Shown: in pieces, positions 1 through 64,000 of the stretch
Layout: every line of letters begins with the position of its first letter
Position numbering within the stretch: the stretch's first letter is position 1
Assembly (NCBI GenBank): GCA_963662175.1
Contig: OY759224.1
Location: 21,151,489 to 21,215,488 of the forward strand
Origin: Aradus depressus
Lineage: Eukaryota > Arthropoda > Insecta > Hemiptera > Aradidae
Reading direction: 5' to 3'
Length of the DNA stretch: 64,000 nucleotides
Notes under the pieces: generated by a model
Databases searched by the model: none
Told to the model about the DNA's origin: nothing
Seen by the model: only the letters and a program-made list of their open reading frames with translations
Made by a program: the position numbers and the translations under genes

Positions 1-548
1 ATTGAATGGCAAGATACCGCATCTAGAAATTTCAGGCGACTCCTACTCCAGCTTGCAGTACCTTTTTAAAACTTAAAACAAGTAATTTCCTCCATCATAC
101 TCGAAGTGTGTCAATCCATCATTAACTGCTTAAAGGGCTATGTGAAGGTAAGACAATAAATAATTAAATTTTTTGTGTCCCAAAGTATGGGTAAACTTTG
201 AAAATTCCCCAACTTCGTCCTGCGACCACTCCATTTTTGAAACTGAGATGGGAGAGAAGGGGGAATAAAAAAAAACCGTGTCCATTCTGAGCACGAACAG
301 AAGGCGTGCTCACTTTGATGTACCGAGATCTCTCGGATCGGGCTCAGCGCATTCGAATTCGAAGGCTTATCCAGTACACAACTGAGCATTTGAGTGGAGA
401 ACGTATGCTCAAGTGAGTACCCACCTTTACATTGGCAGTTATACGGGTTTTTGAGTTTAACACCGTCCATCCCTTCACTGCTCCATCCATTTATTTTGGC
501 CGATTCGGCTGAAACTCAGTAGATGTCATCCTTATTTAGATCAATATA

Positions 549-1354
549 CAGTAGAACCCCTCTTAACCGGCCTATCCCATAGAACAGTTTTCATCTCTCT
601 CTTTCTGCGTATAATAGCTGGTAAGTGACTCAAACATTGGTTGTTTGATGAGCCTTTCCTGGAAAGTAGCAACCATTCAGAGAATGAAGAAATCGAAAAT
701 CTAGCCATTTTACACGATCTGCAGTCGTTACCTGGTGGGAAGCAAATGCAGTTTGAGGACGTGGAAGAATGGACGACAAAAAGTGAAGAAGGACTCGAAA
801 ACAATTTTTTTACGGACGAGGAAATAATCGGTATCGCCAGTAAAAATGATTGCGAATGCGAAGACGATGGCAAAAATGCAGACGTGTAGGACTTGCAAAA
901 AATAGGTCACGAAGAAGGAAAAAAAGCTGCAGAAATTTTATTGCAATGTTGAGCAGCAACAAGATTCAACGTCATTGGACGTGATGAACGTACAAAAATG
1001 GAGACTTGGCTTCCAAAAAATCTTTGAAAGGTAAAAAACAGAAAGAAGTAGGTGATTCTTTCAAACAATGATATGTACATACGTACAATGTACATAAAGT
1101 TTTCAAAGTTTATGTAAGATCGTTATGTTTAATTTTTTCGTGTTCGTTAATGTCTGTAGATACATAATTTACAATAAAATGAGTTGCAATAACATCTTAT
1201 TAGCTTGTTTATTCATGATACCTCATGAAATATGTACATATGTAGGTTCTTTTTAAACGAAAATTGATGTTTCACGGAACCTCGGATTAACACGCCAAAC
1301 GGGTAACCTCCATGGTCTCGGTCCCGACCAGACCGGTTAAGAGGGGTTCTACTG
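549..1354. mobile_element. Tigger/pogo-type DNA transposon remnant with TIRs and TA duplication
   Basis: The ends are near-perfect inverted repeats: cagtagaacccctcttaacc at the left and its complement at the right (about 22-24 bp), each flanked by TA (547-548 and 1355-1356). TA target duplication and a CAGT start are typical of Tc1/mariner-superfamily Tigger/pogo elements. The 806-bp body is far shorter than an autonomous element and keeps only a decayed transposase tail (641-889). It lies in the first intron of the polybromo-like gene or just 3' of its first coding exon. Confidence 0.85.
641..1060 (+). pseudogene. Tigger-type transposase C-terminal remnant
   Basis: An open stretch (641-889) reads as an acidic transposase tail, with FEDVEEW near residue 40 and TDEEIIGIAS near residue 58. 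This matches the acidic tail of Tigger/jerky-like transposases, where a (L)TDEEII motif recurs. Past the stop the frame still resembles the Lys/Gln-rich end of such proteins but is broken by stops and shifts. No DDE catalytic core remains. It sits inside the TIR-bounded element 549-1354. A similar tail occurs at 19023-19262. Confidence 0.6.
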
Positions 1355-1521
1355 TATAAACATTTTTGTGATGATAAATTCTTTACACCGGCAGTTATCA
1401 GTATTTTTGAGTGAACGGTTTCATACCACTGGCGCATTATTTTAATTGAATCGTTATTTACTGTTTTGTTACAAGAAAATTCTTATTTGCCTAATTAAAA
1501 ACAAAGTTAATTTTGAAGTTT

Positions 1522-1556
1522 GTGCTGACGATGGCATAAAGCGAAACCGGCACACT
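1522..1556 (+). ncRNA. Degenerate hammerhead-like motif
   Basis: The stretch has CTGACGA, then a short G/C stem, GAAA, CCGG and the closing bases GTG/CAC. It is the same layout as the better copy at 44647. The U of the expected cleavage site is C here and stem II is damaged, so activity is unlikely. The downstream sequence (tggaattattcaatat) resembles the tail shared by the other copies (gtggaattagacaatat), which shows common descent. Confidence 0.45.
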
Positions 1557-1752
1557 TTATGTACATATATACTTCTCTGGAATTATTCAATATAAATATT
1601 TGAAGTTCTTTATTTTTTATGTTGTAAGCTTTCCACCGTATCGAAACATATCGCAGAATGTATTCGGACAAGAAAAAAATTGATGAAAGGTGATATTTTG
1701 AAGAAAAAAAAGTCTTATAAACAGATTTTTCATGAAACAAAAGTAAACTTAC

Positions 1753-1860
1753 TGGATCAAGCTTCTTCTTTTTCCTCGAAGGCTCAGAAGTTAGTTGAGA
1801 GTCTTCATCATCATCTATCCCACGACTAGCAACTGAAGATGCTCTTCTTCTCTTACTCAT
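1753..1860 (-). CDS. PBRM1: Polybromo-1-like protein, first coding exon
   Basis: Thirty-six codons run from ATG at 1860-1858 to a strong splice donor (CCA|GTAAGT) after 1753. The peptide begins MSKRRRASSVASRG, continues with an Asp/Glu stretch, and ends PSRKKKKLDP. Vertebrate PBRM1 has the same arrangement before its first bromodomain: a Ser-Lys-Arg-Arg-Arg-Ala start, an acidic/serine stretch, then PSRKRRRL and a DP. Polybromo is the multi-bromodomain subunit of the PBAF chromatin-remodelling complex and acts in the nucleus; the basic clusters would serve as nuclear localisation signals. No bromodomain exon is visible between 1 and 1750, so the rest of the gene lies beyond the left edge. The AAAATGAG context and lack of a better upstream ATG support this start. 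The assignment rests on a short low-complexity peptide. Confidence 0.65.
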
Positions 1861-3238
1861 TTTAGACAAACTATAAATCAGAACTGAGATGTTTTAATAT
1901 AATCGACAGAAACAATGCAAATATATGGAACCAATTTTCTCACCATACAATATTGTTATTAAACAAGTTAAATAAAATATTGGAGGGTTACAAATCACAT
2001 ATATACCTTTGGTAGACTTGGATTTAACTAAAATTTATTTTACAGAGATTACAAAAAAAATAATAAAAATGCCGGATAGAGCTCTGCGATTATTACAACA
2101 TTATTAACTATTAATTAAATAATTATAATCACCTTTTAAAATGCACTTTTCCTTAGATGTATTTATAAAAACATAAAACTGAAAAAATAACTTAGCACTA
2201 AGGTTAGGGTCAAGCAGAGACTAAACTTAAGTGAAATACAACCATCTTGTTTGTAGTCAGTCAATGTTACCAACGTAATGTTTCGTCTGACGAAACTTAT
2301 AAATTATTTTTCCATAGTTTTTAAAATTTCACTTAAAATTACCTGATTTAAAATCAATTATAATCTTTATTAAATGATAGAATTGGAGTTGAATGCCAAC
2401 GTACTCTAAAGAAGATTTACGGAAATAAAAAAAAACAAAATAGGGCGTCCCCTCTTCTTTTTTTTGTTTAAATGCTATTCAGAATACTAATTAGAGTTCA
2501 AATGTATGCAAATTACTAATTAGAATAAGAGCTATACACTCGTCTGTTTCTATTATTGGGCGTGCTCTATACATTAAATTAACTGAGTTTAATTTCATAA
2601 TGCTTCAACAAATCTGATTTCTTTAGGGACAGGAAAATTCTTTGATAATTTCGAAACTTGGGTACTATAGGATTCAAAGCAGCAGTCGAAAACCTTCCTA
2701 ACAAATGAAATAACAGGCTTGAACATTTATTCTTTTGATGTTAGTATCATCTATATGTTGATTTATACCTAGTACCTTCCATGATAACTTTTAGGCAAGG
2801 TCTACCTATATGGAACAAAAATACCATATTTCCTATTCGAAAATTTTTTGTCAAAAACTGATAAAATTCATTTTGAAACTGATGAAGATTCGAAACCATG
2901 AAATCGTCTAATTTTCATGGCTCTGGGAACTGGCGTACGCAGGAAATACATTAAATGTTTCAATTAAAACATTAATCACAAAGTATCTTTTTGATACCCC
3001 ATTTATTTAAATTACTTTGAAAAAGAAAGAAAATGAAAAATGTTTTTGAAGCAATTGATAAATGTAACATCAAACGTGTATTTCTGATGCTTCAATGTAC
3101 ATCGTCATGAGAGGGGATGTCTGTAGCTGAGGCGAGGTTCAGAAGCCGCAGGGACTTATATGCTCTGTGGTTAGTATCCCAGAACCCAGATGTGTCAACA
3201 GCAGTGGAAGCTCTACAGAAGTGATGTACATGTCTTGA
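1861..3238. other. AT-rich stretch without recognised genes
   Basis: The sequence upstream of the polybromo-like start codon should contain its promoter or 5' UTR exon, but no convincing core promoter or splice site stands out. Short poly-A and AT runs are present. No transposon or coding segment was recognised. Confidence 0.4.
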
Positions 3239-3425
3239 TGGACTAGAAGGAGGAGAAGGGAGTAGGAGGAGAAGGCAGTAGGAGGAGAAGGCAGTAGAAG
3301 GAGAAGGGAGTGGGAGGAGGAGAAGGCAGTAGGAGGAGAAGGCAGTAGGAGGAGGAAAAGGGAGTGGGAGGAGAGGAAAAGGGAGTGGGAGGAGGAGGCA
3401 GTAGCAGGAGGAGAAGGCAGTAGCA
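3239..3425. repeat. GA-rich minisatellite (aggaggagaaggcagt-like units)
   Basis: About ten imperfect units of 15-21 bp, purine-only except for the T in the gcagt/gggagt junctions, produce a strong strand asymmetry. Open frames on the opposite strand (Leu/Pro/Ser-rich) are artefacts of the repeat. Just to its right lies a piggyBac remnant. Confidence 0.85.
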
Positions 3426-3454
3426 TCTTCTTTGATCGCATGCATGCTACTTTT

Positions 3455-3780
3455 TCATGTGCTGATGATTTTACAGGTTTTTTTTACCTTAGATATTAGG
3501 ATATTCAATATTGATCTGGGCGTCTTTGCTGAATTTCCATACTTGAAACAATAGGATTGAACAACTGCCCTCCTAAAGTCGCAATAAGTTAGATTTGGTT
3601 GCTTCGATATTGTTTTTTGGTGCAACCACGCATTTTGACGCTGAGTCCAAGTCGAAAATAAACAGGAGGATACCACCATTTCCTTCCTTTTAATGGAACA
3701 CCTAAGAGAATCAACATTCTCATCAAATCGGTCTGCGCCGCCCATGCAGCGGTTATATTTGACTATAGCTTGGGGACAGT
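3455..3780 (-). pseudogene. piggyBac-type transposase fragment
   Basis: Reading on the minus strand, the frame passes through PQAIVKYNRCMGGADRFDEN and then a segment with QNAWLHQK and YCDFRRAVVQSYC. This order is characteristic of the conserved piggyBac (PGBD) region, in which a YNxxMGGVDxxDQ motif is followed by a Trp/Tyr-rich segment and a FRxxV motif. The N-terminal catalytic part is missing and the frame is lost upstream. It is a dead fragment, and no TTAA-flanked termini could be assigned. Confidence 0.7.
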
Positions 3781-4504
3781 GTCCACCTTAGTAATTGAAC
3801 TCAATCCATGACAATTTTAAGCTACCGTGACAATGCTTTTGTCGTTTCACCTTATGAAACATAATATGTACTTACCTTATCAAACATAATATGATATATT
3901 ATATCTTCGGGGTTTCTAATGGAATATGTTCCCCTCGGAGTTTTTAATTTCTGCAGTAGTAATTAGTGGACAACCTTCTACTCTGTTTTCTTTTATCGTA
4001 CCAGTACTATATATACTTAATGTATTATTATATAACTATTATTAGTAAAAATCAAAATAAAAAATGCATATTTTATAAAACTTCTTCTTTAAACAAATAA
4101 AACACATAATACTTGACTAGAACCCTAATGGACCCTACAGGTGACGCCAAACTTCAACTCACCTCTGAAACTTTGTTATTGACTAGAAATGAAAGATTAT
4201 TAGATTAATTGACACATATACTATCCTACTCATAAGATATGACAATATTGATTGATTACTTATCTTTTCGTTGACATGGTATAAAAAAAAATGAACGATA
4301 ACTCTTGTTGAAAACAAAATTACTTGTAATGAAACATTTGGATGGTTATAAATATTGCTGTGATGAAACCCGGTTTCCCGCTAAACTGAGGCGTTAATTA
4401 GATCCTAAACTAGCTAGTAATTACGCAAACAGTGGCTGATGAGCTATATATGTAAGGGTTTAAAACAAATAAAAAAGGTATGCACCTTGGAGGGTGCATT
4501 AGGA

Positions 4505-4605
4505 ACTGAAGGGTTAAACACTCCTCAACGGAAACCTTTCTGCAACGATCAATTTTCTTGGTCCCGTGACTGTCCGTTGCAAAGGGGTTTAAGTGTATAT
4601 ATTTT
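4505..4605. mobile_element. Possible short Tigger-like MITE
   Basis: Two imperfect inverted segments about 20 bp long face each other across about 60 bp: ttaaacactcctcaacgga at the left, and at the right a sequence whose complement reads ttaaacccctttgcaacgga. About 16 of 20 positions match. Target-site duplications are not clear. Confidence 0.35.
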
Positions 4606-4964
4606 TTATCTCTTCTTCTGGTAGACTTTCATAAAACATTGTTTCTCAAACTTCTTTGGGATGTTAATACGTTGATTTTTCCGGCACTTTTTCCAGAGGT
4701 GTTTTATTTTTTTTGACAATATATCGAGACACTTCCATGTCCTTCTTCTGGCCACTATGAGGCCTCTCACATTTTTCAAATTTGGCTTTCATTTATGTAC
4801 AAAAATGGCGTCCCAAAAAATGTTAAATTATTATCAAGAGTTAACTCGGGCAGGTCAAAAAATACAAGTTAAAACCAAGTGAAATGTTTTACCTATTCTT
4901 ATAAAAGTGCATAAAACATGAATATAACTTAAACGAAATTAATAAAAAAATTAGTAACTAAATT

Positions 4965-5193
4965 AATTAAAATATAAGTTGAGTGTATGTTTTGAAACAC
5001 GGCGGCACACACGACGAATGAGTTTAACACGATGGTCTCGTTTTTTACTGCATACTGCACATGTCCAAGTAGGATTCGCTTTTTTTTTTCGATAGGAGAA
5101 ATTATTTCTACAATATTCACGAGTAGCGGGTTCACGAGTCCCGCCCTCTGTCGGCGATAGACTGTAACAACGAGCAAACACGGGATAGTACAT
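4965..5193 (-). pseudogene. Possible piggyBac C-terminal Cys-rich remnant
   Basis: One frame reads CAVCSKKRDHR and an overlapping frame reads ETIVLNSFVVCAAVF; joined by a frameshift they would resemble the Cys-rich zinc-binding tail of piggyBac transposases. It lies about 1.2 kb from the piggyBac fragment on the same strand. The reading is tentative because the two halves are in different frames. Confidence 0.3.
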
Positions 5194-5194
5194 C

Positions 5195-8100
5195 CAAATA
5201 AAAAAAAATTTAGAGAGAGTTACCCCGGGATAATATTCAGATTCAAATTTGCAAAACCAAAGATATCTCGTGATAATACGTCCGGGAGTTAATCACCTCT
5301 CATGGTAGTCTTTTATTACATATGGTTGAAGCCCTTGTACCAATATTACGGTATTGAAATGTTTTTCAGAAAATATGCCGAAATTAGTACCACCAGCTCG
5401 ACTTACATCTTATAATCCTTCCACTATTATTTAGCAGAGAAATATTATAAAATATTTTTCATTCAATACTTCTGGTAAGCAATCAATAAACATGATGGAA
5501 GCAGATATTGCCATATTGAAGTGAATTTTCATATAATATTTGAAAATTCATGCCAAAAAGTAGATCTAGTCCCAACATCCCTTTCCCCATTATTTTAGCA
5601 CGGAATAATAAGAAAATAATTGACACCTATCGATTCAGCCGAATCAGCTAATTGAAACGGGGATACCGGAGAAGAGGAGTTATACAAAAAAATCAAAAAC
5701 ATACGTGTTGTGGTCATAACAGAACTTTCTTATACCAACGAAGCTTCTTACAAAGGCCACTTTCTCTCCCTCCCCCCTCCAAAATTTATTTCATACTGTG
5801 TGTTGTACAGTTTAAATTAGAGTGACTTTCAACATTTTTATCCTTTTTAATAAAAAACTGGTACTAATAAAACTATATATATATATATATAATTCAATTA
5901 CTATTTTGAAATAAAATACTTACTGATATTAATTTTTCATTTTTTGGGGCGCTATTACTTTTATTGTATTGGTCTTATCTCAAATTTTCATGATGGAAAT
6001 AATAAATGTGGTTATTTTGTTTTTCAAAAAAGGGTAATTTTGTAGAGCTGAATCCACAGTTTTTATGTGGAAACACTGGTTCGAAAAGTGTGATTCACAG
6101 AACGTAAGTAATATATACTGGTCGCTTGTGTGTTTCACCATCTTTCGCTCTTTGTTCTTCGAAGTGATAGTACAACTTGAAAAGGTATTCCTTCTTTTCA
6201 ATTATATTTTTACTTGATTTCTTCTTCTTATTATTATTATTATTTTGAGTCATTGAATAATATAATGTTCTATGTTGAATTCTGTAGATACATGCGGTAA
6301 TTTTAAGTTAAAAAAACCTTAAAATAAAATTATAAGAAACGAGGGGTAACCTTTCGTTGTCTGCCATAATAAAAATTATATGTATTTTATTTATAAACGT
6401 TCGTTTGTTTGTATAAAAGAAAAATATTTTTATATTGACAATGTTCGGAGAAATTTCTGGATCAGATATTATTGTTTAATCTAATTTTGTTTTCTTGTTT
6501 AATTAATGGTGCTAAGTGTGTCATTTTTTAACAGTTGGATACAAATTGAAACTCGAATTGAAAAGTTACGATTTTTGAGTTATAATAAATACATTGAACA
6601 AAATTAGCTTTTTGAAATATTGTCTATTCCACATGAAAACATTTCTTGTGGGATATACAATATTTCAAAAAATGAAGTTTTATTTATTTAAAATAGTAAT
6701 TTTTTTCTACATATCGTTACTGATTACATTCTTGTGACAATTTTCTGAATATTTATTCCTTAATTAAAAAGCCCTCTCTTTGCTAATTCCTATTTGTTTA
6801 TCTTTCTAAGAATTGTAAATATTATTTCAAAAATTTGATAAAATTAATATACATTTTATTTATTAATCTTTTGGCCAATATGCACGGAACATCAGGCCAA
6901 GAGGTAAAAAAAAAAAAAAATCTTAGAAATGTTCTATTATTTATTTATCTATTTCATTCTCATAATTATTATCATTCATAACATATGTGTTCTTATATAT
7001 AATATCAGTTGAACTATATAATTAATATACTATTTTCAAGTATAAAACAGTTCGACGTATCGGACGAAATAACAGATGTAAATATTATTTATTTATTTTA
7101 TTTTATTTTATAATTGTTATTATTCCTCACATTTGTGATGGTACTCCAAGATTTTAATATCTTAGAAAAAAAAAAAATGTGTCATCTACACTGCCGTAGG
7201 TATTTTTACTTGACAACATCTATAGGTGGTTCTTGTCGACTAACTCGTAATTTTAAACTATTTTGGCTCATAATCTGCAGAGAAAATAATTATTGGTTAG
7301 AAAGGCATTTATAATAATAAAAATGTCTTGTATTTCTTTTTACAGATGTACAATAATATTAACTAGGTGTGCAATGCGTTCTGCTGTTGGCAAAAACTGA
7401 GCTGAGTCAGTCTAAATTTATTGAATCATACTGTTAATGTGGTCGGTTAACATACAAGTAGTGCATTTGAAATGGGGCATATGAACTGGTTTGTGATCAT
7501 TGGATGGATACGTAGGGTTTTCAAGTTTGCGAATTTTTACGGAACTTTTTCTCGGTGTTTAACGTGAACATCTGTTCGACCAAACTACACAATTTCTAAA
7601 TCACCAATGATAGTTTTCTTAGGTTTGAAGTCAGTTGACATAGGCGTTATGGTGAACGGTTTGAGATGTGGCTGTGGTGCATGATTCCTTTGGATATCTG
7701 GCGAAGGAAGGATACGGCTCAAAAAAAGTGGTGTCCCATGGTAAATCGAAAAGGACTTCGTCCGAATTTTTACATTTGAAATCGGAAAATTCTATTTTGC
7801 GCGAGAATTTTGTCTGTCAATTGATTTCAATGGGGACTTCGTTTTTCGGTGATTATTCCTCCGTGGTATGTTCGATTTCAGATTTTTTTAATAGTAAACC
7901 ATTGTCACCATATCCACTACCATCTTGGCGAATTTCAATGTAATCGGCTATAGATATAGGTATTGATAATATACATGATAAATATTGAACGAAAAATGTC
8001 GAATCAATGTGAACACTTCGACGCATGCGTCAACCTCTGTTCAACAAGGGCATGCAATGTTGAAAGATGAAAACGCAAGTTGAAACGCATGTTGAATTGA

Positions 8101-8325
8101 AAGGGGAAGACGAAAGCGGACCAATGTAGACGTACCCTAAGGGGTTTAGGAAGAGTACGAGTACAACGAAATACAGAGTCGCCTAAGAAAGAGCTTCGTA
8201 AACTCAGCTCAATAATAATATTGACAGACAATACTCATGGTCGAATTAACCGTCTGAGTGGGTTGTCTACTATTTCTATTCGACAATTTTTACAAATACA
8301 AAAAAACAATCCTGTTTATATATTA
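5195..8325. other. AT-rich intergenic DNA with repeat debris
   Basis: This holds part of the dispersed module family (around 5630-5660, cgattcagccgaatcagct), a TA microsatellite (5874-5892), an ATT run (about 6229-6244), and a 50-bp hairpin at 6612-6667 whose arms read tattgtctattccaca-like sequence, akin to the flank of the hammerhead-like repeats. No credible exon was seen. Confidence 0.4.
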
Positions 8326-8625
8326 TTAATAATTAAATTCTGAAACTAGTTCAACTCTATAATTCCAGGCATCTTTACAATAGTAAATAAAACATTTGTG
8401 ACTTCCTCCATTTAGATATTCTATAAACGGATAAGAGCTTGATTCTATTTTGTTAAAATAGATAAGACGAAATTGTCTTAAGATGAGGCATACGGCAAAC
8501 ACATGTTCATGTTGCTTGTCATTGCACATGGAGCAAAGTTTGATTTCTTTAGTGTAGGAATACTTATTTAGGTAAACAAGTTTACCTCGTACCTTCAGCA
8601 CCCAACTTATAGAGCTCGCATTCAT
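8326..8625 (-). pseudogene. LINE ORF2 C-terminal fragment
   Basis: The frame contains CSMCNDKQHEHVFAVC, a C-x2-C-x(7)-H-x(4)-C pattern typical of the end of non-LTR retrotransposon ORF2 proteins, followed by the Arg/aromatic segment usually found after it. There is no reverse transcriptase domain here, so this is a 5'-truncated dead copy. The family cannot be assigned more closely than an RNase H/CCHC-tailed or CR1/Jockey-like LINE. Confidence 0.5.
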
Positions 8626-8667
8626 CTCTGAGAAAATAACTTTTTTATCCGTAAATAACTGTTTATA

Positions 8668-8952
8668 TGGTATGCGTGCTTGCCTTCTGAGCTCAAGGTT
8701 GTGGGTTCGAAACCCGGCCGAGGCACGCCGTCTCTTCGGATGGGAATGTTAAGCGATGGTCCCGAGCCTGTGCGATGTTAGGTACTCGTTAAAAACCCCT
8801 ACCCCAGATGAATAAAAATTAAGGGTAGGCTAAATGTAGGACTCCCATTGTAGAGTTGGGCTCATGTCCACCACAGAGTGACGAAAGAGCACTTTGGTAG
8901 TAGGCGATATGACCTCGTAGTTGAAGCCCGGGCATGAGTCATAATAACTAAC
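8668..8952 (+). mobile_element. tRNA-derived SINE copy, tail AATAACTAACTA
   Basis: The B box ggttcgaaacccggccgagg is present, followed by the SINE body (ccttcggatggga, cccgagcctgtgcgatg, aggcgatatgacctcgtag, cccgggcatgagtcat). The A-box half is weakened and the usual internal hairpin before the acgccgtc segment is deleted. The tail is aataactaacta rather than aacctaacct. Confidence 0.85.
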
Positions 8953-9997
8953 TATAAAGTATGTACTATTAATTGATTTTAATTTTTATTCATTAATAAA
9001 TTCATACTTTACTTTATTTACATCATTCCCTTTTATTCCGTTAGAAAGCCACTGTGTGTTTATTATTTATGATTTTTGGTTGTTTTTTATTTCTGTTTTT
9101 TTACGCACAAAATGGCACCAGAAACTCTCCGATTGGATGAACTGTTTGGTCGTTATAGTGGTTTTAAGCATGCTAAACCAATCGAAATGAGAGGTTCGCA
9201 GCGCGGCGGGATGACGACAGAACGATAAGTTGTTCCAGCAAAATTTTATGATGCTCACTTTCTGAACATGAGGGGCTGAGTTGTAAGACGTGACGTCAAT
9301 ATTAACTTATTGGATAGATTACGAGTGTTTTGTCTGTTTTCTTGTCTTGCCCGTTTTTATCTTTAAGAATCGTTGGTTGAATCGACATTGTCAACAATAA
9401 TATTTATTTCCGTTAAACCATAACATTGTAATACGATACATCAAGAATGTATACATTAAGATAGTATAGATTAGATATTTAAACAGATATTAACTCTTAG
9501 AGTCTGACACACACATGGATTATTAAAAATCACTGGTGTTTAGGCAAAAAGGCTTAAGTCAGAATAAGTCTTGTGACAAGTGCATTTGAATATTTTTACC
9601 ATATGTGACTGATTCTTGTATTGTGATTTCAAGTAACATAAATATGTTTTTTTTACCTGATTTGCTGAAATTCCCCTCCTAAAATTCAGATTTCCTGACG
9701 AGTCCTTTTGCCCCAACACCCGAGAAATACAGTAGATAATTTTTTTTAACTTAATTAAAATTAAGATAATCATATTTTATAATTTTTCTTATTTTTCCTA
9801 ATATCCATTAATGTTTCAAATATAAACAGCATAGACAAAGGCAGGATATTAGGTCATAATTTTGTAGAAAATAAGATATGGTGTTTGTGGAATGTTTATT
9901 TTCCCGCGAAGCAGATATTTGTTCAATAGCATAAGTTCAGCCGATTATTATTATTTCTGAGTATCCTAATCTGAGTAACTCTTTGTTTCGTTACAGA
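8953..9997. other. Intergenic/upstream region of the IFI27-like gene
   Basis: AT-rich sequence. It ends in a good 3' splice site, ctttgtttcgttacag, just before 9997, so the IFI27-like gene probably has an upstream non-coding exon somewhere in this stretch. That exon was not identified. Confidence 0.4.
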
Positions 9998-10000
9998 AAT

Positions 10001-10225
10001 ATGGGTTTCCTAGCCTATTTAGCTGTGACCGGTATCGGAGGTGCCACTCTTCTCATCGCTCCTCCCCTCGCTCCATTTGTGGCCTCCATGTTGGGATTTG
10101 GCACCACGGGGGTCGGTCTCGGGACGATGGCAGCTGGGGCGCAAGCCTATATAGGGGCTACTATCGCCAGTGGGAGCACGTTCGCTGCGCTCCAGAGCAT
10201 TGCTATGCTCTCCCCTACTCCTTGA
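10001..10225 (+). CDS. IFI27/ISG12 (IFI6-16 family) small membrane protein
   Basis: A 74-residue protein starts at ATG 10001, directly after a splice acceptor (ttacag|AAATATGG). It is almost wholly hydrophobic and small-residue rich: MGFLAYLAVTGIGGATLL, then LGFGTTGVGLGTMAAGAQAY and IASGSTFAALQSIAML. The order GF-(T/G)xxG(V/I)xxGxxAA...(A)SGSxFAxLQS is the signature of the interferon-inducible IFI6/IFI27 (ISG12) family, small proteins of mitochondrial, ER or nuclear membranes linked to apoptosis and antiviral responses in vertebrates. Its length fits the core domain without extra N-terminal sequence. Codon use is GC-richer than its surroundings, which supports real coding. In an invertebrate the interferon label is only historical. 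The 3' UTR runs straight into a large tandem array. Confidence 0.8.
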   Translation: MGFLAYLAVTGIGGATLLIAPPLAPFVASMLGFGTTGVGLGTMAAGAQAYIGATIASGSTFAALQSIAMLSPTP

Positions 10226-10242
10226 AAAAAATTCGGTCTTGT

Positions 10243-11905
10243 CTATCATAAACTGTTCATTGACATTTTATATATCAATTTTAAGTAATGTGGTTTACTG
10301 TTTTCGCATTTATTAAACATTTAAAATCAATTATATAACTTCATCATTCAATATATTTCTTTTGTAAAACTTTTTTTGTGGTACTTATATATTTGATTTC
10401 TATCATAAACTGTTCAATGACATTTAATATATCAATTTTAAGTAATGTGGTTTACTGTTTTCGCATTTATTAAACATTTAAAATCAATTATATTACTTCA
10501 TCATTAAATATATTTCTTTTGTAAACGTTTTTGATACTTATATATATTTGATTTCTATAATAAACTGTTCATTGACATTTTATATATCAATTTTAAGTAA
10601 TGTGTTTTACTGTTTTGGGCATTTAATAAACATTTAAAATCAATTATATAACTTCATCATTCTATATATTTGTTATGTAAAACTTTTTTGGTACTTATAT
10701 ATTTGATTTCTATCATAAACTGTCCAATGACATATTATATATCAATTTTAAGTAATGTGTTTTACTGTTTTGGGCATTTAATAAACATTTAAAATCAATT
10801 ATATAACTTCATCATTCTATATATTTGTTATGTAAAACTTTTTTGGTACTTATATATTTGATTTCTATCATAAACTGTTCAATGACATATTATATATTAA
10901 TTTTAAGTAATGTGTTTTACTGTTTTGGGCATTTAATAAACATTTAAAATCAATTATATAACTTCATCATTCAATATATTTCTTTTGTAAAACTTTTTTG
11001 GTACTTATATATTTGATTTCTATCATAAACTGTTCATTGACATTTTATATATCAATTTTAAGTAATGTGTTAAATGCCTGTTTTGGGCATTTAATAAACA
11101 TTTAAAATCAATTATATAACTTCATCATTCAATATATTTCTTTTGTAAAACTTTTTTGGTACTTATATATTTGATTTCTATCATAAACTGTTCAATGACA
11201 TATTATATATCAATTTTAAGTAATGTGTTTTACTGTTTTGGGCATTTAATAAACATTTAAAATCAATTATATAACTTCATCATTCTATATATTTGTTATG
11301 TAAAACTTTTTTGGTACTTATATATTTGATTTCTATCATAAACTGTTCAATGACATATTATATATCAATTTTAAGTAATGTGTTTTACTGTTTTGGGCAT
11401 TTAATAAACATTTAAAATCAATTATATAACTTCATCATTCAATATATTTCTTTTGTAAAACTTTTTTGGTACTTATATATTTGATTTCTATCATAAACTG
11501 TTCATTGACATTTTATATATCAATTTTAAGTAATGTGTTTTACTGTTTTGGGCATTTAATAAACATTTAAAATCAATTATATAACTTCATCATTCAATAT
11601 ATTTCTTTTGTAAAAGTTTTTTGGTACTTATATATTTGATTTCTATCATAAACTGTTCATTGACATTTTATATATCAATTTTAAGTAATGTGTTCTACTG
11701 TTTTGGCATTTAATAAACATTTAAAATCAATTATATAACTTCATCATTCAATATATTTCTTTTGTAAAACTTTTTTGGTACTTATATATTTAATTTCTAT
11801 CATAAACTGTTCATTGACATTTTATATATCAATTTTAAGTAATGTGTTCTACTGTTTTGGCATTTAATAAACATTTACAATAAATTTTATACTTTATCAT
11901 TCAAT
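10243..11905. repeat. ~155-bp tandem array, eleven copies, in the 3' UTR of the IFI27-like gene
   Basis: Units begin ctatcataaactgttca at about 10243, 10400, 10555, 10710, 10865, 11020, 11178, 11333, 11488, 11643 and 11797. Spacing is 154-158 bp and identity between units is very high. Two diagnostic differences (cattgacatttta versus caatgacatatta; caatatatttcttttg versus tctatatatttgttatg) mark subtypes that are mixed along the array. Most units contain aataaacattt, so each carries an AATAAA polyadenylation-like hexamer; the first two have attaaa. The last unit decays near 11880. Confidence 0.95.
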
Positions 11906-12254
11906 ACATTTCTTCTGTTACAAACCTTATGAACCCTTCAGTACAGTAGGGTTAGAAAGTGAAGATTTGTTTCACCGCACGTCCTTTGAAGGTAGCTAGT
12001 TAATAACTAGTGAATAAATACTGATAGTGCCATGAAGTGGTGACGTAGTTCTACGTTGTAAAAATGGGTACTGACAAGTTTTCAACGGAATTTCAAGGTC
12101 CCTTGAATATGTTTTGAATATTTTCGTGTGTATTTAACTGAAACTTTGTAGTAATGAACATGGAATTTGATATGAAGATGGTCACATGTGCTAAATAGAG
12201 ACACCTAGGGACCTAAGCATTCAATAATTTTATCTCTTCCCTGTTAGCTCAAGT

Positions 12255-12372
12255 GTGGGAATCCTTAGTTTTGCCTACCAAGGTCTAATTAATAGGGGTC
12301 TTGAACGAGTACCTGATATTGCACAGGCTAGAGACCGCCGCTTTGCTTCTCATCCGAAGGAAGTCGTGCTTT
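12255..12372 (-). mobile_element. Decayed SINE fragment
   Basis: In minus orientation the pieces gtgggaatccttagttttgcctacc, aacgagtacctga, cacaggct and catccgaagga-gtcgtgct match the SINE body with many substitutions. Both ends are missing. It is one of the oldest copies here. Confidence 0.6.
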
Positions 12373-12622
12373 TTACGCTGTAGATTTTCCGTGAAAACGT
12401 CGGGTTAAAATCATTTTTCATTTTCTTTTCGATGCTGTCGTAGCTCTTGCATTTGCTCGGCACTACACTATTTAAGTTTTTTAAACTCCTTTTGATGCGA
12501 GCTTTCCTCTGTTTTGCGTTTTCTTTAATTCCGCGCATATTTACGATTCATATGAGACATCTTTAATTTTTTTGCAATTTTCAATTTAATACAGATTTTT
12601 ACATATATTTCGGCGAATATTT

Positions 12623-12664
12623 TTATTGTTTCACTTTGAGTTAGGACTCAAAGTGAAACAATAA
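12623..12664. repeat. Perfect 19-bp hairpin
   Basis: The arm ttattgtttcactttgagt and its exact complement are separated by only tagg. No open frame or known transposon end is attached. It could be a recently formed palindrome or the centre of a foldback element. Confidence 0.9.
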
Positions 12665-13060
12665 GTATACAATACAATAAGTCCTAGTAGCGCTCCTCAA
12701 GCTCTTTACAAAGACACCCGAATCAACGTCCTATCTAAACTAGCCCGATAACGTCACAGGCAAAACAAACACGTACAGACATGCTCTATCCATTGTTACC
12801 TCAACCGTTATCGCATTATTTGTCTCGTAGTTATTATCGATTGAAGTCTGTCGTTATTTTGTAACACAAGAAAGATTGACCGGCTATCACTGTGCTTAAC
12901 GAGCGAATAGACGTTTTCATGTCAAAAAGGACAAAATCCAATGAGGACATAACCTGACAAATGTCAGCGATATCGGCTGAAGGGAAAAAGGGTTGAGGGG
13001 AGAGGACCCAATTCAAAAACCCCAATAACTGCCGATCTAATAAATATATTCACCAGTTCA

Positions 13061-13104
13061 TAACTAGACCTGACGATGGTGTAAGGCCGAAACCGCTAGT
13101 TATA
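13061..13104 (+). ncRNA. Hammerhead-like motif (degenerate stem III)
   Basis: CTGACGA at 13070-13076 is followed by a short stem with loop guaa, GAAA at 13089-13092, CCGC, the UA site at 13097-13098, and then GTT, which can pair with GAC before the core. The expected palindrome CCGG has one change. Downstream tagtggaatagacaatattt is the tail common to the family. Confidence 0.5.
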
Positions 13105-13312
13105 TATATTTATATCTTTAGTGGAATAGACAATATTTCAAAAATAAGTTTGTTTTATTTATTTAATAAATATATCGTCAGAAAATTTAGTAAGAGAATT
13201 TAAGAGCCCCAAATGTAAGTCAACTATTGAATCATAGCGCAAAAATTCGCAATCCTTTGTTTATAGAACTTCTAATATTCAGGTGTAAAATGGATGTTAC
13301 TATATATATCTG

Positions 13313-13883
13313 TGGTCACAGGGAATGAATTGGTAAGTCTAAATTCGTAACTTTTCAGGGCAGCACTTTTTACTTTTTCATTATTCGTGTAAACCCAGTT
13401 TTTGGAATAAATAAATTATGTTTGGATCATTATTAATCTATATATAACTTCTAAATCTATAGGAATGAATGAAAATTGTTAATCCTTTCTTGAATTTTCC
13501 CTTAGTTACCTAATCATTCCCCATCACTTACCTAATTATTAACAATACTTTTTGAAATACTCATGAATGATGCCTCTCTAAAGTTGAGCAAGTTGATTTA
13601 ACCGAAAACGCCCTCTTCACTTGGAATAGCCTGCCGTAGTGAATAATTGGTTAAATGCGTTATATCGTGAATGATTCCTCAAAGAAGTAGATTAAGTTAA
13701 TTTAATCGAGAACATACACAATTTTACAAGATACCAAGAAACCCACATCTTTATAATTCCGAAAGTATTTAGAGTCCTGAGCTCCCAACGTCTTCACAGT
13801 TCGCAGATGGCTTGGGGGATGATCACAGTACACTTAACTTATTTTGGCCATTTTACGACTCAACAACTTATTTCCTGTGACCA
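13313..13883. mobile_element. MITE family A, copy 1 (571 bp)
   Basis: The ends are inverted repeats starting TGGTCACAGG; just inside are gaatgaattggtaag on one side and aataagttgttgagtcgtaa on the other. The body is the reverse complement of 51463-52028, matching over its whole length (shared pieces include ttacctaatcattccccatc and aacccacatctttataattc). It has no coding capacity, so it is a non-autonomous DNA transposon. Target duplication is uncertain because tct(a/g/c) before the TIR is also shared by both ends. Confidence 0.8.
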
Positions 13884-14354
13884 TAGATATTAAGATTTTA
13901 AAATAGTAAATCTAATATTTGAAAAATTGTTATGTTTATTTAAAATTCCTTATGCAAAATATATGTAGAAACAAATAATATGATGTGGCCATAACAGAAC
14001 TTTCTTATGCCTACCTCCATTCACTATCTTCTGATACGATGTACTTTCACTTGTGTTGCTTGTACCGATCCAGACTGGATTGGCATATGTTAGAAGTGGA
14101 AGTAGGAGTGTCTTGTATAGCAGAATAGTATGTACGTGTGTTTAAGTGGCGTCTTGCTGTTTATGAGAGAGTAGATGATGAATATGCGAGGAATAGCGCA
14201 CACCCTGGTCCTTAGGATTCCAGAGAATCGGGAGGTCATCAATTTGCAGCTGGCTATGTTTTTCTATGGAAATTTTTTTAAATTTAACAAACAGTTAAAT
14301 TTAAAAAATAAACCTTTAAAAGGGAACAAATAATTTATATTCACTGGCTCAAGG

Positions 14355-14588
14355 GGAGCCGGTATCTCAGTGGTATCCGTGCTTGCCTTCCGAGCTCAAG
14401 ATCGTGGGTTCGAAACTTGGCCGAGGCCCTTAGTTTATTTTATCTGGGAGGTAAAATAAACTTAGGCACGCCGTCCTTCGGATGGGACATTAAGCGATGG
14501 TGCCGAGCCTGTACCTAGGTGAATAAAAATTTAGGGTAGGCAACATTTAGGACCTCGATTAAGGCCCGGGCATGAGTCATAATAACTA
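14355..14588 (+). mobile_element. SINE copy with intact tRNA-like head
   Basis: A box tatctcagtggtat, B box ggttcgaaacttgg, the internal hairpin agtttattttatctgggagg with its complementary arm, then the body with internal deletions (for example, the segment from cctgtacctagg skips about 30 bp). The tail is aataactatt. Confidence 0.85.
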
Positions 14589-14631
14589 TTCACTGGCCCT
14601 GGCTATTTCTTTTTTAATGTAAATTTATTGT

Positions 14632-15040
14632 TAATAGTTATCAGGTAGATAGGTACATTATTTGTTTTACAACAAATATCATCCTTATTCGAAGAAAAAT
14701 CATAAGTATGTCGGGGACCGCTGAAATGAACAACTCTCATACTTGCTAGAAGTATATAAGTAACATAATGCATAAATTCAAATATGTACCTATATGTAAA
14801 GTAAGTTTCTCATATATGGATATAGATAACAGCGGTCCCCGACGCACACATACATACACAGAAAGACCCGACTTTCATAAAACATGGCTAAGAACCATCT
14901 CACAAATATCAGCTTTTGAAACAAAAAAAACGCCTTTAAATCGGTTCAGCCGTCGTGGAACTATGATGCCACAGACAGACAAATGCTCCAAACTTGAAAC
15001 ACCCCTCCTTTTGCTTCGGGGGATTGAGGGGTGAGGACTC
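14632..15040 (+). repeat. Interspersed repeat family B, copy 1
   Basis: This is the inverted counterpart of 29526-29905. Shared blocks include catacttgctagaagtat-like sequence, tttctcatatatggatatag, gcggtccccgacgcacaca, cccgact, aagaaccatctc and cggttcagccg. A gtcggggacc block near the left and its complement further in form an internal inverted repeat (about 14709 and 14834). The right side merges into the dispersed module family. The element type is unknown. Confidence 0.65.
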
Positions 15041-15232
15041 AGTTCAAAAACCATATAACTGCCCACGTAAAAGAATTTATCCTCAGAAAATTTAGTATGA
15101 GGATTTAGGAATTCCTAACAGTTGTACGTCAACTGTTGAATATTAGCGCAAACGGTCGTCTTGTTTCGGAGGTAGAGCAAAAAGTTAATTTATTCGTTCT
15201 GGGGAAGTAGATTCCCGGTGATTTACCATTTT
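15041..15232 (+). repeat. Dispersed module repeat, end segment
   Basis: Contains the recurring phrases atttagtatgaggatttagg, gtcaactgttgaatattagcgc, gagcaaaaagttaatttattcg and ttctggggaagtagatt. The same order is found at 31380-31540, 46090-46210 and 51264-51400. It is non-coding. Confidence 0.6.
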
Positions 15233-16058
15233 TTTTAAAGTAAAAAAAAATCTTGCAAGTATATCATGGTAGCAGTGAAGGCAGAAACTACATTAGGGAA
15301 TGATAAATTTATTAGTACATTAATGTTTTGGTGACTGACGGGGCCCTCCAATGTGACCCACACTTCTTTGCAAAATTTATTTAGTTTTATAAAACGTATA
15401 TTTTTTTGAAAACGTGATATCCACAGTTAAGTTGGCAGTAAGGCGTTTTCAAATGGGACTATAAACAAATTAAGATTAGAAAACAGAAAATACTTAATAT
15501 ATAAATTGATTAAATTGTTTATAAACTTTGTATTTATTAATAAAAATGAGCAATGAGATTTTTTAAATTTTAAGTAACAGATAAAAAAAAATATTAAAAT
15601 ATTTATTTTATTTATAATATATGTATATAATTTAATTGTTTCAATTAAAAATTTGCGTTGTTTGCATCATATTACAACTAAATTCATATGTTGTAGACCT
15701 ACAATTTATTGCTTGGTGCCATCAATTATAACATGGCGACATACCATATCAAATACAAATAAAAAGAAAAATTATAAAAAAAATTAAAATTGATAATTGT
15801 CATTCGAGGTCAAATCACACAAAGGAACAACAGTCATCACTTCTATTTTTGGAGAAATTGATGAAAATATATGTTTTTACTTTCTCAATTATAAGAAGTA
15901 TAGAGGCAGTTATGTAAACAGTCATAAGTCTGATGTTGAATTTTCACCGCAATTTTATGTTTTTCGACTCCTTGAATTGAAAAAATATTAAAAAAATTGT
16001 TGCTTGTCGATGAACAACTTATAATTTTATATGTGTATTCAGAAACTCATAAGGACTA
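15233..16058. other. AT-rich stretch, nothing recognised
   Basis: Very AT-rich with poly-A runs. The small open frame near 15800-15990 has no family resemblance and no splice context. Confidence 0.35.
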
Positions 16059-16272
16059 TTAGGTTAGGTTTTATGACTCATGCCCGGGCTTTAACTACGA
16101 GGTCATATCGCCTACTACCGGAGCGCTCTTTCGCCATGAGCCCGACTCTACTGTGGGAGTACTGAATTTTGCCTACCCTAAATTTTTATTCACCTAGGGC
16201 AGGGACGAACCTGACATCGTACAGGCTCGGGACCATCGCTTAACGTCCCATCCGAAGGACGGCGTGCTATGA
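16059..16272 (-). mobile_element. SINE copy, 5'-truncated, (AACCT) tail
   Basis: On the minus strand it runs from tagcacgccgtccttcggatg to the 3' end cccgggcatgagtcataaaacctaacct. It lacks the tRNA-like head. The tail type is telomere-like. Confidence 0.85.
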
Positions 16273-16808
16273 CCTATTTTTAGTAAAATTATTTAGAGCT
16301 GGGTAGTACATCAAGTACATTACGATGATTAACAGACGATTTTTTGCACTAAAATTTATATCATTTAAGCTACATTGAATAAAAAAAAAAAAAAACATAG
16401 TTTTGCAGGAAATGACTACTATGAGACTAGTGACCAAACTCAACATAAGCTCCTTCGTACTCCTTTTTATTATTATTATTATTTTATAGTTGAATAATCA
16501 TCATCACAGATATTTATAATACAATAAATATTATTTTTTGGGTTGTGTAAGATTCTTAATTCATATATAATATATTATTATAGCATCACTTTTCCCATTT
16601 ATTTTTTTGTCTTCTTAAAAATTACAGAGGTTTCGGAAAGCACTCCTATCAGTATCTATAATACATGTGTTCTTTAGGTTAACTATTCCTTCTATCAATC
16701 AGAATGTTCCTTTTATAGAACGTATTTATTGTGTCAACCTCTATATTTAAAGACAGTCGAAAAAAATAAATAACTATACAATAAAACACATCAAAAATGC
16801 AATATATA

Positions 16809-16911
16809 GGGGTAGGTTTTAAGGTTTATGACTCATGCCCGGGCTTTAACTACGAGGTCATATCGCCTACTACCAGAGCACTTTTCGTCATGAGCCCGAC
16901 TCTACTGTGGG
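16809..16911 (-). mobile_element. SINE 3' fragment
   Basis: Only the last ~100 bp remain: tcccacagtagagtcgggct at one end and catgagtcataaacc at the other, with a decayed AACCT-type tail. Confidence 0.8.
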
Positions 16912-18224
16912 AAATATATAAACAACAAATATATATTTGGGAGTGCTTCCCGAAAAGTTTGTAAATGCTATTTTTTGACAAGGGGGATGCTATGATAATA
17001 ATAATTATATATGAATTAAGTATTTCCTTACACAACCTCAAAAAGATCTCATTTATTTTGTATTGTGTAATTTTTATATTTTTTTAATCCAATTTTAATC
17101 CCTGAGTGTTATTGAATCATCTTTTCAAATATTGTAGCTATAATTAACTTTTTATTGAAAATCTTTTGTTGTTTCTACTTTTAATTTTTTTTATTTTACT
17201 TTTCCCAAATGGATAATTATAGTTAAAAAATAAATTAAAATCAAAAATTAAAATATTTTCTTATTCTATTAAAAATAGCTCTTTCCACTAAGTTTATGAT
17301 GAATGGATGTAGAAATATAGTAAGCCTCCTAACAATTGTAACAGAAAATAATTTTTTTTTAATACAATAATTGCTTAATGTTATTCATGAAATTTAACAC
17401 ACATTTTCATCAATTTTCGTGGAAATCGAAGTGATAAAATGCAATGAATCCAAAATGGTGTATGATTTATCGTGGAATGACTTAATGAAAAAAAAGAAAA
17501 AAAAAAGAAACATAACTATAATACATAGTTACTATAATTTAAAATATGATAAAATGTTATCACAATATGTATATTTTTTTAAATTACATTCCTTAAAATT
17601 ATGACAACATTTTTTTTTCTTTTGAAATGTTCTTATACTTAAAATTGTTTTGCGATTGGACAATAATAAACATATAATATTTAAAATTAAATTACCAAAT
17701 GAGCAAATACAATTTCATATACACTAAGCGCGTGCAATTGTTATTCTTGTAACAATGAAGTTATTCACGACTATATACAGTTAATTTTTTTTATTATTTT
17801 TTTAAATTTTACTCAATTATTTAAACAAGTTTAATTATTATACAAGATTCTTAACGTCTAGAAAATAAAAAAAAACAAAAAATGAAGTATGGACATTTTG
17901 ATTTTACTATTTATACATTTTTTTAAAAATATTAATATTAGAAACAAAATAACAAAGAAATTAAAAAAAAAAAATTTCCAAACTACTGACTGTGGCCTGG
18001 GGTAAGTTCCAGTATTCACTGATAAAACTCTTCGATAGGACCAACAGTGGGAAATCTGCATATACAAAATGGCTATCCTTTATAATTGTTTTTATTAAAA
18101 TTATAAAAACAATAACAGTATTTAATTTATTGTAAATATATACAATAAATTAAATAAAACATACCACTATTTACAAGGAAAGATTCCAAAGATGTAAATA
18201 GGACACATATTTTTGATACATTTT
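16912..18224. other. AT-rich intergenic DNA
   Basis: Long A- and T-runs, more than three-quarters A+T by eye. No exon, transposase or tRNA-like unit was recognised. Confidence 0.35.
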
Positions 18225-18308
18225 TCGCAGAGATATTGTGAAACACTTAATAACATTTTTTTTTTTTTTTTTTTTTTAATATTGTCTATTTCACAAAGTA
18301 CATATAAT

Positions 18309-18346
18309 ATAGGAGTACTTTCGGTATTGCTACCATCTTCAGCCAC
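18309..18346 (-). ncRNA. Hammerhead-ribozyme-like motif, best-formed stem II
   Basis: Read on the minus strand: GTGG, CTGAAGA, an extra U, GGTA-GCAA-TACC (a perfect 4-bp stem II with a GNRA tetraloop), GAAA, the palindrome GTAC, the cleavage pair UC, then CTAT, which pairs with GTGG (with G-U) as stem I. All conserved core bases are present. The single U between the core and stem II is also present in the copies at 44657 and 13077, so it belongs to the family. The 4-base stem III could only form by pairing between two molecules, as described for Penelope-like retroelement hammerheads. Confidence 0.6.
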
Positions 18347-18356
18347 GATTTAACAA

Positions 18357-18394
18357 ATACTGAAGGTTGTAGCAATACCGAAAGTACTCCCCTA
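18357..18394 (+). ncRNA. Hammerhead-like motif, mutated core
   Basis: This is the mirror of the unit at 18309-18346. CTGAAGG replaces CTGAAGA (the core A is lost) and one stem II base has changed, while GCAA, GAAA, GTAC and UC are retained. The core change should abolish cleavage. Confidence 0.5.
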
Positions 18395-18746
18395 TCATAT
18401 ATATTTTGTGAAATAGACAATTAAAAAAAAAAAAAAAACATTAGTTTTTCTTCATTTTTCATACTTATATTTCTATCAGCGTTAGTTAAGAGATGAAAAG
18501 GCACATCTAGATAAGTAAATAGTTTTGAATTTTCGCAAATTTCTCAGAAAAAAAGAGAACAGAAAAACATGGAAGCACATCCGAATACTATTTTGAAAGG
18601 AAAATGCAAAACCAAAACCAGAATTTTTGCAGTATTACTTCAGAATAAGAGGGACATGTATTTTGGGAAATCTTCAAAGTAAGATCAACTTTCATGGGGT
18701 AGTTTCAAGTCTATTCACTCTATGCTTACCTACTGAATTCAATATG

Positions 18747-18880
18747 TGCCCTTTAGGTTTTTTATGGGAGGTGAAAAAAAAACCTTAAGCATGTCGCTCT
18801 TCCTATGGAATGCTAAGCAATGGCCCTGGGCCTGTATGATTTCAGGTACTCGTAAAAGAACCCAAGAGAATAAAGACAGT
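18747..18880 (+). mobile_element. Decayed SINE fragment, GG-stem subfamily
   Basis: The internal hairpin here is taggttttttatgggagg with right arm aaaaaaaaacctta. After it come cctgggcctgtatgatttcaggtactcg. The head and 3' end are missing. Confidence 0.6.
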
Positions 18881-19019
18881 TAAAATTTAAAACTGCCAGA
18901 TTAAAAAAAAAAATTAAAATTTGCGCGCCACGTAGTTCCGCAGCCGCTAGTGCTGTGGCTTCAGCGCTTTCCTAAACCGCGCCTAAACGTAAACGCGCCA
19001 ATTTGCATCAGAACTGACT

Positions 19020-19265
19020 GGGTTGATTAAAGAATCTTCAGGATTTGAAGAATGCGACCAGAAAAACATGCAAGTCTGGTTCGAATGCGATGTCGATGAC
19101 CCTGGCTGTCAAGTATTGACTGACGATGAAATCATTGCCAGTGTCATCGACGATCAAGACACTTGCCACGACGACCGTGCTGAAAAAATACCATCCAGTG
19201 AGGAAGCTTTTCACTGCCTTGAGACGGCTATGAAGTGGTTAGAACAAGAAGAGATGCGATGATGT
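19020..19265 (+). pseudogene. Tigger-type transposase C-terminal fragment
   Basis: An acidic open frame contains DDPGCQVLTDDEIIASVID and ends with FHCLETAMKWLEQEEM. The (G)xxxLTDxEIxxxV motif and following Leu/Gln-rich helix are the usual end of Tigger/jerky transposases. It is clearly GC-richer than its surroundings. No HTH or DDE part is found upstream; a G+C-rich 80-bp patch (18930-19010) precedes it. Confidence 0.6.
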
Positions 19266-20595
19266 GATGCTCTCCCCGCTGTCTTTAACACGTGTGCAAG
19301 ATTTAGGGGAAAAAAACGAGTCTCAGCTCTGAAGCAAAAGAAAATTTTGGACTTATTTTCCTAAATGTAGTACTACTTTATGTAAGGTATGTATTTGTAA
19401 GACGTCTGTTTTTTGTTTATTTTACCCATTTTGTAAAATTATCTCAATTATTTTTTTTATGGTTTTTGAGCAATTTACCAACTTTCGACGTACCTTTTCA
19501 CCCACAAACCTTAACGGTTACTGATTAAAAAAATAAACATATAAATTGGAGGCCCACTGTGGCCTAGAATATTGGAACTAGCCCATTAAAGCAATACACC
19601 CCTCCCAATTAGATTTTTTTTCTTCAATTTTAGCATTTCACTTACCAATCATAGAAATCAAATTGTATTTTAAATACATTATTTTTACAAATATTGTTAA
19701 TTTCATATTTAGTATATATTTTTATGTACAATGTTTCGTGATTGAGAGGTTAGAAAAAGAGAAGAAAATCTAAAAATTAAAATTAATAAAATATGTTATT
19801 TACAAACTGTTAATATTTCAACGACATTCAACTTCTTCCAGTTTTATATTTTCTGACCCGTGTTTTGTTTCTTTTTATTTATTTTTTTCAATTTTCATTT
19901 CTCATGGAGACAGATTTTTTTGTATTCAACAAATAGTAAAAAAAGAAATATATATATACAAATATACAATTGTTAAATTTTATATAATTTTCATTCCCCC
20001 TAAATTAAAAAAAATAATAATAAAAAATAATCAAAATGAATAATCAAGAAAATAAAATATATATATATGATAAAAATAAATAATTATTTCAGTTTTTCAT
20101 ACTAATATCACACTGAATGCTGACATGTTTAGGTACAGAAAGTAAATGAAAGCGCATTTCTTATGCAGTTTCGTCTCTGAATTAAATAAGGGAGAAAAAA
20201 ATTGACAACTCTGGAAGTTCAGAATTTCAACTTTAGCTAAAAATGCGCAAAACTGTAAACATTTGATGAACCAAGACGCTATTGTAACCATATTTTGGTA
20301 CTTAATGAGGAAAATTATATTACAAAATGTATAAGTGTGTAGTACTCTCCATCTATAATGCGCTTCAGGCGTCATCCCCTAATCTACGTCAGGTATTTTA
20401 AAAAGACTTTTATTAATTGTAACTTAAATTTAAAAATAAAATTCGTATAATATATCGTGGTTGCGTTAGAACAGGACAATAATCACATCTCCCCAAACCT
20501 GCATTATAACTGCGGAGTATGTACCTCAATTTCAAATTTAAAAAAAAAAATATATATATATATATTCTTGTTTAATGAATTAACAAGTTTACTTC
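19266..20595. other. AT-rich intergenic DNA
   Basis: Poly-A/T tracts, a TA run near 20545-20565, and no recognisable exon. An open frame on the minus strand at 20097-20375 has no family features and is probably chance. Confidence 0.35.
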
Positions 20596-21200
20596 GCCCA
20601 ACTAAATCTCCTGTTAGTCCGTTTGTGAACACGATAACTACCGATATAATGAAATCTACATAAAGTTTTATGTGTGTATGCCCCCTAAGGACGACACCTA
20701 ATGAATTTCACCGACTTAACTCAAAAACCCTAACAACTGTCGATGTAATGATTGTACTTACATGAGATTTTATGTGTGTATCCCCCTATGGACGACACCT
20801 AATGAATTTCACAGACTTAATCCTAAAACCCTAACAACTATCGATGTAATGAATGTACTAACATGAAATTTTATGTGTGTAGCCCCCTAAGGACGACACC
20901 TAATGAATTTCACCGACTTAACTCCAAAACCCTAACAACTGCCGATGTAATGAATGTACTAACATGAGATTTTATGTGTGTATCCCCCTATGGACGACAC
21001 CTAATGAATTTCACCGACTTAATCCTAAAACCCTAACAACTGCCGATGTAATGAATGTACTAACATGAAATTTTATGTGTGTATCCCCCTAAGGACGATA
21101 CCTAATGAATTTCACCGACTAACTCCAAAACCCTAACAACTGCCGATGTAATGAATGTAATAACATTAAATTTTATATTTAAATTCAGGAGGAAACAGTG
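20596..21200. repeat. 101-bp tandem array of the dispersed module, five copies
   Basis: The block ggacgacacctaatgaattt recurs at 20689, 20790, 20891, 20992 and 21093, exactly 101 bp apart. Copies 1, 3 and 5 have ctaagg before it and cttaact(c/caa) or ctaactcc after it; copies 2 and 4 have ctatgg and cttaatccta. The array therefore alternates as a 202-bp dimer. Sequence to 21310 is a single diverged unit of the same family (cgacacaaaatttaatatgagg). Confidence 0.93.
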
Positions 21201-22253
21201 AAGGGGAACTCAACTCAAAAATCCTAATAACTGCCAAAGTAATGAGTGTATCGACACAAAATTTAATATGAGGATTCAGATGTCCCTATTGACTTTTAGT
21301 CAAAACGGTTGATTGGTTTTGAAGGGTGAGCGAGAATGTAAATACATTGCTCAAAAATACTTTATTTTGTAGAAAAGTGCATGTGACAATAAATGATATT
21401 CGGCGAAATTAGACAAAGAGGGAGTCCGCAGGTCTCTCGCCTAAAGCCTATTGTACTGTCGCGAAAAAAAACAAAAAAAACTACTTTTCACAATTTTTCG
21501 CGAGGTTTCGATTTCTCATTATTAGTGAGACTCGAGTACTACACCGATCACTCTTTTAACCAGGTTTTCGCAGATAACATACGAAATATGAGATAACATA
21601 AATTAAAAAAAAAAAACTTGTTTAATTTTTATATTCTCTAATTTAGCATACATTTCAAAAAACACTTTTGAACTTTATTATTGATAAAAGAGATTTTCGA
21701 AATTATGCACCAAAAATAGAATAATGAATAATGTAACATGAGTTAAGAAATGACGGAGAGAAAGAAAATTACGATTTTCGCTACAACCAACCTATAATAC
21801 GTTTTTAGGAGGCTGTAGATTTGCTGTGAGAAAATATTTTGTGATTGGCTAACTGCTGGTGAATTATTTTGAGGCAGGGATTTTTTCACCTTATTCGGCT
21901 AGACCCTTCGTTTATTGAAATTTTTAAAGAATAAAAAAGTAAAAATCAACTTTTTTTAATGGAAAATAACCAGTTTTTGTATACAGTGTCTTTTTTGGTG
22001 TTTCAAGAATTTAATTAGCCTTTTAAATAACGAAATACGCAACATTTCAGTTCCCTGAAACTATTTGTACATGCATCTTTCGCGGGTTAATTATTTGTGG
22101 GTTTAAGCATATTTTTCATAATAAAGGAAACTGTCCAACTAGATCTCGACAAAGTTTTACTCATATCGGTCAAGTTTAATCGAAATTATACAACTTAAAA
22201 GGGTGATGAAGCAGTAGTACACAATGTATATTTTTCGAGTGGGGGGAAGGACA

Positions 22254-22325
22254 GACATCCTAGCTCAGTGGATAGAGGCTGGTCTACCTTTCTGAAAACC
22301 TCTTCAAATCCAAAGTACACCCAAT
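22254..22325 (+). repeat. tRNA-like sequence, possible second SINE head
   Basis: cctagctcagtggatagag resembles an A box and cttcaaatccaaag a B box, about the right distance apart. Base pairing of the acceptor and anticodon arms is poor, so this is not a functional tRNA gene. It differs from the main SINE family. Confidence 0.4.
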
Positions 22326-22678
22326 TAATTATACTGAAATTTGTTTATATACAATTATATACGCAAAAAGTTGCGACTTTCCTAAGCAACGTCGGCTACC
22401 ACTGCTAGTAGCCAATATTTGCACATATGTGTAGAGTAATGGCTAGACACCAAAATTCATGAATTTAGGTGAAACAGTGTCCGCATCACGCAATCAGAAT
22501 GCATTTTTTTTTTTTTTTAAATCCCCCCTCCCTTTCTCTATAATAGTTAAATAAATTCCATTACTATAAATCGCAATTAGAAATCAGAAAAGTAGTCATT
22601 CTCAGACGACGCCGGTTACCTCAACTAGTAGCCAATATTTCAGGACATGTAAGTCAAGCTGAATTCAGTTTATTCTGT

Positions 22679-22703
22679 CCCCCCCCCCCCCCCCCCCCCC
22701 CCC
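22679..22703 (+). repeat. Poly-C tract (25 C)
   Basis: An uninterrupted run of C in an otherwise AT-rich region, ending in tcgtg. A G-run at 30331-30350 is the only comparable tract in the window. Confidence 0.95.
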
Positions 22704-25512
22704 TCGTGTTATATTTCAGTAATGATTATTATAGTATTCTCATGCTGTCGAGAAAGAGCCATAGCAACAAATTAAACATTCTTTTTTCTATTTTACTCGA
22801 AACGACTCGAAATTTAGAAAGCGAGATTTGATTTGGGGTGTACAACTATGTATGTTATAAAAGAAAAATGTAATGGATAAATAGCGGAATTGGCCCACAA
22901 AAGTATACAGTCATTAGGTATGTATGTACAATTGATATTATTGTTAATTACACAAGGAACAAAGAAAAAAAATATATATAATATATATATGAAAAAAAGA
23001 AAAACATGATTTTTTTAAAAATTAATTTAATTAAGGAACAAATAATTATAATACACAACTAAAAGTAGATAAAAGTTGCTAAGAGCGCTAAAATTTGTGA
23101 AGGCACAATAAATTCTTGAGTGAGTAAATTCCTCCAAAAAGCACCTCTTTATGAAACATGAGAATTAAGGATAGTATTTTTATTTATTTTTTATAACCCT
23201 TATGAATCACGTTTTTATAATAACAAAAAAAAATATTAAGGTGAGATCTAGGCTCTTTTATTATTTTTCTATTTTTTCTGCGAGGAAAAAAAATAAATAA
23301 AAATAAAGATTAACTAAATCTACTTAAAATATGGCACATAAACATGTTGAAAATAAATGAAAATTTAATAAAAAATTATTATTATTAAAAAAAAAAAAAA
23401 AAAAATGGAACTTCTGAACACAGTAACATTTTGTAAAAGCATATTTTTAAAACACGAAAAAAGAAAAAAAAAGTAACGCCTAACAAACAGCATGTATGTG
23501 GTTAAAAAAAAAAGAAATTTAATCGCATTTAATTTGTTCAACGTCTTAAGAAAAGGGTTGAATTTAAGAAAATCATTTTTCTGCAAATAATTCGATTTTT
23601 TACGACAATTTTATGCAACAATAATTGAAAAACCAAAAATACCAGACATCAAGATATGAACATAATTGTGGGAGTAGCACTGACTGTGACTCTATTATCT
23701 GTTCGATGAAAGATCGTTTGCTAGGTGAATTCTTGATGGGTGGAGATGAAGCGTGGCATTCTTTTGTCAGTTCCAAAAAACATTGGACATTTCAATATTA
23801 TAGGGAAACAAATCAAAGCACTTCTGGTTTAGTGAAAAAAAAAAAAAAAAGTTTAGAGTGAACTTCACTGATCTACCTGAGGGAACAAGTTTCATCTACA
23901 TATGTTTTGTATGAGGTCTATCACTTTTTTTTTTTTTTTTTAATGACGCAATTCTTATTTACTGCATTCTATTGTCATGAAAATAAAAAAAAAATAATAA
24001 AAAAGAACATAGCACCACTAAGATTTATATAAAAATTTATTTTAAACACTTTATTAATATACTTAAATTGTAAAGATCAGATTCGTTGAATTTAATTTTT
24101 TTTTAATGGTTAAGATCAAAATAACATTTAATGTTATCTATACATATATTTAAAAATATATACACATAGAGTGTTGCAATTTCATAGGATCAGCAGATTT
24201 TGTGGAGAATATCTGAGTTACAATAATATTTGAGATGAATGTCTCCTTAATCTATGGCCAAGGAATCTAAAATTCACCAACATTTATCTTCAAGTATCAG
24301 ACATGCGGAATGAGATCAACCCTTTTTAATTATTATTTTAAAAAATTATATTTTATTTTACTAATTATTCTAAAAAATGAAAAATTATATTTGATCGAGA
24401 ACGATCCGTTGGATACTGGCTGAGATATAAAACGTAAAAGCTTGACAAATAAATCAACATTTTTCACATCAATATTATTTTATTTCAGTTTTCTTTTTAC
24501 CATAAATTCTGATTTTGAAATCGAATATCTCCTCGAGTTTTTAAAAGATTAATCTAGAGTGTCCAATAGATTGTTCTCGTTCAAAACAATTTTTTCATTT
24601 TAAAATATTTAGTTTTAGAATTTACTTGACATAAGAAAGTTGACTTGAAAAAAAAAGTTTGATAATACATTTAAATTCCAATGGCAAAATGTAAGGATAC
24701 ATTCATTAAAAAATTTTCAGAGAAAACCCCCTCAATTCTATACAATTAGGGCACCCTGCACAAAAGAAAAATTAATGCGATTCAATTTCAAGAGACATTT
24801 GTTATCCCTAGTTATGGAGACAAATAAAGTGATGAATAGTGTCGTTTTGTTATTGTTAATTTATATTTTATTTTCGTTAATCACATGCATTAGTTCTAAC
24901 GAGACCAAAAGATGTATTCTTTGCGTTGAGTGTTTAATTAAAAATAAAAAATAACGAAAACTATGGAAAATGCAAAATTATTTATTTAAAAACTCAACAC
25001 CAGTAATATTTTTCCAGATTCTACAGATCAGGGTTTGTCAACTATGGTGCGGCCCAAAAAGGGAACTGCAAAAAAAAACTTCTATAAGAAAAACTAACAA
25101 ATCAAAGAAAAACAAAATGGAATATCGATTCTGGAGGATAATAAACATTAGTCTGGATAAAAATGAATGGGACATTATTTATGAAATATGTTAACTTATT
25201 CATTATGTCGTATTTGCTTTTGGCAAAAGCCCTGCGCTTGAAAAACCTTAAGTTTTGCCTTAAGTTCAGAAAAGTCGGCAATCCCTGCCCTTTAAACAAA
25301 AAAAATTATTGAAAATACAATTTTAAAAAATAAGAAAAATAAAGATTGCTCACCAATTTATTCGTGCCTATTATGATTTTGGCTAAAAAAAAAATGAAAT
25401 CTAATAAAAAAATAATATAAAATTAATTAAGAGAGTACAATTAGAGTTGTGTTATTTTGGAGAAGATGCTCAAGACAAGAGTGAGCGGGCAAGAGGGAGG
25501 GGGAGGGGGAGG

Positions 25513-25633
25513 CTAAGGTTTGAACTTGACCAGAGGGATGTTCTTCGTTGATAGACACTTATCGCAGACCCACTCTGCGTACACCTCTGCGGTGAGCAGT
25601 TGGTAGGCGGCCTCCGTCAGTCCCGTACACACT
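25513..25633 (-). CDS. pygo: pygopus exon 5 (end of PHD finger and stop)
   Basis: The acceptor tttattTCAG precedes 25633. The exon completes the Arg codon split by the intron and encodes VCTGLTEAAYQLLTAEVY, then EWVCDKCLSTKNIPLVKFKP and TAG at 25515-25513. The last two zinc-binding cysteines (C-D-K-C) and the preceding Cys of FHRVC complete the C4HC3 set. This is one of the most conserved parts of pygopus across animals. Confidence 0.93.
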
Positions 25634-28600
25634 CTGAAATAAACAATAAAATAATATAAAAATTAAATAAATAAACATTTAAGTTTTCGTTGACCCTCCA
25701 AAACCAATCGATCTTTTGTGATCAATGTTGGATCGATATATTCATTACGGCAATTATTAGCGTTTTTGAGGCTTACACCCTTCTTCTAATACCTACCGTT
25801 CTTTCTGTGTCTTTCGCGAAAAATTATTGGTGCTTAATAAGGGGGTTTGAATTTGAATACAAAATTTCATGTCGATACATTCATTACATAGACAGTTCTG
25901 GGGGCTTTTGACTTGATCAACCCCCTTCGGCCGATTCCTCGGAAAATTAATAGGTTCTCCTTACGAGGGTTTAATTTAAATATAAAATTGTGCGTCGAAA
26001 AATCCATTACAATGGCAGTTATAATCCCCCCTCCCCTTTCGCTGAAATACAATATCGACCTTGTAAGGTTCTGGATACACATAACATTTTGTGTCGATAA
26101 ATTCATTCTATATGTAAAAATCCAAGGTTAAGTTTGTGTTGCATTGAACTGTTCCAATGGTTCTTTTCAAAGAATCGGTGTTTTGTAACCCTTAGTTACC
26201 ACATCCTATTATAGATTTTTGCGTGTTTTGTCCGAAGTCGGTTTCTTATGTTTATTTTTAATTTTTTTAAATTTTATTTATACATTTTAGGTTATCAGTG
26301 GTTAGGCTATTTGGTGGTGCCTTAATTAATATTTAAGTAATCCAGCCTGGGACACAGACCTTGTCGATAATGTTATACACTCTATATCACTCCAGGATAA
26401 AAAACCTATAATATACGATATAAACCTTGTATAACGCCGTCGGATATAACGACGTACCGTCTGTAACGACGAAATCTCGAGAAAATGTTTGGTTCGCCAT
26501 TACAAATTACAGTAAAATATCCCTTACTAGCAGTAATACCCGGCGTTGCCCGGGGAACTTTGACTTTTCTCCCAATATCTCCTATAAGGCTATTCAGTTC
26601 CTCGACAGTACATTCATGATGTTATAATTTTCAATTATTCATACGGAATAAGGCTTATAGTCCTTCAACTGTAGTAACGCTAGCTTTGGAGCTAAAACTA
26701 ATTTATTCAAAAAGATTTCTCATTAATCGTTGCAATGGTTTTCGAGTTACAAAGATTGCGTGAGTGGATGCTGGGATGGACCAGGGGTTGATTAAAAAAT
26801 AGACCTTAATCTTCCGGTAGATAAAACTTATCTATTCAAAAAGATTCCTCATTAATCATTGCAGTGGTTTTTGAGTTACAAAGATTGCGTGGGTGGATGC
26901 TGGGATGGACCAGATATTGAGGTACTAATACGCCTATAACCTTCTCCAGACGATGACGAACAAATTAAAAAAAAAATTAATCAAATCCATCAAGCCGTTC
27001 GTGAGTTATAGCGGTACAACGCACAGACATTTTCAGCTTTATATATATGATTACGACAGTGGTTATAACGACGACATCGGCTGTAGTAACGCTCGTTTAG
27101 ACAACTTGGAGAATTAAAAGTTTTTCTATAACGACGGAATGTAAAGAAAACATTAAGTTAGAGACAATTGGATACATAATTGTTTCGAGATATATGCATT
27201 TAGTTCATAGAATCATAAAAGACGTGGTGGTTTTTTTTAAAACTTTATTTTGAATTATCCTCAATTGTTTGTTTTTTCTAAAACTGTCAACATGAAAGTA
27301 AAATAAAATTTTTGACCATCTAAGAAAAAGCGAGCATCATTTGGCGGCTGGAAGAGGGTGAGTCAAATTCTACTTTATCAAAAAATTACTTGTTTCCCTC
27401 TTAACAATTTATACCGTGTGGGCCAATAAAAAAAAAAAAATAATAATAAAAAGTTATGAGGAGGAATCTTTTTCTGCAAAGAAGATTCGGAAGACCCAAC
27501 ATACTGGTTTAGACAATGCTTTGCTGCAATGGTTTAAGGCTCATCAAAAGAAAAATGTTCCTATTAACGGACCTTTATTTTTTTGTTTTTTACTTATTAA
27601 CTTTTTTCCAACTCTTTAATGTAAATAAGTGCTATTTTTTAAATAAATATAATGTGTTGTTTATAGTGATTCAGTTTTTTAAACCTTTATTTCACTGTTG
27701 TTTTGATCTTTCATTTGTTATTGATGCGATTGGGAGGAAAAAAATGTGATTATAACGACCGGGTTTCCTATCCCATTGGAGGTCGTTATGGACGATTTTG
27801 ACTTGATTTTATTTATTTATTATTTGTTGACTTTTGATTTTTAGAGTTTGACAATATGGCGGCTAGTACCCAAGACACCTGGGAGTTTACGACAAAACAA
27901 ATGACGTATGACACATTAAAATCGGTCAAACCGTTTAGGCTCTCTAGAATAATAACAAACGTACAAAATTGTGTAAAACAATAGCCTCCATTTGCGTTCC
28001 GCAATCGTATAATAAAACCATAAAGTAAACATGATATTTACCTGTGAAACCAGAAGTTACATCCTGATTCGCAAAGTATGGCTTGATCGTTGTCATGAAC
28101 CTCTTTATGGCACACGCCACATGGGTAGATGGGGGGCGCATTGGGATTCTGAGGGTTAAATACCATTGGCTGATCCACGGGGTATATCTGAAACATAAGA
28201 CAATATCACACCTTGACACTCCTCCAATCACTTACTGCTTCTTATAATCCATGCATCATAAACTCCAACACTTATAAAACATGAATGAAAAAATAATGAT
28301 AACATTAAAGGAATGGCTGCTAATCATCATTGAGGTTAATGTTAGTTAGTTATTATGACTCATGCCCGGGCTTTTAACTATGAGGTCATATCGCCTACCA
28401 CCAGAGCGCTCTTTCGTCACTCTGGTAGACATGAGCCCGACTCTACTAAGGGATCCTAAATTTTGCCTACCCTTAATTTTCGGGGGTATTTAAGGAGTAC
28501 CTGACATCGTACAGACTCGGGATCATATAAAATTTCATGTCGATGTATTTATTCTATCGTGTTCACAGTCACAAACACACAACCTGATTTTTTTATTTTT

Positions 28601-31600
28601 GGAATCAGGAGTTTGGAAAACAAAATTCTTCGGAAAACTCGATATCGAATTTCTGATCGATTATATAAGTTCCCCTATACTTCTATAACTGAGGAAGTAA
28701 AAGAAAAATATTAATTAAAAAAACTCAAAACCTATTTTTTCCATTGACAGAAAAATAATACCCATTCTTAGAAAATGTGAATGAATTGAGACGGCATACT
28801 TATTTCATTTGTCCCACAATTCAGATATAATACAATGAATTATTGAAGAAAAGATTTTAAATAGAAAAAATATCATATACCTTATATTATTGTGCGACCA
28901 AATTAGTTCATTGAAAATAATAAAAAGTATATCAAAAAAACAATATGCCGAATCATTCACAATCAAATGAATAAAAAAATCGATTGTTTAAGTATGACAC
29001 AGAACAATAGAATTAATAATCAGACTAGAGTATTTATTAGCATTAAAAATTTCCATATTAGTGCTTCTCTATAGATTAAGAAAATGTAGACGGCGCTTTA
29101 CAGCTTGAATGTAGCTTGTGATAGTTGATTGGTGAGTATTTTTTTTGTTTGTTTTTTTATTCTATTTGCAATCTATATACAATACATAAGCAAATAGGTG
29201 GTCAAAAACAAAAATATAACGTCACTTGATGGGAGAAGCCAGCCAGCGCTGACACTCCCTCGAAAGTTAATTGTGATTATCCACTATCCTCCGAGAGAAG
29301 ATCGCGAGGCCACCTCCTGCTCAAGCGGCGGGGAAGATTGTCAGGAGTGAGTGCATTAAATTCAAATATTATAGAATTAGTTATATTGACTCATGCCCGG
29401 GCTTTAACTACGAGGTCATCATATCGCCTACTACCAGAGCGCTCTTTCGTCAATCTGGTGGGTATGAGCCCGACTCTACTGTGGGAGTTCTAAATCTTGC
29501 CTATCCTAAATTTTTATTCACCCAGTTTGAAGCCTTTGTCCGTGTGTGTGTGTGTGTGTCTGACTGTGCCAACGTAGTCCCAAGACGGCTGAACCGATTT
29601 AAAAGCGGTTTTTTTGTTTCAAAAGCTGGTATTTGCGAGATGGTTCTTAGCCATGTTTGTTGGAAGTCGGGTCTTTCTGTGTATATATGTGTGCGTCGGG
29701 GACCACTGTTATCTATATCCATATATGAGAAACTTACTTTACATATAGGTACATATTTAATTTTATGCATTATGTTACTCCTAGTAAGTATGAGAGTTGT
29801 TCATTTCAGAGGTTCCCAACGTACTTATGATTTTTCTTCGAACAATGATGATATTTGTAGTAAAACAAATACTACGTAGTACCTACCTACCTATCTAAAA
29901 ACTATTAATCCACGGTCCAAAAATAAATTAACAGAAAAACCCCAGTGTTTCGAGACAGTGAATAGTTAGCTATTATGACTCATGCCCGGGCTTTAACTAC
30001 GAGGTCATATCGCCTACTATCAGAGCGCTTTTTCGTCACTCTTGTGGACCTGAGTGGTGGTTTCTCGGGACAGACTTAAGCCTGCATATACCTCAGATAT
30101 AGGCACGCCAGGTCTTTAAAAGCATGAGCAACTCATTCAACCACAAAGAACCCAGCAACTGCCACAACAGTCTCAGCAGCTGCAGCAAAAGCCACATCAA
30201 CCGCCTGACAGCCCAAAACCCCGCAAAACGGTACGTTTTGCGAACCCCCTCGTTACAAAGACGTCGTCCGGCAGACCTGTTCGACTTCCCAGCCGTTTTT
30301 GGTAATCGTTGACAATAAGAGGGAGGGGGAGGGGGGGGGGGGGGGGGGGGTCGAATGCGGAGTGATCGATAGTTGATTTTTCAATGATAGACCAGCTTGT
30401 AGAGGGGTTATTTGTGTTGCGTTATTCTTGTGTGTTCTGTGTGTATTCACCTATGCCAGGGGTCTTTAACGAGTACCTGACATCGTACAGACTCGGAACC
30501 AACATGCTTAACTTTATTTTACCTCCCAGATAAAATAATCAGGGCCTCGGCCGGGTTTCGAACCAATATTATAGGATTAATAATTATTAGCTAAATCGAG
30601 GGTAAAAGTAATTATAGCCGGGTAAGAAGGAAGATTCGCGTAGATTTGACATCACTTTCTATGTAACTTTAAATATTAGCTTTCAAAAGTTTACTTTCGG
30701 GGGAAGAAATAAGGCAAATGTTCTAAGACAAACGTTTTTCTCGATTATACATAACTCCACTTTTATCGCACTTACCACTATATCATAGAGATTATACTAA
30801 AAATAGGTCATAGCACCCCGTCCTTCGGATGGAACGTTAAGCGATGGTCCCGAGCCTGTGTGATATCAGGTACTCATTAAAGACATCTATCCTAGGTGAA
30901 TAAAAATTTAGTGTAGGCAAAATTTAGGATATTGTAGAGTCGGGTTCGCTCATGTCCACCAGAATGACGAAAGAGCGCTCTGGTAGTAGGCGATATGACC
31001 TAGTAGTTAAAGCCCGGGCATGAGTTGTAATATCTATTACATTTTTCTCAACATTTAGAGCAGTTAACATTCCTGTTTGAACAATGTTAAGCCTGTCGAT
31101 GTAGGAAAAAAAAGTGCACTCTCACATTGTTTTTAACTTCTCCAGCTTTTCAATGGAATTTCATTATTTCCGACTTCCAGATTTCAAATATGAAAAAAAA
31201 ATATGTCTGTCTGTCCATGGACACGATAACTATCGATAGAATGAATATATCGACACGAAATTTTATAAGTGATTTCAGAACCCTTTAACGATGACACCTA
31301 TTGATTGTCAGCCAAAACCACCAAAAAGAAGGGGAAATTAGGAAAGAGGCTTAACACAAAAACTCTAAAAACTGCGGTAGGAATGAATTTCACGTTAAAT
31401 AATTTAGTATGAGGATTTAGGACCCCTAAGTCAACTATTGAATATTAGCGCAAACGGTCAACTGGTTTTGAAGGGGGAGCGAAAAGGTAATTGATTAATT
31501 CGTTCTGAGGAAGTACATTGCCGGTGATTCACCGACGACTTGTTTTTTTTGCTATGTTATTTAAATACTGATTTATCTTTTTCTCATATTACACTCTTTA

Positions 31601-34600
31601 TTATGTGTTTTCTGGGAAAGAAAACGATGAAGTTTAAGACAGAAAAAAAGGTTAATGCAAATTAATATTATTTGGAATATTTATATGTTAAATGTTAAAC
31701 CCTTTGAATCAATCCGAAATTGTTGTACGCTGTGGAGTACCTATTTTATCAAATATCTCCCAAAACAAACCGATCAAGGCGCTGGATATCTTAGCACGAA
31801 ATCCGGGGAAGAGGTACAGGTAAGTAGCGATAGGGTAGATCAGATCATCGATACTTTCTGTTTCTAATTCGTATTAATTTTATTCTTTTTGCGCTTGGGT
31901 ATTGGCAGTCGAGCTGTGGATAGGGCCTCTTGGATGACTAGGCCATCTGCTCGGTTGATGGACTCAGACTGATCCCTACTCGACAGGAGTTCTACTTGGC
32001 TCGCCCCCACCCGCACCTGGTCGAGGGGACTTTTTCATCCTAATTTGCCCAAATGTGGGTTCTGTCACAATTTATTAATATTAAATTAATATTTTAGCTC
32101 GAAACACGTATTAGAAAGAAGATAGAATACCTTTCCCGCTGAGACAGGGAGTGGTTTAGGTGGTGGATATCCATGTGGTGGATGCTGCAGCTGCATGGGG
32201 TGGTGCTGGGGATGGTGTTGGGGGTGGTGTTGAGGGTGATGCTGCTGCTGGTGATGTTGTTGGTGGTGCTGGATGGGATGGTGTAGGGGTTGCTGGTGAT
32301 GTTGCTGGTGGTGTCCTGGTGGAGGGTGGTGGTTCACCATGGTCCCGCCACCACCCCCACCTCCCTGCTGTTGCCTCATTGGTCCATTGCTGGTCACCAC
32401 GCCCCCACCACTCACTTTACACATATCACTGGGCATGCTGCACTGCTGCTGCTGCTGCTGATGGTGGTGCTGAACACTATTGGGGAGGGGGCCGCCCCCA
32501 TTGTTCATACACATGGGGCTGCTGAGTGGCCTCATGTCCATGGAGGACATGGGGCTGGACAAGGAGGGAGGAGGACAGCCCCCCATAGAGGGTCCGTTCC
32601 CGAGGGGGGAACCCATTGGGGAGACACAGTTCATGGGGCCACCCCCCATCATGGGAGAGCTCTTCCTTGAGTTGGCCATACAGTCCATGTTAAGAAGAGG
32701 GCTGCCAACTGTGGGACTCCTGTGGGGCATTGGGCTTCCCGGACCCCCGCCCCCACCACACATCATGCCAGGTCCCCCACATAGAGGGCTCCGGTGCGGA
32801 CTTGCCCCATGACACATCCCCATGGGGCTCATGGGAGGACCACAGTTCATGGGGGAGGACATGCCCCCCGAGCTCATCAGCATGGGAGGCCCGCAACTCA
32901 TGTGCCGTGTGTGCGTCTGTTGGGAGGGCGGCGTGTCGTCGAACGGATTCGATGCCACTATCGTATCTCCATAGCCTGCAAACAAAACAATACAAATCAT
33001 CACATTGGAATCACAAGGTTGAATTTACTATAATTGAAATTGAAAAAAAAATGCTGGTCCTTTTTCCGAAACTTATCAAGTGGTAGCCGGAAAAATAGGA
33101 ATACAAATTTCTAACTGAACTGAAAAGTTAATCGAAGTAGGAAGAGAGTGTTCTACCTGCATCCGAATTCTGTCTGCAATGAAGTAATAGTTTGTTTTGT
33201 CATGTTTTCCAAATATCATCTGCATTATACTTTTAAAAACTGCATATTTGGAAGAATATTTATAGTTCTTAATACTTATTTGTACAGCAAATACGGTAGA
33301 TTATATCCGTATAATCCTCTCTTTGTCTATTCATTGAGCGAACAACACCGGAATCAAATTTATCTATAGTTAACAAAACCATCTTCATTTTGTGATACTC
33401 TAGTGAGTGGCAACAAAAGTAAATAGTGTAATTAATCCTATAGTTATGATAATTACAGCAGAACTAGTAGCTCGAGCAATGGCTTGAGTGGAAGATGGAC
33501 TTGGCACAAGCAGACCAGGATCAGGTCCACCGAGCATGATAACCCAACAGACGACCGATTTAACAGTACACAAACTCTCCGGAATCCAGTCTGCTTCTGA
33601 GAGGCCTCAAAAACTACATAACACCGAAACATGTCATCAGTTTAAGAGGGAACATCAGGATTGAACAGAGAATGAAAGGGAGAACGTGCAGATGAGTCTC
33701 GTTTCTCTTTTCATACGCCAGACGGTCGTTCGAGTTTGGAGGTCAGGGGAGCGCTACGTACAGAGCAACATTTGGGGGAGAGAGGCGAAGACAAAGCTCC
33801 ATCTTTTCCAAGGGGCATAGAACACTAAATGCTCATTAGATTACTGATATATTAAGAGCATGTTGTGGTGCTTTACGCTTATAATTGGAGGAAATGTTAT
33901 TCTTATGGATGACAATGCAAGACTATAACATAGTTTTCAGCAGGAAGCCCTGATCTCAACCCTATCGAACAGCTTTGGGATGAGCTTGTCAGGCGTATAA
34001 GACAGAGAACCCTTCTCAAAGATTACATCAGTTGAACTGTATTAGTGGGAAACTGGGAGAAAATACCACAAGAAAATGTAACTTAATAAAGAGCCCACCA
34101 AGAAGGAATCTAAAAATTCAGAAGAAAGTTTTTTTAACAATGATTATATACGACTGAGATAAATGTGAAAAATAATTTCAAAATTTTATAGAATTTCCAA
34201 CACCCTAGCAGTAAAATTTCTAAGGAAATATTAAAAAGGGTGAAACAAATAAAAACATGAATGATACTTATATCTAAAACCAATATTTTATGAATCTGCT
34301 TACAAGCTCAATAACTTGTCTAAAGTAATTTTCCGAATAAACATGAGATTAACTTCACTCAACATGCATTATTTTATAACGCAGTAAAACATACAAGAGT
34401 TTAAGACAATTATAACAAATTTAACCCAGGAGAAATTCAAAAAATTCCCAATCAATAACCTGTTGGAGGGAGGGGGTAATATCTTTCAAATACTTAATAG
34501 GCTACATTTTTATTTTTATTTTGTAAACATGTAAATACTGAACAACTAACAGTGGACAGAGTTATGGAATCCTTACTCTGGCCCTTTCTCAGGCTAGCCC

Positions 34601-37600
34601 CTCAAATTTCTTTGCTTGGCAAAGAAAAATGTGTACTCAAAACCTCTTTTTCGCGAAAAAAAAAAAAAAAATACGATTTTCCAATGGTTACTTTAATGGG
34701 CGATTAACTGAATGGTGGAGTTGCTAGCATCCAATCTGAATCCCTCAATTACTAATTATTAATTAACAGGTAATTTTCCAGAATTTATCGGACACTCAAT
34801 CATAATTGTGCCAAAATCCGGATCGAGTTTCAACGGATTTTCAAAGTTCGTATTGACCATTTTCGCGAAGAAGCCAGTCGGTAACTCAGAATCGATTATA
34901 ACTAGGAATTTGAAATGAAAATGCCGCATGTGCAAACTTAGATCTGATTAGATTTTGGCCAAAAATTGAGATCTCTTTTATTCCGGGGCTCAAATACATT
35001 TTACAAAATATCATTTACATTTATTACCGAATCAAAAATCTCTTCAAATAAAAGTTGCAGATAAAACTGAAAGGGATTTTATATGAAATACGTTTCTTCG
35101 TAGGTTGCTCCGTTTGCGAGGTACAGGCCGTAAACCGTTCTAATAAGTAGTTTTGAACCACATTTTGTTTTACATTTGCTGGATTTATGCGAAAACTGTT
35201 GGTCCTGTCGAAACATTGGTTCTTACAAAAAATGTTCCTTATTAAATTTCCACAAGTTATAGCGCCCCAAAGAATGTACATTTGTACAGATCGATATATG
35301 TTTTACATTATTTTAAATATAAGTTATAAATGTTACCGGTGAGGGGAGGTGGTAACAGATCTTGCATTACGGATGGAGGCGGTGGCTGGGGATGCTGGTT
35401 GGCAGCCGCCGCAGATGCATTGCTTGAAGATCTTCGTTTCTTTTTCGTCGGTGGAGGCTCAGGATTAGTCATCATTGGAGGTTTAAACTCCGCCATCCCC
35501 ATCCTACACACAATATATAATTTATACTAATATATTTAAAATATAAGCAAATGTAGAGTCATGGGGATTTTTAAAGTATTTTTCGGCAGGAAGTCTTTTG
35601 TTGCTTTGAGCGAGACAAAGAGGGAGAAACTTCGGGACTGGAGAAGAATGAGACCCATCGACTGGGGGTCATGTGGTGACCACTGGGTCAAATTTAAAAT
35701 TGATGTCCAACTCAATCTTACTTGTTTTTATCAGTCACTCCGTAACGTACAATTATATATAATTGGCAAAAATCATCCACACGCTCATCTAATTCTTAGG
35801 CATATCCATGTGGCCTATAAATAAGAAAATTTGGTTTACCTCACCCGACACGTTAAAGCCGAGGCTCTTAAGTTTTTTTTTTTATCTGGGAGGTGAAAAA
35901 ACCTTGAGCATGCTGTCTTTCGGATGGAACGTTAAATGATGCGATGTACGAAGCCAGATACTCGTTAAAGCCCCCAAAAAATCTAGGTAGGCAATATTAG
36001 GACTCCCTTAGTAGAGTGGGTATTATTTCAACCAGAGCGACGAAAGAGTGCTCTGGTTGTAGGCGATATGTCCTCGTTAACTGAATACTATTAATAAAAT
36101 ATAATGTACATTGGACGAAAAACTATTTATTGATTATAATAATAGATCGGTTCATTATTACAATGATTGGTGAAGGACACAGACATATATTAATACAGAA
36201 TTGTATCGATTGATAATATAGAGGTCTTAAAATAAAACACCCCATTATTTTGACGGTTGGGTGAGATGATCCTTCTCATATGGAAAATATTACTATGACA
36301 CAGGCTCCGAAGGGCCAGAAGATAGTGTGGTCTCCTCAAAAAGGTTTTTGAAGGAAGCCACAACTTTTGTTCACACAATATCAAAATTAAGGCTGTCATC
36401 TCATTTGAGGCAATTTAAAAAAATACATTTCGTAGAATTGTAGAATTTTCTGTCACCTGACGGACGACACGCAAGATTACTATTATCCAAAATATTGCCT
36501 GTCAATGGGCTAAAGCAATCAGATCGCGGGGCAATGTTCTGACTGCTTAGCGATTTTTTGGTTACTGGTTTGAATACGCAATCAAAATATTTCCCATTCA
36601 ATCAGATCGCATTCCTGGCTGATTACCAAGTGAATGTGGTTCGAACAACCGGGTTGTTCGGCTCGGATATAAAACTCCAGATCAGCAGTACCTAGTAAGA
36701 AAATGCAAAATAGCTCTTTCCTCTCCACTAATAGAGTCTCTCATTTTTGTTCCTTTTAAATTAGAAATTTCACTAAATCAAAAGTAGTCACTGATAATGG
36801 ATGATAATTTTGAAAATCATCCGGATTTTTCTCATTTAGTTCCTTGACAATATGAGGAAAATGTTTTCTTTAAATCACTTTTGCTAAAAAAAAATATATC
36901 ATTTTTTCGTGCTGGACAAAACACTATTATAGCCACCGCAAGAGCGTTCTCTTCATAATCCATATATATATATTTTTTTTTTTTTTTTTAACATACTATA
37001 AAAATCATATAATTAAAGAAAGAAAAACACCATCATCCACATGTTAGAAAGATCCTGTTGGAACTGGTGGAAGATGCAGAAAATCGTTTGGCAACTAGAT
37101 CAGTCTGATGTCGCCTAATGAATGAGAAACTCCCAGACATTTCAGAGCAATCACATCGTACGATCGGATTGAATCATTGGTCGCCTTGGAAGGTACTCCC
37201 ATCTATTCATTATAATAACCATTCTAACAGATCTTAATAGTCATATATTTTGCTCACCTTCAACACATCTTTCATTGTTTGTAAACAATAAAAATACACA
37301 TTCTATATTTATATAAATATACGATCACTAGCTAAATTTGATGTCACAATTTTAAATATTACAAGTAAAGAAAAACATTAAAAAAAAAAAAAGTACTCAG
37401 GACAGAAGAGCTCATAATGCATAACGATTTTCTATCAAATAATTTTAAAAGAAAATTGGAGAATATCGTTCAAAATAAAGAGGAGAGATAAACAATTTAA
37501 TGAAAGAACATAGCAATTCTACTTGTTAATCACTAATAAGTAATTACATTGTGATAACGATGGTTAAAACTAATCCAGGTACAAAAAAACAATGACAGAA

Positions 37601-38222
37601 ACTCCGGAACAGAAAAACAACTTAACCCTAACCAACTCAAGTCTACACTACACTTACTTAATTTCTCAATTCGAACCAGAATCCATAAATAATATAAAAA
37701 ATTGATTAAAGGGTTGTGAAAATATGAATAAGAAGTGATATATTTTCTTTATAACTTTATAATTTAAAGGAACACCCGAAGCACTTCTAAATAGAGACAT
37801 GTTTTACGATGTCGAGTCAGTATATTGGAGGCCTATACAATTCGCATTCATCGTAAAATGCATAATGGAAACGATTTATTAAAATGTTCCTTATGCGAAA
37901 AGCCCATTAAAACGTATCTAATTATCAATGACACGGCGAATATAATTATTTAGTATCTTAATGAAGCCAAAAATACATATAACATTTTGAAGGCGGAATG
38001 ACAGCAATAAATGTTTCACACATTACTGAAATGGGAACTGACAATACTTATTATTTTCTTTATAGAGTAACAGAATTATATTTTTTGTATAAAATAGTTT
38101 GGAGTCACTTACCCGCAATTCATTTTTTCGTCCGGGAAAAAAGGAGCTCGCGTCATGTGCGGATGCGGCTCCATACCAGGACATGGTGGGTACGCATACA
38201 TTTGGTTACGCCCCCTTGGCAT
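25513..38222 (-). CDS. pygo: Pygopus, complete gene model of five coding exons
   Basis: Join, in order: 38222-38113, 35503-35337, 32975-32131, 28187-28042, 25633-25513. The exon lengths sum to 1389 bases, 463 codons with the stop, and every junction keeps phase and has GT-AG borders. Pygopus is a nuclear co-activator of Wnt/beta-catenin signalling that binds BCL9/Legless and methylated histone H3 through its PHD finger. Visible parts are a Lys/Arg cluster KKKRR (nuclear signal), the N-terminal homology segment ending VASNPFDD, a long Met/Gly/Pro then His/Gln-rich linker, and a C-terminal PHD. Introns hold SINEs, a Tc1 fossil, LINE pieces and an LTR-element tail. The start at 38222 lies one base after an AG, so an upstream untranslated exon is possible; ATG 35502 is an alternative start. 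Confidence 0.9.
25690..26125 (-). repeat. Dispersed module repeat in pygopus intron 4
   Basis: Successive units carry ttttgtgtcgataaattcat, ccgattcctcggaaa, catttcatgtcgatacattc and aaccaatcgatctttt. The spacing of cgata-attcatta-like blocks is about 110-120 bp. It is the same family as the 20.6-kb array in opposite orientation. Confidence 0.6.
26510..27052 (+). mobile_element. Nested interspersed repeat with CCGGCGTTGCCCGG head
   Basis: It starts near tactagcagtaatacccggcgttgcccgggg and ends cgttcgtgagttatagcggtacaacgcacagacattttcagctttatatatatgatta. The inside contains an imperfect tandem duplication of ~130 bp (attcaaaaagatt(t/c)ctcattaat at about 26701 and 26831; ggatgctgggatggaccag twice). 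Flanking ataacgacg sequence is Tigger-derived on both sides, so this is an insertion. Confidence 0.55.
27416..27620 (+). pseudogene. Tigger/CENP-B-like transposase DNA-binding fragment
   Basis: The frame reads KKIRKTQHTGLDNALLQW, then FKAHQKKNVPINGP. The order LDxALLxWFxxxRxxxxPIxGP is diagnostic of the second helix-turn-helix of CENP-B/Tigger transposases. It has no catalytic region and the frame ends in T-rich sequence. Confidence 0.65.
28042..28187 (-). CDS. pygo: pygopus exon 4 (first part of PHD finger)
   Basis: The acceptor ttatgttTCAG precedes 28187 and the donor CACAG|GTAAAT follows 28042. It encodes IYPVDQPMVFNPQNPNAPP, then IYPCGVCHKEVHDNDQAILC and ESGCNFWFH plus two bases of Arg. 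The C-x2-C, C-x(3)-C and W-F-H zinc ligands and the aromatic residues fit the pygopus PHD. Confidence 0.95.
28347..28527 (-). mobile_element. SINE 3' half, AACTAAC-type tail
   Basis: Minus strand: atgatcccgagtctgtacgatgtcaggtactc, then the body with a short deletion, ending cccgggcatgagtcataataactaac. It lies in pygopus intron 3, just upstream of exon 4. Confidence 0.85.
28528..28690 (-). repeat. Dispersed module repeat fragment
   Basis: aaaatttcatgtcgatgtatttattctatcgtgttcacag, ttttggaatcagga and tcgatatcgaatttctgatcgattatataa match blocks found at 41460-41560, 53520-53660 and 60640-60710. Confidence 0.5.
29205..29345 (-). pseudogene. Jockey-type LINE 3' end fragment
   Basis: On the minus strand the frame ends RRWPRDLLSEDSG and a stop, which matches the end QWPRDLLSRSSDSD of the LINE fragment at 52666-52990. 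The following UTR (gggagtgtcagcgctggctt) also has the same start (gggagtgtca). Only about 140 bp remain. Confidence 0.6.
29385..29522 (-). mobile_element. SINE 3' fragment
   Basis: Minus strand: gtgaataaaaatttaggataggcaag, the gggctcatacccaccagattgacgaaagagcgctctggtagtagg block and the cccgggcatgagtca end. Its left junction is directly against repeat B (29526 on). Confidence 0.8.
29526..29905 (-). repeat. Interspersed repeat family B, copy 2
   Basis: Inverted match to 14632-15040. It contains a (GT)n run at 29542-29558 within the homologous block. Copies share the phrases aagacggctgaaccgattt, cttagccatg, gtgtgcgtcggggacc and tatatccatatatgagaaa. It sits between two SINE fragments in pygopus intron 3. 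Confidence 0.65.
29966..30053 (-). mobile_element. SINE 3' end, interrupted copy (part 1)
   Basis: Carries the 3' terminal SINE sequence up to ctcaggtccacaagagtgacgaaaaagcgctctgatag. The matching 5' part is at 30447-30566; about 50 bp of SINE between them is replaced by ~390 bp of other DNA. Confidence 0.75.
30054..30446 (+). mobile_element. LTR-retrotransposon polyprotein tail inserted in a SINE
   Basis: An open frame (about 30120-30311) is Gln/Pro-rich (QQLPQQSQQLQQKPHQPP) and ends KTVRFANPLVTKTSSGRPVR LPSRFW and stop. A TxSGRxVRxPxRF ending is usual at the C-terminus of Gypsy-type Pol polyproteins. It is followed by a polypurine/poly-G tract (30322-30350), as expected for a primer site before a 3' LTR, then ~95 bp of unassigned sequence. 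No other part of the element is present, so it is a dead fragment. Confidence 0.5.
30447..30566 (-). mobile_element. SINE 5' part, interrupted copy (part 2)
   Basis: Minus strand: ggttcgaaacccggccgaggccctgattattttatctgggaggtaaaataaag, then gttccgagtctgtacgatgtcaggtactcg. The B box and internal hairpin are intact. It pairs with 29966-30053 as one disrupted element. Confidence 0.75.
30815..31031 (+). mobile_element. SINE copy, 5'-truncated
   Basis: Starts tcatagcaccccgtccttcgg and runs through the full body to cccgggcatgagttgtaat. The gggctcatgtccacc block carries a four-base insertion (gggttcgctcatg). Confidence 0.85.
31200..31545 (+). repeat. Dispersed module repeat, nearly complete copy
   Basis: The order is tgtctgtccatggacacgat, atcgacacgaaattttat, aacgatgacacctattgatt, aaaaactctaaaaactgc, atttagtatgaggatttagg, attagcgcaaacggtcaact and gaggaagtacattgccggtg. 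This gives a useful consensus for the family. It is in pygopus intron 3 upstream of exon 3's splice donor side and has no reading frame. Confidence 0.65.
31890..32045. other. GC-richer patch next to pygopus exon 3, origin unknown
   Basis: A ~150-bp patch (gtcgagctgtggatagggcc ... cgcccccacccgcacctgg) stands out from its AT-rich surroundings. No convincing frame on either strand and no splice sites; it may be a decayed retroelement piece. Confidence 0.3.
32131..32975 (-). CDS. pygo: pygopus exon 3 (NPF motif and low-complexity linker)
   Basis: The acceptor tgttTGCAG precedes 32975 and the donor GGGAAAG|GTATTC follows 32131. After the split Gly it encodes YGDTIVASNPFDD, the end of the pygopus N-terminal homology domain, then about 120 residues rich in Met, Gly, Ser and Pro with repeated CGPPM/SPM motifs, a Gln run before CSMPSDMCK, and a His/Gln-Pro tract (HPQHHPQHHPQ) before PPPKPLPVSAGK. 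Frames on the opposite strand across this exon are shadows. The CAG/CAC-type repeats make its length likely to vary between individuals. Confidence 0.93.
33400..34215 (+). pseudogene. Tc1/mariner-type transposon fossil in pygopus intron 2
   Basis: Near the start, frames read RARAMAWVEDGLGTSRPGSG and TQQTTDLTVHKLSG, the N-terminal HTH and linker region of Tc1-like transposases. At 33945-34030 the tail reads SPDLNPIEQLWDELVRRI, the conserved C-terminal catalytic block with its Glu. The centre is deleted and stops or shifts are frequent. The left flank gtgagtggcaacaaaagtaa and right-hand ccaacaccctag may be the remains of TIRs. It is unrelated in detail to the copy at 55.8 kb. Confidence 0.65.
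35337..35503 (-). CDS. pygo: pygopus exon 2 (nuclear signal, start of homology domain)
   Basis: The acceptor tgtgtgtAG precedes 35503 and the donor CTCACCG|GTAACA follows 35337. It encodes (G)MGMAEFKPPMMTNPEPPPTK, then KKRRSSSNASAAAANQHPQP, ending VMQDLLPPPLT plus one base. KKKRR followed by Ser/Pro-rich sequence and a ...PPPLT-YGDTIVASNPF join with exon 3 matches the pygopus N-terminal homology domain layout. Confidence 0.88.
35857..36077 (+). mobile_element. SINE copy, GG-stem subfamily, decayed
   Basis: The internal hairpin region reads cttaagttttttttttttatctgggaggtgaaaaaaccttgag, with right arm of the GGTTTTTT type. The body has internal deletions and ends gtaggcgatatgtcctcg without a tail. 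Confidence 0.7.
36078..38112. other. pygopus intron 1, mostly unassigned
   Basis: AT-rich with poly-T and TA runs. Open frames on the minus strand near 36190-36600 show no clear family, and no repeats with clear boundaries were seen. Confidence 0.35.
38113..38222 (-). CDS. pygo: pygopus exon 1 (putative N-terminal coding exon)
   Basis: This runs from ATG 38222-38220 to the strong donor TTGCGG|GTAAGT after 38113. The peptide MPRGRNQMYAYPPCPGMEPH continues to FFPDEKMNC and joins exon 2 in frame through a split Gly codon. It stands out as GC-rich in AT-rich DNA. The ATG lies one base after attatAG, which may be a splice acceptor, so the exon may extend upstream as UTR or coding. Known pygopus proteins have a variable N-terminus, so homology does not test it. 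Confidence 0.65.
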
Positions 38223-40225
38223 GCTATAATTACAATAAAGTAATAAATAAATTGTATATATAATATTTTTACATTCATATAGCAAATCGATTGCATATTA
38301 TTGGAAACATTTTTCTAATATTTTCACCAAAAATAGACGTGAAATATAAATGACAGTAAAACAATTTGATGTTAATGATCATTGATATATATTATATATG
38401 GTTAACTATTTAATTGTTATTATAATATGTTAAATTATAAGAGATTTTACCTAACAAAGGGTGCCATCCCCCCTAAATTATGGCTCATTTCCCTTTACTT
38501 TATTCTCATCGCCCAACTAAAATAATAATCCTTCTTCCCTGATTGCATTGGGCGACTCTCCAAGACCACGTCCTAGGGCAATCATAAAAAAAATATATAT
38601 ATAAAAACATAAATCATTACGCACATTCAACATCTATAATTAAAAGATAAATCAGCTTAATAATTTTTTTATAACAATAATATTATATTTTGTTAGTGTA
38701 CCATATCAAAATGAGTAAAAGTTGACAAAAAATTGTTATTTCAAAGAAATATAAGAATATCATTAAATAACCTATGCTTTATTATCATCTACTTACATAA
38801 AGTGATTAAAAGCCCAATCATTATTGAAGGGCCTAATTTGTTTTAACAGAATTACATTCCATAAATGGCCTTGCGCTGATTAGGCTGGTATTCCAGACAG
38901 TCCGAACTTAAATGACATGTTGTCCTTCCCAGTTCATGGAACCCATTCTTACACACATGACGGGTACATCGATAACTTTATTAACTTGTTTGGTTAAAGC
39001 CAAACGATACAAACTGTTCACTGTAAATATACAATAATAACTTTCAGTCACACAAAGTAATGAATCTAATTTTGGTAACACTATTAAAGACAAATAAAAG
39101 TGAAAAATACTTGGCTAGCGGCTTGATATTTTTGACTATAAACAGCACCATAGAGGATCACAGCCCAGTTACAAATTTTAGGTAATTTAACATTTTGTTG
39201 TGATTTCTTAAAAATTTACATTAAAAAATTGAAAACAAAAATGTTGAACATTTTCAAAGCCCTAAATTTATTGTAATTTATATAGAACAAGAAATTCACA
39301 CTATAATACATAAGTGAAACAACGTCCATTGTACTGATAACTTGATACCTCTTTGCACATTCTTCAGAACAGCGCTCAACGCTATCGTGTTAGAATTGAG
39401 AACTAAATAGTCTGCTCAAATAAGCATTATTTATTATAAAATATAAAATTGATTTACGAATTGTTACGAAGTTTTGTAGGATTGTAAAGTTTTGGAATCT
39501 TCATATTCAAGTAGTTTAGAACAGGCTATTCTCATGCATTCAATTAGTTTTTTCAAATTGGTACGTGAAGACCACATTTTTGTTTAAATGCTCTCATTTC
39601 TTTTCCAATAAGAAAGTTTTTTCTGTTTTTTTTTTATTTTTTCTGTTTTTTTTATTTTTTTTTATGATGAGAATGTTCTTGTTGGACTTCTTTTTCAACG
39701 TCACATTCACTGGTATTTCTACTTACAATTTTTTTTTTAAACGAGTTTATAACCTTTATGAAGATAATATCTTGTATTATTAGTAGAATTAAGAATTTTA
39801 TTTAGATTAGAAGAAAACATTTTGAAATTTCTGTATTAGTGTAAATTCGTAAAATAATTACAACAATTTTATCTGTTTCGTATGCACAAATTTATGTTTT
39901 ATATAAATATAAATAATAAACGGTTCAAAGCCCATCTACAGTATGTGTACTATTTTTCATGTAGTTTATGGAAAATAAACATCTTTCTATCTACATACAA
40001 TCATACGAAAACGAAATTTGCAGGGAATTTCAATAGACCCACTTAAAATATAATATATTTATATACATATTTTGTAGATTATACGGCACCCAAACCTTTC
40101 AAATTGTGCAAGAGGTGCCTAATATTTTTTATACTTATTTCAAAGGGCTAGACGGATAAAAAACATAAAAATCCGCCACGCGGCTTTCGGTTGTTTTAAC
40201 TGGTGAAGAATTGGCAAAACAATTT
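38223..40225. other. Intergenic region between pygopus and the ankyrin gene
   Basis: The promoter or leader of pygopus is expected just above 38223, but no clear core element was found. The remainder is AT-rich with T-runs at 39628-39663. Confidence 0.35.
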
Positions 40226-40227
40226 TA

Positions 40228-40310
40228 CCTCCCGGCCTGGGTTTCGAATCCGCGATCTTGAGCTCAGTAGACAAGCTACACACTACCTCTCAGCTAAAAT
40301 ACCTCATACT
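40228..40310 (-). mobile_element. SINE head fragment
   Basis: Minus strand: tagctgagaggtagtgtgtagcttgtctactgagctcaagatcgcggattcgaaacccaggccgggaggtaaaa. A- and B-box regions are recognisable but mutated, and only the tRNA-like third remains. Confidence 0.65.
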
Positions 40311-40829
40311 ATATTTACAGTTACTAAAACGTAATTACTAACTTATTACCAATTTACTTTATACTCATTGCAAATTTTGCCATTGTGTTTTGGTTTTCTA
40401 GATAGGGTGAAGACCTAGTCGAAAGACCAACCCCTTCCTTACCTATATGAATGATTCGCACCCAGCAAACCTTTTTGTATACATTTTTTCGTAGGATAGA
40501 TATTAAAAAAAAAAAAAAATTGTTTTATTTAATCTAAAATTAATATTTTTTAAATTCCTCTAATATTTTTCTAGCGTCTTCAAGTGCGAACGAGCTCTCT
40601 ACACGTTGCTGTTCTTTTCTAGCATTCAAATAGATTCTGTTTCTCCGGCAGTTTTTCTAAAATGTATTCAAATAATTTTCAATTGAACAAATTCTAGAAA
40701 AAAAATAAATAACTGGCATTCCGGGAAACAATCTGGGAGAGGAACCTTCACTTTAAATTCCTTAAATTGTAGTTGTTCTGATCGGGTAAGCACAACAGAT
40801 CGGGAGCTGAGGCCGAAATGATCGTCGAA

Positions 40830-41170
40830 CGTCCCGAAACATCGTTGGTATAAAGACACTTCCGAAGAGTTTTTTTTGAAAAATAGTTATCTTAATTTTT
40901 ATTAAATTGAAAAATGTGTCTACTTATTATAAACTTATCTTGTATTAATTTTTTTTTATATGCTCATTTATTTTTAAGTATTTATTTGTTCAGTTTTTAT
41001 TAATTTCATTTTACTTTTTTTAATAGTTTTGTTATTACTACTAATCATAGGTGTGTTAGACTCAAATAGTTATAAATCTAATTTATAAGCTATCTTAATG
41101 TATAAATTCTTTTGACGTATCCTATTAACATGTATTGTTTTAACTGAAATAAATTTATTATTATTATTAT
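40830..41170 (+). repeat. LINE-type 3' UTR and (ATT)n tail, copy 1
   Basis: gaacgtcccgaaacatcgtt, aaagacacttccgaagag, then a T-rich body to ttgacgtatcctattaaca and aaataaatttattattatt. It is nearly identical to 59550-59896 and clearly related to 44940-45275. The simple-repeat tail suggests a retroposed 3' end. Confidence 0.7.
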
Positions 41171-41334
41171 ACGAAGTATATGAGAAGTTATGAATTTGAT
41201 CAGAAGAGCCATGTTGAGTTTTCTCCGTAATTTTATTTTTTCCAACAACCTGATTCCAAAAATGAACAAAAAATCCTGTCTGAATATGATAAATCCAGAT
41301 GTAAAGAATATACCGGCACATTTTATATGTGCAT

Positions 41335-41580
41335 CTGAAACACCATAAGTCCGACTATTGAATGTCAGCCAAATCGGTTGAATGAAAGGCTGTGTTTAAG
41401 GGAGGGGAGGGAGGGTTTCACGCAAAAACTAATGAATGCATTAACACGAAATTTAGTCCCTGTATAATTCAACAACACATTTTTGGTCATAAAATATGAA
41501 ATTTCGGTAAAAACTCAACTTCGAATTTCTGACCGATTACATCACGTCCTATATAATTCGTATGGCTTGGGAAGTAAGAA
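41335..41580 (+). repeat. Dispersed module repeat fragment
   Basis: Includes ccgactattgaatgtcagcc, aactaatgaatgcattaacacgaaatttagt, and tcgaatttctgaccgattacatcac, in the family order. It lies directly downstream of the ankyrin gene's stop and may form part of its 3' UTR. Confidence 0.5.
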
Positions 41581-41640
41581 ATGGTAAAACGAATAAGCGT
41601 TAGAGATATTAGATATTTATTGAAACTTTATTTTTCTAAT

Positions 41641-42696
41641 TTATAAAGTTCCAGTTACATTATTTAATTTAGCCATGATAACATTTCTATTGGTTATTTG
41701 TCCATGGGCTGAAATATGAAATAACTTTTTCAAATACTCGATGGTTGTAGGGTTTTGCCCCCTTCTTGCCATTTCCAGGGCATCGCACCTCCACACGTTC
41801 CGACAGTCTGCTGGGTCAGCTCCTAGTTCCCACAGGTACTGTACAATTTCGGTTTGTCCTTCGAAGGCAGCCATCAAGATGGGTGTCATTCCGTTCTTAT
41901 CTTTGGCATCCAGGTCCGCTCCTTGATTTACTAGAAACTCCACCATTGCCATGACACTCAAATTGCATCTATGGGAGCATATTGACAAATGAAGAAGAGT
42001 TCTTCCATCCTCATCCATTTCATCAACGTTACCTCCTTTTTCAAGAAATAGGCCAATCATTCTTGGATTATTACATACAACTGCCATTTGAAGTGGAATA
42101 TATTCATGAACGCATTTTGTATTCATTTTCGCTCCTAACTGCAGTAAGTGTTGGGCTATATTTGGTGCATCAAACATAGCAGCATAATGAAGTGACGTAA
42201 ATCCACGTGAATCCTTTGCTTCTATATTAGCTCCATGTTTAATTAAAATCTTAGCAATATCGGCTCTAGATTCCTTACTTATGGCGCAATTTAAAGGTGT
42301 TAAGTGATTACCTGATACTGCCTCCAAATCAGCGCCCCTTTGACAAAGTAGTTGAACCATAGCTGTTCGATGTTCTTCAACTGCCAATAGGAGTGGTGTA
42401 TAGCTATCACCGCTTAGAATATTGATATCACCACCGTTTTTTAAAAAGAACTTCATTGCTTTCCGATGGCCCTTCTTAGCCACTAAATGAACTGGTGTCA
42501 TTCCACTGCTGTCTTGGATGTCTGTTTTGGCGCCTGCTTGAACCAGCAATCTAAAGCAGCGTATCCGACATTTGAACGTGGCACAGTGTAGTGGCGTATA
42601 TCCCCTGTCGTCCTGCCCATTCACATCTTCTCCATTCTTCAGGAGCATTTCTAGTTGTTTGTACTGACATCTTGCAGCAGCTTCATGGAGACTACC
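41641..42696 (-). CDS. Ankyrin-repeat protein, terminal exon
   Basis: One long exon follows an acceptor (cttattttAG|GGTAGT) and ends with TAA at 41643-41641, giving 351 codons. It encodes nine to ten consecutive ankyrin repeats of about 33 residues, for example DRGYTPLHCATFKC, SSGMTPVHLVAKKGH, SRGFTSLHYAAM, EDGRTLLHLS and KNGMTPILMAAFEGQTEIVQ, then a 50-residue tail without repeats. Ankyrin repeats are protein-binding scaffolds; no kinase, death or SOCS-box domain is visible, so the role is unknown. The first in-frame Met is at 42648 but the repeat pattern begins upstream (GSLHEAAARCQYKQLE), so the true start is in an earlier exon. Its coding composition is clean, with no stops, unlike nearby transposon remnants. 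Confidence 0.85.
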   Translation of the reverse strand, partial: GSLHEAAARCQYKQLEMLLKNGEDVNGQDDRGYTPLHCATFKCRIRCFRLLVQAGAKTDIQDSSGMTPVHLVAKKGHRKAMKFFLKNGGDINILSGDSYTPLLLAVEEHRTAMVQLLCQRGADLEAVSGNHLTPLNCAISKESRADIAKILIKHGANIEAKDSRGFTSLHYAAMFDAPNIAQHLLQLGAKMNTKCVHEYIPLQMAVVCNNPRMIGLFLEKGGNVDEMDEDGRTLLHLSICSHRCNLSVMAMVEFLVNQGADLDAKDKNGMTPILMAAFEGQTEIVQYLWELGADPADCRNVWRCDALEMARRGQNPTTIEYLKKLFHISAHGQITNRNVIMAKLNNVTGTL

Positions 42697-42793
42697 CTAA
42701 AATAAGTTATACACATCACAAATCTCCAGGAAGGCACTTTCCCAGCACAAATTAACCAACGAAGCTTCAATAGTTGATTTACCTAGGAAAGAA

Positions 42794-43020
42794 GGCGCGG
42801 GTAGCTCAGTGGTATGCTTGCTTACTGAGCTCAAAATCATGGGTTCGAAACCCGGATGAGACTCTTAATTTATTTTATTTGGGGGAGATAAAAAAATCTT
42901 AACGCCGGTCCTTCGGATGGGACGTTAAGTAGGTCCCGAGCCTGTGCGATGTCAGGTACTCGTTAATAACCCCTACCTTAGATGACTAAGTAGGCAAACT
43001 TTAGGACTCCGACAGTTGAG
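42794..43020 (+). mobile_element. SINE copy in the ankyrin-gene intron
   Basis: The head gcgcgggtagctcagtggtatg and B box ggttcgaaacccgga are intact. The body is truncated near caaactttaggactccgacag. It lies about 100 bp upstream of the splice acceptor of the terminal exon. Confidence 0.85.
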
Positions 43021-43107
43021 ATAACAGAGAAGAAATAAAAGCATTGGATGCTCAGGTCCTTAGGTGCACACACCAGCCCTCCCAATATATATATATTTTA
43101 TTTGTTA

Positions 43108-43339
43108 TTGTGACTCAGGCCCAGGCCTCCACTGAGGTCATATTGGCGGCCACACATCTACAATGGGAGTTCTAAATTCAGTTACCTATGGTAGGGTCTT
43201 GAATGAGTACCTGGCATCGCACAGGCTCGGGAGCATTGCTTAACGTCCCACACGAAGGACGGTGTACTCAAGGTTTTTTTTTTCAAACCCGCGATCTTGT
43301 GCTCAGTCGACATCGCTATCTCTGAGCTACACGCGCCCG
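43108..43339 (-). mobile_element. SINE copy, opposite orientation to its neighbour
   Basis: Minus strand: ccgggcgcgtgtagctcagagatag, a decayed B-box region, the GG-type stem (aaaccttgagtacaccg), then the body to ggcctgggcctgagtcac. It faces the copy at 42794 tail to tail. Confidence 0.8.
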
Positions 43340-43859
43340 GAAAAAACTCTTGCTCTCTCAATAAACACCAACTATTTGCCCCCTCGGAAAGCAACGCATA
43401 GGTTTTTTTTGTGGGGGATTTTAATATTTTAGGAGTGTTCATCTCTAAAATGTTTTCTTTACAGTTCCGAACCCTTGAAGGGTCCAAAATAACTCAATTG
43501 TTCTCGCCTAGATGTCTATTCTTCTCTTAAAGCAAAACATTTCCTAAACTTACATCCTATTTCCATTCTGTAATCAATTATGGTTTTAATATGGTTTGTA
43601 ACTTTACTATTAATATTTTTAAAAAAAGAACCAAGAATAATAAACAATATTAATCGAAAACATACTGCTTAGAATCATTTAAATAAATTAAAAATCCTGC
43701 CTTTGCCAGCACTGTTTGTATTTCAAATATTGATGGTTATTAGGAAACATTCAAATATTTTCCCTGTCAACAATACTAGTCATGATTACGTTACCAGGAA
43801 GAAAGAAGACTTTCCAATAACTAAACATTGCTCTTTTTTTATTGAAAAAATAATTCAAA

Positions 43860-45275
43860 GGAATTAACTTTCTAATGCCTTGAAGAAATTATAAACAATT
43901 TAAAAAATACAAACTTCAACTGAAAATCTTTATTTTAGAGAAAACGCTCTATTCGGAAGCGGATGATTTTTTACTCATTGATATAATTTATTTTATATAC
44001 ATATATTTATTATTAATAACCATGATTTTGTTTCATATTCAACAACATTATTTTAATGTCCGAATACATTTTTTGCGTTCTGCGTTGATATAGTGGAAAT
44101 ACTAATAAATAAAATAAAATGATAGATAAAACTTATAGTAAGGAAAGGGGAAAAAATCTACATTTGCGAAACATATAAATGATATGGGTCACTCATTCAA
44201 TGAAACAACCGGCATAAAATACCTCCACTTATGTGAAAAAGGTAGACCATTAGATTCTCTGGAACAGCTAGAAATTAATAGGACTCGAAAAAAAATGGGA
44301 ATTGTTTAAACGACCTGACACACTTAAAATTTTCTCCTTTGTTAATCCCTTTCAGCTAACAAATATCCATGGCAATATTAACCTAGGTTAAATAATTTCC
44401 TACTTAGACATATAGTATCTATATATTGTACATTTGTTATATTGTTTTCTTGGAATGTTAGTTTTTGGTTTTATTTTAATTTAATTTAATTGTTTTTCAA
44501 ATAAGTGCACAGTTAGCTATTACAGTTAGAATAGGGACTTCCACCCCCCTGGTTTTACGAGAGGAAGGGGACCATTTCACCTCAGGTACTCTTAGGTTAA
44601 TATAAATATGTATGCCTGGCAAATATCTGAATTATTGTTGAACATTGTGCTGACGATGGCGTAAGCCGAAACCGGTACACATTCAAGTATATGTTTGTGG
44701 AATTAGACAATATAAGTGTTAAAAAAAAAAGTGTTTTATCTATCATTTTATTTTATTAACATTATTTCATATTTACCCTTCATTTTTATTTTCTTCTCCA
44801 AGTTCCTCCACACCTCCTTCCTATAAGATCTGTCAAATCTACTTTTTGTTTATTTTCATTACTAATATATTTATTTTGTATTAGTTATTTACTAATTTAT
44901 ATTGTTTTTGTTTTCACTTTCTTTTCTATATTTTGCACGTTGTTACCTGAGGAAGGGTCAAAAGAACGTCCCGAAATATCGTCATGAAAAAGACACTTCT
45001 GGAAGAATTATAATAAAAATATTTATCATAATTTTAATTATAATTGAATACTGTATTTATTAATATTATTATTTATTGTATAAATTATTTTCTAGTATTT
45101 ATTTAGTCATTTTTTCATTTATTTTACTTTATTGTTATTAGTAATATGACAAGGTTATAACTGTTTATGTACATATCTAATTTATAAGCTATTTTGATTT
45201 ACCTATACATTATTGTGACATATCCTATTACCATATTATGTTTTAATGTAAATAAATATTATTATCATCATAATT
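43860..45275 (+). mobile_element. LINE-like 3' end with hammerhead-like motifs
   Basis: Near 43900-43960 the frame resembles the (F)KxxLxxxL end seen at the C-terminus of many LINE ORF2 proteins, and the same block is at 59270-59310. A UTR follows with ccaagttcctccacacct (44800), gaacgtcccgaaatatcgt (44964) and a T-rich body ending aaataaatattattatcatc. The hammerhead-like unit 44647-44681 and its shared flank lie inside. The assembly may be two elements side by side rather than one. Confidence 0.45.
44647..44681 (+). ncRNA. Hammerhead-ribozyme-like motif, all core bases kept
   Basis: Order: GTG (44647-44649), CTGACGA (44650-44656), an extra U, GGC-GUAA-GCC (stem II with a GNRA tetraloop), GAAA (44668-44671), CCGG palindrome (44672-44675), UA (cleavage after 44677), then CACA pairing back to the U-GTG for stem I. 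Flanking ACCGGU makes a 6-base palindrome that could pair two molecules. Downstream, ttgtggaattagacaatat is shared with other copies. The extra U after the core is unusual relative to the textbook hammerhead but is constant in this family. Confidence 0.6.
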
Positions 45276-45324
45276 AAACTAAAAGTGCTACTAATGATGT
45301 GAAATTTTAACTAAATAAATAAAC

Positions 45325-45450
45325 CCGGTTAGGCAAAATTTAGGACTCAGACAGTAGAGTCGGGCTGATGTTCATCAGAGCAATGAAAGAGCGCTAGGCC
45401 TTGTAGGTAAAGCACCGACATGAAGAAGGCATGAATTACAATAACTAACT
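45325..45450 (+). mobile_element. SINE 3' fragment
   Basis: Runs from ggttaggcaaaatttaggactcagacagtagagtcgggct to caataactaacta. The 3' hairpin arms are mutated (catcagagcaatgaaagagcgctagg). Confidence 0.7.
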
Positions 45451-45769
45451 AATTTAATTGCGGAAATATATATATTTAAAAAATGGGCGTCCCAATCGAG
45501 CTGAAGTGAAAACAATTTTATTATGCTTTCTAATCCTCAGGCGACTGGAGGGGACTCGGAATATGGTTTTCAAATGTCCCCAATAATTACTAATGTGAAT
45601 AATGTTTATCGTCTGTCCTTTGGTACAACACTTCCAAGATTATAAGTGAATTTTTGACTAAATCTGTAAAGTTGTTATCCTAACACATAGATAACAAAAT
45701 GTAAAAACGAAATTCAGCTTAAATTAAAAACAAAAATAAGAAATTCGATATTGTGTTTCATCGGAATAT

Positions 45770-46230
45770 CTTATCCCCCGCAGATTCCTAAAATGGAAAG
45801 AAAAATCATGTCTAATGAATGCATTGACACGAAATTTTATTTATAGATTCAAAACCCTATAAGGACACCCATTAATTTTTGGCGGTGCAGCCTAAGGTAA
45901 GGGGAAGCTCAACTAAAAAAAAAATTAACTGCTCATTTAATGAATGTATTGATATAAAATTTTACATTTAAATTCAAAACCCCATAAGGACAGCATCTCA
46001 TAATTTTTCGCGAAATTGGCCTAATGGAAGGAGATCCAGCGGAGAGGATGTCGACAGAAAAACCCTTGTAACTGTCGATGTAATGATTGTATCGACACAA
46101 AATTTAGTATGATTCAGAAGTCCAAGTGTAAGTCAACTATTGATTTTTAGCCGAAACGGTCGATTGATTCTAGAGGTAATAATTCGTGCTGAGAAAGTTC
46201 TTGGCTGATTCGAAACATTTTTTGAAATGA
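45770..46230 (+). repeat. Dispersed module repeat, three consecutive units
   Basis: The blocks aatgcattgacacgaaatttta, aatgtattgatataaaatttta and aatgattgta-tcgacacaaaattta are spaced about 125-150 bp apart, each followed by an aaaaccc(t/c)ataagga-like block except the last, which has the end segment (caactattgatttttagccg). Confidence 0.65.
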
Positions 46231-46316
46231 AAATAAAATAATATTTTATTATCTTTTCTATCATATATATTATTAACTAAACCCTAAATTCACTAATAAA
46301 CTGTATTTTATCATAC

Positions 46317-46368
46317 CATCCTCTGGAGAAAACTGACGCGTACCAGCTGTACCTCCACTGTCCTCCAT
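46317..46368 (-). CDS. Possible first coding exon (ankyrin gene)
   Basis: ATG 46368-46366 opens MEDSGGTAGTRQFSPED plus one base before a donor GATG|GTATGA. It is the only start-codon exon-like segment seen upstream of the ankyrin exon on the same strand. Its phase (1) does not fit the terminal exon directly (which needs phase 0), so at least one more exon would be required. Low confidence. Confidence 0.25.
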
Positions 46369-46654
46369 ACAAATAGTTATCTTCTGACGACTCCACATTA
46401 AATACAAATTGATAATATGTCATCAACCACAAATAACAATGCGGTTAATAATTTTTATATAAATCTGATATTATTAACCAAATTAAAGAATATTCTCAGT
46501 TCATTTTGATTTTATTTGTACCCTTATCTTTTGGTAGATTGCCTTACTTGCAACAAATAAATATTATGAACTTACGCAATTATTCTTGCTATTTTATTCA
46601 TTTCTTTCAACTTATTTTTATTTGTTCTTCTGTGCTATTCGAACAAAAACTTTA

Positions 46655-47505
46655 TCAATACCAGACAAAAATAACTACTGTCTGGACCTTGAAACCCAAG
46701 ATCGGGGTAAGCTGGTCTGGTTCATAGACGGCTCAAAAACCGAGAAAGGAGTTGGAGCTGGAATACATGGGAGGACAGTCAAGGGAGGTACTAGTATATT
46801 CCTAGGTGTGTATCCCACCGTGTTCCAAGCTGAAGTATATGCCATCCTCGGGTATGCCTGGCTCATCAAGAGACGGAACATCAGGGGAGGGCAGATACTG
46901 ATATTGTCTGACAGCCAAGCAGCGCTGCAAGTATTGCAAGCTGTCAATATAGATTCCAAAATCGTCCGGGAATGCCTTCAAGCACTAGAGTCCCTGACGG
47001 ACCAAAATAGAGTAGAGTAGGGATGGGCGCCAGGACATCAGGGGTTTGAGGGCAACGAAAGGGCTGATCAACTAGCTGACAGAGGACCCATAGGACCGGA
47101 AGCCTTCTGCGGGATCTCTAAAAGCACCGCAAGGACGGCAATAAAAGTTGGCTGACCAGGAAACACATCTAGTTCTGAAGAGGGGTCCCAAAGCAAAGAC
47201 ATTCAAAACTCTTTGTTGCAGAACCCTCAGAGAAAAAGAGTCGAGCCCTATGTCTTAGAACTATGACTGATCGACACTGTCATATGAACAAACACCTACA
47301 CAATATGGGCATCGCTAGGAGCCCTCTGTGTAGGAAATGTGGCGAGGAAAATGAAACTCCGGTTCATATTCTAAGCCAGTTTAAGGCACTAGACAGCAGA
47401 TTTTACTGCTTTGGGTCTGCCATAACGGAACCGAAGCAGGTAATGGAGGGAATCTGCAGTAGAATCCTGGACTTTGTTAAAGATACAGGGTTGTTGTAAG
47501 GATCA
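46655..47505 (+). pseudogene. LINE ORF2 3' part with RNase H domain
   Basis: A complete RNase H fold is readable: WFIDGSKTEKGVGAG (first Asp), FQAEVYAI (Glu), ILSDSQAAL (Asp) and GNERADQLAD (last Asp). It is followed by LRTMTDRHCHMNKHLHNMG and a CRKCGEENETPVHIL zinc-knuckle-like tail (its final Cys is lost), then the stop at 47499. An in-frame TAG near 47018 and a frame break near 47150-47260 show it is dead. The RNase H plus CCHC tail suits I, LOA or R1-group LINEs. No reverse transcriptase precedes it, so it is a 5'-truncated insertion. Confidence 0.8.
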
Positions 47506-48404
47506 ACACCCGAAGGCACACAATAGGTCTACTCTGACCGCGGTGATATCATAAACCCTCGGGGAAAACAAAATAAAAATTCGAAAATAAACAGCATTTT
47601 TGAAGATTACATTACTAGAAAGAGAGAGAGAGAGAAAACTACCTTTTTATTTTTATTGTATGTCGCAAAATAAATCAACAATAATAGTGTATTATTTAAA
47701 AAAAACCTTGCCCACCACCGTTTATATGTACTATATATATTTTTTCAATTATTAAATTTTATACAATTTTATTTCTCTTGATCGAAATGTGTATTGAGAC
47801 AATTGTAAATGTCCTATTTTGATGTGGCAATACATTTGGAAAAATAATTAAGGTTTCTGAAATTAAAACAAGAAAAATATATAATAATATAATTCAAAAA
47901 TCTTTTAATATTTACATTAGTAACAATTACTATGAAACATTATTTATAGAATACATTTGTATAGATGTAATTTACAAAAGAAAATATGAAAATAAAATAT
48001 GTACACTCTGAGAAAAAGCTATGTATATATATGTATATGTAGGACTAATGAAATATATTAAACATAAATAAATTTATATTTGAATAAATAATACATGAAA
48101 CAAACTGACTTCTGATAATATTAGGCATTTATAAATATTTTATTTTTTTAATACAAATATTGTTACATATTATTTCAACGTGGCTATAATTTGCTGTAAA
48201 ACGGAAGCTGTAATACTGGATAACATTCTGCAAATTGTCGCAAAAATTAAAAAACATTTTTTTTTATCACGAACAACTGTCCATTGTGGGCGGAGCAGAA
48301 GACTCCAGGAAAGAGATCATTGTATTTTTTCCCGGAAGAAGGACTTAAGATGATAGTTTTGAGATATTTCAGTTTAAAACTATTTTATTAAGTCAAATAA
48401 AAGG
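47506..48404. other. LINE 3' UTR remnant, then AT-rich DNA
   Basis: The first ~80 bp (ggatcaacacccgaaggcac ... aaaccctcggggaaaac) is probably the LINE's UTR. The rest is AT-rich with a (GA)n run near 47619-47634. Nothing else was recognised. Confidence 0.4.
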
Positions 48405-48547
48405 GAGCACCGGTAGCGTGCTTGCCCTCACAGATCAAGATCGCGTTTTCGAATCCCGGCCGAGGCCTTTAGATTTTTTATCTGGGAGGTGAAAAAACCT
48501 TGAGCACGCCGTTCTTCGGATGAGACATTAAGCGATGGTCTAGAGCT
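48405..48547 (+). mobile_element. SINE 5' part, GG-stem type
   Basis: Head gcaccggtagcgtgcttgcc (A box partly deleted), B box ttttcgaatcccggccgag, hairpin agattttttatctgggaggtgaaaaaacctt, then ccgttcttcgg to gatggtctagag, where it stops. Confidence 0.8.
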
Positions 48548-48793
48548 ATATAATTATTTATATAGTGCCATCAATATCATTTCTTCTAGAAAATGTGGAC
48601 TTAACTCATTCTGTAATGTCTAATTTCCGATTAAAATGTTGAATATTAAGTTTTAACGTTTTGTAGGATTTAATAGGTGTACATAGACAATCATAATTTA
48701 ATTTAATTTTTTTTTTTATGAACTAAGGCCTTCTTCTGGGAAGCGATAGAATTATATCATATGTGATATACTACGATTATATATCATTTTAAA

Positions 48794-49144
48794 GAGGGCG
48801 CCGGTAGCTCAGTGGTATGCGTGCTTGACTTCTGAGCTCAAGGTCGTGGGTTCGTAGCCCGACCGAGGCCCTTAGTTTATTTTATCTGGGAGGTAAAATA
48901 AACTTAAGCACGCCGTCCTTCGGATGGGACGTTAAGCGATGGTCCCGAGCCTGTACGATGTCAGGTACTCGTTAAAGATCCCTACCCTAGATGAATAAAA
49001 ATTTAGGGTAGGCAAAATTTAGGACTCCCACAATAAATTCGGGCTCATGTCCACCAGAGTGACGAAAGAGCGCTCTGGTAGTAGGCGATATGACCTCGTA
49101 GTTAAAGCCCGGGCATGAGTCATAAAACCTAACCTAACCTAACC
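48794..49144 (+). mobile_element. Full-length tRNA-derived SINE with target duplication
   Basis: The copy is 351 bp, flanked by the direct repeat tatcattttaaa (48782-48793 and 49145-49156), so both ends are defined. Layout: A box tagctcagtggta, B box ggttcgtagcc, the internal hairpin agtttattttatctgggagg with right arm taaaataaact, a central body, a 3' hairpin ccagagtgacgaaagagcgctctgg, then catgagtcataaaacctaacctaacc. The head is Pol III-type (internal promoter). There is no coding capacity, so it depends on a LINE for movement. The (AACCT)n tail is the complement of TTAGG. Confidence 0.95.
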
Positions 49145-49909
49145 TATCATTTTAAAAATGCATTGATCAAACAGGGGTAAGTTATATAGAACGATATTCA
49201 ATTAAAAAAATAGAGTGTAATGGTATTGAGAGTAATAAATACTTTTGTTGTATTTACTGAAAAAGGTAAATTTGAAAAAAAAAAAAAAATTGAAAAACAA
49301 ATAACAAAGTCGTAAATAATATAATACCAGTATTATGAATATTTACATATTGACTACTAACATAAATAAATATTTGTTGAAATATACTGAGTATTCCTCC
49401 ATGCTTTATTTGTTTATTTTTTTACTATACGAAGCTAAATTAATAAATAAAGTTACACATTTATGTATAAATATATAATTCAAAATAATGTTTTATTTAC
49501 AATCAACCATTTGTCTTTTAATAATTTCTTCATAATTCAAAGAAATTTACAGCATGATTTTATCAAAATTATAGTTTTTAATTTTTATATCATAATAAAA
49601 TAATATAGATACATCTATACATACATAAATGTATTGATAAAAATTGAAAATTTAAGCAAACTTCGAAATATATAACTCAAACTACTGAAATAATTTTACT
49701 TGCGAAATTTGAAGTCTCTATTGATTGCAATTTGCTGTGTTCATAACAAAGTATGGTATACCAAATTTGGGCAAAATCTATTCATTAGTTTAGGAGATAT
49801 GAACGATAGACATAAACACATTTTCCAGAAATGATCTCATTTTGATCTCATTCTTAAAACATGAAGTTATTTATTTTATTGTTTTATTTCATATACATAG
49901 CAAAACAAG

Positions 49910-50147
49910 GGCGCCGGTAGCTCAGAGGTTGAGCATGCCGTCCTTCGGATGGGAGATTAAACGATGCTCCCGAGCCTGTACAATGTCAGGTACTCGTTAA
50001 AACCACCCCTACCCAACCTTAGATGAATAAAATTTTGACAGTCCCATAGAAGAGTCGGACTCATGTCTACCAGAGTGACGAAAGAGTGCTCTGGTAGTAG
50101 GCGATATGACGTAGTGGTTACAATACGGTTACAATAACTAACTATAC
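49910..50147 (+). mobile_element. SINE copy lacking the B box and hairpin
   Basis: gggcgccggtagctcagagg joins directly to ttgagcatgccgtccttcgg, a ~90-bp deletion of the region between A box and the body. The 3' end is caataactaacta. Confidence 0.85.
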
Positions 50148-50412
50148 GGCTAAAAAAATAAAAATTGTTGTACTTTTTCTGTCACACTATTGTCCCCTAG
50201 CTCAGGCAACAGGCGGAGTTTATTCGTCCCAATAAGAAAAAAAAACTATATCGTCTACTTGAAAAAAGTATTTTTTTCGGTTTTGATTTCCAGTTATCTT
50301 GGGGAAAACATAGAACGGTATCAATATAGATTGTGGCGTAGAAGGCGAAACCATAGTTAGAAAAATATACATATATTTTTTTTGGATATTGTTTATAAAA
50401 AAGGAAATTATC

Positions 50413-50484
<72 letters not shown>

Positions 50485-51105
50485 ATATACATAAAGTAAC
50501 TTATTAGATTCGGGTACCTAGCTAATAACGAGAAAAATCCATTTTCCAAAATCGGACAGGGTCGTACAACAATCAATACAAAAATTGTAAAAATTACAAT
50601 AGCTTCATACAACTACGTCTTTCGCTCTTCGTAAAGTTTACCGCGAGCTCGAATATTCGTAATAACTAGGAGGCTGATTCATACGTGCTAAAAAAACAAA
50701 AATGTGTAAAATAAAATAAATTAGCTTGTATATAGTAAAACTCAGTAAACTTGGTTAAACGGTAATTTTAATCAAATAAATTCTAAATTCAAAAAATATT
50801 TGAAATGACATTAAATTTTAAAATTTTAAAGAGGAAATGACAATATTAAGCTTAAGAAAAAATAAATATAAATCCGTGCCCTAGTAATAACATAATGAAA
50901 AACCGATTGCGCTCCTGTGTGCTTTCTGTATATCCATGTACATAGGTAAGTCGGTAGACGTATCGAACCTACTACCAAATGCTCTAGCCAGCAGTGACAT
51001 TGGTTGTGTCTATGTGTACATCGTCGATACAAATGAAAACTATCGAATGTGAGAAAAAATATTGTCGGTGAATGAATGGCAATGAACAAATTAATCAATT
51101 AACTT
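50148..51105. other. AT-rich region with TA microsatellite
   Basis: (TA)n from 50418 to 50480 with one interruption. Long open frames here (Ile/Tyr-rich) are artefacts of the dinucleotide repeat. Otherwise nothing recognised. Confidence 0.5.
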
Positions 51106-51123
51106 TTCGGCTGTCGTCCAAAA

Positions 51124-51328
51124 CCAGTTGATCATTTGCGCTAATATTCAACAGTTGAATTATTAGGGGCTCCTAAATCCTCATACTAAATTTTATGTCG
51201 ATAAATTCATTACATCGATAGTTACTAGGATTTTTGACATATTTTTATATATGTATTTTTTTTAGTAAGAGGATTTAGGAGCCCTTATGTAAGTCAACTG
51301 TTGATTATTAGCGCTAACGGTCGACTGG
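51124..51328. repeat. Foldback of two opposed module-repeat arms
   Basis: Arms of ~65 bp (51124-51187 and 51264-51328) are inverted copies (tcaacagttga, ggctcctaaatcctc, gcgctaat shared) around a ~75-bp spacer that contains a further module block (atgtcgataaattcattacatcg). Confidence 0.75.
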
Positions 51329-51462
51329 TTTAGGAGAAGCGAAACGTTAATTGATTAATTCGTTCTGGGGAAGTACATTGTGATTTACCGATGGTTTTTT
51401 TATTTTTTGATGATTAGGTGAAAAAAAATAGTAATTTTCACATTAGATAGTTTACATTTCTA

Positions 51463-52028
51463 TGGTCACAGGCAATAAGTTGTTAAGTCGTAAAATGGCC
51501 GAAATGAGTTAAGTGTACTATGATCATCTCCCAAGTCATCTGTGCACTGTGAAGAAGTTGGGAGCACTCTAATACTTTCAGAATTATAAAGATGTGGGTT
51601 TCTTGATATCTCGTAAAATTGTGTATGTTCTCGGTTAAATCAACTTAATCTACTTCTTTGAGATAACTGTATTTAACCATTTATTCACTACGGCTGACTA
51701 CTCCAAGTCGAGAGGGCGTTTTCGGTTAAATCAACTTTAGAGGCATCATTCACGAGTATTAAAAAAATTATTGTAAATAATTATGTAAGCGTGGTCAATA
51801 ATTAGGTAAGTGATGGGGAATGATTAGGTAATTAAGGGAAAATCCAAGAAAGGATTAACAATATTCATTTTCATTCACTCCTATACATTTAGAAGGTATA
51901 TGATTAATAATTATGCAAATATAATTTATTTATTCCAAAAACTGGATTTACACGATCAATGCAAAAGTAAAAAAGTGCTGCCCTGAGAAGTTACGAAATT
52001 AGGCTTACCTATTTATTCCCTGTGACCA
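51463..52028. mobile_element. MITE family A, copy 2 (566 bp)
   Basis: Starts TGGTCACAGGCAATAAGTTG and ends CCCTGTGACCA. It is the reverse complement of 13313-13883 over its full length. Internal pieces such as cggttaaatcaactt occur twice (51635, 51722), so the element has an internal duplication. It lies just downstream of the membrane-protein gene's stop. Confidence 0.8.
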
Positions 52029-52230
52029 GAGATTTGTATCAACGGCATATAAAGTATTGATATCTGTATTGATATTGTCATAAAGTTGCCTAACAAAAAC
52101 CATACTTAAAGAAAAATATTTTTATTTTTCCCTCTTGAAACATTTCATTTCCTGACTTGAAGTAGGGTTTCCCACACAGTGTCACAGTTACAAAATAAAT
52201 AATTTTGGTACTATCTTCCTAGACTAGGTT

Positions 52231-52443
52231 CTATACAAGAGTACATATTTCCGGTGGTGTGGGGGTTCGGTTGCCCATATCAAGGTTGGTGTGATGATGA
52301 GGAGGGCCAGAACTGATGCTGCCGCCGCTCGACTGCACCAGAGAGGAGTGGTTAAGGCGAGGTGGCTCCCCCATGCAGTGGTCCTGCTGCTGGAGCGCAA
52401 GTCGTTGTTGTTGAGCCAGCGCTCGAACCGCATTCGTTTTCTC
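52231..52443 (-). CDS. Two-span membrane protein, terminal exon with PDZ-ligand end
   Basis: The acceptor gaacttttTAG precedes 52443; 70 codons then TAG at 52233-52231. Joined in phase to the exons at 57496-57372 and 60012-59927 (and possibly 61378-61355), the protein reads: a basic segment TNKYLKKSAFTRIC, a first hydrophobic span GGFFVSIPVFLTGIILYTF, a short loop QFHSTPAV, a second span ITSVLIGLGIIFCGCAMV, then HNVFVWQKEKTNAVRALAQQ and a polar cytosolic-type tail rich in Gln, Pro and His. It ends PPEICTLV, a class I PDZ-binding pattern (T-x-V). This suggests a membrane protein attached to a PDZ scaffold. I do not recognise the family. The N-terminal part is not in the window or was not found. 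The AG acceptor, phase and clean composition support it. Confidence 0.75.
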   Translation of the reverse strand, partial: EKTNAVRALAQQQRLALQQQDHCMGEPPRLNHSSLVQSSGGSISSGPPHHHTNLDMGNRTPTPPEICTLV

Positions 52444-52665
52444 CTAAAAAGTTCAAAATATATTTTAGTATTTTCAAATACATCATTACATACATTATTA
52501 ATGATACTTTTTTTTTTTTTTATACATAGCTATTTACAACTGTATACAAATAAATACAACAAGCAAATGTGCTAATAAAGAGATAATGGCAATGTCAAAA
52601 TGTCATGAGGGGAGAGATCACCCAATGGTGACACTCCCTAGTCACTGTTTTTCTCTCATTTGTAG

Positions 52666-52995
52666 CTAATCACTGTCACTGCTTCTGCTCAGGAGGTCTC
52701 TAGGCCATTGACGTTTCAGCCGTCGTTGGGGAAGTGTGGCAGAATGGAGGGCACGGACTAGAGGATTTTTGTGGGAACTAAGAAGGGAAACTATTTTTTT
52801 ATATTTGGATTTAGTGACTTCAGTGAGGAAAGGTACGTTAAGGTCAGTGTGAAGGGTTTTGATGGAGACGTAGTAAGGAGCATTGGCTATTGTGCGAAGG
52901 ATTTTGGATTGAAAGGATTGGATGCTCTGGAGATAGGAAGCCTTGGCAGAATCCCAGAGTTCAAGTACGTAAGTCCACATAGGTTTATGAGTGAA
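52666..52995 (-). pseudogene. Jockey-type LINE ORF2 C-terminal fragment
   Basis: The frame reads HKPMWTYVLELWDSAKAS, IQSFQSKILRTIANAPYYVS, LHTDLNVPFLTEV, and ends RQWPRDLLSRSSDSD and a stop. The order (K)PxWTYGxxLWG...IQxxQSKxLRxIxxAPWYV is diagnostic of the region after the reverse transcriptase in Jockey-clade LINEs. It lies 3' (in gene sense, upstream) of the membrane-protein terminal exon, in its intron. Confidence 0.8.
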
Positions 52996-53097
52996 GTGAT
53001 ACTCAACATTTTTTGCAGAGATATTGTGAAACATTTGATAAAAAATAAAGAAAAAAATGTTTTTTTAAAACATTATCTATTTCACAAAATAATTAGT

Positions 53098-53200
53098 TAT
53101 GACTCATGCCCGGCCTTTAACTACGAGGTCATATCGTCTAGTACCAGATCGCTGTTTCGTTACTCTAGTGGACATGAGCCCGACTATACTATGGGAGTTC
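53098..53200 (-). mobile_element. SINE 3' fragment
   Basis: Minus strand: ctcccatagtatagtcgggct to ggccgggcatgagtcataacta. It has the AACTA-type tail and directly abuts a module-repeat segment. Confidence 0.8.
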
Positions 53201-53204
53201 AGAC

Positions 53205-53670
53205 TGTTTGCGCTAATATTCAACAGTTAACTAAATTTTGTATCGATAAATTCATTACATCGGCAGTTATTGGAGTTATTGAGTTGAGCCCCCTCTGATC
53301 CCCTTCTTTCTTTCAGTCGATTCCGCGAAGATCGATAGTTGTTGTTCTTATGAGGTTTTGGTCACACATATAAAAACTTCGTACCGATATATCATTGATT
53401 CTATCGTCAGTTATAAGATTTTTTTATGTTAAGCCTTCTCCCTAATCCCCCTTTCCCCTTCTGTCGATTTGGCTGAAATACAACAGGTGTCATCATTAGA
53501 GGATTCTGGATTCACATGTAAAATTTCGTGTCGATACGTTCATTCTATCGTGTTCGCAGATATACAAAAACATTTTCTTTCTTTTTGTAATCTGGGGTTG
53601 AAATTCATGAACATGAAATTCCGATGAAAACTGAACATCGAATTTCTTATCGATTACATAACTTCCTCTT
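53205..53670 (-). repeat. Dispersed module repeat, four units
   Basis: Blocks resembling atcgataaattcattacatcgg (53240), taccgatatatcattgattc (53383) and tgtcgatacgttcattctatcg (53528) are spaced about 145 bp. The unit nearest the SINE has the gcgctaatattcaacagtt end. Confidence 0.65.
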
Positions 53671-53945
53671 TATTTCGTATAGCTGGGAATAGAAACCAAT
53701 AGAAAAATATTTTTCCTCCAGTTTTTTTTATCTACATTTTTAATTTTGCCCCCTTAACGAGATATTTTTAATTGAAATATTTCAAGATGGACATCCTGTG
53801 TATTTATTCCACCCAAAAAATAACAGAGATTCATCTTTCCATTAATATATAAGAAATTTACATAAAAACTGGTGACAGGCCAGCCTCAGGGCTTTTGTCG
53901 GTAAATGTTTTGTAATAATTTAATATTTTTTTAATTCCACAATAG

Positions 53946-54530
53946 TTGGCGAAATAATATAAAGAACCAGGTGGATATTGAGTAAGGAGCAGGAACGCCC
54001 AAGGAAATGGTTATATTTAGATAAAATAGAAGATGCGATACATAAATAAATAATATAAAGAACCAGGTGGATATTGAGTAAGGAGCAGGAACGCCCAAGG
54101 AAATGGTTATATTTAGATAAAATAGAAGATGCGATACATAAATAAATAATATAAAGAACCAGGTGGATATTGAGTAAGGAGCAGGAACGCCCAAGGAAAT
54201 GGTTATATTTAGATAAAATAGAAGATGCGATACATAAATAAATAATATAAAGAACCAGGTGGATATTGAGTAAGGAGCAGGAACGCCCAAGGAAATGGTT
54301 ATATTTAGATAAAATAGAAGATGCGATACATAAATAAATAATATAAAGAACCAGGTGGATTTGAGTAAGGAGCAGGAACGCCCAAGGAAATGGTTATATT
54401 TAGATAAAATAGAAGATGCGATACATAAATAAATAATATAAAGAACCAGGTGGATATTGAGTAAGGAGCAGGAACGCCCAAGGAAATGGTTATATTTAGA
54501 TAAAATAGAAGATGCGATACATAAAATGTA
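53946..54530. repeat. 96-bp minisatellite, six copies
   Basis: gaaccaggtgg recurs at 53964, 54060, 54156, 54252, 54348 and 54443. Units are almost identical; one has a single-base deletion. Since 96 is divisible by three, an open frame runs through the whole array on the minus strand, changing frame at the deletion. Confidence 0.95.
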
Positions 54531-55004
54531 TTCGGTTGTAATGTCTGGTTTCATTATTGAAAAACAAAGAAAGAAAAATAATTTAGTCATCAAAATATCA
54601 GTCATTACATTCTGTACAGTTCGGTCATAAATGTTTGAAACACTTTAAGTTTTTAGTGTCAATTCAACGAGGTTCCGGTTTAGAAGTGTCTTTAGAAAGT
54701 CAGACAGAACTCTGGACATTGGTTGTCCATCCGGGGGGAGGTCTGAAGAGTAGGACGGATGAGGAAGAACTTTCCGTTTTAACAATTTCATTTTTTATTC
54801 TGCGATAAAGATTTTTGGCCTACTGTTCGTTAGCGTTGATAGACAGCCATTCAAGCTGTGACCCACTTTTCCATCTTCCCTACTTCAATCGCCTCCAAGC
54901 AGAGTATAATAAATTAAAAAATACGATTAACAAAAAATTAATTGCGGATAAAATAATTGACAATTAATTTCATAAATAAAAACCTAGAACTTGTTCAATT
55001 TTTA

Positions 55005-55085
55005 TATTGTCTAATTCCACAAAACTATGTACAAGTGTACCAGTTGCCACTTACGCCATCGTCAGCACCAAGTTCACAAGTGAAT
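55005..55085 (-). ncRNA. Degenerate hammerhead-like motif
   Basis: Minus strand: GGTG, CTGACGA, UGGCGUAA, then GUGGCAAC where GCCGAAAC is expected, and TGGTACAC. GAAA has become CAAC. The conserved flank tgtggaattagacaatata follows. It is a dead copy of the family at 44647. Confidence 0.45.
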
Positions 55086-55789
55086 TGAGCGATAAAAATT
55101 AAACAAATTCTTCGTTTTTATTTATTTTATAACTCTCCACTATATCACACAGATCCCAGAAAAGTATTTGAAATAAATAAATTTAATATAAGTTTAATTG
55201 TTAATTGTACAATAGCAAATAAATAATACACTGAAAACTCGACATTTTAAAGAAAAAACAAATTCTATATTTATGGTACTCTCCTAACGAAACTTTCACA
55301 ATATTTGTTATACTGAAAATATATTATTATTTAGTTGTCCTTGAATTATGTTACTTCTTATTCATTTAATAGGTTATTGATTACATATTTTTATATTCCT
55401 TTTGATTGTTTTTTCAACGTTTTTGGCAAACATTTTATTAACTTTCAACATTTATTTTAATTTCACAATGTTTATTATAATGTCCTTCTATTTTGCTACT
55501 TCTTCAGTGATTTAGTTTGTTATTGATTATATATGTTTTTTTTAAATTATTTTGGTTATATTTGATATTTCATTCATTTTATTGAAGAAATTACATTATT
55601 TTCATTTGCTTGATGATTCGCAATAAATCTACAGAAAATAAAATCTATTTTATATACGCAATGTTTATTATCTAGCTTTCATTCTGTTACTTAAATAGTT
55701 AATTAAAAATTATCGCAATAAAGTTTTAATTAATAAATAATTCAGTTTTAAATTCTTCAGTTTATTGGCAATTCTCTCGGTTGTTTAGG

Positions 55790-56999
55790 GCCTCAGACAC
55801 ATTTCTTTTAAACATTGGAGGATTTTTCATTAACATAATGAATCTTAGTGTGGAAGAAGCTACCCGAGCTGTTGGTTTGTCTGAGGATGGACGATCTCAA
55901 CGGTACATAGCACGTAGACTTGGAAGGCATCATTCCACCGTTTCTAGAGTCTTAAAAAGCTATAGAGAAGCTGGGAGTCATTCTAGGAGGCCAACCACAG
56001 GCCGCCCAATGGTGACAGGTCCACGGGATGATAGGTTTCTGAGCAACTTCGAAACCGGCAGTCAACGGCTTTTAGCCTCCAAAGTTTGAATGCTGATGTA
56101 AACAACGTCCTTATTTCAACATCAACAGTTAGGATAGGATTGGGGGAGACCAACCTAGTGTCAAGAAGGCCAGCGTCAGGGCCGCTTTTAACCAGACAAC
56201 ACCGAGACTCTAGACTGCATCAGGCTTGGATCTGAGAAGATTGGAAAAGAGTGTTCTCACAGAAGAGACCTGAGTTGCTCTGAATAGCCCAGATAGCAGA
56301 GCAAGAGTGTGGAGAAGGCAATGGGTGAGGTTTCAGCCATGCTGTATAACGCCTTTTGGTGGAGGTTCGATAATGTTCTGGGGAGGAATTTCTAGGGAAA
56401 TGCGTACCGCTTGTGGTCAGAGAAGGTGCTCTGACTGCTTTACGGAATATAGAAGAGATTTTAGAAGGACATATGACTTCAATTATGCCCATCATAGGCC
56501 TTGATTCCGCTACGAATGCAAAATAATGCCAGGCCACACATTGCTAGGTGTGTAACCGATTATCTGATCACTGCATGGATTGAAAAAATGTTGTGGCCTG
56601 CAAAAAGCCCTGGCTTGAATTGTATTGAACAATTATGGGATATTCTTAAAAGAAGAGTTCGAGCACGTAATCGCCCTACAAATCTCGCCGAGTTGAAGAA
56701 CGCTGTGTTGGAAGAGTGACAGCAAATCCCACAAGAAACCATTAAGAACCTCTTTGAAAGTAGGCCACGGCGATTGGAAGCCGTCATCAGGGCAAGGGGA
56801 GATTTTATACGTCTTATTAAAAGGACCGAAAAGGTTTTTGTTTAGTTTTTTAAGAAAATTTTTTCATTTTTCTTGTTATCTTTTGTAAATGAACGTTTTC
56901 TTTAGCAAAAAAGTGTGCCTATTTTATGAAACGTGTAAGTTATTGCCCATAGTCCTAAAAAATTAGAAAAAATTGGGTGTTGCAACACTTTTAATAAAA

Positions 57000-57000
<1 letters not shown>
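55790..57000 (+). pseudogene. Tc1-type transposon, decayed transposase
   Basis: Starting near 55838 the frame encodes MNLSVEEATRAVGLSEDGRS, QRYIARRLGRHHSTVSRVLK and TGRPMVTGPRDDRFL: a paired HTH with a GRPR-type linker. After frame breaks come VWRRQWVRFQPC, FGGGSIMFWGGIS, QNNARPHIA (the second catalytic Asp has become Asn) and SPGLNCIEQLWDILKRRV, then an Arg-rich end near 56815. Tc1 transposases carry a DD34E triad; only the Glu is clearly kept. It lies in the membrane-protein gene's intron. Terminal repeats could not be fixed; the palindrome tgttgcaaca at about 56972-56984 may mark the right end. Confidence 0.75.

Positions 57001-57004
<4 letters not shown>

Positions 57005-57072
<68 letters not shown>
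57005..57072. repeat. (TA)n microsatellite
   Basis: Thirty-three or so TA units without interruption, directly to the right of the Tc1 fossil. Confidence 0.95.
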
Positions 57073-57073
<1 letters not shown>

Positions 57074-57371
57074 AACAAAAACCTTATATTCTAGTCTATA
57101 ACAACAGTCTGTTAGGTGAAAGTTCATCTTTGCGGTAGGTCAGTTGTCGATAGACGGGCAAGGAGTGGGTGGCACGTTCCGGCCTGTTCCAAAAACATCG
57201 GCCATTTACTCAATATAATAGCACAAACATTTGAAGATCAGTAATTCAATATTCTGAGATTGGACAATACATAGTTTACTAACCTAACTCAATCACGAAC
57301 TTTCACTTAGCAAAAACTGTATTCATATGAACATTATGTAATATATAAGAACGTACCTATTGTGTACTAAC

Positions 57372-57496
57372 CTTTTGCCAAACGAAGACATTGTGCACCA
57401 TTGCACAACCACAAAAAATAATTCCCAGGCCAATCAGAACACTCGTGATGACTGCTGGCGTTGAGTGGAATTGAATGAAAGTGTATAATATGATCC
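57372..57496 (-). CDS. Two-span membrane protein, exon with second membrane span
   Basis: The acceptor gttgttcCAG precedes 57496 and the donor CAAAAG|GTTAGT follows 57372. Two bases complete a Gly codon, then 41 codons: IILYTFIQFHSTPAVITSVL, IGLGIIFCGCAMVHNVFVWQ and K. The end of span one, a short polar loop and span two are all here. It is phase 0 to the terminal exon at 52443. Confidence 0.8.
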
Positions 57497-57654
57497 CTGG
57501 AACAACAGAAAAATAATTAATAACAGTTTTATAAAATGTTTTTTTACATCTTGAGAATCAAAAAATTATTTGCTTCGGGGCCATCTATAAATTGATGTAT
57601 GACCCTATGACCTGGTTATGTTAAGCTGTGCTGTACTGTACAAGTTTTACAATA

Positions 57655-57905
57655 TCCACCGAAGTTATGCTGGAAAATTTTAAGTTGACCTCTGAACCTC
57701 CCGTTCCGATTTGGCTGGAAATCGGTAATTTTCATCTTTAAAGAGTTCTACATACAAAATTTATCGTCAATAAATTCATTACATCGGCAGATATTGGACT
57801 TTTTTAATTTAAGCCCCTCCCTTTCTAATCTCTCTCTTCCCATTGTTACATTCAGCAGAAAATTAATAGATCGTCCTCATTGCATTCTGGATACATATAT
57901 ACTAT
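57655..57905 (-). repeat. Dispersed module repeat, two units
   Basis: cgtcaataaattcattacatcgg (57765) with ccgatttggctggaaatcgg (57705) and cagcagaaaattaatagatc (57852). It is in the intron upstream of the second-span exon. Confidence 0.55.
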
Positions 57906-58519
57906 TTATTTATTTTTTGATTCAGGTTTTGTATCGAAGGAAACACAAGAAATTCTGGTCAGAGGGGAAGATGTTGACAAACGCTCATGAGGCTAACTTA
58001 GCTTCCGAGAAAAACTTAGCACAGCTTTGCTTAGTTTTAGCTTTGGTGGAACTTAAAACTTAGGTATTATGATCACCGCATACATAATGTAAGGTTTTTG
58101 GATTTCCAAATATCATTTGATCATTTAAATTTTTTGAAAAATGTACGTCGAAATGTAAATAAATAAGTTGAATACTACAGTAGAGCGTCGAACGGAACTA
58201 ATTGAAAGCATATAAAGTTCCGATACTCAAAAGTTAATCACTTAAATTTTTAAAAACTGAAGAAAAACAACTTATATTTGAATATATTTTTCGATTGTTA
58301 TAAGTAATAAGAGGTATCTTGTAAAATGTACTTAGGCCTCGAAGTAAAGTAGTCTTAATTTTCGTCTGATTTCCGTCAAATCTCATCAGATCCAAATTAG
58401 CATATGTGACATCTTCATTTCAAATCTTAAGTTCATTGCTAGTTTCAAGTTCCAATCATAAAGTCACGCACAAACATCATCACAAGTATAAGAAAGTAAT
58501 ATTATCTTTAATCACAATT

Positions 58520-58757
58520 CACCGCTCTGGTGGACATGAGCTTAACTTTATTGTAGGAGTCCTAAATGTCTATTCATTCTATCTAGGGTAGGGATCTTTA
58601 ACGAGTACCTAACCCCGTATAGGCTCGGGACCATCATTTAACAACCCATCCGAAGGACGGCATGCTCAAGGTTTTCTTATTTCTCGGATAAAAAACCTAA
58701 GGGTCTCCCTCAGCCGAATGTCGAACCCGCGATTTTGAGTGCAGTAGACAAGCATAG
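58520..58757 (-). mobile_element. SINE copy, GG-stem type, decayed
   Basis: Minus strand: a head remnant (gtctactgcactcaaaatcgcgggttcgac), the hairpin aggttttttatccgag with right arm aagaaaacctt, then the full body to cccacca(g)ag. The 3' end is missing. Confidence 0.8.
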
Positions 58758-59214
58758 TATTGTATTATTTAAAAAAAAATAAAACACTGCACACAAACTC
58801 AATAATCCTTCTGAAACTCTGACGTTTTATTAAGTGGTCAATCGCATTCCATTTTGCAGTTCAAACCATTTCATTGCTGTGTCAAGAGCAGAAAACAAAT
58901 CAGGGTGTGTGTATACTCTTCAGGGCCTTCTGTATCTTCATAGTCATAATTACGAGGTAGTATTTAAAAAAAAACTCAGTTCTGATAAACGCTTTACTGT
59001 AAATGTATTATAAATTGTACTAAACTAGTTGTTTTTTTAAATTATCCTTAACAGTAGAATTTTGCAATTTCTTCTATAGATAAAAATCAATTGGAATTTT
59101 GAAAGTATGGCGCAAAACATCAATCTTTCATTACTCACACATGTCTGAATTTGAAAAAAATATTAACTGATTTGTAATATAAGATATCTTAAATCTCTAT
59201 AACTCATAAAGGAA

Positions 59215-59896
59215 TTAATTTATTTAATGCCCTTCCCCACTTCTTAAAGTCAATAGATACAATAAAAAAATTTAAATTTCAACTAAAAATGTTGATGTTA
59301 GAGGAAACCCTTTACATGGAAACGGAATTTTATTTTCACTGTTCAAAAAGAATAATATAATCACAATAAAGAATTGTGTTTCATATCCAAAAACATTATT
59401 TGATACAAAGCTTCCATTTTTATATTTTGGGCAGAGTTCCTCCACACCTTAGAGGTCAGTCCAATGTACGTTATTGTTTTATTTATTCATTTATAATTTT
59501 TTATTTATTTATTATTGTTATAGTTTTCTTTCTTTTCTATATTTCGCACATTGGGTTGTAAGAACGTCCCGAAACATCGTTGGGATAAAGACACTTCCGA
59601 AGAGTTTTTTTTGAAAAAAAGTTATCTTAATTTCTATTAAATTGAAAAATGTGTCTATTTATTATAAACGTATCTTGTATTAATTTTTTTTTTTATATAC
59701 TCATATATTTTTAAGTATTTATTTGTTCAGTTTTATTAATTTCATTTTACTTTTTTTAAATAGTTTTGTTATTACTACTAATCATAGATGTGTTAGACTC
59801 AAGTAGTTATAAATCTATATCTTAATGTACAAATTCATTTGACGTATCCTATTACCATGTATTGGTTTAACGGAAATAAATTTATTATTATAATAA
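59215..59896 (+). mobile_element. LINE-like 3' end, copy 3
   Basis: The frame CCACTTCTTAAAGTCAAT... (LPHFLKSIDTIKKFKFQLK-like) resembles the end of LINE ORF2 proteins. A UTR follows with gagttcctccacacct, gaacgtcccgaaacatcgtt and a T-rich body ending aaataaatttattattat. It is nearly identical to 40838-41170 over the last 340 bp. It ends just before the first-span exon. Confidence 0.6.
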
Positions 59897-59926
59897 AACT
59901 AAAAAAAATAATAAAGATTTGAATAC

Positions 59927-60012
59927 CTGTTAAAAATACGGGAATGGAAACAAAAAATCCTCCAACAGCACATATTCTGGTGAATGCAGATTTTTTCAGG
60001 TATTTATTTGTT
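59927..60012 (-). CDS. Two-span membrane protein, exon with first membrane span
   Basis: The acceptor ttttttTCAG precedes 60012 and the donor TAACAG|GTATTC follows 59927. One base completes a codon, then TNKYLKKSAFTRICAVGGFF and VSIPVFLT, plus one base of Gly. Positive residues before the span suggest that side is cytosolic. It joins in phase to 57496. Confidence 0.8.
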
Positions 60013-60414
60013 CTGAAAAAAATATATATATATATAAATTCATTATGTAAATATATCTTATAGAAAACAGGCACTTTTTGTAAAAATAGTTGGTTTTTGG
60101 CGAGTATAGTTTAGTTATAGTTTAAATGTTTAAGAGTATGGCCATCTACAGATAGACTTAACATCCCCACTTGCCGGGTTCTGAGGAGTGGAGACCCCGT
60201 GGGTGGTCCACTAATTGTTAGCTAACTTCCCTTCTCCTACATCATCACACTAGGGATGTGTATCGATAATAAAATATCGGGATATCGAATCAATCCGCAA
60301 TGTATCGATATATTGATTTCATTAACTTCGTCAGTGAATAACCGGTTGTACTTACCCAGCAGGAATTAATCATTAAAACCAATCACACGTTTTGGCTAAA
60401 ACTCAATATTTGTT

Positions 60415-60626
60415 AGTTATTATGAATCATGCCCGGGCTTTAACTATGAGGTCATATCGCCCTACTACCAGAGCGCTCTTTCGTCACTCTGGTGGACATG
60501 AGCCCGACTCTACTGTGGGAGTCTTAAGTTTTGCCAACCCTAAATCAACAGGCTCGGGACCATCCGAAGGACGGCGGTCTTAAGTTTATTTTACCTCCCA
60601 GATAAAATAAACTAAGGGCCTCGGCC
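60415..60626 (-). mobile_element. SINE copy with internal deletion
   Basis: Minus strand: ggccgaggcccttagtttattttatctgggaggtaaaataaacttaagaccgccgtccttcgg, then gatggtcccgagcctg joined to the aatttagggttgg segment, ending cccgggcatgattcataataac. The tRNA-like head is missing. Confidence 0.85.
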
Positions 60627-60634
60627 CAAAAAAA

Positions 60635-61235
60635 AATCATTTTTTGGAATCAGGAGGTCGAACAACATGAAATTCTGTTGAAAACTCCGCATTGAATTTC
60701 TGACCGATTACCTGACTTTAATTTTAAATGGCCGTCACTAAAACAGCATAATATTAATTATTACATATTAATTCTCATTAAAAAATTTCGTCGGTGAATC
60801 ACTTCGGCTATGTACTTCCCCAGCAAAATAATTTAAGTTTTCGCTCTCCCTCCAAAGCCAAATGGCTGTTTGAACTAAAACTCAATATTTGACTTACATA
60901 GTGATTTATTTATCATAATAGATTTTGTGTCAATATATTCATTAAATTGACAGTTATTACGGTATTTGTGTGGGACTATTGGTCTGATCTCTATTTTCCC
61001 TTCGACCGATTTCAAATAATAGCTGCCATCTTTATGGAGTTTTGAATTTAAATATAAAATTTCATGTTGATACATTCATTAAAACGACAGTTATTAGAGT
61101 TTTTGTGCTAAACCTCCCCCTAATTCCCCTTCATTTTGACTGAAAACGAATAGATGTCGTCCTTAAAGGGTTCTGAATACACAAATAAAATTGCGTAAAA
61201 TCGATACATTCACTCTATCGGGAGTATATCTGACA
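60635..61235 (-). repeat. Dispersed module repeat, five units
   Basis: Units with tgtcaatatattcattaaattg (60930), tgttgatacattcattaaaacg (61060) and atcgatacattcactctatcgg (61200), plus gaatttctgaccgattacc (60700), are spaced 130-150 bp. It lies immediately downstream of the candidate 24-base exon. Confidence 0.65.
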
Positions 61236-61354
61236 CTATCCTGAATATTATGTATAAATTTAATGCAATAGATGTCCTAAAACAAGTTTAAAACGTCAGA
61301 AAAGATATTTTTTAGTGTGCTATAACTAAGTGGAGGAAGGATCATATGTGTTAC

Positions 61355-61378
61355 CTGGTCCCTGGAGCGCCAAATCCA
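61355..61378 (-). CDS. Candidate 24-base microexon of the membrane-protein gene
   Basis: Between ggaatatAG and the donor ACCAG|GTAACA lie 24 bases encoding GFGAPGT with split codons at both ends. Its last two bases (AG) plus the first base of the 60012 exon (A) give Arg, so it joins in phase. The upstream sequence is A-rich with a T-poor tract, a weak acceptor. It could be a cassette exon or chance. Confidence 0.4.
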
Positions 61379-61484
61379 CTATATTCCTTATTATTTATTA
61401 TTTTTTTTTTATATTTATATTTTGAATATTTACAATCAGTATAAACTATAAGTAAATTTGATGAATGACATTAAACATTAAATA

Positions 61485-61729
61485 GGTAAAATAAACTTAA
61501 GCACGCCGTCCTTCGGATGGGACGTTAAGCGATGGTCCCGAGCCTGTACGATGTCAGGTACTCGTTTAAATTAGGGTCCATAAAAATTTAGGGTAGGCAA
61601 AATTTAGGACTCCCACAGTGGAGTCGGGCTCATGTCCACCAGAGTGACGAAAGAGCGCTCTGGTAGTAGGCGATATGACCTCGTAGTTAAAGCCCGGGCA
61701 TGAGTCATAAAACCTAACCTAACCTAAAT
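61485..61729 (+). mobile_element. SINE copy, 5'-truncated with intact (AACCT) tail
   Basis: Begins within the hairpin's right arm (ggtaaaataaactt) and has a nearly perfect body ending cataaaacctaacctaacctaaat. Probable direct repeats attaaata occur at 61477-61484 and 61730-61737. It is one of the youngest-looking copies. Confidence 0.9.
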
Positions 61730-61793
61730 ATTAAATAAAAAAAATTAAAAATATATACAACGAAAGCATATGATTATGTACAAAATAATAGGT

Positions 61794-61796
<3 letters not shown>

Positions 61797-61870
<74 letters not shown>
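61797..61870. repeat. (TA)n microsatellite
   Basis: About 37 TA units that end exactly at the left TIR of the MITE at 61871. The sequence atatatacc also follows its right end. Confidence 0.95.
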
Positions 61871-61872
<2 letters not shown>

Positions 61873-62261
61873 CACCCTTGCTTCAAAAGTGCCACAACTC
61901 AAAAAACTCAGTTTTTCAGGAAATGCGAAAAACAGCTTCCAGCTGGATTAGGTACATTTTAGTTGATCTAGTGACGTCACCAAGCAAAACTCCGTATAAT
62001 TTACGATAGATTGTGGTCCTGCAGATTTTCCAAGTTTTCAACTATAAATCTCGTTTTTTTGAGTTGTGGTCCTTTTGTTGCCTAACAAATACTAATGAGT
62101 GTAAACATAAAAAACGAAACAACTGTTACCTAGCGGCTGGATTTTCAGTGCATTATCTTGCGCTTTAGGTGATTGGTATAAACTTAAAAACCAAGCCGAA
62201 TGGCAGTCTTAACTAAAAAACCCGAATTTATGAGTTGTGGCATTTTTGAAGCAAGGGTGCG
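61871..62261. mobile_element. 391-bp MITE inserted in a TA microsatellite
   Basis: TIRs of about 32 bp begin CGCACCCTTGCTTCAAAA and continue (G/A)TGCCACAACTCA. The right end is the complement. The flanks are TA repeats on both sides, so the target duplication is either TA or a longer TA run and cannot be told. Inside are further ttgagttgtgg motifs. No coding capacity. Confidence 0.85.
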
Positions 62262-62422
62262 ATATATACCTATACAAAAAAAAATAATAATGGTCTCTGC
62301 AATTTAAATAATAATAAACATAAACATAAAACAATAATAATAAAGATAAAATAAAATCTACATGAAAGTCCTTCAACTCGAGACCCCTCGAAACGCCCCC
62401 GGTTCTCTGTCATCCCAACTTA

Positions 62423-62530
62423 ATGGGGGTAGGGGAGACCGCGGGGACTAGAGTGATCCCCCCTGCCTTCTCGCTCCGCCAATCTCTATCCAGCAGTGGA
62501 GGCAGGCCAAGAAGAAAAGGAGAGTTGAAG
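62423..62530 (+). CDS. Possible first coding exon of a plus-strand gene
   Basis: ATG 62423 opens MGVGETAGTRVIPPAFSLRQ and SLSSSGGRPRRKGELK, followed by a strong donor TTGAAG|GTAAGA. The ~270-bp surroundings are distinctly GC-rich, and the minus strand is also open (62410-62670), so coding on either strand is only a hypothesis. No downstream exon was identified. Confidence 0.25.
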
Positions 62531-62739
62531 GTAAGAGGATTACATGAGGGGAGAATCTGGCACATCATCGGCACTCCCAAAATATTGTTGCTAGGTGTCT
62601 CGGCCAGCGCCGCCTCAGTCTTCGAGGGGGAGATTATCTGGATAGGAATGGGATGACAAGAGTCGAGCAACTGGATTGACGTGACTATATTTGTGAAAAT
62701 ATTTTAAAGACTAGTGTTCCAACATTGATTTAATCTAGA

Positions 62740-62965
62740 ATGAAGAATATTACTTTTGGAACGTTTGTCCAAATACAGGGAAAAAGGTCAAAATCTGGTT
62801 TGGGCAAATCGCCGAATGGTCAAAACCATTTCTTCGCGTTCACAAACACACACACCGACAGATTTGTTTTTGTTTCATTTTTGGAATCTCGAGGTCGGAA
62901 AACAGTTCCATTGATTATTTCTGACCAATTACATAACTTCCCCTATACTTTGTATAATAAAAAAA
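62740..62965 (+). repeat. Dispersed module repeat fragment
   Basis: gtttttgtttcatttttggaatctcgagg, tgattatttctgaccaattacataacttcccc match the block seen at 28575-28680 and 53600-53660. Confidence 0.45.
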
Positions 62966-63426
62966 TATAATGTGCCATCTTTAAGTGATAAATCTTCATA
63001 TTTGTGTATTTATACCATACAACTTTTCAATGTTATTCTGACGATATGAGAAATAATCGTTATGTATGTGGGCGAATAGTAAATGTTATGAGGCCTCGAG
63101 TGGGGTTCTGTTGAGTAGGATAAATTCCTGTTTGGACTATAAAAGTGTGTCTTTTTGTTCAAGTGTCAAAGTGAAGTTGACGTGGGCGGACAAACACCAG
63201 ACTCTTCGTCATATGAAGAGGACTAGCCTCTGCTCAGATTGCTTCTCGTCTCAGCTTCGTTGGTATTCACAGCAACATATTATACAGAATTCATATAACA
63301 GCCAACGTAGATAAGGAAACAGAAAATGAAAAATATATCATATCATAAATATATAAATGTATATATACATTTCTGGTGTGGATAACATATGGCTTTGTTG
63401 ATTACATTTTAATATATACGTAGTGA
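62966..63426. other. Unassigned sequence
   Basis: A modestly GC-richer part (63060-63310) contains an 82-codon open frame without family features, start context or splice sites. No call is made. Confidence 0.3.
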
Positions 63427-63530
63427 GAACGCCGGTAGCTCAGTGGTATGCGTGCTTGCTTATTGAGATCGAGATTCCGGGTTCAAAACCAGGCCGAGGC
63501 CATAAGTTTATTTTACCTGGGAGGTAAAAA
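63427..63530 (+). mobile_element. SINE head fragment
   Basis: gaacgccggtagctcagtggtatgcgtgcttgc (A box intact), B box gggttcaaaacc, then cataagtttattttacctgggaggtaaaaattg, where it ends. Confidence 0.85.
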
Positions 63531-63971
63531 TTGAATAGTGATGAGCAAACGCAGGACCAAGACCTTAGCAGTACATAGAGTCTTGGTCTTTATCTTATTT
63601 TTGTAGATGTCTTGGAAAAAAAAAAGTAACTGAGTCATTTGACGGGGAAAAAATCAAATCAAATAAAATTTAATTTAATAAAAAAACTAGCATGAATTAA
63701 AAAAAAATTTTTTTTTTGCTATTTTATAAGTTTATTTTTTTTTATTTATTTAATGTCACAAGAAATGAAGTAAAAATAAATTTGGTTAAAGGAAATGTTT
63801 ATTTTATTTATATCAAATCAACATATGAATAAAAGATCACAATTTTATTATTTGTAGAAATTAAATTAATTTTACAAAATGTTATGAATTATTTGAAATT
63901 TACACAATCAAATCTTTAACACATGACGCTCTATCTCTTAAAAAATCGAATAATTCGACTATTTCGTAAAA

Positions 63972-64000
63972 ATGAAAGAGCGCTCTGGTAGTAAGTGAGG
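63972..64000 (+). mobile_element. SINE 3' fragment cut by the window edge
   Basis: atgaaagagcgctctggtagtaagtgagg matches the 3' hairpin region gacgaaagagcgctctggtagtaggcgat. Its remainder would lie past 64000. Confidence 0.6.

Follow-up and report, generated by a model that had tools for sequence, protein, structure and literature searches.

The locus raises the question of whether a short hammerhead-like motif inside a repeat of Aradus depressus is a ribozyme, what kind of element carries it, and whether its cleavage has a part in the spread of that element. Hammerhead families are characterised by the core stretches CUGANGA and GAAA, and by a UH cleavage site. In the 64,000-nt stretch of DNA that was analysed (the window), the plus strand at 44647-44681 reads CUGACGA-U-GGC-GUAA-GCC-GAAACCGGU-A^CAC, with CUGANGA, GAAA and UH in type-I order together with stems I and II, and with cleavage predicted after A44677 (Table 1). 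The order of the core, the closing of stem II by GUAA and the pairing of the flanks are as the earlier note had described them. The inner part of stem I is UGUG/CACA and can be extended by UUGAA/UUCAA; in counting covariation, the four core-adjacent pairs were included and the outer five excluded. Stem III is a palindrome without a loop (ACCGGU or AGUACU), which, judging from the sequence, could form only between two copies; since it cannot close in one molecule, two units would be needed. The extra U at 44657 also creates an AUG (44656-44658), followed by GCG UAA.

The motif shares CUGANGA, GAAA and UH with the hammerhead families of Rfam, but differs from them by the extra U after the core and by the lack of a closed stem III. 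The Rfam covariance-model search that the earlier note had proposed returned no hammerhead match in the window, either at gathering thresholds or at relaxed ones (E up to 10). Matches to Rfam microRNA families at 18295-18407 and 6609-6671 are below the family cut-offs and were rejected; they correspond to head-to-head arms of the element.

Table 1. Features of the hammerhead-bearing repeat, with positions in the 64,000-nt window.
Feature	Position	Strand	Basis or remark
Decayed group B copy	1518..1597	+	covariance model
Head-to-head pair of tail-only copies without ribozyme	6609..6671	both	
Group C copy, stem III mutated (CCGC)	13063..13140	+	covariance model
Group D head-to-head pair	18275..18427	both	minus strand CTGAAGAUGGUA-GCAA-UACC-GAAAGUACU; decayed plus-strand partner
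Inverted 3' tail copy (longer, site-2 form), left arm of head-to-head insertion	44058..44132	-	
Frameshifted remnant of ORF 3' end (KSTFAKHINDMGHSFNE...SPLLIPFS-stop)	44154..44359	+	translation
Non-coding pseudo-LTR region, ORF stop to predicted RNA start	44360..44629	+	homologous in many fetched copies
TATA-box-like TATAAATATG	44601..44610	+	putative promoter (inferred function)
Stem I, 5' strand (UUGAA-cau-UGUG)	44638..44649	+	pairs with 44678-44686
Core CUGACGA and extra U (44657)	44650..44657	+	U in 22/22 aligned rows
Stem II GGC, GUAA tetraloop, GCC	44658..44667	+	sequence; covariation
GAA of core, palindromic stem III ACCGGU, H17 = A	44668..44677	+	sequence; ACCGGU vs AGUACU across copies
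Stem I, 3' strand (CACA-UUCAA)	44678..44686	+	sequence; covariation
Conserved tail ATGTTTGTGGAATTAGACAATAT...	44691..44753	+	up to first 3' end cluster (~+102 to +104)
Decayed group B copy, core GAAA changed to GCAA	55000..55072	-	covariance model

The pattern CTGANGA(3-25)GAAACNGGT has a single match in the window against 0.00 expected from 100 shuffles, and the looser CTGANGA(5-30)CGAAA has seven against 0.71 expected, some of them from sequence other than the hammerhead repeat. For the GTGGAATTAGACAATAT flank, the window has two exact matches. Genome-wide (698 Mb, 74 contigs), the exact 31-mer with any base at N7 is found in 844 copies (429 + 415), and a reversed-control pattern of the 31-mer in none. 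A unit of ~75-80 nt recurs in five window copies; besides stem I and the core, it contains a variable stretch and either GTGGAATTAGACAATAT or a variant form. When these five (44643+, 55072-, 13063+, 1518+ and 18349-) are used to build a covariance model, the model recovers six window units at E below 0.001, namely its own sources and 18353+, the inverted partner at 18353-18427 (E 0.00024). Several window copies are partly decayed, with GCAA replacing GAAA at 55065, CCGC in stem III at 13070, and C in place of the U preceding the cut at 1525. A loss of CTGANGA/GAAA from most copies, which the earlier note had named as evidence against a ribozyme, is not what the sampled copies show: among 97 copies selected by their tail, regardless of the ribozyme, the motif is present in 77 (with at most eight errors), and 62 of these 77 keep the core intact.

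Compensatory changes were evaluated in an alignment of 22 hand-picked rows (A3) that belong to four sequence groups (3 A, 8 B, 4 C and 7 D). It contains the six window units and 16 rows chosen from 28 viewed among 139 matches in 94 loci. L038 1494-1569, L041, L058 420-500, L071 463-538, L082 and L095 were left out, as were L096, L112, L118, L126, L147 and L152 264-333, being half copies, decayed copies or extra copies of a group; L037 overlaps L036 and was excluded from copy comparisons. The five window copies have 86.3% of the cells of the three stems paired, compared with 26.3-44.2% when the partners are slid, and in the 22 rows the corresponding values are 85.4% and 29.9-48.3%. The covariation score of the 22 rows is 0.460 against a shuffled mean of 0.198, and none of 500 shuffles is as high. 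Changes on both sides are seen in 39 cells and in eight pairs, the latter count being matched by 31 of the 500 shuffles and by the +3 slide. Because the rows are related, the shuffle counts are not probabilities, and the slides provide the better control.

Stem II compensation is exemplified by GGUA-GCAA-UACC versus GAUA-GAAA-UAUC in one group D row. In stem III, 86.4% of the cells hold standard pairs, and two of its three pairs carry both-side changes; ACCGGU is found in most rows of groups A-C, and AGUACU in only three of the seven group D rows. CUGANGA and GAAA remain nearly invariant across the 22 rows while the stems vary, and the extra U is present in all 22, which agrees with the constancy that had been claimed for it. 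Within these hand-picked copies all three stems covary, so that the compensatory changes sought by the earlier note are found, and the palindromic stem III that it proposed is borne out both by the presence of ACCGGU and by the covariation of its pairs.

The description of the surrounding sequence as an uncharacterised repeat does not hold, as the repeat consists of a pseudo-LTR and the remnant of an ORF and resembles a Penelope-like element (PLE). With its pseudo-LTR, inverted arms and ORF end, the repeat looks like a PLE at the sequence level; the long copies examined stop short of the reverse transcriptase (RT) region, and no RT domain was seen in them. The motif is located at the pseudo-LTR/ORF junction, which is a Penelope-like trait. 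Going 5' from the ribozyme, the TATAAATATG box is followed by non-coding sequence and the ORF end, and transcription is predicted to start near 44630, 29 nt past TATAAATATG. The distance from the ORF stop to the downstream CTGA is 239-354 nt in the longer copies and 291 nt in the window copy; the ORF end is retained in L064, L163, L164 and L065. In four compared copies, the ORF end has 84-93% identity to the first, with the motif GVYQLKCETC..VYTGQ..R..F..RIKEH visible, and three of the four match the Pfam GIY-YIG family (PF01541) at E up to 0.1. The best match, at E 0.0014, falls short of the Pfam cut-off, a Pfam search with the L064 copy alone gave no GIY-YIG match, a search for homologous proteins with the endonuclease piece retained none of 210 candidates at E 0.001, and searches of PDB and NCBIfam gave no meaningful match. 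The ORF end may resemble a GIY-YIG endonuclease, by a weak match. On the other side of the motif, a downstream frame reads MFVELDNISVQKSV in group A (MFVELDNI...); its form in the window copy is MFVELDNISVKKKSV. This frame runs open across the ribozyme in L067, L164, L168 and the window copy.

Copies picked by the ribozyme or by the tail have the 3' end region in common, whereas their 5' ends vary. The 3' ends were analysed in 83 tail-selected loci with 137 arms, of which 17 loci were fetched as pairs, with L164 as reference copy; three of the 100 listed tail places are absent from the 97-copy sets and were included here. Counted from the C of CTGA, the ends cluster at +102..104 (27/137 arms) and +154..159 (28/137), ~52 nt apart, and the remaining ends are mainly scattered just downstream of each cluster. 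By analogy with a described Penelope-like element (PMC11167929), we infer that the two sites are RT starts. Both orientations are present in 52 of the 83 loci, 48 of these 52 being head-to-head, and in 42 of them one arm ends by +122 and the other at or beyond +150. Among the first 100 of 678 tail places, all 17 pairs of neighbouring tails with a spacing below 1500 bases are head-to-head, and none is tandem. The inverted stretch at 44058..44132 is the left arm of a head-to-head insertion; by eye, it matches the tail of other copies in reverse complement, and L036, L053 and L060 contain it too, at different offsets. Head-to-head copies of many sizes may arise by template switching or twin priming. 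The L064 copy (upstream of 5584) is preceded, by eye, by a ~65-nt inverted piece of its own ORF, in the form that this ORF has in L112, and the L163 copy by an inverted pseudo-LTR arm.

Taken together, the best explanation is a dimer-type minimal hammerhead of a Penelope-like element, situated at the junction between the pseudo-LTR and the next unit, for which the sequence predicts cleavage; we assign this reading a probability of about 0.85. Two units, in the same tandem transcript or in two transcripts, would form a double hammerhead through pairing of the ACCGGU palindromes, and this would cut after A44677, separating the side that carries the ~20-nt leader, the AUG and the pseudo-LTR from that of the tail and ORF. 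The element protein would start reverse transcription within the tail, independently of the cut, and the window copy would be a dead, 5'-truncated insertion.

If cut RNAs were frequently copied, insertions would be expected to begin at CAC. A peak of 5' ends at this position was considered as a sign of in vivo cleavage and rejected, since none is seen among the 97 copies: three begin at +26..+30 (four at +27..+31) against 2.4 expected, where the expectation is an even spread over -60..+52 and the bins were chosen after seeing the data. A post hoc bin at -22..-16 contains 10 of the 97 ends against 3.4 expected, five of them exactly at -20, an excess that coincides with the RNA start predicted from the TATA box, and the bin -50..-44 contains six against 3.4. 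In the Poseidon element PAc of Anolis carolinensis, the published account likewise has no read ends at the cut, and ribozyme activity only with added protein (PMC11167929). We therefore consider the cut unlikely to be the source of the insertions seen here, and the ribozyme is predicted from its sequence to be able to cut as a dimer, perhaps helped by the element protein.

The same missing pile-up would also be expected of a former ribozyme that has lost cleavage in vivo, and whose sequence is kept only for its overlap with the promoter, the leader and the RT recognition region. However, the compensatory changes between groups, with stem III included, suggest that pairing itself is under selection, and we regard this alternative as possible but rather unlikely.

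A more specific role for a cutting ribozyme, in which it would sense concentration from the 5' end of the element mRNA, is conceivable from the sequence, and we hold it to be improbable. The RNA would then start ~20 nt before CUGACGA, so that stem I and the core, together with the first AUG, make up the whole leader. Lone transcripts would adopt an inactive hairpin, and their accumulation would let the ACCGGU palindromes pair. Leaders, caps and upstream AUGs would thereby be removed, converting a translated mRNA into an uncapped template RNA, and the MFVELDNI frame would lie just downstream of the removed leader.

The conserved unit could in principle be a mere extended hairpin (UGUGCUG/CGGUACA plus UGGC/GCCG) that serves, for instance, as a protein-binding or RT-start signal, with an incidental likeness to hammerheads. 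For the single strand, the structure of lowest predicted energy is this hairpin, in which core bases are paired (z-score -1.39 against shuffles); the hairpin is paired in 83.4% of cells in the 22 rows, and its covariation score of 0.358 exceeds all 500 shuffles. However, it covaries less than the hammerhead (0.358 versus 0.460), with both-side changes in four pairs rather than eight and in 24 cells rather than 39, and part of its support comes from stem II, which is common to both folds. Two of its outer pairs are disrupted, one in 11 and the other in 8 of the 22 rows, and it leaves unexplained the near-constant CUGANGA and GAAA, as well as the AGUACU palindrome of three of the seven group D rows. 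A hairpin alone is therefore a poor candidate. The double hammerhead, at a predicted -22.3 kcal/mol, is not the most stable dimer, which has -32.8; the most stable monomer has -13.5. These energies omit tertiary contacts. A non-autonomous metazoan retrozyme, i.e., a tandem repeat of 150-450 nt with a canonical type-I hammerhead, would agree with the short non-coding copies and their type-I-like hammerhead, but is very improbable because longer copies extend upstream into the ORF, the listed neighbouring copies are inverted with none in tandem within 1500 bases, and stem III is minimal.

For the dimer-type hammerhead, the constancy of the extra U calls for an explanation. As judged by eye, a stop comes one codon after the AUG that it completes in 10 of the 11 rows belonging to groups A and B, and in three of the four group C rows, the commonest short frame being AUG GCG UAA. 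Retention of the U as part of an ORF start codon is not supported, as this AUG is soon stopped and MFVELDNI is in another frame. Since a coding use of the AUG fails to explain the constant U, it is more likely that the U is kept for a structural role.

Other repeats in the window were noted in passing. A second hammerhead-like motif, CUGAGGA-A-GGG..CCC-GAAAUAUC, is found on the plus strand at 44947-44990, ~300 nt downstream, and comes from another repeat; partial relatives of it (CGTCCCGAAACATCGT) at 40827 and 59560 are without CTGANGA at the right place. Tandem arrays occupy 10242-11933 (~155-nt units, roughly 11 copies), 53856-54622 (~96-nt units) and 20680-21184 (~101-nt units). A dispersed repeat around CCGTCCTTCGGATGGGACGTTAAGCGATGGTCCCGAGCCTG occurs at 8708, 14449, 18772, 30796, 48487, 48891, 49916 and 61484; these eight direct copies have 64-100% identity, inverted copies are also present, and the repeat has a SINE-like look.

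Searches were also extended beyond the host genome. The pattern CTGANGATGGN{3,16}CCGAAACCGGT has 14 matches in prokaryote contigs, by eye unrelated and taken as chance, and one in viral contigs, on the phage-like contig IMGVR_UViG_3300030329_001222. This contig carries an entire hammerhead-like motif that shares the extra U (L001 9862-9916, plus strand). It reads GUUAUU-CUGAUGA-U-GGAC UAAAU GUCC-GAAA-CCGGU..ACCGGU-C^AAUAAC, and its predicted minimum-energy fold is a three-stem hammerhead; an Rfam scan of it at E up to 1 gave no hammerhead. No other contig came out of two more viral scans with narrow patterns, a looser scan gave 15 loci that include it, the other 14 being unconvincing by eye, and the exact GTGGAATTAGACAATAT flank has five viral loci, by eye unrelated. 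Among the literature matches listed for sequence pieces, 13 of 15 concern papillomavirus; they were rejected and taken as an unrelated site.

With respect to known systems, a 2017 publication by Lunse, Weinberg and Breaker reportedly deals with the dimer action of PLE hammerheads. Minimal hammerheads in PLEs are established (PMC6155905, PMC7229834). The dimer dependence that the earlier note ascribed to them is in print as a possibility, one source stating that they may cut as dimers (PMC7761336). The window motif resembles these minimal hammerheads in its type-I order, minimal stem III, pseudo-LTR position, high copy number and proposed dimer action.

A second comparison is provided by PAc. 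Its RNA is reverse-transcribed from within, starting 111-118 nt into the ORF, the two RT start sites bound a "tail", and both DNA strands are cut and extended (PMC11167929). As in PAc, the hammerhead is at the pseudo-LTR/ORF junction and has an AUG where stem II begins. The 111-118 nt of PAc compare, by arithmetic, with 3' ends at 97-99 and 149-154 nt past the AUG here, and the predicted cut is ~22 nt from the A of the AUG, compared with 26 in PAc. Unlike PAc, the AUG inside the hammerhead here mostly meets one codon and a stop, and MFVELDNI... starts elsewhere. That 3' ends fall at two sites, usually a different one on each inverted arm, fits the internal RT starts at two sites seen in vitro for the anole element.

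The Penelope families of Adineta vaga have head-to-head inverted pseudo-LTRs, an optional tail on one of them and a TATA box (PMC3846280). The present element appears similar in its TATA box in the pseudo-LTR, its inverted pseudo-LTRs and the tail on one arm; the tail is 31 bp in Adineta vaga, compared with ~52 nt between the two 3' ends here. The word hammerhead is absent from the main text on these families (PMC3846280).

Overall, the anatomical match to described Penelope-like elements appears close, and minimal PLE hammerheads with possible dimer action are already known, so that the window element is, as a well-supported conclusion, a further member of this class; the weak endonuclease match and the RT that did not appear in the copies examined are two reservations on its assignment to the PLEs. 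Its new interest would be in the covariation within one genome, and in how the start site, the short upstream frame and the ribozyme are arranged. Hundreds of similar copies in at least four groups in a single genome form a covariation test set for a presumed dimer-dependent ribozyme of the kind described in other Penelope-like elements.
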